A stretch of 64,000 bases of DNA. Origin: Toxorhynchites rutilus septentrionalis. Lineage: Eukaryota > Arthropoda > Insecta > Diptera > Culicidae. Position 1 is the stretch's first letter. Each line of letters starts with the position of its first letter. Of the stretch, positions 1 to 64,000 are shown one piece after another. The translations under genes were made by a program, and so were the position numbers. The notes below the pieces were generated by a model, which made no database searches, was not told where the DNA came from, and was given only the letters and a program-made list of their open reading frames with translations. The stretch spans positions 10,139,380-10,203,379 of the forward strand of contig NC_073746.1 of NCBI RefSeq assembly GCF_029784135.1, given 5' to 3'.

Positions 1-214
1 TACCTAATCGTGCTGTCAATAACGGGCAACATATGCAGCCGTGGAAATAGAAACAACGAAGGGGAATAACGACACCCTTGCACAGTAAGTACGTTGTTGC
101 TAGCGTATAAATATTGTATCTTCTCTGAGGAAAATGTTCAGTCTCTTTCTATACCCAACACAGTGAACATCGCTTATTCCGCTCGTTTTGTATCATGTGT
201 CTATTCACCATAGA

Positions 215-335
215 AATGTTTAGTGCCCCCTAAAACCTCCACATGTAAAATTTGGCTCAGTTTGCTTGATTAGTTCTTGAGTTATGCAGAAATTGACGCT
301 TCATTTGTATGGTAGCAACCACCCTCCCCCCACCT
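215..335 (+). repeat. Single copy of a ~130-140 bp dispersed repeat unit
   Basis: The stretch carrying cccctaaaacctcc, then a 'gattagttcttgagttatgcag' type core and tcatttgtatggtag is the same unit that is tandemly repeated at 41930-42500. Here there is about one unit. No coding potential is seen. Bases 1-214 show nothing recognisable. Confidence 0.6.
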
Positions 336-349
336 TTTCCCCTTTTTTC

Positions 350-995
350 CAAAAATGATTTTATCAAAAATTCATAACCTTTAAACTACTCGATCGATTC
401 AGACGATCGACATATAAAATTAAAGCCAATTAGCTTGTCTTTCTTTCTTGCAAAAAATGGGTTTTGTTTCTGTAATTATTGATTGTATTTGTTTTTTGCT
501 GTTTACATGGCTTTGGACTAGAGGACGCTATATTTTTTAATATTTTTTCGTGAAAACTGAGATTTTTCTACATAACTTATCCAAAAACCAATGTGGCGTT
601 ACTTTTGTTTTTGAGTTATGATTTTGATAAGTTAACCGATGGTCCGAAAAGTTTTTTTCCCTTTTTTCCTCCACAAAAATTCATAACTTTTGAACTGCTG
701 GAACTGCTGTTTGACATATCAAATTAAAGCCAAAGAGATAGTCTTCTTTAAAAAAAATAAACATGCGAAAAAAAAAGAATTTTGTTTTCGTAATTATTAA
801 TTACGCGTTTTATACCTTTTATTTTTACGCCCGTTATTTATGGTTTACTCGGTTAAAGATAGAGAACGCTATATTTTTTTTATATTTTTTCTTGAAATAG
901 AAAAAAATACGGGTCTAATATTTTGCGATTAAAAACAAAACTACCACTTTCACGAAAATCTGAGAACAACAATATCGGTTTGGCATGGAATGGCT
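350..995 (+). repeat. AT-rich dispersed repeat ending in cggtttggcatggaatgg
   Basis: This block shares long diverged stretches with 21990-23365, including the phrases gcgctatatttttt, 'catatcaaattaaagcc' and the terminal tcggtttggcatggaatg. In the 22-23 kb copy the same phrase appears in inverted form at both ends, which suggests a non-autonomous element whose left end is not resolved here. It has no long ORF. Confidence 0.5.
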
Positions 996-1476
996 GTACA
1001 AAAAATGGTGTTCTCTGACAGTGACCTTATAGAATTTCCGGCGTGGGAGCTATCCGAAATTCATCTTCATGTACGTTTCATCAATCAGCATGCATTCTTC
1101 GTACTTCGTCAAAACCTTGTTGTACAACTTTCGAGCGCGTTTTTTGGCCACCAGATTTTGGTTCAGAGTCTTGTTTGTTTGCTTACAGGCACGGAAATTA
1201 CGATAACCTTCTCGCATAGTGATTCTCCGTATGGTACTTTGGTTAGAGTTGTGTTTTTGCCGATGTCGTAGTCCGAGAGTTTGCTTTAGTTGATCTCAAT
1301 ATCTCCAACCTCAGCTTCCGATCGTAAGCTCCACTACGACGCGTCCTCTGATGCATCGGAACAACAGTTGTACGTTCACGGAAACGTACATCCTGTACAT
1401 CATATACGGTCGATTTAGCTATTTTCTGTGATTTCGCGATTTTAGTACCTGACGGATTTTTGTAATGTAAATTCAA
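990..1476 (-). pseudogene. Mariner (DD37-type) transposase N-terminal relic
   Basis: Read on the minus strand, 1476-1243 encodes a helix-turn-helix stretch (SGTKIAKSQKIAKSTVYDV) and then RRSGAYDRKLRLEIL, the hinge typical of mosquito DD37 mariners. Further along (about 1100-1050) a shifted frame contains LIDETYMKMNF, which corresponds to the first catalytic Asp region. The frame is broken several times and the C-terminal half with the other catalytic residues is absent. A related hinge is found at 9268-9430. The relic abuts the left end of the HINE at about 1470. Confidence 0.6.
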
Positions 1477-1679
1477 AGTTTCGAAAACGAAAGCGTTACG
1501 CCGGAGAACAAGATTTTGAGCGTTAATAGCTCCTAAACAACTGAACGAAATGGTATGATAAACACTTCATTCGAAAGATAAAATGTCTACGCGTTATAAA
1601 CATGTTACTTTTTGATGCAACAACTTGTTTCAGTAGCCTTAGAATTGCTTTCAAAACAGGCTATTGAAATCACCACTCG

Positions 1680-1716
1680 GTATATAAGCGAGCGCCGCTC
1701 GGAAATCCACTCAGTT
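1680..1716 (+). promoter_or_regulatory. TATA box plus initiator inside the HINE
   Basis: The sequence tatataag at about 1682 is followed roughly 28 bases later by ctcagtt, an arthropod-type initiator. A GC-rich palindrome (cgagcgccgctcg) lies between them. The same arrangement is preserved at 31207-31245 in element B. This spacing is what a pol II core promoter shows; whether it fires is unknown. Confidence 0.45.
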
Positions 1717-2187
1717 ATAATTGAACAGCGATTGGAGCATGTTGTCGCTGTTGTGGAGAAGCTAACTTCGTTCGTCATGAAAGCGCTGATGAACGGTATC
1801 ACCAAAAGCCTGTTCGTGCACCTTAGGTCAGAAGGGAATCCATCGAGAGGAGAGTGATGTCACTGAAAAGGCGACCATGAAAGTAACAGCATCGAAAATT
1901 GGTTCCGCTTGAGGCATTAGAGCACCGCCACACACACGCGCGCAACTCTTTTCGTCTGGTGGTTATATAGTTAGCATTAACAGGCGAGCATCGAGCATCG
2001 AGAAGAATCCGCAAAGATGTCATCGTTGCTGAAAAATAAACTGCCATTTCCCGTTGGAATTGAGAATTACATTCAAGCGAAAGAGTTGATTTTAATGTTT
2101 TCTATTCATATAATACTGCGATCAAATGCATTTCATTTTGTGGTTTTTCAATCAAGTGCAATTAACAGAAAAGCTTCTGAAGATCAT

Positions 2188-4245
2188 GTATCTACTATCG
2201 ACTGGGCTTCGTTGTTTCTCGGTAAGGATACCGATGAGACGGTACGTATATTCTATGACTCTCTGAATGCAGTTTTGAATGAGCATGTTCCACGTAGACG
2301 ATCCACGAGACACTCCTACAAGCACGCTTGGTGGTCATCCGAGCTGCAGCACCTTCGTAACGCTGTCCGCAAATCCCGTAAACGTTATTTTAAAGAACGA
2401 ACGGATGCAAATCGTCACAATCTTCGCATAATTGAGACTCAGTATCACGAACTTCAAACCGCATCATTTCAAAATTACATCGCCCACCTGGAGACGACTG
2501 CGAAGCGAAACCCCTCCTATTTTTGGACGTTTATTCGCAATCGGAAGCACTCAAATCGATTCCCAGCCGAGATGACTTTCAACGGTAATAGTGCTGATTC
2601 CCCGGTAGGAATAGCAAATATGTTCGCAGATCATTTCGAAAAGGTACACAGCACCATCTCACCAGCATTCTCGCCTGACAGTCTCAAGAATTGTCCCGTC
2701 TTCGATTTGAATTTGCCGCTGTTTGAAATATCACAACACGATGTCTCATCTGCCTTGAGTAAATTGGACGTGTCTAAAGGTTCTGGAACTGATAAACTTC
2801 CGCCACTGTTCCTGAAAGAATACGCCACGTCTCTGCAGATACCACTGACAATAATTTTCAATAAGTCTCTACGTCACAGCACTTTTCCGCATCAATGGAA
2901 AACAGCTTCAACTTGTCCGATCTTCAAATCAGACTCCAATCACGCCGTTGAAAATTACCGAGGCATTTCCATTTTATGTTGCGTGGCAAAAGTATTCGAA
3001 AGACTAGTTCATAACATTTTATATACCGCATGTCAACCGATGATATCTGAATATCAACATGGCTTTGTCAGTAAACGATCGACAACAACTAATCTGATGA
3101 CGTTCACTAACTTTTTATCAACGGAAATCGAGCTCAGACACCAGGTTGATGCAATTTACTTCGATTTTTCGAAAGCGTTCGACAAGGGTCCCCACGAACT
3201 TGCAGTAGCGAAGCTTTGTCACCTAGGTTTTCCGTATTGGATGTGTGAGTGGTTGCGTTCCTACCTATCTGGACGGTGGGCGTATGTAAACATCAATGGC
3301 TCTCACTCTCGATATTTTCCCATCACATCAGGAGTACCACAGGGAAGTGTTCTTGGGCCGCTTATCTTCGTTTTGTTCATAAACGACCTGAGCTTTCGAC
3401 TGAATGCTGGAAAACTGCTCTATGCCGACGATCTGAAAATTTATAGATCAATAACATCCCATCTGGACTGTTGCGCGCTTCAGGCTGACGTAGAGGAGCT
3501 ACGGCGGTGGTGTGAGGATAACGGAATGGAATTGAATATCAAAAAATGCAAAACAGTGTCGTTCACCCGCCGGCAGTCTCGAATTGAATTTCGTTATTCA
3601 GTCGGGCCTGAAACACTAGAGTGTGTTGATTCCATTCGCGACCTTGGAGTCGTCCTAGATAACAAACTAAGGTTCAATGAGCATATCTGCGTCACTACCG
3701 CTAAAGCGTTTGCTGCCCTTGGATTTGTTCGTCGGTGCACCAATAACTTCAGAGATGTCTACGCAATCAAATCGCTATACTGCTCATTAGTACGTAGCAT
3801 TTTGGAGTATGCTGTCTGCGTGTGGTCTCCGTTTCACATCACCCAAATCACACGAATGGAGAGAGTACAGCGTAGTTTCATTAGATATGCTCTCCGACAA
3901 CTGCCTTGGACAGATCCAGACCATCTCCCCGACTACTTGAGCCGCTGCAGACTGATCGCGTTGGAATCGTTAGCTTCTAGACGTGCCAACATTCAAAAAA
4001 TATTTGTGTTTGATCTGTTAAATGGAAACTTTGATTGTCCATCCTTATTATATAATGTATCATTCTATGTATCATTTCGACAACTACGTGAGCGAGATCT
4101 ATTGTTTATCAATCGCCATAGTACTTCCTACGGATTCCATCACCCCTTAGAGAATTGTTTCCGTGAATTCAATAGGGCTTGTGCTGTGTTCGATTTTAAC
4201 GTGTCCAAAACTATCTTTAAAAATAGGATTAAGAATTTAATATAA
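2188..4245 (+). CDS. LINE ORF2 fragment: reverse transcriptase
   Basis: One open frame continues from the truncation point to the TAA at 4245 (about 685 codons). An apparent upstream ATG at 2017 belongs to the host HINE and is only fused in frame by chance. Visible reverse transcriptase motifs, in order, are FDFSKAFDKGP (catalytic Asp of block A), SGVPQGSVLGPLIF (block B), LLYADDLKIY (catalytic YADD) and a thumb and tail with WSPFHI and LRQLPW. There is no RNase H domain, which fits the jockey/CR1 group. The C-terminal tail resembles that of the minus-strand LINE at 51223-52008. The frame is unbroken, so the insertion is probably fairly young, but without endonuclease and promoter it cannot be autonomous. 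Confidence 0.85.
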   Translation, partial: VSTIDWASLFLGKDTDETVRIFYDSLNAVLNEHVPRRRSTRHSYKHAWWSSELQHLRNAVRKSRKRYFKERTDANRHNLRIIETQYHELQTASFQNYIAHLETTAKRNPSYFWTFIRNRKHSNRFPAEMTFNGNSADSPVGIANMFADHFEKVHSTISPAFSPDSLKNCPVFDLNLPLFEISQHDVSSALSKLDVSKGSGTDKLPPLFLKEYATSLQIPLTIIFNKSLRHSTFPHQWKTASTCPIFKSDSNHAVENYRGISILCCVAKVFERLVHNILYTACQPMISEYQHGFVSKRSTTTNLMTFTNFLSTEIELRHQVDAIYFDFSKAFDKGPHELAVAKLCHLGFPYWMCEWLRSYLSGRWAYVNINGSHSRYFPITSGVPQGSVLGPLIFVLFINDLSFRLNAGKLLYADDLKIYRSITSHLDCCALQADVEELRRWCEDNGMELNIKKCKTVSFTRRQSRIEFRYSVGPETLECVDSIRDLGVVLDNKLRFNEHICVTTAKAFAALGFVRRCTNNFRDVYAIKSLYCSLVRSILEYAVCVWSPFHITQITRMERVQRSFIRYALRQLPWTDPDHLPDYLSRCRLIALESLASRRANIQKIFVFDLLNGNFDCPSLLYNVSFYVSFRQLRERDLLFINRHSTSYGFHHPLENCFREFNRACAVFDFNVSKTIFKNRIKNLI

Positions 4246-4305
4246 GGATTCAGTCTGAGGAATTATAAACAATTCGAGACGGTGATAAATAAATTAATAA
4301 ATAAA
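2188..4305 (+). mobile_element. 5'-truncated jockey/CR1-like LINE inserted in HINE A
   Basis: Comparison with the empty site at 31828-31850 defines both borders: the flanks read gaagatcat on the left and atcattctttccc on the right, giving a 5-bp target duplication (atcat). The 3' end is a short gataaataaattaataaata tail, as in jockey/CR1 elements, with no poly(A). The 5' end is cut off within ORF2, so the endonuclease is missing. Confidence 0.85.
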
Positions 4306-4493
4306 ATCATTCTTTCCCATCAGTACAATATTTTCGTATCCAATATTGGATGCATAAAACCTTGTGCCTCCAACGTAACGCTCTAGTTTTCGAAGTCCCC
4401 CAAATATTCATTTATTCATTCATTCAGAATGGATTCAGATTCAACTTCAAACAAATGATCACTAAATCAAAGATAGTACTACGTCAACCTTGC

Positions 4494-4514
4494 GGTTATA
4501 CCACAGATATAACT
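4494..4514 (+). other. 3' terminal stem-loop of HINE A
   Basis: ggttatacc-aca-gatataact folds into a 9-base arm hairpin with two imperfect pairs and a 3-base loop, in the same position as perfect or near-perfect stems in the other HINE copies (29993-30013, 32009-32029, 34460-34481). Confidence 0.55.
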
Positions 4515-4717
4515 TCCTGCTTTTTAATGCGGGTGTCCAAAAACATTTCTTTTCTCGGTTTCCATCCTGCAAAATTTTACACAGATTACAGATAAACCAC
4601 TTCGACCGTTGCTATAGTATAATAAACAGTGATTCCGGATTCTAACTGAGTCAAACCTTAATGTGTTTTTACGTAAATTGTTTTGCATATTTTGATTTTT
4701 ATTCCATTTTTCTGCAG

Positions 4718-6726
4718 ATGACTCCCCAAAGCCTCAGCTGGTAGAGGAACCCAAGTCGCAGCTTGGCATCCGCGGCACCAATGTGACTCTCGGATGCACG
4801 GTAACCTCTACCGCTTCGGACCCAATGGTGTTCAAGTGGAAGCAAGACAATCAGGAGTTGCCAGATAGTTTTTACACGGTCAATCAGTTGAACAGTGCCA
4901 ATGGAAGCACCGTCGGTACGACGGAGCTCACGATCCCCTACATTCAGGCCGACGGAGCTGGCAAGTATCAGTGCATTGTGACCAACAACTACGGTGTAGT
5001 GTACTCGCAGAAGGTGAAGGTAACGGTGGCGACATATCCGAGCTTTAGGAGAAGCCCAAGCGACATCAGTGTACACTCGGGGAAAACAGCCCGCTTGGAT
5101 TGCTCGGCGGTGGGGGATCCAAAGCCGCAGATATCCTGGGACAAGGATGGTGGGAGTGATTTTCCGGCGGCGAAAGAACGACGAATTCACGTCAAACCGG
5201 ATGAGGATGCGTTTTTCATCTTCAATGCCCAGTTGGCGGATATGGGGCTGTACACGTGTACTGCTGAGAACCCGGCTGGTGTCATCAAAGCGAATGCTCT
5301 CGTGGTGGTATTTGAATCACCCACACTTCTGAAGCCTTTGGAGTCGAGGAGTTCGGAGGTTGGAAAATCCAGCGTGTTGGAGTGTTTGGCATCCGGATAT
5401 CCGAAACCATCGATCCATTGGTTCAAGGATGGTGAACCTATTCTGATCACGGAACGGCATTTCTTCACAGCAGAAGGACAGTTGCTGATCATCGTTGAGA
5501 CGGATTTTAGCGATGGTGGGGAATACGAATGTAGGCTGGAAAACGATTTCGGAAGCGAGAAGGGATCGATGCGATTAACTGTTCTTGAAGGACCAGAAAT
5601 GATACAGGAAGTGTTCGCTAACAGTCCCACAGAAACGGTGGTCACGGGTCATCTTTTGAATGACAGGGACATCGTGGTTATTATCATTATAACCATCATA
5701 TGTTGTGCGATTTTGACGTCTCTGATTTGGCTCGTGGTGATGCACCGAGTGAGAAAACAAAATCTGAACCATATGGCGGATCGAAGCGAAGTGGAGGGGG
5801 AAGACATGGACATGAACGCAAACATGGAGGTCAATCAACAGAATCTGATCGTACGCAGTGGAGTCGGAAATTATTTGGAATTCCTTATACCGATGGTGCC
5901 CAACGAAGCGACCACGAACGTAGATGATGACGACCAGGCTCATCTGACCGATCGCTTCTACTACTCTGTTGTACCCAAGGTTTTGCCAAAGGTTCGTCGC
6001 AATGGTGCAGAGTCAGACGACATGGATGACGACCTTTCCTCGAAGGACTCCGGAACGGGAGGAGACTGTGGCTCGGCCACTGATTCCACTAATGTTCACC
6101 GAAGTAGTCACGACGATCTCAAGGGCCTGTTTCAATCGTTAAGCCGCAAAGCGGCTGAACTGAACGGTCCCTATCCGTACGACGAGCACGATCCGGATTC
6201 GGATCCTCGGATAGAGCCTCCACCTCCGATTCCCCCAGTGAACGCAACGACCGCTATCCTAGTGAACACCGATCCAAACAAGATTGTTTTCAGCGACGAT
6301 ATGCCACCGCCGATCATATCGCGGATGGCAACCTCACAGACGTTTCCCACGTTCGTGCATCCTTCCACGAATCCGTCCTCACCACTGGTGTCGTCCTCGA
6401 TGGAAGCAACGGTGGGTGGTGCGCACCAACAGCAGCAACCGCTCCAAACGCAACCTAGTCAAGTGCAGGTCAACAAGCTGTATCAGCTGTTGATCGAGAA
6501 TCCGAGTCTGCTGGAGAATCCGATCAAGTACCGAAGCAAATCGGTGGAAGGTGGTGGTGGTGGTGAAACGCTGCCACAGATGAGAGAATACTTGGAACCG
6601 GTTAGTAGCAGCGGGTTTGGTACGAGCAGTAGTTGCACATCTAATCGAGAGCTGCCCAGTGGTGGTGACAGCAGGGGGAACCTTAGTCAGCACGAGTCGA
6701 CGAACTTGAGGGAGGTGGTAAGCTAA
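4718..6726 (+). CDS. lbk: LRIG/lambik-like receptor, terminal coding exon (partial gene)
   Basis: An intron acceptor (ttttctgcag, ending at 4717) precedes an open frame to TAA at 6726. The first two bases complete a split Asp codon. Three Ig-like repeats follow: cysteines in TLGCTV and YQCIV; LDCSAV and YTCTAENPAG; LECLAS and YECRLEN. Phrases such as PQISWDKDGGSDFPAAKERR and TERHFFTAEGQLLII are hallmarks of the LRIG family. A hydrophobic segment at 5668-5745 (DIVVIIIITIICC...) is the membrane anchor, with basic residues after it. The cytoplasmic tail (~325 residues) is acidic and Ser/Pro/Gln-rich, with SSKDSGTGGD and a Gly run. The leucine-rich repeats would lie in exons upstream of the window. 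LRIG proteins are single-pass surface proteins that modulate growth-factor signalling; that role here is inferred from family. Confidence 0.85.
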
Positions 6727-8220
6727 GGGGGAGGGCATAATGGTGATGATCGCGTGTATATGGTGTTGATGGAGATACGCGGGAGAAAACGGTTTTCTGG
6801 TTCGGTGGAATAGCTAACGTGTGACTTTGGTATGTGGCGGTTACTTGGGGAAGAAAGTTTGCTCAAGATTTAATTCAGAAGACGAAGCTTCCAACCCAAT
6901 TTTGATTGATAAAGGTATTAAGGGGATTTTTACGAATAATTCGTAGATCATGAAGAAAGTGGCTTCTACCTAAAATTGACTGAAATTGACTGACAATATT
7001 GATCGGTAATCGGTATTGAATTAGAGAGACTTTAAACTTTGAGAGTTCATTCGTCTCTAATATTGATGCTTTGTTTGTTTGCTCTTGCACGAGTATTTCG
7101 TTCATATTATCGCTTGCGTTCTACAACAGTTATGTTTTTGTTCGTAGTTATGTTTTTGTTCATTGAAAAGTTGAGTGTTTCGCCACATTTTTCAGGAGTT
7201 ACAGACGATATTGTTATCTAACGACCCATAAGAAAGATAAAATAACGATAAACAATGATAAATGTCTGGGAGATGTTCTTGTTTCACTGGAACTGAAACT
7301 CTGAATCAGTCAATACATTATTGTTTGTTGTCTAAAGACTATTTCATCTCTGAAAATAGCGGGAGTGACGATTCGTATCATAACTTAGATGTGCAAAGCA
7401 TACCACTGCATTTTGGAGATAAGGTTGTATTCTATTGATATTAATGCCCCCGTTAATGAGGTCGTTTGGCAGGATATTTCGAATGTTGGCTGTAATGATT
7501 TCTTTGTAAACTTTGTGCAGTGGCGATATCGTAAACAATGAGGTACATCCGAGGTGCGATTATTGCTAGTGGAAAACTAAATGATTCCTTTGTAGTGTCT
7601 CAAACTCAGAACAGTGAGGTTTGTATTTAGAATTTGACCGCACAAAATTACGGAATGCTCAAGGAGAGAATAAATTAAAAAAATAATCGTTAAAAATATA
7701 TTTTTGTAGGAAAAAAACAAGAAAGTTATTCTTCCGCAATTTTGATAAACTTTCGAACTGTTCGCTGAATACCTCGCATCATTTTCTGCACAGTGACATT
7801 GTCAACATTTTCTACCATTTTTCCACATCAGCCAGACTTCTTCAATTTACGTTTGACAATTACCCAATATTTTCGAAGGGACAAAAATCTTGATAATTTG
7901 GTGGATTCATACAACATCAACATTATTCTGCTTATACCATTCTACGACATCCCGGCTGTAATAACGGCTGACTAAGTCGTGCCAGAACTTCATGGGACCT
8001 TCTGAAGACACTTCTCCTTGTAAAGCTATCCATTCATAGTTGCTCCAGTGATAAAAACCTTCAGTTTCTTCCCTCAACTACAGATGCCTTGCCAAATCAT
8101 CAACTTGCAGAAATATTTAAACTTACCCGGATATTCCACCTTACGATTAGCAAGATATTATTTTTGACCCGGGATTTGTCCAAAATCCGTTGTACTTGGT
8201 CCGAACTTGGTCGCACAGTT
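6727..8220 (+). other. 3' flank of the LRIG-like gene, probable 3' UTR then intergenic
   Basis: No ORF of interest is seen. The first AATAAA followed by A-rich DNA is at 7669-7674, a plausible but unproven poly(A) signal for the LRIG-like transcript. The rest is AT-rich and shows no recognisable element. Confidence 0.35.
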
Positions 8221-8221
8221 T

Positions 8222-9268
8222 CCTTTTTTTTTTTTTTTTTTTTTCCAAAATATATATTTTTATCAAGGCTCATATGGCGTTAGCCTCACGGGGCCGGGAG
8301 TTCAATACTTTGACAATTTTTCTTATTACCTATGTTAGTAATATGTAACCGATTACTCGCGGTTGGCTCGAGGTTAGTATTACAAGTGTTTTCGTAATTC
8401 GGATGTTGCTGTCTCCAATGCTCTGTACGTGTGCCCGACTCGGGATACTTCCTATTGGGATGCAGCTGACCCTTGATCAGCAACGCCCCCCTAGTATGTA
8501 CCTCATATCTAGCGTGGTGCGTCTTTCTCGACTCCAGGAATCCAGGATAGAATGGTCACTAACCGGCGCAATCATCAGTTCATGTAGAGTTGTCATGAGC
8601 GGTACAACCTTTGGCTCTTGTTGAATCATCAGTGGACTGCACAACCTTTGGCCCGTGTATCTGTAAAGAGTGTGTGTATGTATTGCCGCGACTAAGTAAA
8701 AGTTTATCGATCGGATAGGAGGGATATAAAACGGGGACACAACGAAGGAAACATCATTAAACGTTGACATCGGCGTTCCTGAGGAACAGGTATAGATGAA
8801 GCAGAAGATCAGGATCACGGCTACCTAAGATATCCCGGACGGGGATCTCCGATTGTCTGCCTTGTGCTCTCAGTGCTCTAGAGAGCTGAGAGCGAGCAGC
8901 ATGGAACCGGATACACGACCAGACAACATGCTCGATGTCGTGGTAGCCATCGCCACAATCACAAAGATTGTTTGCTGCGAGCCCAATGCGATAGAGATGC
9001 GCGTTTAGGTTGTAGTGATTGGACATAAGCCGAGATATCACGCGAATGAAATCACGACCTACATTCAATCCCTTGAACCATGCACTCGTCGAGACCTTAG
9101 GGATAATCGTGTGTAACCAACGACCGAACTCATCTCCACTCCACATGCGCTGCCAACTTACGAGCGTGTACTGACGAGGAATGTGGTAAAATTCATTATA
9201 AGCAATTTGCCTTTCAAAAAGTGTGCCTTCTAAAGCGCCCACCTTAGCTAGCGAGTCCGCTTTCTCAT
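8222..9268 (-). mobile_element. 5'-truncated I-like LINE, 3' end
   Basis: A 21-base T run at 8224-8244 is the poly(A) tail read from the opposite strand. It is followed by a 3' UTR related to that of the LINE at 43978 (both have an 'aggctcat/aggctcag' phrase close to the tail). Coding sequence continues to about 9268, where RNase H sequence (GNEKADSLAKVGA) meets a mariner relic. Only the RNase H end and the C-terminal domain remain. Confidence 0.7.
8757..9242 (-). pseudogene. RNase H end and C-terminal Zn-like domain of an I-like LINE
   Basis: The minus-strand frame continues from the RNase H box (ADSLAKVGALEG) into a conserved tail with RLMSNHYNLNAHLYRIGL and a cysteine/histidine cluster (CDCGDGYHDIEHVVWSC). 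The homologous region of the full-length element is 44330-44926, with NERADSLAKVGAIEGD and CVCGQGYHDIEHVVWSC. The first half of RNase H, the reverse transcriptase and the endonuclease are missing because of 5' truncation. Confidence 0.7.
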
Positions 9269-9430
9269 TCCCCGGAACAGTTTCCTTGTATGGTGCATCG
9301 CAGTGAAATTTTTCGCTAAATCACGTCCGGAGATCCCAGGATTATTTCGGACTGCCCTGATGATCTTTGCTCGTAGTTTACGGTCATATGTTCCACTTAT
9401 AGGAATTTCGGTCAACGGTATTATAGTGCA
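9268..9430 (-). pseudogene. Mariner (DD37-type) hinge fragment
   Basis: Read on the minus strand, this fragment encodes ISGTYDRKLRAKIIRAVR followed by NNPGISGRDLAKNF, the same second helix-turn-helix as in the relic at 1243-1476 (RRSGAYDRKLRLEIL). Both borders are unclear. It joins directly to the LINE RNase H sequence at about 9268, so one of the two inserted into or recombined with the other. Confidence 0.55.
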
Positions 9431-9489
9431 CTTGTCCCTGTTAAGGGTGCACTATACGCCAATTTTTCGGTACGCATTTGAATCGACTG

Positions 9490-9800
9490 TTAGTGAGTTG
9501 GGAGGATATCTAGCCTAGCTGAATGGCTACAAACGATGTATTCTACATGTGACTGATACAGAAGATGCACTTGTAATAATGATTCCTGATAACCCTAAGA
9601 ACGATGAACGCAAGCTGATTTGTCCGAAAAAAATAGTTTCCAGTTTCAACAAATGCAAGACATCTATAGCTGACGCAGCGCTCCTTCACATTCCCGATTT
9701 GAACAAATCGCTAGGATTAATGGTAAATGCTTCGAACTGTTTCGTCGGAATAGGAACCGATTCCAATGCGAGACTGTTCAGTGCTTCAGTTCACGCAGCA
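9490..9800 (+). pseudogene. Ty3/gypsy pol fragment (RT connection/RNase H start)
   Basis: The frame 9549-9857 reads PKNDERKLICPKK, FNKCKTSIADAALLHIPDL and LGLMVNASNCFVGIG. In gypsy-group polymerases the same order occurs (KKNDKRKL, then AFexCK, then the DAS-AVG motif that opens RNase H). Here the RNase H Asp is Asn (VNAS instead of tDAS). The remainder of pol is missing. Confidence 0.5.
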
Positions 9801-10314
9801 AATTCGTTTCTATATGTTCAATGTTGTCAAAACGGATCCTACGAAGCGGTAGTTTGAGTTTCGGAAATAGGAAAAAGTCACACTCATGTTTCGTCGTCAG
9901 TAATGAGATGAACGTTGGATCAGGATTTGATCGTTCAAGCATGTTTTCAGTCTTTTGTTTGCGATTAAATGTGAAAAAAACAGCTCTTTTAGCACTTGTC
10001 GCGCTGCGACTTTTCTATTTTGTGTGTGCTTCCGGTTCGTATGCAATTCGAGCACTATGCTGAGGTGATTGATGTATGAACGAATCATTTTTCTTTCATC
10101 CGCCCGTGCAGATGTTTCGGTTTAATCATTCTTCGGTTTAATCATTCTTGTTATACCGGAGTCTTGCTCTTGCATTTCTGCTGGTCCGACATAAGATGGT
10201 CGAGGGAAATTCTGATTGGCCTCGTATGCATCCCTTCCGCGGGGAATTTTCCTGCTAGAGTTGGATATGTGAGAAGGATTTGCGATATGTGAGAAGGAAA
10301 ATATTTATAGCATC

Positions 10315-10735
10315 TTCTTTTTTATCCCATTTTTTTATTTATTTAGGCTCATTAGCATTTTAGATGTAGCAGAGCCGCATTTAATCGTGTACATGTTACA
10401 TGTTTATTATATCTATAAATTGTAAGTTACACAATAGCCATTTAGCCGTAAGAGTATTCATTCTGTTCTTCGATTATTCAGTAGACCGGACAGCGAAGAC
10501 AGCAAATATGATCATCGTTGTGTTATTTATAGTACAACAGCCAGATGTTTCTTGCAGAGCAGAGCAGCGCTTGTATGGACGAAGAGAGGCCAGTACTCCG
10601 ACCGTGAATCGATCTCCATCACTGTTGATTGTTGCGTGGACGTAGTTATTCCATTACAACACAAAGATGGTCAATTGAGGGCCTTGAGTTTTGAACTCTA
10701 CGATCGATCGCTCGGTAAGCGAACGCGCAACCAAT
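10315..10735 (-). repeat. LTR-like repeat, copy 1
   Basis: This block aligns in the same orientation with 14100-14539; shared phrases include 'tttaggctcattagca', cgtgtacatgtt, gattgttgcgtgga and acaaagatggtcaattgagg. It abuts the gypsy integrase relic on its higher-coordinate side, so in the minus orientation it lies downstream of pol, where a 3' LTR belongs. Confidence 0.5.
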
Positions 10736-11115
10736 GTGGGGCTGTTCTCAGATGATTGAATCTGTTCTCAGTGCAAAACTGTTCAAAAAGTGCGCAACTA
10801 AACTGTGTTCCATTGTCTGATACGAGAGTTTCTGGAATGCCTTTATGGAGCTTTATTTTTGTAATTTCTCGGAACGATGCGCGTAGCAAACGGATCGTTT
10901 CATTTGTGATCATTCAAGTGGGAAACATTTAGTGCCACCTACTAAATGCGTCCACCATAATCCGATAGGATGTGTCTTCGAGTGGACCAGCGAAGTCACT
11001 ATGAACTCTATGGTATGGTAGTCCAGTTTTCGATTATACTTGTGACATTTCTTTATATGGCGATTATGCTGCTACTTCATGTCTCGATATGTCTTAATCT
11101 ATGATTGGCTTCCGG
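10735..11115 (-). pseudogene. Ty3/gypsy integrase relic
   Basis: On the minus strand the phrases come in integrase order: remnants of the Zn-binding end (NRH-like region near 11060), GLPYHRVHSDFAGPLED (first catalytic Asp), MVDAFSRW, then IPETLVSDNGTQFSCALFEQ (second Asp) and HLRTAPHW. Stop codons and a lost frame before 10913 show it is dead. The frame ends where the LTR-like repeat begins, so the C-terminal part was deleted. Confidence 0.7.
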
Positions 11116-11226
11116 AAGGTTCAGAGGATAACTAATCTATCGATGAACATTATGCTGCCAAGAGCTACTGACATAAGTCTCGCATTGTCAAACCTTTAAG
11201 ATGGGATCGACTCTTATGGAATATAG

Positions 11227-11777
11227 TACAGTAAAACCTGTTTTTATGCGGTTCTTTTTTGTGTGATTTTCTGTTCTTGTGCGATTTTTTTTGTGCGGTG
11301 TATGAAGAAGCAATGGACGATGTTATCGTCCATTTTTCGATGGTTTATATGCATTTCAGTGCGAGAAAAGCATATTTGCGTCTCAATTATCCACTTCTGA
11401 AATCATTCCCCTCCTCTCATCAAATGCTCTAAGTTTTTCAAAGTTTTTGCATGACATGATTTCTAACAGCAACACGTTTCGACATGCAACTAAAAGCACA
11501 AAACAGCCACGCGCAACCGAAAAGGCAAATTGTCCCATCGCAAAGCAGGGAAACAAAAGGAAATTGAACGGTGAATGGCGTGGATTTGAGTTATTTTCTT
11601 GGGGGAAACTTTTTTTTATGCGGTCCCTATCTACCGCACAAAACAAGTTTTTTTTTCAAAAATGTGTACCGAACACGATTTTTTAAAGCTACTGGTGAAG
11701 TTTTGCACTATTTTTTATGCGACTTTTTTGTGCGGTCTCTATCTCCCGCACAAAAAAAAAAAAAAGATTTGCCTGTA
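11227..11777. mobile_element. MITE with TACAG ends (551 bp)
   Basis: It starts tacagtaaaacctgttttta and ends atttgcctgta, imperfect inverted ends shared with the shorter MITE at 12090-12253. TA at both borders fits a Tc1/mariner-type mobiliser. Internal repeats of ttgtgcg / tgtgcggt occur near both ends. It has no transposase. Confidence 0.55.
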
Positions 11778-12089
11778 ACTGCGCACGTCCTTCATCCGAT
11801 TGACAGTACCTCTTTTCAGTCTTTGTAAGTGATTATAGATTTCGTGATGAACTTGGCCACCTCAATATTACATTAAATAGTACTTCAATATTTCTTGCGT
11901 TTTTTTTGGGTCCAATATTACGCCTTGAGTGTAGTTTGAGTGGCAAGTTCGAAAATACCTGTATACCAGTGCAAGTCGGAACAAATTCTCTGAAGAAAAA
12001 TCCTCGTCATATGTGTGACACCGCTGCTAAGTTGTTAATCCGCAGATAAATTACGGCAATGACATCAATCGACTGTGGTATCAATGAAC

Positions 12090-12253
12090 TACAGGCAAAC
12101 CTGTTTTTGTACGATTCCTTATTAGTGCGAGCCTTTTGTGTAAATTTTTAATATGTGTAATTGGTTTGTGTGATTCATGTTCCGATACGAGAATAAAATC
12201 GCACAAATTAGAAATCGTACAAAACGAAACGAACCAAAACAGGTTTGCCTGTA
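12090..12253. mobile_element. MITE with perfect 18-bp inverted ends (164 bp)
   Basis: The left end tacaggcaaacctgtttt (12090-12107) is matched exactly in reverse complement at 12236-12253. The element is AT-rich with no ORF. The TA at each end fits a Tc1/mariner-like target duplication. It lies 8 bases from the target duplication of the next hAT. Confidence 0.75.
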
Positions 12254-12269
12254 CTGAAAAGGTCCAGAT

Positions 12270-13523
12270 TAGGGCTGGGCGATCTTGAATCGATGTTTAG
12301 AGAATCGCTCTTTTCCATTCCGATTTTTTTTGGGATCGATTCTTTGTACACAAAAAATTGTGAAGATCGATCTTTTTTCTTCGATTTTTACGATCTTAGA
12401 ATTTTTTTTCAGTCTACATCTATTTTAATCTCACTACCTGACAAATATCAGTGGCTCATACGATCACTGAACTGGAAGGAGAAACATATTATCCCTCAGG
12501 GAAGATAATCTCAATGTTAAAAAATTTAAGAAAAGTATGGGGGAGTTTTTTTTTTTTTAAATATTGCTCAATATGTATGATATCAGAAAACTGATTCAAT
12601 GTGTCCCACCACAGAACCAGTCAAACAATTGAAACAAGTGATGTTCCTGGTGCAAAAAGAACGAGAATTCAAAGATATTCGATCGGTGGATACATTTGTC
12701 ATAGTTACTTTGCTAGATCCTCTTTTTTAGACGGTCTATTTAGCTCACGTTAAGGCATTGAAATATGTTTTCGATAAAGTGGTGATTGAAGACCTTAAAC
12801 CATCAACTGCTCCACAGGCAACTTCAACATCATTAGTGTGTGAGCATGGATCTAGTAATTTGTGGAAGAACCATAATGAAATGGTACGTATTCCTTTTGA
12901 TTATTCAAGGATTAGTTCAATTATTGAATTCAAAATTTCTGTACTTATAAATACGCGAATCGTTGGATAATTAAGAATCTAATCCCTTTGGAGTTATTAA
13001 CGGAGAACTTCGGTATATCCTACTTCAGAATATTGCAACACTAAACTCAAATCCTTTGACTATTTGGGATACGATCAAAAACTGGAGAATATCTCAACCG
13101 AATGGTGACATCAGATCCAGCCGAAAGATTGTTTTCGAGAACTGGCACTGCAACCATGTATCGGTTTCCACTAAATACTAGACTTATGGCACGCTTGGCT
13201 TTCATGGGATCGTTGTCAGCTGAGTTCTGCGTGACGGTTCAACACAAATGTTATGGAAATTGCTTTTTTTCTGAATTTTAATGTTTTTAGGGTCTTGAGG
13301 AATAAATTACTTTTGATGTTTGAATGGAGATAATATTTATCCAATTTTATATTTAAAGGAAAAACGACACTCATACGAATAACTACATAAATTTTGACAT
13401 TTTAATGATCGATTCAGCAGAGATTGATTCCTTGGCGCCGATTAAATCAGTGAATCGATCCCTAGGCCGTTTAAAAAATCGATCCGAGAAGATCGATCTG
13501 TTCCTAAAGATCGCCCAATCCTA
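12270..13523 (+). mobile_element. hAT element with 8-bp target duplication
   Basis: The 8-bp sequence gtccagat occurs at 12262-12269 and again at 13524-13531. Between them the ends are tagggctgggcgatctt and its imperfect complement aagatcgcccaatccta. Ends plus 8-bp duplication are diagnostic for hAT. A second member with the same ends is at 26419-27173. Confidence 0.85.
13045..13215 (+). pseudogene. hAT transposase C-terminal dimerisation remnant
   Basis: Around 13105-13150 the plus strand encodes VTSDPAERLFSRTG, a clear version of the hAT C-terminal signature (S-x-PAERLFS-x-G), followed in frame by a leucine-rich stretch ending near LARLAFMGS. Upstream frames (NPLTIWDTIKNW) are shifted relative to it. 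The rest of the transposase, including the catalytic core, is missing or unrecognisable. Confidence 0.65.
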
Positions 13524-14099
13524 GTCCAGATATTGCTTTGACCCATGAAATCTATTATATTGATGAAGTTCTTTATGAGTGTTTATTGTTAATAATTTCC
13601 GAGGACTTCCACCGTCAAATCAATTTGATTGTAGATCTCACAATTCGAAAATTTTGAAAAAAAAAACATTTTCAAGATGACTTATTGCTATCCTTGTTCT
13701 AGGCAATGATCAAGCGCAGTCGAGGAGTCACTACAAATTCGAACACGGCCGCTCGTTTTACGCCCTACTACAATCGGGGCAGCTCACTCTGGCTAGTCAA
13801 AAGCTTTACTTATCTTCCACTGTTCTAAACGTTGAAGCTCATCATCAACCGTAGTCAATGCGGCATATTTCACTGGGCGCTTAGGACGAAATATTGGTTT
13901 ACTCCATTTATTGAGAGTTAATTTTGTGGAACCGTGTTTTAAGGGTTGAAATATCCATGAAAATTGTACATCGGTGATGACTACAGGTTAACTATGTATC
14001 GGTAAGGGTGCCTAGAAAGTTTAGTGGATTCATGGGCACGTATATTTGATCAGTTGATGCTGACTCCACAATCGAATAGATTCATTCGTTTTCAAGATC

Positions 14100-14539
14100 T
14101 TTATCCCATCTGTTTATTTTATTAGGCTTATTTAGCAATTCAGCTGTAACAGTGTCGAATTTATTCGTGTACATGTTTATCTAACGATAATTTTGTTGTA
14201 TATTACACAGTAGCCATTTCAAGTGTAAGAATATTCCTATCTTATCGATACACATGTCCTTATTTTTCGGCGTAAGAATATTCCTATTGTTCAATGGCTC
14301 ACCAGTTGGACCATACACAGCGGGACTTTTGATATGAGGCTTCCATTGTTGTGTAAACAGCATCAATTTGTACAGACCGTAATGTGAGCGGTAGGGCACT
14401 GGAATTACCGTCACATGGTGATTGTTGCGTGGATGTAGTAGCTAGAGTAACACACAAAGATGGTCAATTGAGGGCCCTGAGTTATGAGCTTATGATCGTT
14501 CGCTTAGTAGCGGACACGCAACCGAATAGGCTACGAACA
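14100..14539 (-). repeat. LTR-like repeat, copy 2, with adjacent polypurine tract
   Basis: Read on the minus strand, the purine run gaagggggg (14548-14540) is followed immediately by tgttcgtagcc, as expected for a polypurine tract and the TG start of a 3' LTR. The block aligns with 10315-10735. No pol sequence is recognisable just upstream on the minus strand, so this is probably a solo or severed LTR. The exact CA end near 14100 is not resolved. Confidence 0.5.
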
Positions 14540-14794
14540 CCCCCCTTCGTTTCCAAGTTGTACTTGAGATTTTGCAATGCTTATTTTCCATGTGGTTTGC
14601 CAATATCCCGTTAAACTACATACTGTTGCAGTATCTTGTTTCAGACTGTTGTATATTGATGAATGACAACTGATATTGCACTGTATGGATCTTTGCGAAG
14701 AGGGCAGAATTAAACCCTTTAAACTTGAATGGATTTAATGAACGACTTCCTCATAGGGTAATCCAATGGTTTGGAGAAGGGCTCTGGAAGGTCG

Positions 14795-15385
14795 AAAAAC
14801 ATCGAATTCTCGTGAGTTTTTCTTCGGATGTTGAAATTAAAGCTGAGTGTTGTGTGACTGGTTGGTGATTTTGGTGATTTCTTTATGTATATTCGAAGAT
14901 GTATTTTTTATTTTTTGGATGCCAATATAGTGATTGTTATGCAGTTGGCAGCTGGGCGCGTGGATGCTCACTCTAAAACTGGTGGTATGTTTTTCTTAGA
15001 ATCTAGCGGATTGATTTGGCTCAAATTGGCATGTAAAAATTTAAAAATGAATCATCTAAATTGTTGCGTAGCGGTTTTTGAAAAAAAAATTGGACATGGC
15101 ATTTGAATGAAAAATTGTCTGTTTTTTTTCAACTAAAGTCACCTTTCAATAAAGAATTGAAAAGTTGGAATATCAAAATACGGCTACGTAACAATTTAGT
15201 TAGTTAATTTTTACATTTTTACATGCCAATTTGAGTCAGATCGGTTCAGTAGATTGTGAGAAAAACATACCATCAGTTTCAAAGAGAGTATTTACGCGCC
15301 CAGCTGCCCACTGCAAAACGCCAAAATATCCCAAAACTCAACTTTAATTCGAACATAAAAAAAAACTCGCGAAAATCCGATATAG
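14795..15385. mobile_element. Foldback/MITE-like inverted repeat
   Basis: The left arm, including ggcagctgggcgcg at about 14946 and tcaaattggcatgtaaaaat at about 15022, is repeated as reverse complement at 15205-15310. The match continues outward in diverged form (cgaattctcgtgagttttt versus its complement near 15370). Arms of 200-250 bases surround a spacer of roughly 160 bases. No ORF. Confidence 0.65.
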
Positions 15386-15593
15386 TGTTCCCCCTTAGTT
15401 GCACCAGTTGTGACAATCTGTAGTCTATGCTGATCCTGAAAAAAAAGTAGGTCATAGTGTAAAGTGGATTGACTGGTATGCGGATAGTTGAAGTGTATGC
15501 AATTTCATAAACCAGCCCAATACCAGTCACAGTTTTCTTGGTGTAGAGCAAGACCTTTCTGCCTAGTAGAGTTGAAAAGTTGCATTTTGATCG

Positions 15594-15923
15594 TTGAAAA
15601 AATCACAGACAAACTTGAGTATCAAATCTATTGTAGCGGGACTGGAGACTGGAGACAATCGGCCTAAACGTTCCCAAATTATGTATTACCGTTGCTGTTC
15701 GAGCAACATTCGATCGCATTCGAAGTCACAACCGTTAGCTCATTACACTAAACCCAGAAAACCTTCTTCTTCCAAATCGACATCCATCAACAACGAAACA
15801 ACAAGCGCTTCACGCGTTCTGCGAGATGTATCCAGAAAACGCTCATCCAGTCAGTCAAAGACAAACCTTCATCCCTCCTCACTTGTGTGCAGTTTCCCGA
15901 CTGGGAAAGCTGACCAGGGTTGA
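15594..15923 (+). CDS. Weak candidate small ORF, Ser/Lys-rich
   Basis: A 109-codon frame runs from ATG 15594 to TGA 15923, rich in Ser, Lys and Arg, with no recognised domain and no signal peptide. An AATAAA lies 15-20 bases after the stop (aaccaaataaaaaaa). It might be a terminal exon or chance. No homology can be claimed. Confidence 0.15.
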   Translation: MKKSQTNLSIKSIVAGLETGDNRPKRSQIMYYRCCSSNIRSHSKSQPLAHYTKPRKPSSSKSTSINNETTSASRVLRDVSRKRSSSQSKTNLHPSSLVCSFPTGKADQG

Positions 15924-15929
15924 GTCACT

Positions 15930-18890
15930 TGAGATAACCAAATAAAAAAATAATAATAGAAATATGGAACCAGACATAGTATCTCTATATAGTTGTAATA
16001 TTTATAATCAGTCGCGGCAGCACTTTATTTTTCGTCGTGTGTTTTGAGACAAGATGTAGACAATTTTGGACAACAGAAAAAAGTTCCTTCTTAGTAGTAA
16101 ATAGAGTGTGTGTGCGTAGGATTGGCCGGGAAATGCTCGTTCCAAATCCCCACATAGGTCACCGTAAAAGAATAGCTCTGAAAACGCCGGGAAGCCGGGA
16201 AGTTCGCTACTGCAAGACTGCAAAGATTGCAATTCGAGTGTGCGTCGTTTTGTTGTGGCTAGTTTAGTATTCCAGATACCCGTGTGTGGCATGTTAGAGA
16301 TTGTAATTGTTCGTATTGTGGTTGGAGTTTGACAGAAAAATAAATAAATATAAATGAAAGGTATATGAAATTCAGTCGACAGTAACCCGTGTGCGGTTCG
16401 ATACACAGAATAGTATTGTTTTAGCAAATAGGATCTACGTATAGCTACTCTAGAGTGGGATTAAATGTGCGATCTCTCAAGCCACACAGAAAAATGACAT
16501 AGTTTACTCCGTAAACATTTTCCAGCTAATCGATAAGGAAGCGATAGCGATATTATTTTGTGGGGAAAATTGACCAGAAAAATTAATCGATAATCGATTG
16601 TCAAGTGAAATAAGTCGTGTCTTAAATCTTTTTCGGATTGGAAAAAAGGACATTTTATAGTCATTCATTCTGATACCATAAGAGAAAATTTAAATATACA
16701 TAAACACTAAAGCGGATAGCCTTACGGAAAAGGACTGACATTGTTTCGCTCGTTCCTCTCCATTTTTCATATACACTTTGCATATAAACAGAGGACGAAA
16801 TTTGATCCGTTCGAAAAGATTAGCTTCTTCACCTATTATAGAAATTTTTGCTCTTCTCTAAAATTAGGTAAGCGAATTGGTACTGTGATTTTGTTTTCTT
16901 GTTTTAATTGTAGTTTTAAGCTTGTTTTTATTTCTCCGCTTCTTTCGCTAGACTCCTGAAGAGCTATTGTTATTTTTATTTGCCAAAACAGATGGGAGGA
17001 AAGCACCCAAATTATAAATTCACTAGCATTAAGTTTACTCAAGCGTGACAACGAGAGACGCGATGAAGATAGCTGAGATGTGCTGCCTTGAAAACACTTA
17101 TTATACATCTTCCACTTGAATGCACAGAGACAACTTGAACCCTTCATTACTGTTGAACGTTGAAAATTCCTATTTATTGTTTCGGTTATTCGGTCCTGCT
17201 TTGTTCCCCCTTAACGCGGCAGCACATTCAACAGCTCAAAGTGGAAGTTTTGTATTTTCACGCGTGAAACCATAACAAAAGGAAATGTTCTACAGCAGCA
17301 ACACAACACTTGCAATAATACGACCAGAGAGAAGATTGATGTGTACTCGCATTTTCCGAGAGGCTTGGCTCAAACCAAAGAGATTTCACTACTTGCGTTT
17401 TTTTTCAATCGACAAATGCAGAGACAGCAAGTCATATTTTAGCATAGACAAACAAGAGGCTTTTGCTTTAGCACGTTTCCAGGCATGGATGTTTTGTTAT
17501 ATCGTTCTCACGCAACTAGTTTAAGTTTTATGCAAATGGTTCCTTTCTTCACGCGGATAAACAAAAGAACTATAGTCCACTGTTTATGGAAAATCCAGCG
17601 AAAAAAAAAGTGCCGTAATCTGTTGTAATATATGTTAAGAATTGGCTGACTGAAAATCAAATCTAAGAGTTGAACAAACAAACAAAAAAGTTGCCTTCAT
17701 TCACGTAGTTAAAAACGCAATGCCTTGTGGAGCATCAGCATCACACATTTATTGAACAGATCAGTATTCACCGTTTTGACATAAAGTTAAAAAACAAACA
17801 AACAAACAAAAATAGCAGAGATTGAATTCTCATCTCGACGACAAATGTACAAGTGCAGTTTTATGTTCCCAAAGTTTTCCTTGTTCAGTAAAGTTTTATC
17901 TCATAAGTAATTTATTTCACAAAACCAACTAATAGCGGAAATAGTTTAACTACTAACCAGTTTTAGTTTGCACATACACTACTGATTACTGCTGCATAAA
18001 AAAAAACCAAAATTGACAATTAATGATAAATACACAGTACAGATACACATTAATTTATTAAACAGTTTACATTATTGCAAACACACAGTAAATAATACAC
18101 TTGCTCTACTTAGCACGTAAGCTCTAATCTAGATAAGCGGAGTGACGGACGAACTTGTGAAAGTTTTACTATATTTGTACAAATGAATTATGAACAAACA
18201 AAAATATGAACTACTTTATACCGTTTTGGTCCTAAGAATATTAATAGTTGAATGAAGAATTATAACAATAAATACAAGATAACCAAGATAAGGAATTGTA
18301 TACATCTTGATCCGAACGTTCCTTTATTTGGTGGAAGGCCGAAAATTAGCTGTAACGGAAGGGTATGCCTTGACAAAAGACCTCATTGTCATTCGGTGCT
18401 GCTCAGCAAACCGTGTCCGCTTTCACAATCATCAAACGTTCTTGAATTTTGTAGTCAGTCAGTTAGTTGTTGAATTATACAGACTTTAAACTTTTTCAGT
18501 TTATTCGTCACTAGCCTTGAGAAATACCCTTGATAAACGATGTTTACCCCACAAAAACCACAAAAACTGAACGAGAATTGGTTCGTTCTGCCGATGCAAC
18601 GTGACATAGAGAAAGGAACCATGAAAGCTAACTCTCGAACTGAATGAAATGGAAGAATGCTGCAATGCAACAATGTAAAATATTTGCGAGAAAAATCGAC
18701 CGTTTTTATTCGTTACATTGTTCACTTGTTTCACTATTTCCACTATATATGTCTCGGACAAAAACATAGGTGGAAGTGTTTTCCCTTAATTTATGTAATT
18801 GAAATCGAAATCCACCCATTGATTGAAGAGATATTAACGTTCAAAATCTTTCACTTTTTCCACCCGAAACATTGAAATGTACCCTCTATA
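15930..18890. other. Gene-poor AT-rich stretch
   Basis: About 3 kb with no supported gene, no terminal repeats and only short simple repeats (for example aaacaaacaaacaaa near 17795). It appears to be unique sequence rather than a stack of transposons, unlike its neighbours. Confidence 0.4.
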
Positions 18891-18897
18891 TTGAAAA

Positions 18898-18920
18898 GTT
18901 AGGCGTAGTCCCCCGTCAAA
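18898..18920 (-). repeat. HINE 5' end fragment
   Basis: gttaggcgtagtcccccgtc matches the right border of element D (gttagacgtagtcccacgtc at 35879-35898), i.e. the HINE 5' terminal repeat read from the other strand. The interior was not traced. Confidence 0.4.
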
Positions 18921-19159
18921 AATTTGGAAAAAATGTTTGAAATCGGAAATAAAACCATTTTGTACGCCACATTCTAAGAGCACAGATTCGTCGGTGAAGG
19001 CAATACATTTCTCCAGCAAATTGTCACAATTGGTAAGATTAAGTTACAGATTTCGATCTAAATTTGAAATACCAACAAGCGACAATTGATACACTTGATG
19101 AAAAGAACGAGCAATTATCGAAAGAACATCACAAATTATACACTCGTACATCAACAGTT

Positions 19160-19312
19160 ATTTGAACCGGAAGAAGCCCCTGAATCCCTTAATAATGCTC
19201 TAAAAGCGACAGTCCCGACATTCCCTGATATGATCAGAACAGCAATTCAGAAGTGTACAGAACAATGCTACTTTCCGAATCGATGGAAGGTAAAACAAAA
19301 CTAGTAGTGGTT
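19160..19312 (+). pseudogene. R1-like LINE reverse transcriptase scrap
   Basis: NNALKATVPTFPDMIRTAI followed by CTEQCYFPNRWKV resembles the R1-clade block that precedes motif A (PDGIPNxALK...FPxxWKxxKLVLL). It is about 50 residues with no catalytic motif. Its frame ends soon after 19300. Confidence 0.4.
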
Positions 19313-19374
19313 CTCAGTTGACGGCTACACTGATAACCAAATCGACCACAATTTGCCCCAGTAAAACGTTAGAC

Positions 19375-20080
19375 GTAGTCTGCTTGACGTGCGGAATAAA
19401 CGCAGTGTTGACATCGCTTCCGAGCACCATCTTCTCATCGGAGAATTCCGCCTTAGCGTAGCGCGGGTTCGACAGAGGGAGAAAAAGCTCGGTCGTCGAT
19501 TCAGCACATGTCGACTGGGAGATCCTTATGTGAAAAGTATATTTGTTGATGAACTCGGACTTGAGCCGAGGATGTTCCTGCTGGTGGTAGCATCGAGGAC
19601 CAGTGAACCGCCTTCAAGTTCGCATTCATTGCTACCAGTGAGAATAACCTAGTTGAACTACGCACCCGGAGGAAAGAATGGATGTCGGAGGACACCTGAA
19701 ATAAGATAGATGATCGAAAAGACGTCAAAGTCGCGATAGAGCGACAAAAAAAAAAAAACAGGAAGGGAAAATATATAGTCGTCGGTATCTTACCCTCGAC
19801 CTGGAAGTAAAGCGCTCGTGTCGATGGGATAAACGAGGGTTGACGAAGGGAAGAGAGCCGCTGCAACCGGCGTTGTATCACGACGCCTGAACGAAGCAAG
19901 GATGAATATCAAGACGCCTGTGAAATACTTCGAACAGCTGCTCGACCCGAAAGACGGTATATCGATCGTATATTAGCCGAGATGCTCAAAGCTGACCCCG
20001 CACTATCCGCAGAAATATTGCATCATTTATCCGTAAATATCTGGGAAATCGCAACTGGTGAGGCATCATGCTGCTGTGCG
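19375..20080 (+). pseudogene. RTE-like LINE fragments, interrupted by mariner
   Basis: From about 19389, RNKRSVDIASEHHLLIGEFR is the end of an apurinic-type endonuclease (the SDH box is here SEH). Around 19955-20040 a shifted frame reads AEMLKADPALSAEILHHL, like the start of an RTE reverse transcriptase. Several frameshifts and an A run at 19746-19758 separate the pieces. The DD37E mariner at 20083 begins at the right edge. Confidence 0.5.
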
Positions 20081-20082
20081 TA

Positions 20083-21380
20083 AAGGGTGTGTCACATCAA
20101 ATTGCATCACGGAAAAAACGCTGTAGAAATTTAATTTTTAGGAATTATATCTTCAGCTGTCGCTTATAATCAGATAAGAGTGTATAGATCACGTTGGCCA
20201 TGCTTCACTGTCAATTTTTCGTAAATTTGGAAAAATGTCGTCGAACGAAAAAGAGCGTCGTGAAATAATCCTGTGCACTCATTTCGAGAATCCGGAGTTG
20301 TAACATCGGGACATCGGTAAGATGCTGGGAATCGTCCAATCCACGGTCAGCAGAGTACTAAAACGATACTTCGAGAACCTAACCATCGACCGGAAGGTGA
20401 AGAACGGCAAAAATGGATGCTCCGTCAGTGAAAAAGATCACAAGCGCGTAGTTAAGCAGTTTAGACGTGATCCGAGAAGTTCGGTCCGGGATGTCGCCAA
20501 TAAGCTGAATTTGTCAAGTTCATTCGTCCAGCGGACCAAGCAGCGGAAGGGCCTGCGTACATACAAGGTTCAGAAGGCTCCTAACCGCGACGAAAGGCAA
20601 AACATGGTGGGGAAGACGCGAGCTCGGAAGCTGTACACCGAAATGCTGACGAAGCTGCATTGCCTGGTAATGGACGACGAAACCTACGTCAAAGCGGACT
20701 TTCGTCAGCTGCCGGGACTGTTGTTCTTCTCCGCAGAGGACAAATTCAGCGTTCCGGAGGAGATTCGCAAGCAGAAACTATCCAAGTTTGCCAAAAAGTA
20801 CATGGTGTGGCAAGCGATCTGCTCTTGCGGAAAGCGGAGCGCCCCCTTCGTGATGACCGGCACGGTAAACGGGCAGGTTTACCTTAAGGAGTGCCTACAG
20901 AAGCGCTTACTACCACTATTGAAGCAGCACGAGGGCCCGACCATCTTCTGGCCGGATCTCGCTTCGTGCCACTATTCAAAGGACGTGTTGGAGTGGTACG
21001 AAGCCAACGGGGTCACCTTCGTGCCAACGAAAATGAACCCGCCCAACGCGCCGGAGCTTCGCCCAATAGAGAAATATTGGGCGATTATGAAGCAGGCCCT
21101 CCGGAAGAACCCAAAAGTTGTCAAATCGGAGGCGGACTTCAAGAGAAAATGGATTTCTGTTAAAAAAAAACTACAACCTGACGTTGTACAGAACCTTATG
21201 GACGGGGTAAAGAGGAAGGTGCGAGCATACGGGCTTGGGCTCGAAGTATGAATAAAAAGAAAATGCCAAAAGTTGTTTAATAGTTTTTATTTTACTGTCT
21301 AAAATTTTCAAAAGGATCGGTCTACTGAGCGAATTTCTACAGCGTTTTTTCCGTGATGCAATTTGATGTGACACACCCTT
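20083..21380 (+). mobile_element. DD37E mariner (ITmD37E), near-complete
   Basis: The ends are perfect inverted repeats of about 49 bp, starting aagggtgtgtcacatcaaat at 20083 and ending with the complement at 21380. TA dinucleotides flank them at 20081-20082 and 21381-21382. The element is 1298 bp long, the usual size, with one transposase frame inside. Confidence 0.95.
20235..21251 (+). pseudogene. DD37E mariner transposase with one premature stop
   Basis: The family-length frame starts at ATG 20235 (MSSNEKERREIIL) and would give 338 codons. Codon 23 is TAA (20301-20303); after it the frame is open from ATG 20322 to TGA 21251 (309 residues). Helix-turn-helix sequence (IVQSTVSRVLKRYF) is followed by a second DNA-binding helix and linker. 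The catalytic residues are all present: MDDETY (about D147), FWPDLASCHYS (D241) and RPIEKYW (E279). The last two are separated by exactly 37 residues, so the class is read directly. A mariner transposase cuts at the inverted ends and inserts at TA. The stop removes the first DNA-binding helices, so this copy is probably inactive unless translation restarts at 20322. Confidence 0.9.
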
Positions 21381-21551
21381 TAGTTTTTAAAGTCCTGTGC
21401 AAGGTAATCCTGATCCGGGTCAAGCAGAAGATATATGTTGGTAGTTCCCCCTGAGACGCAAGACGTTCTGATATGTAGAGTAAGCTTGACGACTTGGCTG
21501 CCTTCTCTTCCGCGGCTTGCCAGAGAATCAATGTTAGTAAGACGAAAGCTT

Positions 21552-21827
21552 GGTGCACCCGTGGCCGAGTGGTTAGCGTCCCACACTATCATGCCGGGTG
21601 TTCGGGTTCGATTCCCGTTCTGGTTGGGGGATTTTTCGTCAAAGAAAATTCTTCCGGCTTGCACTGTGGTCACGCGTATTCTAGAGCTTGCCACTCCAGA
21701 GTACATTCAAGGCGTGTTATTCGGCATAGAAATCTCAACCAAGTATTAATGAACGACGCTAGTTAATGAATACGTTGAGACGGCAAAAGTTCCACAGGGA
21801 ACGTTAACGCCATTCAAGAAGAAGAAG
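21552..21827 (+). mobile_element. tRNA-derived SINE (Feilai-like), copy 1
   Basis: Pol III box A (tggccgagtgg) and box B (ggttcgattcc) lie near the 5' end, and the 3' end is a gaagaagaagaag tail. A perfect 13-bp target duplication, aagacgaaagctt, is at 21539-21551 and 21828-21840. The layout matches the Feilai SINE family of Aedes mosquitoes. Confidence 0.9.
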
Positions 21828-21989
21828 AAGACGAAAGCTTTGGATGTCAACACGGTCACGCCTTCCAGATGTACAGTAGCAGTAGCTGGGTGGAGACGAA
21901 GACTCTATGCTTCTAGCGTAGAGTGTAGCAACAATAAGTAAGTTATCTAAACCAGAGAAGACTTCTTCGCCATCAGCATGGACTAATAA

Positions 21990-23365
21990 CCATTCCATGC
22001 CAAATTGCTAAAAAATGGATTTTGTTTTCGTATTAATTGTACTTAATTTTTTATAGATTACATGGTCTTGGGGCCAAGGGCGCTATATTTTTCAACATTT
22101 TTTTATCTTGAAAGCTGAGATTTTTTTGCATAACATATCCAAAATCAAAGAGGTTTTTTCTTTTCGTTTTCTAGTTATTGTTTTTCAAAATTAACCAATG
22201 GTTTTGTAAAATCAATTCTTTCCTCTTTTTCCAAAAATCACCTTTTTCAAAAAATCATTAGAACTACTGATACTACTGGACCGATTCAGATCATTGACAT
22301 ATCAAATTGAAACCAATGAGGTAATCTTCTTTTCGCCTCTCAGATTCTTGGATATGTAATGTAGATATTTGCCTTCAAGAAACAATATCGAAAATATAGC
22401 GTCCTTTGTCTCTGAACCATGTAAACTATAAAACACAAATACAATCAATGATAGTAATCATCAACAAAATTGTTTTTTTCCCAAGCGCAACATTTTTTTT
22501 AAAGTAGATTAGTTCAATTAGCTTCAATTTGATATGTCGATCATCTGTATCGGTCCAGTAATTCAAAAGTTATGATTATTTTAAGAATGTTATTTTTGGA
22601 AAAAAAAAAAGATTTTTCGGACCATTGAGTAACTGTTGAAAATAAGAACACAAAAACGAAAAAACACCACCCTGATTTTTGGATATGTTATGTACAAAAA
22701 CTCGTGTGCTCCCGTGGCCGAGTGGTTAGCGTCATAACTAACATGCCGGGTGTTCGGGTTCGATTCCCGTTCTGGTCGGGGGAATTTTTCGTCAAAGAAA
22801 TTTCCTCCGACTTGCACTGTGATCACGCGTATTCTAGAGCTTGCCACTCAGAATGTATTCAAGGCGTGTTATTTGGCATAGAAATCTCAACTAAGTACTA
22901 ATAAAAAATGACGCAAGTAATACTATGTCGAGACGGCGAAGTTCGTCTAGGAACGTTAGTGCCATTGAAGAAGAATAAGAATGTACAAAAACTCAGCTTT
23001 CAAGAAAGAATATAGCGCTCTTGGTCACTAAACCATGTAAACTATAAAAAAAAACCACAGTCAATAGTTACGAACACAAAATTCAACGTTTTGTAAGTGT
23101 AATACTTTTCCAGAGAATACTCATTGCTTCAATTTGATATGTTGATCATATGAATTGGTTTAGTAGTTTAAAAGTAATGAAGGCATTTTTGGAAAAAAGG
23201 GGAAACATTAATTTTTCGGACCACCCTAAAATGCAAATGGGCACTCTAATAAAAAAAATTTTAAAAAACATATGGTTTTAATATTTTGCGATAAGAATCA
23301 TAACTATGAATTCTATCGAAAATCTGAGAACCACTATATCGGTTTGGCATGGAATGACTGCTCTG
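21990..23365. repeat. Non-autonomous repeat with inverted attccatgccaaa ends, holding SINE 2
   Basis: The left edge reads ccattccatgccaaattg and the right edge tcggtttggcatggaatg, an inverted pair about 1.35 kb apart. Internal phrases (gcgctatattttt; tgacatatcaaattgaa; aaaccatgtaaactata) recur in both orientations and at 350-995. No ORF of interest apart from the SINE. Confidence 0.5.
22704..22980 (+). mobile_element. tRNA-derived SINE (Feilai-like), copy 2
   Basis: It has the same box A and box B and is closely similar to copy 1 along its length. A perfect 14-bp target duplication, atgtacaaaaactc, is at 22690-22703 and 22981-22994. The tail is short (gaagaagaataaga). It sits inside the repeat 21990-23365. 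Confidence 0.9.
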
Positions 23366-23533
23366 AGTGCATTCTCAATACTAACAAGATCTAAATATAG
23401 CGTTGGGGAAATAGAAGTGTCGTATTTCTGATCGAAATTTGACGCTTTATTTAACATACTCAAAATTATCCAATTTAAGTCAAATATGCGCCGTTTTGTA
23501 CGCAAACTTGTTGCCATTTTGAAGGCAACTTCA

Positions 23534-24495
23534 TTATTCCCCCCTTATAAAACCCCCCCTCCTTATTTGCAAAAAACTTAGACAGCCTGTTTTCCCAAGC
23601 CTCTTTTGAGGCCAACTTAGTATCACCAAGAGCGTTTTACATGGATCGGAAGAGATGGTAATCACTTGGAGCCAGGTCCGGACTATACGGTGGGTGCAAT
23701 AGGACATTCCACCCGAGCTCCCGTAGATTCTGGTCATCAAAGATGTGTGAGGCCGAGCGTTGTTCTGATGGAACAACACCATTTCTATTGATCCTTTCTG
23801 GCCGCTTCTGGTCAATCGCCTGCTTCAAACGGTCAAGCTGCTCACAGTAGAGAACCGAGTTGAGGGTCTGGCCATAGTTGAGCAACTCATAGTGGATGAT
23901 TCCCTTCCAATCCCACCAAACACACAGCAAAACCTTCCTGGCCGTCAATCCGGGCTTGGCGATGGTTTGGGCCGGCTCACCGCGCTTCGACCACAACTTT
24001 TTTCGCTTTAGGTTGTCGTACGTGATACACTTTTCATCACCAGTCACCATCTTCTTCAAAAATGGGTCGAGTTCCTTCCGTTTGGCAGTGCATCGCAGGC
24101 GTTGATTCGGTCTAAAAGATTTTTTTTGCGTCAACTCGTGTGGCACCCATACATCCAGCTTTTTTTGGAATCCAATCTTCTGCAAATGGTTCCAAATGGT
24201 TTTATGGTCTATACCCAGTTCCTGGCCAATCGAGCGAGTGCTCACATGCCGGTATACATGGATGATTTCAACGATTTTATCGGTTTCCACGACGATTGGC
24301 CTTCCAGTACGGGGTGTATCTTCGACAGCCACTACACCAGAACGAAATCGATCAAACCGACGCTGTGCTGTGCGAATCGTTACAGTATCGGGTCCATAAA
24401 CTACACGATTTTTTTCGGTCGCCTTCGTTGCAGTTTTACCTCGTCGGTAGTAAAAACGTAAAATATGGCGAATTTATTGCTTGGTGGACTCCATC
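23534..24495 (-). pseudogene. Mariner (DD34D-type) transposase, decayed
   Basis: The minus-strand start MESTKQ at 24495 is followed by a stop at codon 7. Downstream are RFDRFRSGVVAVEDTPRTGRP, a helix-turn-helix with GIDHKTIWNHLQKIG, the first catalytic region VTGDEKCITYDN, then a frameshift near 23780 to the frame holding FHQNNARPHTS, and finally PDLAPSDYHLFRSM. In the middle motif the usual Asp is Asn (HQNN instead of HQDN). Stop, frameshift and lost catalytic residue make it inactive. Terminal repeats were not identified. Confidence 0.8.
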
Positions 24496-25101
24496 TTTGA
24501 TGCGTTATAACTTGAGACTGAAAAGGACAATCACAACACTGTCAAAACGACACTTGTAGCACAGATTGTCGTCTTTAAATAGCCGTATAGTATGACCCGA
24601 TGCGATAAGTACAACACAAGATATGTTTAAGTGTTGCCATATATTGATAATATACGACATTTCTCGCGTAACTTTTGAAAAGGTCCTACGTATCATTCAC
24701 ATCAACTCGAGAAAAACGGAGTTGAAGATCGGAATATTGTTCCGCGAATTGTTTCAAAAGAAATCAATCTTTATCACTACTTTTACCACTAGCAGTCAAT
24801 AATAACTCTGAAAAACCAATCGTAACTGTTGTCATGTGATTTTAGTTTGAAATTGAAGCCTTCGAGCGAAAAATGTTACATTGGACGTTTTGACTGACCG
24901 CTTTGTACATTGGACAAATAACGTTGCACGATGAGAATTTGAAAATAACTACTGAACAACGATCCAAATACTTGCACTTCGTGCGAAAAGCAGATCATTA
25001 TTGTTATAACTCGTTGAATTGATCTAAAAACGATATCAACACCCGAAAATAACAAAAACTCAAAATGACCGAAGTGCGATTTCGTGTTGTATTGGTTGCT
25101 T

Positions 25102-25152
25102 TGTTACTTCGGACGTATCGAGCGTCAGAGGAAAGTGACGTCCGAAGTAACA
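25102..25152. other. Perfect 15-bp hairpin
   Basis: tgttacttcggacgt at 25102-25116 is followed after 21 bases by its exact complement acgtccgaagtaaca at 25138-25152. It is not part of a recognised element. Confidence 0.6.
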
Positions 25153-25211
25153 GTCGAGTGCTTAAAATTCGAATCTGAATATACGTTTAGCACAAAGTTC
25201 GCAGAAATAAA

Positions 25212-25976
25212 TAGGGGAAGTGGGAGCATAGTGGTCACCCTAAGAATGATGCTGAAAAATCGAATGATGTTGAAAAATCGAACTTTTTTTACCGGGAGGT
25301 AGAGGGGTCACTCGCATACATCATGCTAAAAGGATAGATTTATGCGTTTTTTTCGTTCAAATTTGTTTAAATCATTATTGAAATAGTATGAGCATCTATA
25401 AAATAAGCTTGGCCTATTCACCTAGAGTTGTAATTTAAATTTTCTCATACATAAAAAAACCTTGTAAGAAACACATACCGTTTCGCTTAATGGGGCTAGG
25501 TTTAGTTGGGGTGGCATATTTTTCCTGGGTCAAAGCCACAAAAGGGACCTCTTTAAGAGCAGAATGTGGTAAGGTATATCAGCTTCAGTAAACAGAACAT
25601 CCACTACTGACCACTTTACCCTCAAACATCAAAGTAATTTCTATATGAGTTAATAGCTAAGATTGAACAAAATGCCTGTTCACCTCTCCTAGAATATGTG
25701 AATAGTCGTTTAAACTAATGATTTGTCCAAGATATCAGATTGAATGAACTAAATTTCACGAAAAATTCCTTAGATACGAAAACTACGGCCGAATGGCTAT
25801 CAAGAGCGCGATTTCTGTTTTTGTTTATATTTTGTCATGCGACAGCCCTACTGAAGTACAGGGTGGCTTAAAACTGATGAAACTCATCGAACATAAGGTG
25901 ACCATCAATACGGCAGCTATTATCAATAGTTATACTATCAAACAAGCAGGTAACCACTTTGCCCCCACTACTCCTA
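25212..25976. mobile_element. MITE with tagggg...agtggtcacc ends, copy 1
   Basis: It starts taggggaagtgggagcatag and ends with the complement of taggagtagtgggggcaaag. The copy at 59320-60235 aligns over nearly the whole length. The TA at the borders may be the target duplication. A 58-codon frame beginning at 25793 is shared with the other copy but looks like a by-product. Confidence 0.75.
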
Positions 25977-26418
25977 AACATATTTTTCACAAATTCATTC
26001 TTTAATGGTGTGAAAAAGCATCTAGTACATTGAGAATAACACGAGATATAGTTGTTTCCGGGATTCTAAGAAGGTACTGTAGCGACACGAAACTGTGTCC
26101 AGTTGACAAAAACCTCAACGTCAATGTAAGTCGCTCGCCGGCAGGAATCGCCTTCTGCATTTGTGTATCTTGTTTTTAATCAACGGAGTAAACAAAAGGA
26201 GATAATAATCGAAATCCTCAGACGCAGAATACGAACAAAGTTCTTAGAAATTTTGTGTATCCGACGGAATCTAAGCCGTAAAATTGTGTCTGGCTACGAG
26301 ATACATTATTTAATAAAAGTTTAATCCTGCCCTAATGCACACCGAAAACGTGCTCACAATTGGGAGTAAACATAGGACTGTAAGTTGAGAGGTTTATGAT
26401 ACCGCCATGCGTTCCAAA

Positions 26419-27173
26419 AAGGGTTGGGCGATCTTTAGGAAAAGATCGATCTTTACAGATCGATTTTTTAAATGGCGTAGGAATCGACTCACTCAATAAA
26501 CTGGTACCAAAGAATCGATCGCTGCTCAATCGGTCTTTGAAAAATTGAATGCTTTTTTTTCCAATTTTTTACTTGTTCTATACAAGTGTTTCACATTTCC
26601 ATTAAACATTGAAGGCTCTCTATTATTTAAATTTTGTTTTCTTTTCTCAGCTCATTCTTAAAAAAAATTAAAGGCTCTCAAACATTAAAAACTCTCATAT
26701 TTTACAGGACATGCAATTATCTAATTAAATAAATCAATTGAAAATTATTATTAGAAATTAAACAACTGATATTCATCCAGAACTCCGCTGAAAATAATCC
26801 CATTAGTCAGCTGTCAGTCGAAACCTTGGTAGTAGTCCCAGTTCTAAAAAATAATGCTTCCGCTGGACCGGATGTCACCATAAATATAGCTTGTGACCAC
26901 TTGTTTTGTAATGACTTAACTTACAAAACTGCTTCTCCTTAATTTACGACCACTAATTTGACAACAGTGACAACCATTTGCCAGGTGGTTATGGTGGGAC
27001 TAAAATCATTGTTCATTGAACAACAAATTTACAAAAAAAAATCTAAGATCGAAATGAAAAGATCGATTTTCGCGATTTTTCGGAGTACAAAGAATCAATC
27101 AAAAAAAAAAAAACAGAAATTGGAAAGGAAAAGATTAATTTTTTAAATATCGATCCAAGATCGCCCAATCCCA
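26419..27173 (-). mobile_element. hAT element, second copy, with 8-bp target duplication
   Basis: gttccaaa at 26411-26418 and 27174-27181 flanks ends aagggttgggcgatctt and its complement aagatcgcccaatccca. At 26815-26885 the minus strand retains the signature region homologous to 13105-13175 (VTSGPAEALFFRTG), which sets the orientation. It is smaller than the first copy (755 versus 1254 bp) because of internal loss. Confidence 0.8.
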
Positions 27174-27181
27174 GTTCCAAA

Positions 27182-29990
27182 ACGTACAAAAACCTTCATT
27201 TCCACTAGAATTATTTGGCGGTAAATTGGAAGAAGAAGAAAGGCGCAGGCGCATCACGAGTTGTACCCAGAGATGCCAACCTTCCTATTATTCAGGATAT
27301 CCCAGACTTTTCGTCACGTTCCCTAATAACCTAACTAACATTAAATTTTGCCTGATTTTCCACAATTGATCCTGATTTTTCCTGATTTTGTACTTTTTAG
27401 TTTATTCGATAAAAATTCTCCGTTACAGCGACAGTTTTCCTGGCCATAACTGAACTGTCACGTATAAGATTAAATTTGAGAAACAAACGAGTAGACGCTG
27501 ACTTATTGATGGAGGAATACGTTTCAGAGCGTAAATTACTCAAGAGAAACTTTTCAAATTCAAATCAATTTAATAAGATCGTATATTCTCATTGCTCATC
27601 AGATTACTATGACTATAGCAAATATATCTGTAATCGAATCAAATAACATCAAAATTAGAAAATATTCAATAGGTCATCCACTACTCATATGCTTTCCTCA
27701 TCTGGTAAATAAAGATTTACTCCCAAGCATGACGATGAGTTCAGGGAATTGTGAATATTGATTTCTCTACAATTGACTAAAGTGCTGTAAGTTTTTGGGA
27801 GGATATTTGAACGATCAAAGGATCCGACAAGGCACTGGATTTCCTCTTATACCATGCTTATTAATTCTTTAACGTTCCTGAGCATCGGTAGAACGACTTT
27901 TCTCTAAATTCTGTTTTATTAAAACATTTATAAGAAGTACATTACAACCGGAAATTATTCAATGAATAGTAGCCACTAAGAATTATGTAGAGCATAATGA
28001 AGAAGATACATGTTCTGTTATATATAGTATTAAATAACATTTAAATGCAACAAAAAAAGAAAAAGGACATATGTTAAGAAAATATACTAAGTTATGCGAG
28101 AAGTTCGTGCTATGTAGCGCGCTGGAAGCGCAGCTACTGGTTCCGTCACACGGGATTCAAAGTGAGTGGCTTAAGCGCCACCTCGTAAGAGGGCCACTCA
28201 CTCGCTGTCTGCCCGGCAAGAATTCCGACCTCAGGGCGGGTTCTTGAATCGATCCCGAAACTCACTAATAGTTGACTCCTCCTGACACCTACAACTCGCG
28301 TTCCCGTTTCTCTGCCCTGTCTCCAACAACACAAACGAGACCAATGTGGTCATTTTTTGTATCGGCAATAAAAAGGTGAAAAGGATAGATACTTGAACGA
28401 TTGTTTTCTCAATGCATTAATTGATTGATAACTAATAGTGTGCATCCATTAACTCGATTTGTTTACATTTGTTACTTAGGACCTTTTCAAAAGATACGCG
28501 AGATTTCTTTTTCCCCAACCCAATATTTATATCTCAAAGAATGACAATGGTTTGGTTTATAGCAGAATGAGAGTATCCGCATTTAGCGCTAGGGTTCCTG
28601 CCATACGAATAGATTACAAGTCGTCAACATTGCACCCAGCTTTATTCTAATCTCTCTGATTTATACTACAAGCGAAAATTCTGCTATTTTCACATTTGGC
28701 CTTGCCGTAAACTAATGAACTAATGACTCTTCTCTGAAAATGTTTATCACAGCACAGTATCAGTATCAAATAACGAAACTCTGTTACTTTCACGTTCCTC
28801 AAGAGCCATTTGGTTTGTCGAAAATACCGAAGGGGGAGCTTGAGGATTGTACCCCTTCAGACATGAAAGTGTCAACGGATTTTCTTGGAAGGTTGATACA
28901 TATTTCGGTCTCACTTTGATGTTCCATCTTTCAATCATCAATTATTTCATATCAAGATGGCTAAAGGCATGAGAAGATATGAGCTTCTACTAATGGGGGG
29001 CTAAGAAGTTCATCTGGGGTATTAATTTGCAACCAAAAATCATAAAATAACTGGTATATAATGAGGGTTAATCCGAGAGTCGCTTCTCGACGTGACAGTC
29101 ATATTTGCGCACGTGTCGGTATTCTGGGAATCGATGTAAGTAAAAAATTTCAGGTGCAATGAACTCTGTTCATTTGTTATTGTACTTCCGGGTCGCTCAA
29201 TTTTTAGAATTGGATGAGAACTACGACGTAACTTCGAAGGGAAAAACGTCATTTACACCGACTTGACTCTCAGAATAACCCTCAATATGTTGTTCGGGGC
29301 ACGGTTAATATGTAGTTGTTTTGTAGCTAACCCCCCAACTGAATTAGAAGTGAATTTGATACATTATGCTTTCCCGCTAAAAACACTTCCTGGATGTTAA
29401 CGATTATTTTGAATTAATTCTAAATTTATTCAAATAGGAGACATAATGCCTCATACTGCTTTTCAACAAAAAATAACTATTAATATAAATCACTGTCGTT
29501 CGACTAGCAGATCGGAGATTTACATACCAACATCAATCTGATAACGAATAAGCACACCTCCCGGTGTGGATTTATTATTAATACCATTTGTACTTATTGT
29601 GGGTTAGCACCTTTAGCGAATCCTCATTGTAATAACAATGCGAGTAGAGAAACAATGTGTGACTGATGAACCAAACGACGATGTAACGGCAGATCCTGCC
29701 CGTGACGTTTTAATTTCCTCATATTTCTTCTTTTCTTCTCCTGGCTTTTGGTAAATTACTTTTTTTGTGTTTAATCTATTGTGGGGCGATTTCGCGTGTT
29801 TCGAAGCCACAATCACGGTAAAGTGAACGATGTAAGTGGTGCTCAGATATGGAACAAGGCCGGATGTTCCATGACCGGAAACCTAGCAGTAGTTTCTTTC
29901 TGCGGGAAACATGTCCTTAAAATCATTTTATCAAATTTTTATGCAAAAGAGAAACCACGTCGCATATTGAACCATATCTAGGAAAATGAG
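27182..29990. other. Intergenic stretch without a supported gene
   Basis: Low-complexity repeats of cctgattttcc near 27300-27400 look transposon-derived. A GC-rich island at 28090-28340 carries short tRNA-like phrases but no fold. At 28486-28513 the phrase aggaccttttcaaaaga-tacgcgag is the complement of 24661-24690. Nothing else can be assigned. Confidence 0.35.
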
Positions 29991-30767
29991 TGGGTTGTAT
30001 CTATGATACAACCGCAAGGATGACGTGGGACTACCGTTGTCTTAGTGAGCATTTGTATTGTATTGATTAAATTATCGATTGAATGAAACAATTTTCGAAT
30101 TCAAATTATATCAACATATTTGCTTTGTAAGTGAACAGTTACCATGTAAGATCAATTCATGCATTGTAATAGATTAGGTTCTTCGTTACAAGTAAATTTG
30201 ATGACCATCCTTTCACTTTTGATATGACGTCTAGGACTACCAAGATATGTGAACGGAAAATTTTTATTTAACATTTTCCTCTGAAACTATTGAATCACTC
30301 ATGTTTACGTAGTTCTCGAACCGCGAAAGTTCATTCACCTCTAGTATCTGAAATAACGATTTTCCCAGGCTTCTCAGTTTAGAAGTACGTTTTAGGGCAA
30401 CATATTACGATTTGCGAAAAGACAAGCGAATACAAAAGTACTCATAGCTAATGATCCCCGATTTTTTAAATTAATCGTTCATCAGCTAATCGAATACTTT
30501 TCAGCAGTTTGTTATTCGATACAATTAATCGCCCCAAATAATCGATTAATCAATTAATCATCACACTGAGAGAAATAACTAGTTAGACTTATATTTCTCA
30601 TTTGCTAGAAAGCCATCTGGAATCAAAGAAATTTTCATTCCGCCTGAAAATCACGTATTATTTTTTACGCTCCCCTAAACTCGTCAACGAAGCTCAATTC
30701 CCGTTGACGGCATTGAGTTTCTTTCATGAGTTTCGGAGAGCGTCAAAGATAATTATTGAATTTCAGG

Positions 30768-30921
30768 TTTTTTTTTCTCCTGTATCATAGTGAATTTCAA
30801 CACTTTTGGCTGGTTCGTCACTTCTACCTTCCATTTTGGAAGAATGTCGGGAGTAAGAATTGAACTCCTGAGCTTTAGCGTGAGAGGTATGGATTTTACC
30901 ACTACACCAGATCGTCTCCAC
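30768..30921 (-). mobile_element. tRNA-derived SINE, second type
   Basis: On the minus strand there is box A (ctggtgtagtggtaa), an anticodon-like arm and a T-arm (ggagttcaattcttactcc) at the 5' end, then about 60 unrelated bases ending in a nine-base A run. The flanks tgaatttcagg (30757-30767) and tgaatgtcagg (30922-30932) are an 11-bp target duplication with one mismatch. Confidence 0.65.
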
Positions 30922-30957
30922 TGAATGTCAGGATGAAACTGCAGCGGCCGTACGTTT

Positions 30958-32029
30958 TTGACGTAGGACTACGTCTTTCATTTCTATACCGGGGTGTAAA
31001 ATCAAAGTTTCGAAAACGAAAGCGTTACGCCGGAGACCGAGATTTTGAGTGTTAATAGCTCCTAAACAACTGAACGAAATGGTATGATAAACACTTCATT
31101 CGAAAGATAAAATGTCTACGCGTTCTATACTTGTTACTTTCTGATCCAAAAACTTGTTTCAATAGTCTTAAATTTGCTTTCAAAATAGGCTATTGAAATC
31201 ACCAATCGGTATATAAGCGAGCACCGCTCGGAAATCCACTCAGTTCTAATTGAACAGCGATTGGAGCATGTTGTCGCTGTTGTGGTGAAGCTCTTCATTT
31301 ATCATGAAAGCGCGGATGAACGGTGTCACCAAGAGCCTGTTTGTGCACCTTAGGCCAGAAGGGAATCCATCAGGAGGAGAGTGATGCTACAAACGGTTCC
31401 CCGGGAAGATCTCGAAGCAGCCGCTACACACACACACATACACGCACGGAATTCTTTCCGTTTGGATCGAGAAAGATCCGGAAAATAATCTGCCAGTTCC
31501 TCTAGGAAGTTAAAAATACATTCATGTGAAAGAGTTTATTTGAATGTTTTCTATCCATGTAACACTGTGACCAAATATGTTTCAATCAAGTGCTATTAAC
31601 AGATGGTTATCGAGTGAGCATTAACCACTGGTGGGCTTCCAGTATCGAGGAAAATGTGGAAATATCTAATCGTTACTGAAAATAATCTGCCAGTTCCTCT
31701 GGGAATTTAAAATTACATTCATATGAAAGAGTTTATTTTAATGTTTTCTATCCATGTAACACTGTGACCAAATACATTAGGTTTTGTGATTTTTCAATCA
31801 ATCGCAATCAACAGGATAGCTTCTGAAGATTATTCTTCCCCATCAGTAGGATATTTCCGTATCCAATATTGGATGCATAAAACCTTGTGCCTCCAACGTA
31901 ACGCTCTCGTTTTCGAAGTTCTCCAATTATTCATTCATTCAGAGTGAATTCAGATTCAACTTCATACAAATGATCTCTAAATCAAAGATAGTCCTACGTC
32001 ACCCTTGCGGTTATACCATAGATATAACC
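30958..32029 (+). mobile_element. HINE-like element B
   Basis: The 5' terminal repeat ttgacgtaggacta (30958-30971) has its complement tagtcctacgtca at 31989-32001, and a 9-bp stem-loop follows at 32009-32029. The repeats are therefore asymmetric: one is terminal, the other lies inside the hairpin. The element carries the same TATA/initiator region as copy A (31207-31245) and an internal duplication of about 200 bp (31480-31600 and 31682-31840). No ORF of note. It provides the unoccupied target site for the LINE in copy A at 31828-31850. Confidence 0.65.
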
Positions 32030-33456
32030 CACTTCCTGTTTTTTCTCTGGGTTTGGATCGATTAATCGACTTAAATTATTCGTTCGCTTCGATTATAGGT
32101 TGCGCAGTGTTCGTTCGATTAATAACCGATTTTTGTAGGAAGTATTCGATTGATCGATTAATCGAACGATTTTCGGGGATCACTACTCGTAGCTTGCATA
32201 TTTTGAAGTCCGTGTTAGGGAAACACAGTTCGGTGGTAACAAAAATACCCCCTACTTGCATGTATATTTCCAAGCGGATTCCTCCAGGCACATTGATTTT
32301 GATGGCTGTGTTGGGGAAACCGTAAATCGAACCAATCAAAAAGAGGCAGTTAGGGCGTTTAGATAACACTTGACATTTTACAGTTATTCAATTGTTCGTC
32401 TCATAAAAAATGACATTGACAATGACATTTTAATTGTGATAGACGCGTAGAAATATTTCCTATCAATTGATGCAAACATCTTTCCGATCTATTAAGAAAT
32501 GTTCGAGTTATGAGTTTTCGAAATTCTTCTTTTTTTCTGCATGTTCTGTGTTTAGGTTTCCATTTCACCCCCATATACTCCGGTTAGACATAGTCCAAAA
32601 AATAAATAAATAAATCTCAGAAATAACAGTCTGATTCCGAATCTTTTCCATCGAAGAATTTTAGTTCAGGATACTTTGTGTATGTGAAATATTTCATCTA
32701 TGATCAAACCAGATATCATGTAACAGTAATTTAATTTACCCGATATAACTCATTGTGTATTCTTCCTATTCGACGATAATATAAAAGAGAGAAAGGGACC
32801 CAATTTCTTCATATTCCTCATGAAACGTTTCTGCAATTTTAGAAAAAGAAGTACTTCCACGATAAACAATCGAGCAGTTTGAACAAATTTTGAGCCGAAG
32901 AACTCACAGCGTAAGTCCAATTGTTTTCACCTGGGAAGTAGAGTGGAGATGTAGCTTTTCCAATGCAAGAGGTGAATTCTAGTATTTGGTATGTTTTATC
33001 GAAGAAGTTCCTTGAATCCTGGTTCCAAAATTCCAAAATTTCCGTGCTTTACAAACAGGGCATCGTCGACTTACTGATTAAATTTGCTGACAGTTTCACT
33101 ATTTCACTACGATAGTTTATTTGCGACTGAATTTATTGCTCTATTTGTACGGTACACGCTACGGTGAATTCTATTGTTACATCTTTGCTCGGGTATTCTG
33201 GAACATTCGCTATAAACAATAGAGTTTTGTTTTATAACGGGTCCGTTTCCATTCGTTCCTATTCTATGACAATTCGATTGTTATTGTTTTGTTTCAGTAT
33301 GTTATTGTTTATGTTGTGATGAGTGTTTGCTGTTCAAGTGAGTATTATGAGGAATGTTTTACTGAAGAATCCTGAATATTCCAGACTAAACATGTAAGTA
33401 CCCACAATCCAATCGACGAAAAAAACATCGACCTAACAACGACCGTAATACTTATG

Positions 33457-33906
33457 ACAGACATACAGCTGTACTTGCGTTGTACTTCGAAAATTGTATG
33501 TCTGTCACCATGTACAGCGCTAGAACCATGCAAGCAACTCGGTACAATCGCTGTACCTGTACCGACCTGTTTTACCGCTGTACATGGCTACAGTTGTACT
33601 GTGCACAGCGCCATAGACGGTTAGTGGTGGGTAGCATGAACAAGCAGAATCAAATCACTTGATAAACGTTCTTTTCATTGACTTTCTCTTAAGTTAATAA
33701 CTCAGATTGGAAACTTGTTTGTTGTGTTTGATAGTTTAGACACTAAATAAAAACCTTTTTCATTGAAATATGTGGTGGAAATTGGAAAAATATCTGATTG
33801 TCAGTTTGACATACGGTACAATGTACAACCAAAGTATGTCTGTCATGGTACGATGGTACCTGTACAACGCTGTACACGTACAACGCAAGTACAGCTGTAT
33901 GTCTGT
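33457..33906. mobile_element. Foldback element with 29-bp perfect ends and many tgtac motifs
   Basis: The 29-bp left arm (33457-33485, starting acagacatacagctgtac) has its exact complement at 33878-33906. Inward of it, tgtac/gtaca words recur more than a dozen times (for example 33510-33600 and 33820-33880). The outer flanks show no clear target duplication. No transposase is encoded. Confidence 0.65.
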
Positions 33907-34459
33907 ACCTGGTATAACGCTGTTACCTATTCACGATGACGACGATTAGGTATCGACATCTGGATACGGCATTAGTTTGTATGAGGCAAACTATTCTCTA
34001 TCATATTAGTCGGCCCGAATCAGTTTATATTTGCTAAAATTTGTATGAAATTTTTTTCTTGGCATAATTTTTTCTACTTAAAGTACGTTGTCATGACCCT
34101 TATTTGAATTATTTTCTATAGACGTTCAGATATTCTCAAAAAAACTTGTCATTATAATATAAAATTATCTCAAAACATATTTTTTTATGACGTTTTTTCA
34201 CCACTTGCAGGCAATGGTGATTTTCACTTACATAGAGTACTAATTTGATTAAGGAAAAATCATGTTCATTCATAATTTTCATTTTAAAAGTGTATTCATT
34301 CCTTCTGCAAATCCATACTGTCATGCCTATTCCCCAATATCGCCAACGCGGATAGTTCGTTAGACAAAAATACTGAATAATTAAACAAACCAAATGGCAT
34401 CACTGGTGGTTCTTTTTTCCACTCCGCTAAACTGTCATCTCAAACAAAAAAATGGGTGG

Positions 34460-35899
34460 GTTCAGTATCTATGATATAACCGCAAAATTGACGTGGGACT
34501 AGGTTAGCTTAGCAATCATTTGTTTGTATAGATTAAATTTTTGATTGGAAGAAACAATTTCCGAGTTAAATCGAATTCAATATATTTGATTTGTGAGTAA
34601 ACAAATTGAATAAATGCCATGTAAGGTCAATTCATGCATTGTGATAGATTATGTTCCAAGTAAATCTAATGACAGTCCTTTTGTGTTTGGTATGATGCCT
34701 AGGACAAAATATGTGAACGGAAGAATTATCAAACGATTATTTTATTTTACATTTCCCTCTGAAGTTTGCATCTCTCAAGTGTACGTACTTCTCGAGCCGC
34801 GAATTGGTTTGATTTGATGAACTTTAGGTACTCAGTGCCAGAAATTCAGTGAGTAGAAGATATGAAGGTATATCCTTCAATGCAATCTTGAATAACCGAG
34901 CCAAAGCGTTGTGTTCGTACCCGTTTTTGTAATCCGTGTTAGGAAAACACTTTTCGGAGTGCAAAAAACATGCGGATGCGGCAGTACCCCTGGCTTGCAT
35001 GTATCAACAACTTCAACTTATACCGTGTTCAGGAAACATATTCTAGCCTGCACATAGGCAAGCGAGTACAAAAGTACTCGCAGTTTGCATTTATTTACAA
35101 AACCGATTTCCCCAAACACCTTGGTTTTGAAGTCTGTGTTAGGCAAACACACTCAGTCGGATCAAAAATTCCCCCGACCTGCATGAATTTGCAATGCCGA
35201 TTCCCCCAGACATCTTGGTTCTGAAGTCTGTGTTGGGGAAACACATTTTAGTCGAAACAAAAATGCTCCCGACCTGCATGAATTTGCAATGCCGATTTTC
35301 CTACGCTCCATGGATTTAAAGTCTGTGTTGGGGAAACACATTTCAGTCGGAACAAAAATACCCTCGACTTACATGCATTTGCAATGCCAATTTCCCCATG
35401 CTCCTTGGATTTAAAGTCTGTGTTAGGGAAACATATATCAGTCGGAACAAAAATACCCCCAACTTTCATGTATTTGCAATGTCGATTTCTCCAAGACTGC
35501 TTGGTTTTGAAGTCTGTGTTCGGGAACACATTTCGGTGAGAACAAAAATCCCCACACTTTCATGTATTTGCAATGCCGATTTCCCCAAGGCTGCTTGGTT
35601 ATGATGGCTGTGTTGGGGAAACTGTAAATCGGGCCAATCAAAACAAAGTAGTTAGGGCGTTTAGATAACGCTTAACATTTTACAGTTATTCAATTGTTTA
35701 TCTAATGATAAATAACATTTTATTAATTGCGATAGATGCGTAGAAATATTCCCTGCCAATTGATGCAAACATCTACCCGATACAGTGAGAAATGTTCGAG
35801 TTATAAGCATTTGGAATCTTTCATTTTTTCCTGCATGTTCTGCGTTTAGGTTTTCATTTTACCCCCCATATACTCCGGTTAGACGTAGTCCCACGTCAA
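34460..35899 (-). mobile_element. HINE-like element D with tandem-repeat core
   Basis: The 3' end (left) has the stem-loop at 34460-34481 and terminal repeat ttgacgtgggacta (34488-34501); the 5' end (right) has the complement tagtcccacgtcaa (35886-35899). Between them lies an array of ~95-bp units. Such a plan (asymmetric terminal repeats, tandem core, 3' hairpin) is that of DINE-1/HINE elements mobilised by Helentrons. The right border meets the left border of the duplicated exon at 35905. Confidence 0.65.
34925..35640. repeat. Tandem array of ~95-bp units (7-8 copies)
   Basis: The phrase gtctgtgttggggaaacaca or a variant recurs at about 34935, 35022, 35132, 35226, 35321, 35414, 35511 and 35606, with spacing of 93-98 bp for the last six. 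Each unit continues with aacaaaaatacccccgactt, a gcatgtatttgcaatgccga-type stretch and a tttccccaa run. The homologous part of element C has only one unit plus the terminal partial one. Confidence 0.85.
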
Positions 35900-35904
35900 A
35901 ACAA

Positions 35905-36325
35905 ATGGATCATTCAACTGGTGAGTATGAAATATATTTCGGCTTTTTAATTATTAATTATTTTATCTTGTCTTATCAGCTATGAATACATTCGACTCGT
36001 TTGCTTCCATCAATCGGTAAGTGAGAAAGATGATTTCTCCCATCACCACATTTCCACTTCTATCACAGCAGCCAACAACATCCGTTTTCCTGCAGCAGTA
36101 ACCTCCAACCCCTGTTGGCAATGCCGGGGGACAGCATTAACAGCAGCAGCAGCAGAATTTGACCATGGTATGGTATTGCGAAGAACTTTCCCCATTAGAG
36201 GTTCCGTGCTTCGCGCACATTCAAAAATCCTCTTCAGACACGAAAACTCAACGACAAGGAGGTATTTATCAACTTGCTCAGCTGAATTACCTCCCGGAGG
36301 AACCCGAATGCACTGATTCCGTTGT
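35905..36325 (+). pseudogene. Decayed left copy of the small two-exon gene
   Basis: From ggatcattcaactg and the donor gtgagtat (about 35920), through an intron to the acceptor tatcag and ctatgaatac, this block aligns with 39996-40430. The coding alignment has several indels, a TAA where the right copy has TAT (after the phrase gcagcag), and a lost frame after ttccccatta. The starting ATG region is replaced by the border of HINE D. The homology ends precisely at the TATA where the two-gene transposon begins. Confidence 0.65.
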
Positions 36326-36494
36326 ATAGGGCTCTTGCTACACATACATGCAGAGCATGTGTTGGGCACACAAACGTTTGTTGACATTCGTAGTTTCTAT
36401 GCAGCAGCAGTGGAGTGAGATTTGAAAAATTAAATTGGAGAGCTAAAAATATTTTTTTTGTAAAACATATCCCTACATTTGATAAATAATAACC

Positions 36495-38030
36495 AGTAAG
36501 TACATTCTGAAATATCTGCCAACGACAGACATTTGAAATAATATGATTTCATTGCATTAATTAGTGCCTAGGACGTGTGCAGTTTTTGGGTGCAACAAAC
36601 GCGGCGATCGTGACGGGGAAAAATGGTTCCGCTTCCCCGCGGTGGATAAGCGTAGCGCCAAGAGAAAAGAGTTGTCCGAAAAGCGCCAAATTGCATGGAC
36701 AAATGCATTGAAGCGGATTGATTTGGTGCCAGAAAAATGGCCATCAACGGTGGTTTGCTCGCAGCATTTCCTTTCAGGTAAAAATGAAAATTTGTTCTCA
36801 TTAAACTTGTCATAACGTTTTTTTCTTCATTCAGGTCAAAGTGCTGATCTTTTAGATGAAATGAATCCTGATTGGGTACCGAACCAGAAATTAGGTTACA
36901 AAAATCGGATGACATCTGCTGCTAAGGACAGATTTGAGTGTTTGACTAGGCGGAGTGAAGTAAAGGAGGCTATCCGAAAGACGTTGGAAACGATTCCGGA
37001 GGAAGATTTGCTGACGGCTCCAGGTCCGGTGGACAGAGAAACAGTGCTCGAAGAAGAAATAAAAAAATTGCAATGTGAAATAGAAATTATGAGAGAAAAG
37101 CACCACCCATTTCTATGCACTAGTTTCGAAGATTTTAGTCAGAATGATGACAAATGTAAATATTTTACAGGACTAAACTACAATGTTTTTAAGTTTTTAT
37201 TTGGGTTTTTAGAACCTTATTTCCCACAACCGACTGGTTCGTGTAAGATAACGAAATTTCAAATTTTTATTTTTACTTTAGCTAAGCTTAGGCTAGATTT
37301 AGATCTGACATTAATTGCGTACATGAGTGGAGTTCACGTTAGTACTGTCTCTAGATATTTTCGTAAATGTATATACGTCATGTTTCAACGAATGAAAGGG
37401 CTTGTCAGTTGGCCGTCTCGTGAATCGGTACAAAATTCGATGCCAGAGTGTTTCAAGCGACATTTCGGTAATAAGGTCTCAGTCGTTATAGATTGCTTCG
37501 AGGTGCTCACTGAGAAGCCCAGTGACGTTTTACAAGCTGCTCAAATGTGGTCTAATTATAAACATTCACATACTGTTAAATACCTAATCGGAATCGCTCC
37601 TAATGGATCCATTATATTCATATCAAATGGATTTGGTGGCCGAGCAAGTGATAAATTTATCACTGAAAAATCCGGTATGTTAAGTAGAATGCAAAAAGGA
37701 GATTATATCATGGCAGATAGGGGATTCCTAATAAGAAATCACGTTGAAAGTGCTGGAGTTGAATTACTGTTACCTGCTTTTACTGTTGGTCAAGATCAGT
37801 TGCACCCTCTTGATATTGAAAACACACGGAAATTAGCAAATGTTAGGATTCATGTAGAGCGAGTGATTGCGCAGGTTCGGAATAAGTATAAGATACTATA
37901 CAAGAACAAGTTTCCAATAAGCACTCTGAAGAATACTTCAAACTTTTGTGAAACTTCACTAGTGGATCAAATTGTGACAAATTGTTGTTGTCTAGTTAAC
38001 CTTTGCCCCTCTGTAGTCCCTGAAGATTAA
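36495..38030 (+). CDS. THAP-DDE transposase (spliced), ISL2EU/IS4EU family
   Basis: Three exons are proposed: ...36495, 36565-36777 and 36835-38030. The start codon is split: A at 36495 before donor gtaagt, and TG at 36565 after acceptor ttag. Without this intron the frame begins GTG, so splicing decides the start. Introns are 69 and 57 nt. The product is about 469 residues. Residues 1-75 form a THAP zinc finger (MPRTCAVFGC, then VVCSQHF; C2CH). Residues ~140-165 are a charged coiled coil. Residues ~209-250 are a helix-turn-helix (KITKFQIFIFTLAKLRLD). The DDE nuclease core has IDCFE (about D291), MADRGF (D366) and HVERVIAQVR (E413). It should bind the inverted ends in the nucleus and cut and paste the element. 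A poly(A) signal AATAAA is at 38043-38048. No stop or frameshift is seen. Confidence 0.85.
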
Positions 38031-38145
38031 TCATTGTACCGAAATAAATTACTACATTTTATTGAATTTTTATATACATTTATTTGAGTTTAATACATAC
38101 ATAATACATTGGCAGTCAAAATATTATTTCGTAATTTCCCTTTTT

Positions 38146-39855
38146 TCACAATCTATCTTTAAAATACCCTCCTGTATAGTATTGGCCTAAAAGTTCAGGC
38201 ATAATAACCAATCTGAAGAAACTTTCGGCTTTTATCAACTCTTTCTTCAAAAATGTGTCGTCTCGGTCCACTCGCAGTATGACCAATTCCTTGTTTGTCC
38301 AAACAACAAAGTCGCAAAACTTAACATTAAGTATATACATCTGCATTTGCACTTGATAGAAGTACTGATGATTGTGGTTCATTTTATATCCTGTTTCCGT
38401 AATTTGAATAGGACTATCTGGCCTAGTCACATATTCTTTTATTGTTTTACCGTCTCGCAGGCAATGAGGGCACTTGATTTCCACAGAAACCTCTCCACAA
38501 CAATCACAAACGGCGATTGCATCCGGTGATGCTCCGAAAAATGGTTTTTTCTCAACTAAGTGTAGACCAGAAGAAGAATAATGGAAATTTAAATGTTCAG
38601 CTGCCATTTTTGAACCATATGTCTTTAACGCATCCTTCTCATGGGTACATCCATATCTCGTCGCAGGTGTTGAAAAACGATAATCTTCGGGATAGCAAAT
38701 TTTTCTAATTAGGTGCATTGAAGGATTATCAATCGGCGTTCTTGTGGTTGCTTTAAATGTAGATGCAGTTATTTTTCCAACGCGAAATTTTTCCCAGAAC
38801 CAACTTGAACTTTGTGAAACTCGTGCTATTTTACGAACAAGGGGTCTTGTATAACGCATATTCCTCAATTTACTATTCCCTATTTCGCGAAGCTCGTTGA
38901 GCGACTTTCCTCTTAAATTTGGATCAAAAAATTGGCAGAAAAGGATTTTTAACATATTCGGATAAAGATCAATGTCACAAAGGCTCGAGTTCACATTCGA
39001 ATGCTTTCTTGTATTTTCCATAAATTGGCCAACTGATGGATTTTCTCCGTTATCGATCAATTTACGTATAAATACATTCAACTCTTTCGCAGGGCATTCG
39101 GGTATCTGGAAATCATATCTGGAAACTGGTTGATCTTTCTGGCTGAATATGTCTTTAATTTCGCCACAATTAACCGCTTTTTTCGGTGGAACCAACCACC
39201 GATTAAGTATATCTGTACACGAAGGTTCATTTTCATTTACTTCTTTACGGGACCAGCACTCGAGAGCAAAAAGCACAGAGCCTACATGAGAACACACTTC
39301 ACCTAATCCTGCCATACAATTGCAATGTGCAGTTTGAACTGTTCCTGTGGGATCTACCGACACCCAGGTAGATGTAGGCTTTAGGTTAAATTTTTGGGAA
39401 TGCTTCACCTGCAACATCGTATAGTGAGTAATTTTCTTTACTGAGAATATACAAAACTTACCTGAGCAAACACAATACAAAAACCAGAATCGACGTATCT
39501 GGAACCTAAAAATTGTACCCATCCCGCCTTGAAATTTTTGTATGCGTCCAAGCTCTTGAAGGCCTTAAAGCATTTCCGGGTATACGGACTTTCGCGATTT
39601 ACAAGATATTCCACTAGGTCGTAATAAGTCACATTTTTTGGTAAGGCACTTTTTGAATATTCATGCTGCATCCATTGATACGGGTCGTAACCAAAACAGA
39701 ATTTTTTAATTTTTTCTGCGTATCTGGCTTTTACGCTAAAATTAAATATTTGAATACACATATCTTAGCATGATGTAAATATAGAGTGATGCGTAATTTT
39801 TGTTTCTGTTACGCTAAAATAATTATTTAAACAAAACTTACTCTTGTCGATCCAT
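38146..39855 (-). CDS. SWIM zinc finger-YqaJ nuclease (spliced), transposon accessory protein
   Basis: Three exons on the minus strand are proposed: 39855-39842 (MDRQ plus two bases), 39735-39462 and 39408-38146, with gtaag...ag introns of 106 and 53 nt. The total is 1551 nt, exactly 517 codons with the stop. Residues ~125-137 are a SWIM finger (HCNCMAGLGEVCSH). The C-terminal half is a YqaJ/lambda-exonuclease-like fold: FRVGKITAST, YGCTHEKDALKTYG (E353), FFGASPDAIAV (D392), VSVEIKCP (E406, K408) and FYQVQMQMYI (Q448). In this fold the Asp and Glu-x-Lys bind metal and cut DNA. The partner transposase is convergent. Antisense AATAAA signals (38079-38084, 38058-38063) lie in the 115-bp gap. Its role in transposition is not established; processing of ends or gaps is an inference. 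It is apparently intact. Confidence 0.85.
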
Positions 39856-39979
39856 GTTAATCATATGCAGCTGTCACTTTTGCCTGCCCAACAGACTACT
39901 AATACATATGCACGCTGCAAGCGCCCTATAGTAGAATGAAAATAGGCGAGGTAAGTGAACGTAATCGCATGATATTTTA

Positions 39980-40380
39980 ATGTTCGCATATTTATCCGGA
40001 TCATACAACTGGTGAGTAGGGAATTCATTTCTGCTTTTCACTTACTAATCATTTTATTTTGTTTCAGCTATGAATACATCCGACTCAATCAATCGGCGAA
40101 TGAGAAAGATGATTTCCCTCATCACCACATTGCTTATTTCCACTTCTGTCACCAGCCAACAGCATCAGCTTTCCCGCAGCAGTATCCTTTAAGTCCAGGG
40201 TGCTATTCCGGGGAACAGCATCAACAGCAACAGCAGCAGGACCTGGCCATCGATAGTATTTCGAGCAATTTTCCCCATCGGAGATCCCGTGCTTCACGCA
40301 CATTGAAGAATCCTCCTCAGCCACATATCTGTGTCATCAAGGGCAAGGAGGTATTCATCAATGTACTCAGTCGGATTTGA
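39980..40380 (+). CDS. Small unrecognised two-exon gene, right copy
   Basis: ATG at 39980 opens exon 1 (39980-40011, MFAYLSGSYN). Donor gtgagtag and acceptor tgtttcag bound a 56-nt intron (40012-40067), and exon 2 (40068-40380) ends with TGA. The product is 114 residues, with YEYIRLNQSANEKDDF, a His cluster (PHHH), a Gln run (QHQQQQQQ), a basic RRSRASRTLK patch and the C-terminus GKEVFINVLSRI. No signal peptide, membrane segment or known domain is recognised. AATAAA at 40464-40469 gives a short 3' UTR. The start lies only 50 bases from the transposon end and 124 bases from the divergent nuclease start. A second possible donor (gaggtaagt) at 39950 leaves open a longer 5' exon. Splice sites and a decayed tandem copy support a real gene; function is unknown. 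Confidence 0.5.
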
Positions 40381-40463
40381 ATCGTCAATCCAGACAACCC
40401 GGATGCACCGATTCCATTATATACCTTATTTTTATTATACATGGATTTTTATTATTTTTTTTC

Positions 40464-40469
40464 AATAAA
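40464..40469 (+). terminator. Candidate poly(A) signal of the small gene
   Basis: AATAAA lies 84 bases after the TGA at 40380, within T- and A-rich sequence. It is the first such signal after the stop. Confidence 0.45.
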
Positions 40470-40734
40470 ATGATTAAAATCGATCAATGTATTTCCTTTT
40501 CATTTTCAATAACAAACCAATACAAACAAGCAGCAAGCAGTGCTGGAAGCAGCGCTGCAAGCAGGTCGACGCCTTGCACATGTTGGCGAAAAAGTGGCGT
40601 CAAGTTGTTCGATGAATGCATATGAAAGGTCGATAACTCGATTGCAAGGTGGCAGCATTTGAGGTCGATTGTTGACATTTCATCGACCCGATCTTGGCAG
40701 GCAAAACGGAATGTGGGTACTCATTGTTGTGTTT

Positions 40735-41030
40735 AACATAAAGAATCAATTCAAGATCAACATATCAAAAGGGCCTATCTTCTTTGATCGACTCTCTTCA
40801 TCGACTTTCTCTTTCGATAACCACGGCCTTTCATACAGATTTAGCTCCAGTTTTGCCATGTAGTTTTATAAACGAGGTACCCTTTAACACTTCTAATCAT
40901 CGAACACATCTGGAAATGCTGTTACTGCTGAGTTATTAATGAAAGAGAATGTAAATGAAGAGAATCGATCAAAGGAGATAGCCCCTTTTGACATATTGAT
41001 CTAGAATTATTCTTCACTTTTCCCAGGTGC
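40735..41030. mobile_element. Foldback/MITE element
   Basis: The left arm (about 40738-40830: aagaatcaattcaagatcaa, then ggcctatcttctttgatcga) is repeated as diverged complement at 40935-41022 (tcgatcaaaggagatagccc, then tgatctagaattattctt). The spacer is about 100 bp. No ORF. 41031-41518 holds nothing recognisable. Confidence 0.6.
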
Positions 41031-41518
41031 GAATCCAGAATTTCGCTGCGGAATTTTAAGTGTTGTTTTTTGTGTCAGTTTTTTTGTGTGGAAAATAAAG
41101 TGTTGAAAATATGATGTGTGTTCTTTTTATTTTAACAATGTCATTCTACAACGTCGTGGGCTTTGTCAGCAATTCATGCTCGATGTTTACGGGAAGGTAG
41201 AGAACGAACGACTATGATTCCTACGACACAATAATGATAAGGAGCGGCGTACAGGGAAAATACATTCACTTGCGAGACGCTGTCATGAGCAACGCCGATA
41301 CAGACTTTGCTATTGCCAGACCAAAACGCAATGCATTGCCATGACATTACAGCACGTGTGTTCAATCAAAAAATTAAGTCTCTAATGAGCTTCATTACAA
41401 CATTACACGGTATTCGTTTTCCATTCCTGTGAAGCGAAAATGGTCATGGATTTACGGGTGTAATAAATACGCTTAAAACAAAAAATAAAAATATAGTTCT
41501 CCCGTATCAAATATGTGT

Positions 41519-42515
41519 TACTAGCTGACCCGGCAAACTTCGTCCCGCCCAAAAGTTATTTTTCGTTATCGTATTCACGTTTTTTACTAAGCGCACGTTC
41601 ATAGATTCAATCGTCGAACATTGATTGATTTTCTAATCTATCCTTTAAAATTACCTTTTACTATAGAATTTCTGGTACTTCTACCAAAACTCGTCATTAT
41701 AATATCAAATTATTTTCATAGAATAAATGTTTGATACAGAGAATATGATAGAATAAATACAACCCTAAATCGGACAATTCCTCTCTCGAGTTTTGCTCTT
41801 ATCAACACATTCGGGATCCATATTTATTTAAACAGATAGAAGAAGATAAAGGAGTGCGTTTTATCCCATAAAAAAAAATCAATTGTCATGTTTGGTTGAA
41901 ACGTGTGTATTATTTTTACGGGGCCCCCTCTCCATTTCAGAGGAGGGAGGGGTGTCATACCATCAAAACCTTGACATGCTAAATTTGGCTCCATTTGATT
42001 GATTAGTTTTCGAGTTATGCAGAAATTTGTGTTTCATTTGTATGGTAGTCTCCCCTTAGAGAGGAGAGAGGAGTGTCGAACCACCATAGAAACGTTTATC
42101 GATCCCTAAAACCTCTATATGCTAAGTTTAATTCCATTTGTTTGATAAGTTCTCGAGTTGTTCAGCACCCTCCCCTCCTCCTCTTTAGAGAGGAGAAAGG
42201 AGTGTTAAACCACTATAAAAACATTTATTGCTCCCTAAAACCTCCATGTGCCAAATTTGGTTCCATTTGCTCGATTAGTTCTCTAGTTATGCAGAAATTT
42301 ATGTTTCATTTCTATGGCAGCCCACTTCCCCCCCCCCTCCCTAGAAGAAATGGAAGGTGTGTTGAATAACATTAGAAATTTTTCTTGTCCCCTAAAACCT
42401 CTACATGCCAAATTTGGTTCCGTTTGCTTGATTAGTTCTTGAGTTATGCAGAGATGTATGCTTCATTTGTATTAGAGAGGGAGGAGAAGTGTCGATTCAC
42501 CATAGAAACGTTTCG
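41519..42515 (+). repeat. Dispersed element with a ~130-150 bp tandem array
   Basis: It starts actagctgacccggcaaact, a phrase common at the edge of insect dispersed repeats. From 41930 to 42500 a unit with cccctaaaacctccatgtgc, 'tttggttccatttgcttgat', gagttatgcagaaattt and gtttcatttgtatgg-agc is repeated about four times, with divergence and G- or C-rich linkers. A lone unit is at 215-335. It contains no coding sequence. Confidence 0.7.
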
Positions 42516-42524
42516 TGTCGATGG

Positions 42525-42624
42525 AAATTTCTTCGACGAAAAATCCCCCCGGCCAGAATGGGAATCGAACCCGCACACCCGGCATGATAATGTGAGATGC
42601 TAACCACTCGGCCACGGGTGGTCT
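42525..42624 (-). mobile_element. Feilai-like SINE, 3'-truncated copy
   Basis: The complement reads acccgtggccgagtggttag, then gggttcgattcccattctgg and tttttcgtcgaagaaatttc, matching the first ~100 bases of the SINEs at 21552 and 22704. The tail half is missing, so no target duplication can be defined. It abuts the tandem array. Confidence 0.8.
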
Positions 42625-43083
42625 ATTTATGTTTGTACAAATAGGAATTAATCAATTGCCTTTAAGGGATATAAAAGTTTGATATGAGTGGTGGCGATGT
42701 TTATAAAATTTATATTAGTCATACTTGTATGTTTATGAATATAAACCTCAAAATAAAATCATTACACTAAACCTTCGTTTCAAACAACTTATACAATAGC
42801 CATATCACGCAATAAACATCAATAATTACTGGAAATCTCTTATCAATATTTGTTCAAATTCAAAGATGTGCTTAACTCCAGTTTTGTTGACAACTTCTAT
42901 GCATTCAATTAAATCGTACGATAATTCATATATTAACATAAACATTCCCACATTTAACCTTCATTAACCACTCTCCTACGAAACATAGTGGAAAAAAATA
43001 TATTCGTCGATGTAAACAAGCGGTGAAAAAGGTGACACTTTTCGACGAGTGATTTGTATGGAGTTCCACTGCCGTGCTATATA
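42625..43083. other. AT-rich spacer
   Basis: No ORF, terminal repeat or RNA gene is seen between the SINE head and the mariner derivative. Confidence 0.4.
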
Positions 43084-43784
43084 CGAGGGTCACTATTTAT
43101 ATTTCGAGAATAGGAACAAAAACAAATAGTTAAGCTGCGAATATATTTTTATTGTTTTTCAAAGTACTCGCCACGATGATCGATACACTTTTGCATGCGC
43201 TTAAACCAATTTTCAAAGCATTTATTCCAATCGACACGAGCCTTTTTTTTGAGCGATTGTCAAATTAAATATGTGGGATCCAACGTGAACATAATTTTCG
43301 CACAACTAAGTGTTCATGTAAAATCGCATATATGCTGGTGGAACTAATGCTTAGGGATGCCTCAATCTCACAATAGGTTACATGACGATCTTGCTTAATC
43401 ATTTCGTGCACAGCATCGATGTTTTCTGGCACTTCAGTCGATTTTGGACGACCTTCACGAAACTCGTCGGACAGCGAACTACGACCACGATTGAATTCAC
43501 TATACCAGGGATACACAGTGGTTTTTGATGGAGCTTCATCGCCAAAAGTCAAATTAAGTTGATTGACGCACTCTTGTTGTGATAATCCACGTCGAAAGTC
43601 GTAAAAAATCATCGCACGAAAATGTTCACGATTCAGTTCCATTTTTTTTGCCGAGACCAAACTTTCAACTAAATATAAAATAAACAAATAGCGTCCGTAT
43701 GACAAAATGTTCTGAGTACGTATATCGTCAAAAATGTCAAACTTTACGATGGAACCGTCAGATGGACTCACATAGTGACCGTCT
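43084..43784 (-). mobile_element. Internally deleted mariner
   Basis: Imperfect inverted ends (cgagggtcactatttat at the left; complement of aagacggtcactatgt at the right) with TA on both sides delimit 701 bp. The minus strand encodes the transposase N-terminus and then, after a deletion, the extreme C-terminus (KCFENWFKRMQKCIDHRGEY in a shifted frame at 43220-43140). About 600 bp with the catalytic core is missing compared with a 1.3-kb mariner. Confidence 0.75.
43265..43642 (-). pseudogene. Mariner transposase N-terminus (from MELNREH)
   Basis: From the Met at about 43642 the frame reads MELNREHFRAMIFYDFRRGL, SQQECVNQLNLTFGDEAPSK, WYSEFNRGRSSLSDEFREGR, PKSTEVPENIDAVHEMIKQD and a second helix-turn-helix with SISSTSIYAILHEHL, ending at WIPHI. 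This is the paired DNA-binding region of a mauritiana/cecropia-like mariner. The catalytic domain is deleted, so the product could bind ends but not cut. Confidence 0.75.
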
Positions 43785-44329
43785 TATGAGGTTAAAGCTG
43801 ACACCAATACCAATACACAGAACACGACGAATAGTTGTATTCGAGCTTATAGAACACCATGTAGATCGTATAGAGCAGGGATTCTCAAAGTGGGATTTTC
43901 ATGTGAACCAACTTGTTATAAGATTTTAGTAGAAATATTGATGTTGTAATTTGTATTAATAATTATTAATTACCCTTTTTTTATTTAAATCGTTTATTTT
44001 TACAGGCTCAGTTACATAGGTTTAAAGGAGCCGAACTCCTTACTGTATTGTTACTAGTATATATACATTTTTCCTTAATTCTAATGTTAATAATATAGGA
44101 AACCGATTACTCGCGGTCAACTCGAGTTAAGAAGGGTGACATATTTTCTTCAGGAAAAGGAGGGGATATGAGGATATGTTGACAATGATCACACTCACAC
44201 TCTCAATCACACTCAATTCTTAAACCTATCTTATATCTAATATGTATTTACATTTCATCTTATTCTTAAGAAGGGATCCGATCTCTCACAAAGGAAAAGG
44301 AAAAGGAAAAACTAAGGGTATAAGGACAA

Positions 44330-47300
44330 TCACACACGAAGATCGATAGCTTTAAGGAATACATATATTTGGGACATGTAATCAAGGTCTAATCGAGCCA
44401 ACACGTCTCTCACCGGCACCATGGGCTGCCTTCCTCGGGCCCGAAGGGTGACTACTAAATTCGATCCGGCGACAAGATACAGCTCGCACGACCAAACAAC
44501 GTGCTCGATGTCGTGGTAACCTTGGCCACAAACACAAAGATTGTTGTCGGCAAGATTAATACGAAAGAGTAGCGCATCTAACGAACAGTGATTGGACATG
44601 AGTCGGGAGAAGGTGCGAATAAAGTCGCGACTCAAGTCCACACTTTTGAACCATGGTTTGAGGCTAACCTTAGGGATAATCGAGTGGAGCCACCGGCCCA
44701 ATTCATCTTCGTTCCATTTGCGTTGCCAGTTAACTATGGTATTTTTGCGGACTAAAGAATAAAATTCATTGAAGGCGATTTGACGCTGATAAATATCGCC
44801 TTCAATTGCACCTACCTTTGCTAATGAGTCAGCCCTCTCATTACCCGGAATTGAGCAATGTGAAGGGACCCAGACAAAGGTAATGACATAACAGCGTCTG
44901 GATAAAGCACTCAAAATTTCTCTCAAGGAAGTACGGCGAGTGCTTTTCCGGCCTCACTGAACGGATAGCTTCGACAGAGCTAAGACTATCCGTTACAATG
45001 TAATAGTGTTCAACAGGTCGTGAGGCGACGCTGTCCAGCGCCCAGTGTATCGCTGCCAATTCAGCAATATACACTGAGCAAGGATTCTGAAGACTGTGTG
45101 AGGTGCTAAAAAATTCGTTGAACACTCCAAATCCTGTGGAATCATTCATAGAGGACCCATCAGTAAAGTACATATTATCACAATTGATATCCCCATACTT
45201 TGCATCGAAGATCGTTGGATCGATCCTCGATCGAAGATAATCTGATGTTCCATGGATATCCTGCTTCATGGACAGATCAAAATGCACAGAGGAATTGATG
45301 TAGTCAGGAAAACAAATACGGTTGGGAATATACGGTTATTAGGATTAACCTGCATGGAGACGAATTCATGATATGAGCTCATGAATCCAGAATGAAAATT
45401 TAGCTCGATCAGCTGCTCAAAATTTCCGATCACCAATGGGTTCATAACCTTACACCGGATGAGGAAACGAAGAGATAATAAATTGAAGCGATCTTTTAGT
45501 GGGATTAGGCCTGCCAAAACCTCGAGACTCATGGTATGCGTTGAGGGCATACATCCCAACGCAATACGGAGACAAAGATACTGAATTCGCTCGAGTTTAA
45601 TGAGGTGTGTTTTGGCAGCTGATTGAAAACATAAACTGTCATACTCCATCACTGAGAGAATAGTTGTTCGATACAACATTATAAGATCTTCGGGATGGGC
45701 TCCCCACCATGTGCCGGTAATTTTACGGAGAAAGTTTATTCTTTGTTGGCATTTTTTACTCAGATACCTAATGTGGGCCCCCCAAGTACATTTGGAGTCG
45801 AACCAGACCCCAAGATACTTGAATGACAGCATGAGTGATCGGTTTACCCAAAAGTTGAAGCTTTGGTTTTGCTGGTCTATGCTTCCTAGAAAAAACCACC
45901 ATCTCTGTTTTCTCCGTGGAGAATTTGATCCCTAGCCCAATGGCCCAGGTTGAAAAATTGTTCAAAGTATCTTGTAAGGGTTCTTGTAGGTCGGATTCTG
46001 TTGATCCTACGACAGACACCACTCCATCATCTGCAAGTTGTCTTAGGCTGCAATTTTGTGTAAGGCAATTGTCGATGTCGCTTACATAGAAGTTGTACAA
46101 AAGGGGGCTTAAACATGAGCCCTGGGGGAGGCCCATGTAAGAGACCCGACTTACTGCCGAATCTCCGTGAGAAAAGTTCAAATGTTTCTCACAAAGCAAA
46201 TTATATAACATATTATTCAATAGAGGCGGTAGACCCCGAGAGTGTAATTTATCTGACAAAACCTCTATTGAAACAGAATAAAAGGTCCCCTTTATGTCCA
46301 AGAATATTGAAGCCATTTGTTTTTTTTTCGGCGTAAGCCATTTGAATTTCTGAAGAAAGCAACGCAAGACAATCATTCGTCCCCTTGCCCCTGCGGAACC
46401 CATATTGTGTATCTGAGAGTAGGCCATTCGTTTCAACCCATCGATCAAGGCGAAACAAGATCATTTTCTCCAACAATTTCCGTATACAAGACAGCATTGC
46501 TATTGGGCGGTACGAATTGAAGTCGATCGCGGGTTTTCCGGGTTTTTGAATAGCTATAACTCGTACTTGTCTCCAATCATCTGGAACAATATTATTCTCC
46601 AGAAACCAATTGAATAAATTGAACAAGCGATGTTTCGCCACATCAGGGAGGTTTTTCAACAAGTTGAACTTAATTCGATCCGATCCCGGAGCAGAATTGT
46701 TACATGAAAGGAGAGCGTTTCTCGTGACAAACCTCCCACGAAATTTTGCCAATAAGCACGTTTTTTCCCTTTGATCAAATTTTTGAACTGATTCTCAAGG
46801 GCTAAATACGTTTGAAAATTTTCAAGAGTTTCACGTTTCCGAAAAGCTTTAAATGCATTCGATTTTTTCATATGAAGCTTGGAACATTGGCTATCCCACC
46901 ATAGATTGGGAGGCCTTCGACGAATAGTGGAACCTGGGATGGGTTTCGTTTGAGCGCGAACCGCGCTGTCATAGATCAAACGAGAAATGAAGTTATACTC
47001 CTCCAATGGAGGCAAACCATCTCTGGAATTGATGGCTAGAGCAATCGCGTCCGCATATTTTTTCCAGTCAATGTGTCTTGTGAGGTCATATGCCATGTTT
47101 ATAGATTCAGAAGAATTCGACCCAATGGTGATGGAAATTTTGATTGGCAAGTGATCACTACCGTTGGGGTTCTGGATTACATTCCACTTGCAATCTAACG
47201 ATAGTGAATTCGAGCAAAGCGAGAGGTCAAGAGCACTTGGGTTAGCAGGAGGTTTAGGTACACGTGTTGTTTCCCCAGTGTTCAAAACGGTCATATTGAA

Positions 47301-47803
47301 GCTGTTACAAAGGTCATATATCAACGATGAACGATTGTCGTCGTACTGTTCCCCCAGGCAGTTCCGTGAGAGTTGAAGTCTCCCAAGATCAATCGTGGCT
47401 CAGGAAGGAGTGAGCACATGTCAACAAGTTGCTTGCGGCTAACCGCAGCTCTCGGAGGCCAATACAAGCTGACTATACAGAGGTCTTTGCCTCTGATGTT
47501 TGCATGACAAGCAACAGCTTCGATCCCTCCAATAGGTGGAAGGTCAATTCTAAAAAATGAGTGACACTTATTGATCCCCAATAGCACCCCTCCGTATCTG
47601 TCATCGCGGTCCAAGCGTATTATATTAAAATCGTGGAAAGAGAGATCATTTTGAGAAGAGAGCCAGGTTTCGGATAGAGCAAAAACATCACAATTGAGTT
47701 TATGAATTAGAAATTTGAATGTATCCAATTTAGGCATAAGACTACGACAATTCCACTGTAAAACAGTGATATCTCCGACCTCTCTATTTAAATTAGACAT
47801 CAA
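44330..47803 (-). pseudogene. I-like LINE ORF2: endonuclease-RT-RNase H, broken
   Basis: The segments follow in order on the minus strand. 47803-47321 is the endonuclease start (VLQWNCRSLMPKL, LSETWLS, LILGDFNSHG). 47324-46656 continues it (NGSDHLPI) into a linker. 46752-46249 begins the reverse transcriptase (DDWRQVRVIAIQKPGK, FNSYRPIAMLSC). 46448-45768 has FLDIKGTF, GLPQGSCLSPLLYNFY and LADDGVVSV, a variant of the YADD box. 45832-45266 is the thumb. 45287-44841 is RNase H (YFTDGSSMND, IAELAAIHWAL, VTDSLSSVEA). 44926-44330 finishes RNase H (PGNERADSLAKVGA) and a Cys/His tail. At least six frame changes are needed, so the copy is dead. RNase H plus a gag with CCHC boxes points to the I/Outcast/LOA group. 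Confidence 0.85.
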
Positions 47804-49363
47804 GAGAGATAATCATTGCAAGGAGGGGCCATGTTTGCATCAATTGCTGCAAAATTGTCTTTAGTACTGGAAGCATTGCGGTGACAATGGTTCTGATGGA
47901 GTCGGAAACATTAAAACACGTGAAGATTTGATCCACAAAGTCAGACAACTTTATAAATCCCGATTGGGAAGTTGAACTTGACGGAAAAACAGGGACAGTT
48001 GGGGTTTTTGATGTCCCCTCGAGTGCTGGGTCGTTCGAAGGTGAACTATTACCACGGAGGCCAGGAGGGTCCTGATTTTGCTTATCCGCTGCACTCGATT
48101 TTTTGGGCAAGCTAACAGGGGGTATCACCGGAGGGACTTGTCCTTGAACTTTGGGAGTGGTCACATTTTTGCGCCGGGGATTCCCTTGAGAAATAAACGG
48201 CGTGCCCCCGTTAGCTGTATCCGCTTCCATTTCGTCAACTGGCAACGTAGCGACGACATTGTGTGTATTGATTGGTTGTTGGTCTTGAGCCAGTGGAGAA
48301 GCGCCCTTCAAAATTTCTGCGAAAGTGCGTTTAGAGCGTTCCCTCAAAGAGCGCTTCTGTTTTTCCCAGCGAGCCTTGTATGTTTCACAAGCTGAGAGCA
48401 CGTGTGGGGATCCCCCGCAATATGGACACTTATGCTCAGTCGCACTGCAGGATTTCCCCTCATGTTGTTCTCCGCAAGTGGCACATCGTTCTTTATTGGC
48501 ACAATAAGCAGCCGTGTGACCAACTGACTTGCACTTTAGACAAGTCATTGGCTTTGGAATAAAAAGTCGCACGGCTAACCTCAATTTATCTACCATCACG
48601 TAGTCAGGGAGAGCTGAACCAGCGAAGGTGACTCGAAACGAGTAGGACGGCGTAAATTTCTTTTCTTCTCCTTCATGGGAGACTGTTCCGAGCTGGCGGC
48701 AACCCAAGATCTTAACAGTCGTCGAGGGCAGTTTTTTAAAACGGCCGGTACCTTCACTCGTAATGTATTCGCACGTCAAGCCCGTTTCGGTTATCACACC
48801 CTCAATTTCGACTATGTGAGAGGGAATGTAGACCCGATACTCAATTGTAAAATGCTGATCGACAACAATCTTGTTTGCGTCTTTTCGATCATTCACGACA
48901 ACTCGCAATTTGTTTGGTCCAACCTTCGAAATTTTCGAAACGGAGGTATACCTTGCCAGATCTTCCGCGATCTGCATGACTCTCAACGCCTTTCCATTTG
49001 GCTTAGGCCTGAAGAAAACAACCCAGGGACCAGTTCCGGACGCATCTTCTGGATAGACCTTTACACGGGAAGTGGGAATAACAGGGGGGAAGGCGAGGAC
49101 GGGGATTGAGAGTGGGAAGGCGAAGGTTGAGAAGGAGCGGGAAGAACAGAGGGAGAAGACGAGGTTGAAGGTAGAGTGGGATCGTTAAGGGCAGATGGGA
49201 GATTTGCTAGTTTTTTGGAGGGAGGCTTGGTAGGGTTAGCTGACTCGTCCCCAGAAGAAGTATCTTCCGTATTTGGAATACGTTTGAGTGACTTTTTTTT
49301 ATCCGTTAGGAGGGAACTAGAGTCAGAGACCTCCATATCCGAAGGTCCCCCACTCTCTGCCAT
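47793..49363 (-). pseudogene. I-like LINE ORF1 (gag-like, CCHC), one frameshift
   Basis: ATG at 49363 opens an acidic Ser/Pro-rich leader (MAESGGPSDMEVSDSSSLL) that loses frame in a C run near 49082-49087 (plus-strand G6). The second frame continues through YPEDASGTGPWVVFFRPKPN, a nucleic-acid binding middle region, and three Cys/His boxes (CLKCKSVGHTAAYC; CATCGEQHEGKSC; CPYCGGSPHVLSAC) to the stop at 47793. The ORF1 protein would coat element RNA. Its stop overlaps the ORF2 start region by about 11 bases in another frame. Confidence 0.8.
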
Positions 49364-49990
49364 TTTAAATTTTCACTTATATTCTAAGTATTTTTTAAAA
49401 CTATGAACGCACTCCAGTGCAGATGAACGGGAGCGTGCTGAAAACTTGTGGGTGGTGGGAATGTGCATACGACACCACTACACACAGTCGTCGGTGAAAG
49501 CTTACCCGCACTGTCACTGTTGGCACGATGACTCGGCGAAATCTCCAATGTCGGCGAAGCAGCGACAAAACAAAAACCAATGCTTGGCTTTCCGAGGATG
49601 AAAGCCTCTATCCACTTGCAGGCAGGGCACTTCACTCACTATCCAGATAGCGAAATGAACTCTTCAGCGGCAAAAAAAAAAACAACAATCACGCGGTAAC
49701 CGATAACGGAACTTGGACGCGACTTTCCTTCGTCTGGTTATTTCGGGCAATCGGCGAAGAATGATTAATTACCCTTGATGTTTACTGAATTTTATGTGAA
49801 TGGGAAATGATGAGAAAATGATGTCAAGTCTACTCACTTAACCAACCGCAAGATTTTTGAATTGGTAAGTATTTTGTATGAATAAGATAAAGAGAGTTTT
49901 AAAAAAAATCCGATATTGGGGTCGATGGTATCACTTCATCTTGAAAAGCAACCTCTTGTCCAAAATAGTTTGAGAATCCCTGGTATAGAG

Positions 49991-51084
49991 TGATTTGATG
50001 TTGATTCGTATTGAAGTCAATTTCAGTTGAAGTGGCTATTGCGACTATTACTGAGCTTGTTATGATAATGACAATCGCGAGTGATATTCTCGCTGACGTA
50101 TGTGATCATTAGTTCTGTATTGCATATGTTAAATAACAAGATTTAACAAATCATGAAAGAAACCACGAGTTGTTGATGATAATGATGCAACATACCCAAC
50201 TGCACGGGTATACACTTTTCACAAAGCCATAATTCCCTTTTCCGTAGCTCACTTCATTACAAAAGTCAACAGAATTAAAGTCAAAGACTAACAGTAGAAA
50301 GAGAAAGATTTTCACGCTCCGTTAATGGGGTGTTAATTGCATTAAAAACGTCCGTGTGAAAAAGCGTGACTGAATTTCGCGCGAACTGAATCGTGGAACT
50401 GTGTACGTATGTGTGTCTGTATGTGTGCAGTATGTGTTTGGAAAGAAAGAAAGTGAAAAGTCTATTTTATCACTATCCTTTCACACTTGCTGTCTATACG
50501 AAGCAGAGAGAGAGGGGGTGTGCTTTTTTATCTACCGCGCGCTGAAAGCATAGATTCTGTACGCTTGTGCTAATGAACCTCCGCATGGCATCGCGTTGCG
50601 GAAGCCTTCGTTGGATGGAGAAATATGATGGCACAGAGGGGCGCTACACTCGGGATGCCTGGAGGTATTCTAAGAATATTACAAACTTTTTTTTGCAGTT
50701 AAATTCTTCGCTGACATCGAGGTGTGAAAATTGCAATAAAAACTCATTCTTCCCCCGTCCATAACCCCACTACACGGATGGTGTACGGCATAAAGATATA
50801 AACCTACGAGCTTAACAGCGTAATCCGGCGGGAACATAAAGTCTTCAAAGCTGTTCTCTTTTTTTTGCTGCACGAAAACCACCGCTTCACTTGAAGCATC
50901 ATGGTTCATTCTGTCGCAATTCGTTGTGTTGCACTTTCGGAAGAAAAACTTATTTATTTCATGTGACGAAATCTGTCATCGTTAATGGGTGGAGCGCACA
51001 AAACACAACAACAATTCAATGCATTTCCTTTAATCTTGCTAATGGACAATGATTGAACTCGGTAGAAGTATGTGTATGCAATTA
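49991..51084. other. Unique-looking spacer
   Basis: Contains short simple repeats (tgtgtg near 50405) and a small island at 50530-50680 with no interpretable frame. No gene or element is recognised. Confidence 0.35.
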
Positions 51085-51222
51085 TTGTAATTTTTATTAT
51101 TTCTTTATTTTTACATAGTGTTTCTTTCTTTATTTCTTTATTTTATTTTATTTAATCCATCTGACATCAAATTGTCTTAATGGACCTAACCAAGTCAGTA
51201 TCAAATACACGCATTGCGAGTG

Positions 51223-53868
51223 TCAACTTATTCTGAAATAATCATTTAATCTAATCCGAAGCGCATTGCTAGCGAGATTAAAGTCGAAGATGTGAAAAAT
51301 CCTATTGAATGTAGCAGACATAAACTCCATCGGATCATGCTGGCCATACAAACTATTCCGGAAATCGAGCCTAAGGAAATCACGATGACGTAGGGTGCGT
51401 TCTGGAGCATACATGTTTAGATTAGCTAGCAAGAAAGGGGAGTCAATCTCGTTCCTCAGCAGCTTCGCAACAAACATGGCTTGTGCTGCAGATCGCCTGT
51501 TTTCCAGAGTATCAATTCGCAGCAGATTACAGCGTTCCTCGTAAGGAGGCAATTCCCTTGGATTCCGCCATGGAAGATTCCTCAAAGCACGACGTACGAA
51601 CTTTCTTTGTACAGATTCAATGCGCGCTTTCCAAATGCTGGGGAAAGGGCACCATACAACAGAAGCAAATTCCAGGATAGAACGAACCAGCGCACAGTAT
51701 AGAGATTTCAAGCTAAGTGGATCCTTAAATCCATTGGTTACCTTCAGAACAAAACCGAGCTGCTTGTTTGCCCTGGAGATGATGTCGTTATAGTGGTAGA
51801 TGAAAGTGAACTCCTTGTCAAGCATTACACCCAAGTCGCGCACTTGTTGAACCCGCTTGATGGCTTTGCCGGATAACATGTAGGAGAAATTGATGGGATT
51901 CCGCTTTCTGGTGAACGATATAACTTGGCATTTCTCGACGCTTAACGTCATACAATTTCGTACACACCACGTCTCAAAATGTTCAGCAAGCTTTGAAGAT
52001 GATGACAATCATTTATGTCTTCGACAATAACGTAGACCTTAGAATCATCAGCATAGAAGAGTCTCGTTCCACGTGGCAGGATGAAGGACACGTCGTTTAT
52101 AAATAATGCGAAAAGTAAGGGGCCTAAATTGCTCCCCTGAGGCACTCCAGATATGTTTGTGAACGACTCGGACTCATGTGACCCTATTCTCACACACAAA
52201 GCTCGATTCTTCAGGTAGGACTCGAACCACTCGACAAAACCAAGGGCTACGCCACATTTCGCTAGTTTTTCGAGAAGGATTTGATGATCAACCCGGTCAA
52301 AAGCTGCCTTCAAGTCCAAGTAGACGGCATCCACTTGGTTACCAGCATCCATGGCGCGAATACAACGCGATGAGAACTCAACTAGATTGGTGTTCACGGA
52401 TCTTTGTGGGTAGAAACCATGCTGATTCGTTTAGATGTACTGCTTGCAACTAGCAAAAAGCGATTCATTCATAATGATCTCAAACAGCTTCGAGCAGGCG
52501 CAAAGAGAAGTAATGCCGCGATAATTTTTAGCATCTCGTTTATCTCCTTTCTTGTGGATGGGGAATAGGTACGATTTTTTCCAGCTCGAGGGAAACACAC
52601 GTTGCTGCAGTGATCGATTAAAAAGTTTCGTCAGCGGAGAGGCCAGTGCAGAACTGCATTTTTACAACACTGCAGGTGAAATTCCATCCGGGCCTGGAGC
52701 ATACGAGAATTTAAGCCTTTCAGATGTTCAGATATTTCGAACATTTCAACGCTATATACATCCCGGGGAGCATCCTGGACAGATAACCTTACCTGTTCAG
52801 GTTGAGCTGTATAACTGTTGAAGGCGCGTTTGAACTGTCGTGCAAATAGTTCGCATTTTCCCCTGATCGAGTCAGCAGAAAGTTCGTCAAGATACATTGA
52901 TGTCGGGAGACCGTTTTCATTTCGCTTTGAGTTGACGAACGACCAGAACCGTTTTGGATTCACACGTAGGCTCTCCTCAATACGAATCTTGTATCTGGCA
53001 TACAAAAATCCATTGTATCTCCTGTACTCATTACTGGTCCGATTGAACTGCAGCTTCGAGTGTTGAGAACGTTGACTGCAGTAGGAACGTAGAGCAGCAG
53101 ATCGACGACGTTTCGGCAAGCGTAAACGGTTGTTTGACCATGGCGGTTTACACGGAGGAGACTTCAAAGGAACGTGTGCTGTAATCGCCTGAAGTACAGC
53201 GTTGGAGAAGAATCCAACTGCTCTATCGGTATCTTGAATCGTGTCCAGAGTATTCCAGTCGACCACGAGTAATGCTGCACATAAATGCTCAAAATTGGCC
53301 CGTTTGAAATCGAAACCAGGATCGTTACGTTCTGTTTCGTATGTTACAGCCGTTGGATATGCAACGATTAGCTCGAGTGGAGGATGACGAGGATCAATCC
53401 TAGAGAGCGATTCAACGGATTCGCTAATCTGGTAACCAGGTAGCACGATGTCGTTTACGAGGACAAGATCAAGAGTCCTGTTCTCTGCATTCTCCAAGCT
53501 GTTAACTTGGGACAAGCCGTGGAAGCAGAACCATCCAGAAATGAGCAGCTGGCAGCACACGGTCGAGAGCGATCCAGATCAACTGACGCGTAGCCATCCT
53601 CGTTCACAGCCCAGTGCACATCACAGAGATTATAATCACCAAACTGTAGTGCAATGTCGTTAGGAGAGAGATTCGAATGGATTGCGCCAATTGAATCGAT
53701 GTGTTTACGAATAGCAGAGATGTCATTCTTTCTACTTGGTGGAAAATAAAGAACTCCAATACTAACGATTCTATCCATGGATTCAATCCTGATCCAGAGC
53801 TGTTCAAGCGTAACGACGACCGGTGTTGGATCTATATAGGAGCTGTACCTAGACGAAACAGCAATCAA
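51223..53868 (-). pseudogene. Jockey/CR1-like ORF2, endonuclease end and reverse transcriptase
   Basis: Segments in order on the minus strand: 53868-53455, endonuclease middle (GVLYFPPSRKND, LQFGDYNLCDVHW, the GDFN box being GDYN); 53560-52631, endonuclease end and linker (NRTLDLVLVND, DPRHPPLEL) up to the start of the reverse transcriptase; 52397-51948, AVYLDLKAAFDRVDH, SGVPQGSNLGPLLF and RLFYADDSKVYV; 52008-51223, thumb and tail (VRDLGVMLDKEFTF, RALRNLPWRNPRELPPYEER). Frame changes near 53500, 52630-52400 and 51980 break it. No RNase H, as in the related copy at 2188. Confidence 0.8.
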
Positions 53869-53887
53869 TACTCCACCACCCGTTGAT
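53711..53887. repeat. Left half of a ~177-bp direct duplication
   Basis: This stretch of the minus-strand LINE is repeated at 58324-58500 with three mismatches seen. It abuts the 5' end of the inserted LINE and so behaves as one target-site duplication copy. Confidence 0.85.
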
Positions 53888-53962
53888 TAGTTAGCGCTCA
53901 TCTTCCGAGCCAAGCAGACGTGTTTTCTCTTAAGCTAAACCAGGAAGTTTATACAAGCTAAA

Positions 53963-55075
53963 TTGTTTCGCCGCGTTATTTTCATCGCCGAGCAGTTGTG
54001 TGTTTCCGCATACTACGGCTCAGTGATGGTACGGCGCGAAAATACATTCCGCATAGATTATGCGATGTTGCCGCGCAAGCCGGACTACACGAAAGTGCAG
54101 AATTTCATAGGAACTATTCTGGGCTTGAAACCAGGTGAAGTGACGAGAATCCAATGTAGCCGAAGCCTCGGATGTGCCTTCGTGAAGGTAGTCGATCTGG
54201 CGCTGGCACAAAAAGTGTGCGAAGAACACGACGGAAAACACGAGGTGACAGTGGAAGGAGGGGTGAAGATTCCCCTACGAATAACGATGGAGGATGGTGC
54301 AGTGGAATTCAAATTATTCGATTTGTCTGAAGACGTGTCGGATGATGCCATCACTAAATTCCTCTCCGCATACGGTGACGTCATCTTAGTGCGAGAGCAG
54401 ATATGCGGAAATGATCAGCAGTACTTTTTTCCGGGTATCTGCACTGGTGTCCGAGTTGTGAAAATGATCGTAAAACACAACATAGAATCATGGGTTGTCA
54501 TCGAAGGCGAATTGACGCTGCTATCCTATTTTGGTCAGCGTCAAACATGCCGACATTGTCGTGAATTCATCCACGTCGGAGCGTCCTGCGTTCCGAACAA
54601 GAAGCTGCTCGTACAAAAATCATACGCTGATGCTACGAAGCAGCCAGCAGCTTTGAATGCTAAACCAACTGCGAAACCGCATGTCCAACAAACAACGACA
54701 CCGAGTCATCCAACGTCTGTATTGCGGCATCCGCCGCCGAAGAAGCAGAAGCAGCAGCAAAAACAGCTGCCGATTCCCGTACCTACAATAGAACCGATCG
54801 ATACACAATCGGAAACACAATTCCCACCGCTCAGTATCCCTATCATACCTATATCGGGTTCGAATCGACCATCGGATAGCAGGTCGTTGCCCAGTACATC
54901 TGGTCAACAACCTCCTGCTAGTGGCGAAGTGATCGACAGACCTGCTAGTGGAAAATCCGATGGCAACGAGACAGACGAATCGGCGATGTCATCTACACGC
55001 TTAAGAGCACGGCGCCAATGCAGGAGGCGACGAGAGGACAGCGACGACGAAAGGGAGCAAAACAACAAGCAATGA
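53963..55075 (+). CDS. L1/Tx1-like LINE ORF1
   Basis: An open frame of 370 codons from ATG 53963 (another in-frame ATG at 54026 gives MVRRENTFRIDYAML and is also plausible) to TGA 55075. The N-terminal half has two RRM-like stretches (GLKPGEVTRIQCSRSLGCAF and FKLFDLSEDVSDDAITKFLS). A single zinc-knuckle-like box follows (CRHCREFIHVGASC). The C-terminal third is Pro/Gln/Ser-rich and ends in a basic tail (RLRARRQCRRRREDSDDE). Such proteins bind the element RNA in the RNP. The frame is intact. The stop overlaps the ORF2 start as ATGA. Confidence 0.75.
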   Translation: MFRRVIFIAEQLCVSAYYGSVMVRRENTFRIDYAMLPRKPDYTKVQNFIGTILGLKPGEVTRIQCSRSLGCAFVKVVDLALAQKVCEEHDGKHEVTVEGGVKIPLRITMEDGAVEFKLFDLSEDVSDDAITKFLSAYGDVILVREQICGNDQQYFFPGICTGVRVVKMIVKHNIESWVVIEGELTLLSYFGQRQTCRHCREFIHVGASCVPNKKLLVQKSYADATKQPAALNAKPTAKPHVQQTTTPSHPTSVLRHPPPKKQKQQQKQLPIPVPTIEPIDTQSETQFPPLSIPIIPISGSNRPSDSRSLPSTSGQQPPASGEVIDRPASGKSDGNETDESAMSSTRLRARRQCRRRREDSDDEREQNNKQ

Positions 55076-58000
55076 GTCATCTGACCAGTTACAACGTTGC
55101 CACTATAAACATCAACACGATCACCAATGAAACGAAGATGAATGCCCTCCGAACTTTCTGCAGAACGATGGACCTGGACATCGTTTTTCTGCAAGAAGTC
55201 CAGAACGAGCAGCTCCTCATCCCTGGCTACAACGTCGTCACAAACGTTGATCAGTCGAGGAGAGGGACGGCAATAGCGCTGAAGGAGTATATACGCTTCT
55301 CTCATACTGAAAAAAAGTTTAAACGGAAGACTTATTGCCCTACGGGTCGAAAACACGACCATAGCGAATATATACGCACCGTCAGGCACCGCAATGCGCG
55401 CCGAACGAGAAAATTTTTTCACTGACACCATCGCTTTTTATTTGCGGCACAATACAGAAAATTTGATTCTTGCTGGCGACTTCAACTGTGTGCTGCGACC
55501 ATGTGACTCGACGGGACACAACAACAGCCCAGCTCTACAAGCCACCGTTCGGCAACTGCAACTGAGCGACATTTGGGTGAAGTTATACCCCACCACTTCC
55601 GCACCCACATACATAACGCATAATTCTGTCTCCAGGCTCGATCGAATTTATGTCAGCCATGGACTCAGTACGCATCTGCGAAACGCGGCCACACATGTCT
55701 GTTCATTCACGAACCACAAAGCACTAACTGCTCGAATATGCCTCCCTAACCTGGGTCGCGAACCCGGTCGCGCTTACTGGTCTTTACGTCCCCATATTCT
55801 GACAACAGATAATTCCAGATAATGAATTCCAGATTTCATGGCAATATGTGACTCGACAACGACGATATTATCCAAACTGGCTCACGTGGTGGTTAACATA
55901 CGCAAAGCCAAGAATCCAGCCTTTCTTTCGACGGAAATCGCGTGAGGCGTACAGCGTATTCTATGCGGAGCATCAACGGCTGTACAACCAGCTGAGGCAA
56001 GCGTATGATGGATATTTTCAAAACCCAGCGATGCTAGTCACAATAAATCGTGTGAAAGCACAAATGCTTGCACATCAACGCACATTCTCCCAACATTTTA
56101 TGCGCATCAACGACACTTACATTGCGGGGGAAAACATTAGTACCTTCCAGCTGGGTGAGAGAAGACGTAAAAAAAATATAATCACAGAGCTGCGTGGCGT
56201 AAACGACGAAAATCTAAATACTTCCGAAGCGATTGAAAATCATCTTCTTCGGTACTTTGCCGAGTTATACACAGCGTCAGAAGTGGATGAGCCAGCGCGG
56301 TATCCTTTCGAATGCGAGAGAGTGATACCTGTAAATGATGAGTTGAACGAAGCCTGCATGGCTGAAATAACAACAGCAGAAATATTAGCATCAATTCGGT
56401 CATCAGCAAAAAAGAAGGCTGCTGGGAGCGATGGGTTACCCATCGAATTTTATGAACACACTTTCGACGTCATTCATCGTGAGCTGAATCTCGTTTTAAA
56501 CGAAGCACTTGTATCCGAGATACCTCCTGAGTTCGCCAATGGTGTAATCGTGCTAGTGCGAAAAAGGGGAACAGAAAATACTGCACGAGGATATCGTCCA
56601 ATCAGTCTTCTAAATTCGGATTTTAAAATTCTCAGTAGAATTATGAAGTTTCGTCTTGAACGGATCATACGTAACCATCGGGTACTGAGTGATGCGCAAA
56701 AGTGTTCCAACGAAGGGCACTCAATTTTCGAAGCCACTCTGTCTCTGAAAGACAGAATTGCTCAGCTGAAGGCGAGTAAGATAAAAGGGAAGCTGATAAG
56801 CTACGATCTAGATCATGCTTTCGATCGGGTATCTCTTTCCTTCCTTCATCAAACAATGAGACAGCTGGGAATAAATCCGAGCTTCGTTGACTTACTAGCA
56901 CGAATCGCAGAACAATCCTTCTCTCGTTTGCTAATAAACGGGCACCTTTCGCAGCGCTTCCCGATCGAACGCTCCGTACGGCAGGGAGATCCGATGTCGA
57001 TGCTGCTCTTCGTCATCTACCTCCACCCTTTTCTGACAAAGCTGGAGCGACAACTCGGTTCCGACCTCGTGGTGGCATACGCAGATGACATATCTGCGAT
57101 AGTTACCAACACTGATACTATAGAGCGCATCAATGAGCTTTTCAATGATTTTGAACGTGCCGCTGGAGCAAAACAAAACAGATCCAAAACGATTTCAATC
57201 GACGTCGGGCTCATTGATGGGAATCCAATAAGCGTGCCGTGGCTACATACAACAGATAAAGTGAAGATTTTGGGGGTGTTTTTCACCAACTCGATCCGAG
57301 AAATGAGCAAAATTAACTGGGACGCTCTCATAACAAAATTTGCGCAGCAGTTGTGGCTGCACTCTTTGAGAAATCTCAACCTCTATCAGAAAATAATAGT
57401 ACTAAACACATTCATCACGGCGAAGATTTGGTACGTGGCCTCAATTCTTGCGCCGTATTGCGTTCACACGGCGAAAATAACGTCGCTTATGGGGTCATTC
57501 CTGTGGCGTGGACTTCCGGCGCGAGTTCCGATGGAGCAACTAGCGCGTGATACCGAATATGGTGGACTGAAACTGCAGCTACCAGTCTTCAAATGCAAAG
57601 CGTTGCTCTTGAATCGTCACATACAGGCAAGTGGCTCCCTCCCCTATTACCAATCCCTTCTGAACCAGGCTATTCCTCCCCCCGCAGACCTTCCCTGCTT
57701 CAAGATAATTTCCCAACAAATCCCCCTTCTCCCCCCACTTGTTAGAGCGAATCCATCTAGTGAACAAATCCACCGAATCTTTCTGGAGCGAACAGAAACA
57801 CCTCGTGTTGAACGGAGAAATCCGGGAACAAATTGGAAAAGAGTTTGGAAGAATATTCTAACGAAACAACTATCGTCGAGCCAGCGAAGCAGTTTGTATC
57901 TGTTCGTAAATGAGAAGACAGAACATAGGCAATTAATGAAAAGGATTCAAAGAGCGAATGATGAACACTGTCTGCACTGTAATACTGCGATTGAAACGTT

Positions 58001-58253
58001 GCAACACAAATTTAGTGACTGTTTCCGGGTAGCACCTGCTTGGGCTTACGTACAACAGAGAATAACAGGAATACTCGAGGGATGGCAACGTCTTTCTTTC
58101 GAAGAACTAATGCGACCAGCACTACTGAACATAGCAACTACCAAACGAAGTCAAATATTGAAAATTTTAATTCTGTTCATCAATTATGTTAATGAAATTA
58201 ATGGAAGAATTGATGTTGGCGCACTTGCATTCTACTTAAGATGCGAAAATTAA
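55072..58253 (+). pseudogene. L1/Tx1-like LINE ORF2: endonuclease-RT, two frameshifts
   Basis: ATG 55072 overlaps the ORF1 stop. The endonuclease begins NVATININTITNETK and has DIVFLQEVQNEQ. The frame shifts in the A7 run at 55310-55316. It continues in another frame with LILAGDFNCVLRP, SRLDRIYVS and the NHKAL box, and is lost again near 55800-55830 at an imperfect local duplication (agataattcc / gataatgaattcc). From 55848 one frame stays open to TAA 58253: reverse transcriptase with GYRPISLLNSDFKILS, ISYDLDHAFDRV (Asp), SVRQGDPMSMLLFVIY and VAYADDISAI (catalytic Asps). The Cys/His end is CLHCNTAIETLQHKFSDC. With only two small lesions, the copy is young but dead as it stands. Confidence 0.8.
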
Positions 58254-58295
58254 TTTTTTTGATGTAAATACTCTTTTATATTTTTGAAATAAACG

Positions 58296-58735
58296 TTATA
58301 TTTTATTTAATAAAAAAAAAAAAATAGCAGAGATGTCATTCTTTCTACTTGGTGGAAAATAGAGAACTCCAATACTAACGATTCTATCCATGGATTCAAT
58401 CCTGATCCAGAGCTGTTCAAGCGTAACGTCGACCGGTGTTGGATCTATATAGGAGCTGTATCTAGACGAAACAGCAATCAATACTCCACCACCCGTTGAT
58501 TTGCGGCTGTTTTGAGCATTGCGATCCGTTCTGTAAACAGAGTAGCCGTTCCCGAAGAGTTGCGACGAATAGATGCAATCATCTAACCAGGTCTCAGTGA
58601 GCACAACCATGTCGTAATCAGCATCGCTGATAGCCAGGAAAAAAGCATCGATTTTGGTACGTAATCCACGGACGTTCTGGTAATAGATGCGTAGGCTACT
58701 GATAGGTACAGAAGCATTTGGATATTGTATCCTTC
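58296..58735 (-). pseudogene. Jockey/CR1-like ORF2, endonuclease N-terminus
   Basis: From about 58720 on the minus strand: SLRIYYQNVRGLRTKIDAFF, then ADYDMVVLTETWLDD, YRTDRNAQNSRKSTGGGVLI and SRYSSYIDPTP, i.e. the first third of an apurinic-type endonuclease, including the Glu of ETW. The frame runs into the A run of the other LINE at 58323. It continues logically in 53887-53455. Confidence 0.8.
58324..58500. repeat. Right half of the ~177-bp direct duplication
   Basis: Matches 53711-53887 apart from three single-base differences (ataaag/atagag; gacgacc/gtcgacc; gtacct/gtatct). It follows directly after the poly(A) of the inserted LINE. Confidence 0.85.
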
Positions 58736-59319
58736 AGACTTTTGGCAAATTATTTCAATGAAAGTATATTCAAACTACTTGTTGTATCGTTTCCTATTTG
58801 TTGTACCTCAATGTTCCCCGAACAATAATTTGCAATCCATGGCTTCAGCGAAGTAATTAAAACTTCACCGAACAACAAGCAAGAGAAATTTACATTTTAG
58901 ATTAGTATCCAATTTACAAAGCTCTGGCTACTGGTATTGCATTGGCGAGAATTTTCACCGTTTCCAGGTTCAACAGGCAATATGTGGAACACAAATGAAA
59001 AAAAAACGAAATTAATGATGAGACGCCCTCTGGTACCTGCATACAGTGCATACAGGATTAAGCATCGCTGCTTGTAAATTATTCCACTCCCTATCCTCAA
59101 CTTACACAGTTTCCAAACGCATGCATATTCAACTAGAAGGATCATATTTATTCGTTTTCCACTTACCAATTCGCATATCTCTCGTTTACACCATTGTTCC
59201 CGATAAAGTTAACTGTTTCAACGCCAATAAAATGGAATGGTTGGCCATTCATCACTATTGCCTCTGCATCGTTTTTAGTTTTTATGATGCCGAACCTTTT
59301 TCGTTCATTACCAAAAATG
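58736..59319. other. Spacer, no supported feature
   Basis: AT-rich with only short frames; nothing recognisable. Confidence 0.35.
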
Positions 59320-60235
59320 TAGGGGAAGTGGGGGTATAGTGGTCACCCTAAGGAATATGCCCATTTTCTGCGTCCACATACCGATTCAATTCCCGTTTCT
59401 CGAATAATATTATATATAGTTCAACTCATTGTTCTTCGAGATAGCAAACGGCTTTTACTATAAAAATTGAAAATAGTACACTTTCATCATTAGAAAAAAA
59501 AAGTGAAAAAACGAACTTTTTTTTTGCTTGGAGGTAAAGTGGTCACCCGCACATATCAAGCTAAATGGGATAGATTTATGCGTTTTTTCGTCCAAATTTG
59601 TTCAAATCATATTTTATATAGTAGGTACATGTATGAAATAAGCTTGGCCTGTTCACCTAGAGTCTCAATTTTACATTTTCTCTTGCATACAAAAACGTAG
59701 TAAGAAACATATAACGTTCTGCATAGTGAGGCTTGGTTCAGCTGGAGTAGCATATCTATCCAGGGTTAAAGCCACAAAAAGATCTTCTTCAAGAGCAGAA
59801 TGTGATGAGGTATATCAGCTTTAGTAAACAGAACATTGTAAATTGTTATTCACCTATGACCACATTGCCCCCAAACATCAAAATAATTTCGCTGAGATTA
59901 AACAAAATATCTGTTCACCTCCCCTAGCATATGTGAACAGTCGTCCAAACGAATGATTTGTCCAATTATCATAATGAATAAACTAAATTTCACGAGGAAT
60001 TCCTTAGATACCATGCGCACAGAACTACGACCGAATGGCTATCGAGAGAGCAATTTCTGTTTTCATTTATATTTTGACATGCAACAGCTCTACTGAAGTA
60101 CAGAGTGACTCAAAAGTCATTAAATTCTTCAAACATAAGGTGACTATCAATACGGAATCTATAGTCAATAGTTATACTACCAAACAAGCAGGTGACCACT
60201 TTGCCCCCCATGACCAATTTTCCCCCACTACCCCT
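59320..60235. mobile_element. MITE with tagggg...agtggtcacc ends, copy 2
   Basis: It starts taggggaagtgggggtatag and ends with the complement of taggggtagtgggggaaaat. It aligns with 25212-25976 over most of its length; the phrases agcttggcctgttcacctag and atttcacgaggaattcctta are shared with small changes. An extra internal stretch and a 15-20 bp insertion near the right end account for the larger size. Confidence 0.75.
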
Positions 60236-62089
60236 AGTAATAATGGTGCTACGCTGCGAAACCAATTCCCTGCAAATTGGAGAACACTGCCGTTTCCAAC
60301 GGAGCTGGGCATAATTGTTGGCTGTGCGCAAACTTTCGTTTGAAACAAACAATTCATAATCTCCACTTGGAGCATTAGTTTTGTGACCCCAACCACCATA
60401 AAACTCCAATAATCGTAAACGACAAGCAGTGGAAGGATCAAAACGACAAACTGTAAAACCAGATTTCTTCCTACTTCCTCCACCTGACCACACGGATTCT
60501 GCGGACCCATTCGTGAGTGTGAGTGCGGGGAAAAAGGTCAGTCCGATGGGTAGCCAATAAAAGTTTCCTTTCCGCCCGAGAAGCGAAATTGCAGTCGGGA
60601 GGCAGCTCTTTGCACAACATTAGCAGAAATCGGCCGGATTTGGATTTCAATTCTGCACCAATTTTGTGGACGCTACCGAAGACGATCAAAGCTTAAATAC
60701 GATTAAATTTTAATGAATGGCCACAAGTGAATCTTGATAGCCGCAATTATTTGGGTTTAATTCCCTACATCCATTGGGTGAAATACGCTCCTGGCCTGGG
60801 CGTGACGGTGCTTAGTTTAGCATTTTAATTGTGTCGTAAAAGTTGATTCTGTTCTTTCGACGGATTTGGGTATGTAAGGTGGTCCCCCTGGTGGTCCTGA
60901 CTGTGAGCACATAAGCCACCAAGCGTGCAGGAGACTATAGGTGTATGTGTTTTTAAAGAAACAATAAGGCTTTGAAATTTATGCAAAGTATTCCGATGTT
61001 TGAACAGAATGAACACACCTGACTTGCGGTGGGACTCGAGTTAATGTGAATTCACGTGCAACGGTTAGCAAGGACCAATGAGGTACACAACATTTGTGGA
61101 ATTATTAACATTTCGCAATATGAAGAGTATTATGACCCCGAAAATCTTTCGCAATACAAACTAGCATCACTCCACACACTTCTACATCTTTGTTTTCTAT
61201 ATTGGCTTCTGAAGTCGTCCGAGTGACAAAATCACGTGAACCTAAAATTTGTCACTATTTTTTTTTAATCTTCTTAAGATAAAGGTAACAAAAGATATTA
61301 CGATCATAATTTGGACAACTGTAAATTTTTTTTTGTATTGAAAATATCAAAAAGTTTCTCTTTTTGAAGTTCAATTATTATGTAATACTAAATTCAGCTA
61401 AGCTTTCGATCCACTAAAACCGAATTGCTGATTACCATGGCAAACGCTCAGCGCGCTCTAGTTTGTTTTGTTGTCCTTCGCGCGAAGCAGAGATAAAGCT
61501 CCTCTGTGTTTAGTGATGTTCACCTTTAAAATGCCCATGAAAAGGCAATATTCCGAAGAAAGCCTAAATTATGAATGAATCAAAATGATGACAGTGAATT
61601 CAACCAATGAGAAATGCAACATCTACTTGAAAATTCGAACTTCTTCATTCAAAAAAGTGATTTCTAAAACCGGACAAACTATGATCATTTTTCGGACAAA
61701 CCATCATCATAGGTGGACAAACCATGATCATTATTTCGCTTTGCAGTTGGAAAACATAAAAATTTGGATAATTTGAACGCCATATTAGGGTAACGGAGGT
61801 ATTTTGGACTACTTTAGGCGTGATTTTACAATTTATTGGAAAAAGTATGATAAAAATGATAAAAGACTAAACATACCATTGCGAAGAGCTGAATGTATTT
61901 GTTCAAATGCTTCGTTTCAAAACCCATTTCAATGGAAAATCACCCAGAAATATCACATCTTCTAAACACTAATAAAACATATTTTGGACCACATCGATTA
62001 TATTTTGGCCCACCTTTTTATTTTGAGCTGCGTGTGGGAATATATTTTGGACCAGGCATCAAACATATTTTAGACCACCGGTAATCTTA
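60236..62089. other. Mixed stretch; GC-richer 60240-60700, repeated attttggacc motif near 62000
   Basis: 60240-60700 has a higher GC content than its surroundings and minus-strand frames of about 70-125 codons (for example SGGGSRKKSGFTVCRFDPST), but no recognised family and no splice pattern. Between 61800 and 62080 the phrase atattttggaccac recurs four or five times. No gene is called. Confidence 0.3.
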
Positions 62090-62299
62090 TACGGCAATCG
62101 TTACTGAATTTAATCATTAGATTATGCCTGGAAGCCCAGGCAAAATGTAGGCAACATAGAGAAAAAGTGGACTCTGGCAAATGGGCCTGAGTCCACTTTT
62201 TTCGATTTTGCCCAAATTTTACCCAATTTTTCCTGTGATGATTTAGTAATGATTTAGGCAAATTCTAGGCAGAGCAAAATTATTAACGATTGCCGTGTA
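62090..62299. mobile_element. Palindromic MITE (210 bp)
   Basis: The outer ends cggcaatcgtta (62092) and taacgattgccg (ending 62295) are complements with TA on each side. The centre is a perfect 13-bp hairpin, aaaaagtggactc (62162-62174) and gagtccacttttt (62189-62201). The whole element folds back on itself. Confidence 0.75.
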
Positions 62300-62602
62300 A
62301 GGAATAAATGTAGGTAAATGTAGGGAAAAATGAATAAATGCTAGTCTGCCGAAATTTTTGCTTAGTGTGATATTATATCAATTATTTGAAAATAAACTAC
62401 ATTTAATATCAAAATATATATCGCCAAACGCTCTAAAATTATCTTTTTAATAGAAAAAAATCAATCATAACCAAAAAACAATCGCTTTTTAATTCATGAA
62501 ATCAATCGTAAGAATATAAAAATTTGAATTCATTAAATCAATCATATGAAACCGTATTTTTTTTGTGATTTAACTCCAGTGTCTTATTTCGTTAATCTTT
62601 AG

Positions 62603-63081
62603 TTACCTATAGCAACCTTCCTTCTTCTTCTTTCCTCTCTCCTGTTTGGGTTTATCGGTTCTTTTATTCTTCAATTTGTGTGCTTGTTTGCTCGTTTGTT
62701 TCATCTTCCTTTCCTCAGCCTTATTTTGCTTCTCCTCAGCCATCTTTTGCTTTTCCTCAGCCTTCCTTTGCTTTTTCTCTGCTTCCTTCTTCTTCTTCAC
62801 CTGTATTGCCTCAGCCTTCTTTTGCTTTTCCTCAGCCTTCCGTTGTTTTTCCTCTGCCTCCCTCTTCTTCTCCTTAAGAATTGCCTTGTGGTACTCGAGT
62901 CTCCGACGAGAGGTCAAAACAGCAGGGCTGGGTATCGAAATGGGCGGACCATTTCGATCGAACGAAGAACTGAAAGGTTCAAGTAGCTTGAAAACCTCTA
63001 CAAGTATCTTTTCGCGAAGCGAATCAAAATCGCTTTCATCACCAGTTCTGTGTCTGTGTGTCTGGGGCCGTTGCGAAAAGT
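62603..63081 (-). CDS. Terminal exon of an unrecognised coiled-coil protein
   Basis: The minus-strand frame is open from about 63081 to TAA 62603, about 159 codons. A stop just upstream in frame and the sequence ttttttttagaattctgag suggest an exon acceptor at 63082. It begins DFSQRPQTHRHRTGDESDFD, then SLREKILVEVFKLLEPFSSS and GPPISIPSPAVLTSRRRLEY. A strongly charged repeat follows (EEKQRKAEEKQKKAE, repeated about four times) and a Lys-rich tail. Such Glu/Lys/Gln heptads form long single helices or coiled coils. Comparable Lys/Glu tails close some pogo/jerky transposase-like proteins, but no catalytic domain is in the window. It could be a host gene or domesticated element. Confidence 0.4.
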
Positions 63082-63641
63082 CTCAGAATTCTAAAAAAAT
63101 ATCAAAATTTTATAAATATATAGATTTTTGTACCGCGAACACTGCTGAAACACTGAAAATAAAATCACACATATCAAGAAAAGGCATATAAACACATTCT
63201 AAACCTTCAAAATTCAACTTGCAGAGAGATTAGTAATCAGGATGTTTTTGTATAATTGCTTATGACATCCGACCCTTTGATAAGCAGCTTGCGAAAACGA
63301 AAATCGAAAAAGGAACAATTGCTATCACCAAGATATAAAGTGATGATGAGACTGGAGTGCGTCGTTTGTGGAGCGTAAACACAAGCTTCGTAATTGGAGT
63401 TTATCCCTCATCTTCATCGATGGAACTATCGATATCGTGAATTTGACCATCCACCGCTACGCTGTACGTGTTATCCGAAGTGATCTTGTCGTTGATCGGT
63501 AGATTTTGAGATCGAAAGTTTTAGTCTGGACCATCCATTATATCGTCGGTTTATTGTAACACGTTTCAACGCTATAAAACGATTGTTTTCGCTCTCAACA
63601 CCTATACACGGATAACTTGCACTCTGTTGTTTCTTATCGTA

Positions 63642-64000
63642 ATGTCAAGTTTAGCGAGAACCCCCCCTAGGTCTGGGCCTATCAAAACAACCCAAACAAC
63701 CGTATCCAAACGATCACGAGTGGATGATGAAGTGAGTGGAAGTGCTCTGTCGTTGGATTCTGCTGTGCAACTTCTTATGAATCAGTTCACCGAAATCAAA
63801 GTCATGTTTGATGTGCTGCGTAATGACTTGCATAACAAAATTGATTCCGTGAAGTGCGAGATGAACGGTAGGCTGGATGCTGTATCACAGGAAATTCATA
63901 CGCTCAGGACGGAGTATGCTTCGAAATTCAATGACAACGATGTGGCTCTGAACGTGCTGAATGAGCGGGTTGACAGGATCTCTTCGGCTGTCGACAATCT
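63642..64000 (+). CDS. LINE ORF1 (gag-like) start, runs off the window
   Basis: ATG at 63642 opens a frame that remains open to the last base (119 codons). It starts MSSLARTPPRSGPIKTTQTT, then LLMNQFTEIKVMFDVLRNDL and heptad-like stretches (VKCEMNGRLDAVSQEIHTLR; LNVLNERVDRISSAVDN). A coiled coil after a basic Ser/Pro leader is the usual N-terminus of jockey/CR1-type ORF1 proteins. The upstream 250 bases could be the element's 5' UTR. The zinc-knuckle part would lie outside the window. Confidence 0.5.
   Translation, partial: MSSLARTPPRSGPIKTTQTTVSKRSRVDDEVSGSALSLDSAVQLLMNQFTEIKVMFDVLRNDLHNKIDSVKCEMNGRLDAVSQEIHTLRTEYASKFNDNDVALNVLNERVDRISSAVDN

Follow-up and report, generated by a model that had tools for sequence, protein, structure and literature searches.

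The question raised by this locus is whether the window, meaning the whole stretch of 64,000 nucleotides that was analysed from the 902.6 Mb assembly of Toxorhynchites rutilus septentrionalis, carries a two-gene transposon that may still move, and what the nuclease encoded in it could be for. A preliminary description had recognised an ISL2EU element with a THAP-DDE transposase and a SWIM-YqaJ nuclease at 36329..39926. The inverted ends that it reported are present (AGGGC...GCCCT), but the element reaches one more base outward at both ends. The whole element (A-GGGC...GCCC-T) therefore spans 36328..39927 on the plus strand and measures 3,600 bp, as supported by the same ends in nine near-identical copies and by the empty site of copy L009. 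We counted the outer A/T as part of the element because it is absent from empty sites; the GG of the AGGGC end occurs one base in. The left terminal inverted repeat AGGGCTCTTGC (36328..36338, plus strand) matches the right end at 10 of 11 positions and is kept in the nine copies, and the right repeat AGGGCGCTTGC (39917..39927, minus strand) was read directly from the sequence. A subterminal motif, TGTTGGGCA, was read at 36360..36368 (plus strand) and is mirrored near the right end at 39885..39893 (minus strand); it is a candidate transposase-binding site.

The duplicated target site is AT (36326..36327 on the left and 39928..39929 on the right), according to both an end-pair survey and the empty site of the window copy. 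The TATA flanks initially described arise only from the T before and the A after this AT in the window copy, while the flanks of other copies read CATA/TATT, AATA/TATC and so on. For the survey, 38 loci were submitted and both ends were recovered from 24; two of the 26 rows have one common right end. The dinucleotides at the two ends agree in all 26 end pairs (25 AT and one GT, the latter being GT/GT at L043). Empty sites were found for four of the nine full-length insertions: the window copy (L004), L009, L012 and L014, the last lying inside a non-autonomous copy. The joined flank of the window copy is matched over its full length at 97-99% in 40 of the 40 matches listed. Positions 1-60 of the L009 empty-site query map to C3:319494026-319494085 and positions 59-118 to C3:319497686-319497745; therefore 2 bp were duplicated and 3,600 bp were inserted. 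A 4-bp TATA duplication was considered and rejected, the fourth base being unequal on the two sides in other copies and the L009 empty site giving only AT. TA ends with no duplication at all would formally be possible from AT sites; the GT/GT pair of L043 speaks for a true duplication and against palindromic ends. Taken alone, the L014 empty site shows a 4-bp overlap that is compatible with an AT or a TATA duplication.

ISL2EU elements have two ORFs (a DDE-HTH-THAP transposase and a YqaJ nuclease), a 2-bp AT duplication and short inverted ends, with an average size of about 4.8 kb and ends that usually begin with GG (PMC4482050; PMC9179366). The mosquito element shares with them the DDE-HTH-THAP transposase, the YqaJ second ORF, the 2-bp AT duplication, short inverted ends and an animal host, at 3.6 kb compared to about 4.8 kb. 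From its sequence we assign it to the ISL2EU group of the PHIS superfamily (PIF/Harbinger-ISL2EU-Spy) of DNA transposons. This identity stands as first proposed; the kind of element is already known and the mosquito element is a further member. It departs from the group in the predicted interruption of its start codon by an intron, in the bases beside the target, and perhaps in its ends, which start AGGGC rather than with the usual GG. A conserved flanking context A|AT|T has been given beside the AT duplication (PMC4482050). Among our 26 end pairs, the base before AT is A in 11, T in 10 and C in 5, and the base after it is T in 12, A in 8, G in 5 and C in 1, a preference for A|AT|T that is weak if any. 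We did not treat this as excluding ISL2EU membership, because the cited source presents the context as a flanking feature beside the duplication.

The nuclease gene lies on the minus strand, convergent to the transposase gene as had been described, and its 1,551-nt frame closes after intron removal as noted then. All introns of both genes are predictions from the DNA sequence, and they number four (two per gene) with four junctions, not the five junctions counted earlier. Exon 1 (MDRQ..) occupies 39842..39855, predicted intron 1 (106 nt) 39736..39841, exon 2 39462..39735, predicted intron 2 (53 nt) 39409..39461, and exon 3, with the SWIM finger and the lambda-exonuclease-type core, 38146..39408. 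A public protein of the same species, P0001, which is 100% identical over the matched part, is spliced alike at both introns and reads across both junctions. The protein may start three codons earlier, at the in-frame ATG at 39864 (MINMDRQD..., as in P0001). An alignment of 23 proteins shows the SWIM residues C125, C127, C135 and H137 to be invariant, together with D392, E406 and K408 of the core, and E353 to be nearly so. With these residues and the Pfam match (YqaJ, E=1.8e-13), both the YqaJ nuclease and its SWIM finger were confirmed. Compared to solved structures as a single sequence, the nuclease gave no direct match; the profile search succeeded (LHK-Exo, 1.4e-22; lambda exonuclease, 1.5e-8). 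In a PDB fold search, the AlphaFold2 model matched lambda exonuclease (3sm4) with E 7.0e-10 and probability 1.00. We infer that the protein is a lambda-exonuclease-type enzyme with predicted 5'-to-3' activity. It has the fold and the E...D...E-x-K core of the lambda exonuclease / LHK-Exo / YqaJ family, and differs from it in an added N-terminal SWIM finger and in a CxC pair near the core, and in that the element encodes no single-strand annealing partner. Unlike in the ISL2EU group, and as in many relatives, it has no C-terminal PHD finger.

The transposase gene is on the plus strand. Pfam matched DDE_Tnp_4 (E=1.4e-47), HTH_Tnp_4 (2.2e-9) and THAP (5.8e-8; residues 5-87 of the spliced protein), and the triad D291, D366 and E413 (P0121 numbering) is invariant in 29 aligned sequences, which bears out the complete DDE triad originally reported. 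The 1,410-nt length of the frame and its closure also held; the plain reading of the gene as intact did not, in that there is no contiguous ATG and the contiguous frame opens with GTG at 36564. An ATG arises only on removal of an intron ending at 36564, which joins A|TG. The predicted gene therefore consists of the first base of the start codon at the end of exon 1 (36495), intron 1 (36496..36564, 69 nt, GTAAGT...TTAG), exon 2, which completes the start codon and encodes most of THAP (36565..36777), intron 2 (36778..36834, 57 nt), and exon 3 with the end of THAP, HTH_Tnp_4 and DDE_Tnp_4 (36835..38030, stop at 38028-38030); 36495, 36565-36777 and 36835-38030 add up to 1,410 nt. Splicing yields 469 aa, which is the length of the Aedes aegypti protein LOC110681527 isoform X2 (P0121). 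This public protein belongs to another species and was compared as protein only; it is 78% identical over the full length (100% of the query), a value that would not require horizontal transfer, and begins MPRTCAIFGC. With a start codon that forms only when A and TG are joined, the transposase would depend on RNA from which the 69-nt intron has been removed.

Seven possible donors were found in the range searched, every one with the acceptor 36564; only that at 36496 is GTRAGT, and the other six, none of which fits, were rejected. A comparable donor appeared in 227 of 20,000 shuffles. The sites of intron 1 are kept in an older copy diverged by about 15% (L017), with donor AATAACCA|GTGAGT and acceptor AATTAG|TGCC. 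The nearest alternative donor, GTGAGA at 36415, would give with the same acceptor a longer start, MQSMCWAHKRLLTFVVSMQQQW before MPRTC; it is not kept in L017, which has GTGAAA there. A Wyeomyia protein model has V at the position of the start Met, which hints at the same split-start arrangement. The split start, if true, would also account for the absence of the THAP domain from P0122, a database model of the element's protein that begins at MNPDW. In the part of the literature covered by our search, we found nothing pertinent on intron-split start codons. Read directly, the pyrimidine tract of the start-codon intron is weak.

Searching the genome for near-identical copies with the same ends, as the preliminary description had proposed, gave nine full-length copies on three chromosomes, which differ by two substitutions and the length of one T run. 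The refutation set out in that description, a lack of further copies bearing these ends, is thereby disposed of. The window copy is not an isolated survivor, and the earlier guess of recent activity stands with these copies and the empty sites. Both frames are open in eight of the nine; in L014, codon 440 of the transposase has become a stop (TCA to TAA), and L016 carries the nuclease change I309T. Non-autonomous derivatives of about 1 kb carry the same ends, seven of them (984-985 bp) at 99.5-100% identity. Judged against L017, both genes show purifying selection, with dN/dS of 0.33 (0.23-0.50) for the transposase and 0.53 (0.36-0.75) for the nuclease; this is not clearly so against L018, an older and more broken copy that aligns poorly, where the values are 0.61 (0.41-1.00) and 0.81 (0.53-1.24). 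The L018 intervals extend to or include 1. Very probably, then, the element is an autonomous ISL2EU transposon of young age; its last movements were very recent and it may be mobile still. Near-identity by itself would be insufficient to exclude segmental duplication, gene conversion or assembly error as the origin of the nine copies. We regard such an origin as extremely unlikely, given the AT duplication at all nine sites, the empty sites for four of them, and flanks that, compared between copies within 500 bp on each side, share only repeats and none in register at the ends. The transposase gene could instead be damaged, its ATG mutated to GTG, with the copies moved by an intact source outside the assembly or by a relative. 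A Met does stand at the GTG position in 61 of the 67 relatives aligned there (53 further relatives are unaligned at this position). Yet the nine copies are alike at the GTG and their frames are otherwise clean in eight, L017 at its divergence retains donor, acceptor and TG, and the Wyeomyia protein also has V at that position, so that we consider damage very improbable.

As to the nuclease, family knowledge suggests that the THAP domain would bind the element ends and that the DDE domain would excise the element and join it at AT. The nuclease, placed on DNA by its SWIM finger, would then resect the donor-site break 5'-to-3'. This would favour homologous repair with the sister or homologue as template, and cut-and-paste would thereby restore the donor copy. 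Such 5'-end resection is our preferred guess, a tentative one. In Tn7, TnsA cleaves the second strand at the ends of the transposon, the first being cut by the DDE transposase. A similar second-strand cutter would explain why a DDE transposase is likewise accompanied here by a PD-(D/E)xK-type nuclease. This is improbable, however, since the best fold matches are processive exonucleases (lambda exonuclease, LHK-Exo) and no site-specific cutter, and since the PIF/Harbinger and Nuwa relatives are described as pairing similar DDE transposases with a Myb/SANT protein in place of the nuclease (PMC4482050); the nuclease is therefore dispensable for DDE chemistry as such. Alternatively, the nuclease may have been captured as a recombination gene from a virus or phage and have no direct role in transposition, serving for example in chromatin tethering, countering of host defence or processing of extrachromosomal copies. 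Its matches do reach Viral_alk_exo (Pfam, 9.5e-9) and, by profile and fold, mimivirus R354 and herpesvirus ORF 37/SOX; non-autonomous copies were amplified carrying only remnants of the nuclease gene in cis; and a PHD-like C-terminal finger, likened to ING-type fingers by profile search and suggestive of a chromatin task, is present in 52 of the 92 relatives that extend far enough. Within the literature covered, our search found no mention of ISL2EU together with a PHD finger. Against a captured gene, nuclease and transposase adjoin each other in other animals, as some matches of the two protein searches lie on contigs of equal length (for example P0014/P0134, 25,871; P0031/P0160, 19,050; P0057/P0189, 12,173), and the nuclease is under purifying selection relative to L017, which would also fit another role and is not decisive. 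We hold this possibility to be unlikely though still worth considering.

Resection could also be combined with the split start. Full THAP transposase would be limited to spliced RNA, unspliced RNA would give at most a THAP-less protein starting from the next Met (MNPDW), a possible built-in inhibitor, and the element's own exonuclease would resect the donor break in a copy-and-restore cycle; as a whole this scheme is doubtful. A young family with defined ends and target and nine near-identical copies is suited to a direct test of the nuclease in excision and repair. KolobokE (PMC9587614) is likewise a DDE transposon with a lambda-exonuclease-like PD-(D/E)xK nuclease; its transposase belongs to another superfamily and its nuclease is described as downstream of the transposase domain.

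The element is real and is a new member of the ISL2EU family. It occupies positions 36328 to 39927 (3,600 bp) of the window, which is C3:10139380-10203379 in an assembly of the mosquito Toxorhynchites rutilus septentrionalis with 902,557,243 bases and 514 contigs. Short terminal inverted repeats, AGGGCTCTTGC and AGGGCGCTTGC, alike at 10 of 11 positions, and a mirrored subterminal motif, TGTTGGGCA, about 32-34 bp inward of each end, were read from the sequence. The transposase gene (+ strand) has a 469-aa product with THAP (5.8e-8), HTH_Tnp_4 (2.2e-9) and DDE_Tnp_4 (1.4e-47) domains, and its DDE residues D291, D366 and E413 (numbering of the Aedes aegypti transposase P0121) show no variation in 29 aligned transposases. 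The nuclease gene (- strand) lies tail to tail with it, with 115 bp between stops, and contains a YqaJ domain (1.8e-13); its product has 516 aa, or 519 aa if the start is the in-frame ATG at 39864, as in the public Toxorhynchites rutilus septentrionalis protein P0001. The latter is 100% identical to the nuclease across the 56% covered. P0001 (313 aa) departs from the third nuclease exon before its end and looks incomplete as a model, as does the database transposase model P0122, which has no THAP domain and begins with MNPDW. PMC9179366 gives the same pair of transposase and YqaJ nuclease as PMC4482050, and PMC9587614 describes KolobokE as carrying a lambda-exonuclease-like nuclease. Our literature search, at title level, returned no title on mosquito ISL2EU elements, and we do not claim a first report.

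The preliminary description considered the element apparently intact and possibly active and proposed looking for near-identical copies; the genome does hold them. The DNA search with the element gave at least 102 matches, and at least nine copies are full-length, all copy counts being lower bounds since 40 of 695 initial candidates were scored. The nine-copy alignment contains two substitutions in total, one at 37939 in L014, which creates a stop at transposase codon 440, and one at 38771 in L016, which changes the nuclease (I309T); a single T-run also varies in length (one shorter in L015, one longer in L016). Eight of the nine copies have an uninterrupted large transposase exon, and all nine an uninterrupted large nuclease exon. 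The only similarities among their flanks (500 bp per side) are repeats out of register with the ends. Insect mutation rates are about 3e-9 per generation, and the divergence of about 6e-5 per site (2 substitutions over 9 x 3,598 sites) then corresponds, as a rough figure, to a copy age of the order of 20,000 generations. The element is strikingly young.

At the insertion sites, we examined 38 loci and obtained both ends from 24, giving 26 rows, two of them with a common right end. The flanking dinucleotides agree in every row (AT in 25, GT in one), and the GT/GT row speaks for genuine duplication of the dinucleotide rather than its belonging to palindromic ends. Empty sites were sought with both flanks joined and AT counted once. 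For L009, 26 of 30 rows spanned the junction, seven of these identically at 118/118 bases; for L012 and for the window copy, all 40 matches listed did so at 97-99% (the best 40 of 67 and of 279 candidates, respectively). With at least 40 empty copies of its flank, the window's copy was placed in a high-copy dispersed repeat. Its flanks also include segments about 74-77% similar in direct order (35907-36241 and 39998-40324). The fourth insertion with an empty site, L014, lies within a non-autonomous copy, where a 4-bp flank overlap (TATA) is seen in six of eight related copies compared, as expected from AT plus the element's own terminal A and T.

Many short relatives retain positions 1-86 and 3320-3598 of the element, together with a nuclease-gene fragment at about 2397-3021. 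Among 14 aligned, seven copies with lengths of 984-985 bp share 99.5-100% identity among themselves, and so these also moved recently; the remaining seven are 85-94% alike. One derivative lies 4 bp from the autonomous copy L015 in the same orientation, and another served as the landing site of L014. The 984-985-bp copies (L019-L024; L015:4102-5086 in reverse-complement coordinates) hold a decayed nuclease-gene piece beyond mere ends.

Both genes were compared with an older, diverged copy, L017. By codon position, the transposase differed at.084/.050/.149 and the nuclease at.084/.111/.132, against.158 in introns, and dN/dS was 0.33 (bootstrap 0.23-0.50; 391 codons) and 0.53 (0.36-0.75; 461 codons), respectively, ratios that indicate purifying selection. 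Against L018, a second older and more deleted copy, the ratios of 0.61 (0.41-1.00) and 0.81 (0.53-1.24), from a poor alignment, give no clear support for such selection.

Without splicing, the transposase frame opens on a GTG (36564), and no ATG precedes the THAP domain. Predicted removal of 36496-36564 (donor A|GTAAGT, acceptor TTAG|TG) would yield ACC-ATG-CCT and the N-terminus MPRTCAVFGC, which resembles MPRTCAIFGC of the Aedes protein. All seven upstream GT-AG solutions use this acceptor, and the one at 36496 alone has a GTRAGT donor; such a donor occurred at suitable distance in 227 of 20,000 dinucleotide shuffles. L017 retains the acceptor and this donor, the latter as GTGAGT. The next-best donor, GTGAGA at 36415 (22 more residues), reads GTGAAA in L017 and was rejected. 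Of 120 relatives listed, 53 are unaligned at the first residue and 51 begin exactly there with Met, which does not distinguish a split from a whole codon. Sixteen reach further upstream; read from the rows, Met stands exactly there in 10 and within two residues in five, and a Wyeomyia mosquito protein is the only one without it, having Val instead. These observations fit a predicted mosquito-lineage intron within the transposase start codon. We propose that it may act as a switch, which would be new biology.

In 23 aligned nucleases, D392, E406 and K408 and the SWIM residues C125, C127, C135 and H137 are invariant, and E353 nearly so. A 32-sequence profile, built from the window's exon plus 31 relatives and searched against solved chains, matched LHK-Exo (1.4e-22), mimivirus R354 (6e-10), lambda exonuclease (1.5e-8) and herpesvirus ORF 37/SOX (2e-4). 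The AlphaFold2 model of exon 3 has a mean pLDDT of 77.3, with the nuclease half mostly above 90 and the SWIM part and linker modelled poorly; its best fold matches are lambda exonuclease and LHK-Exo. Judging from the family, 5'-to-3' exonuclease is the likeliest chemistry. The enzyme would act on the donor break left by excision, and such a donor-break resector, which we put forward as a proposal, would be new biology. A C-terminal PHD-like finger is present in 52 of the 92 relatives with at least 45 residues past the DF motif among 120 listed (e.g. P0003, P0005, P0010, P0017). The mosquito nuclease has no such finger. Matches to the family profile include ING-type PHD structures, with E-values as low as 3e-17; ISL2EU paired with "PHD finger" was not found in the literature searched.

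The assembly also contains another DDE family, which shares 30-32% identity with the element's transposase; it occurs, for example, at L082:164-1390 (-), C2:98797086 and C3:332363770, with uninterrupted frames of 409-420 aa at 11 places. Inspection by eye showed no THAP in its 408-aa frame, and it is probably another PHIS-type transposon. Elsewhere in the window, two long frames lie between the copies of a 179-bp direct repeat (53710-53888 and 58323-58501, 98% identical): 53939-55075 and 55803-58253, the latter of 816 aa and reverse-transcriptase-like by eye. The 676-aa open frame at 4696-6726, in which a transmembrane segment and immunoglobulin-like repeats were recognised by eye, is probably a host gene exon.
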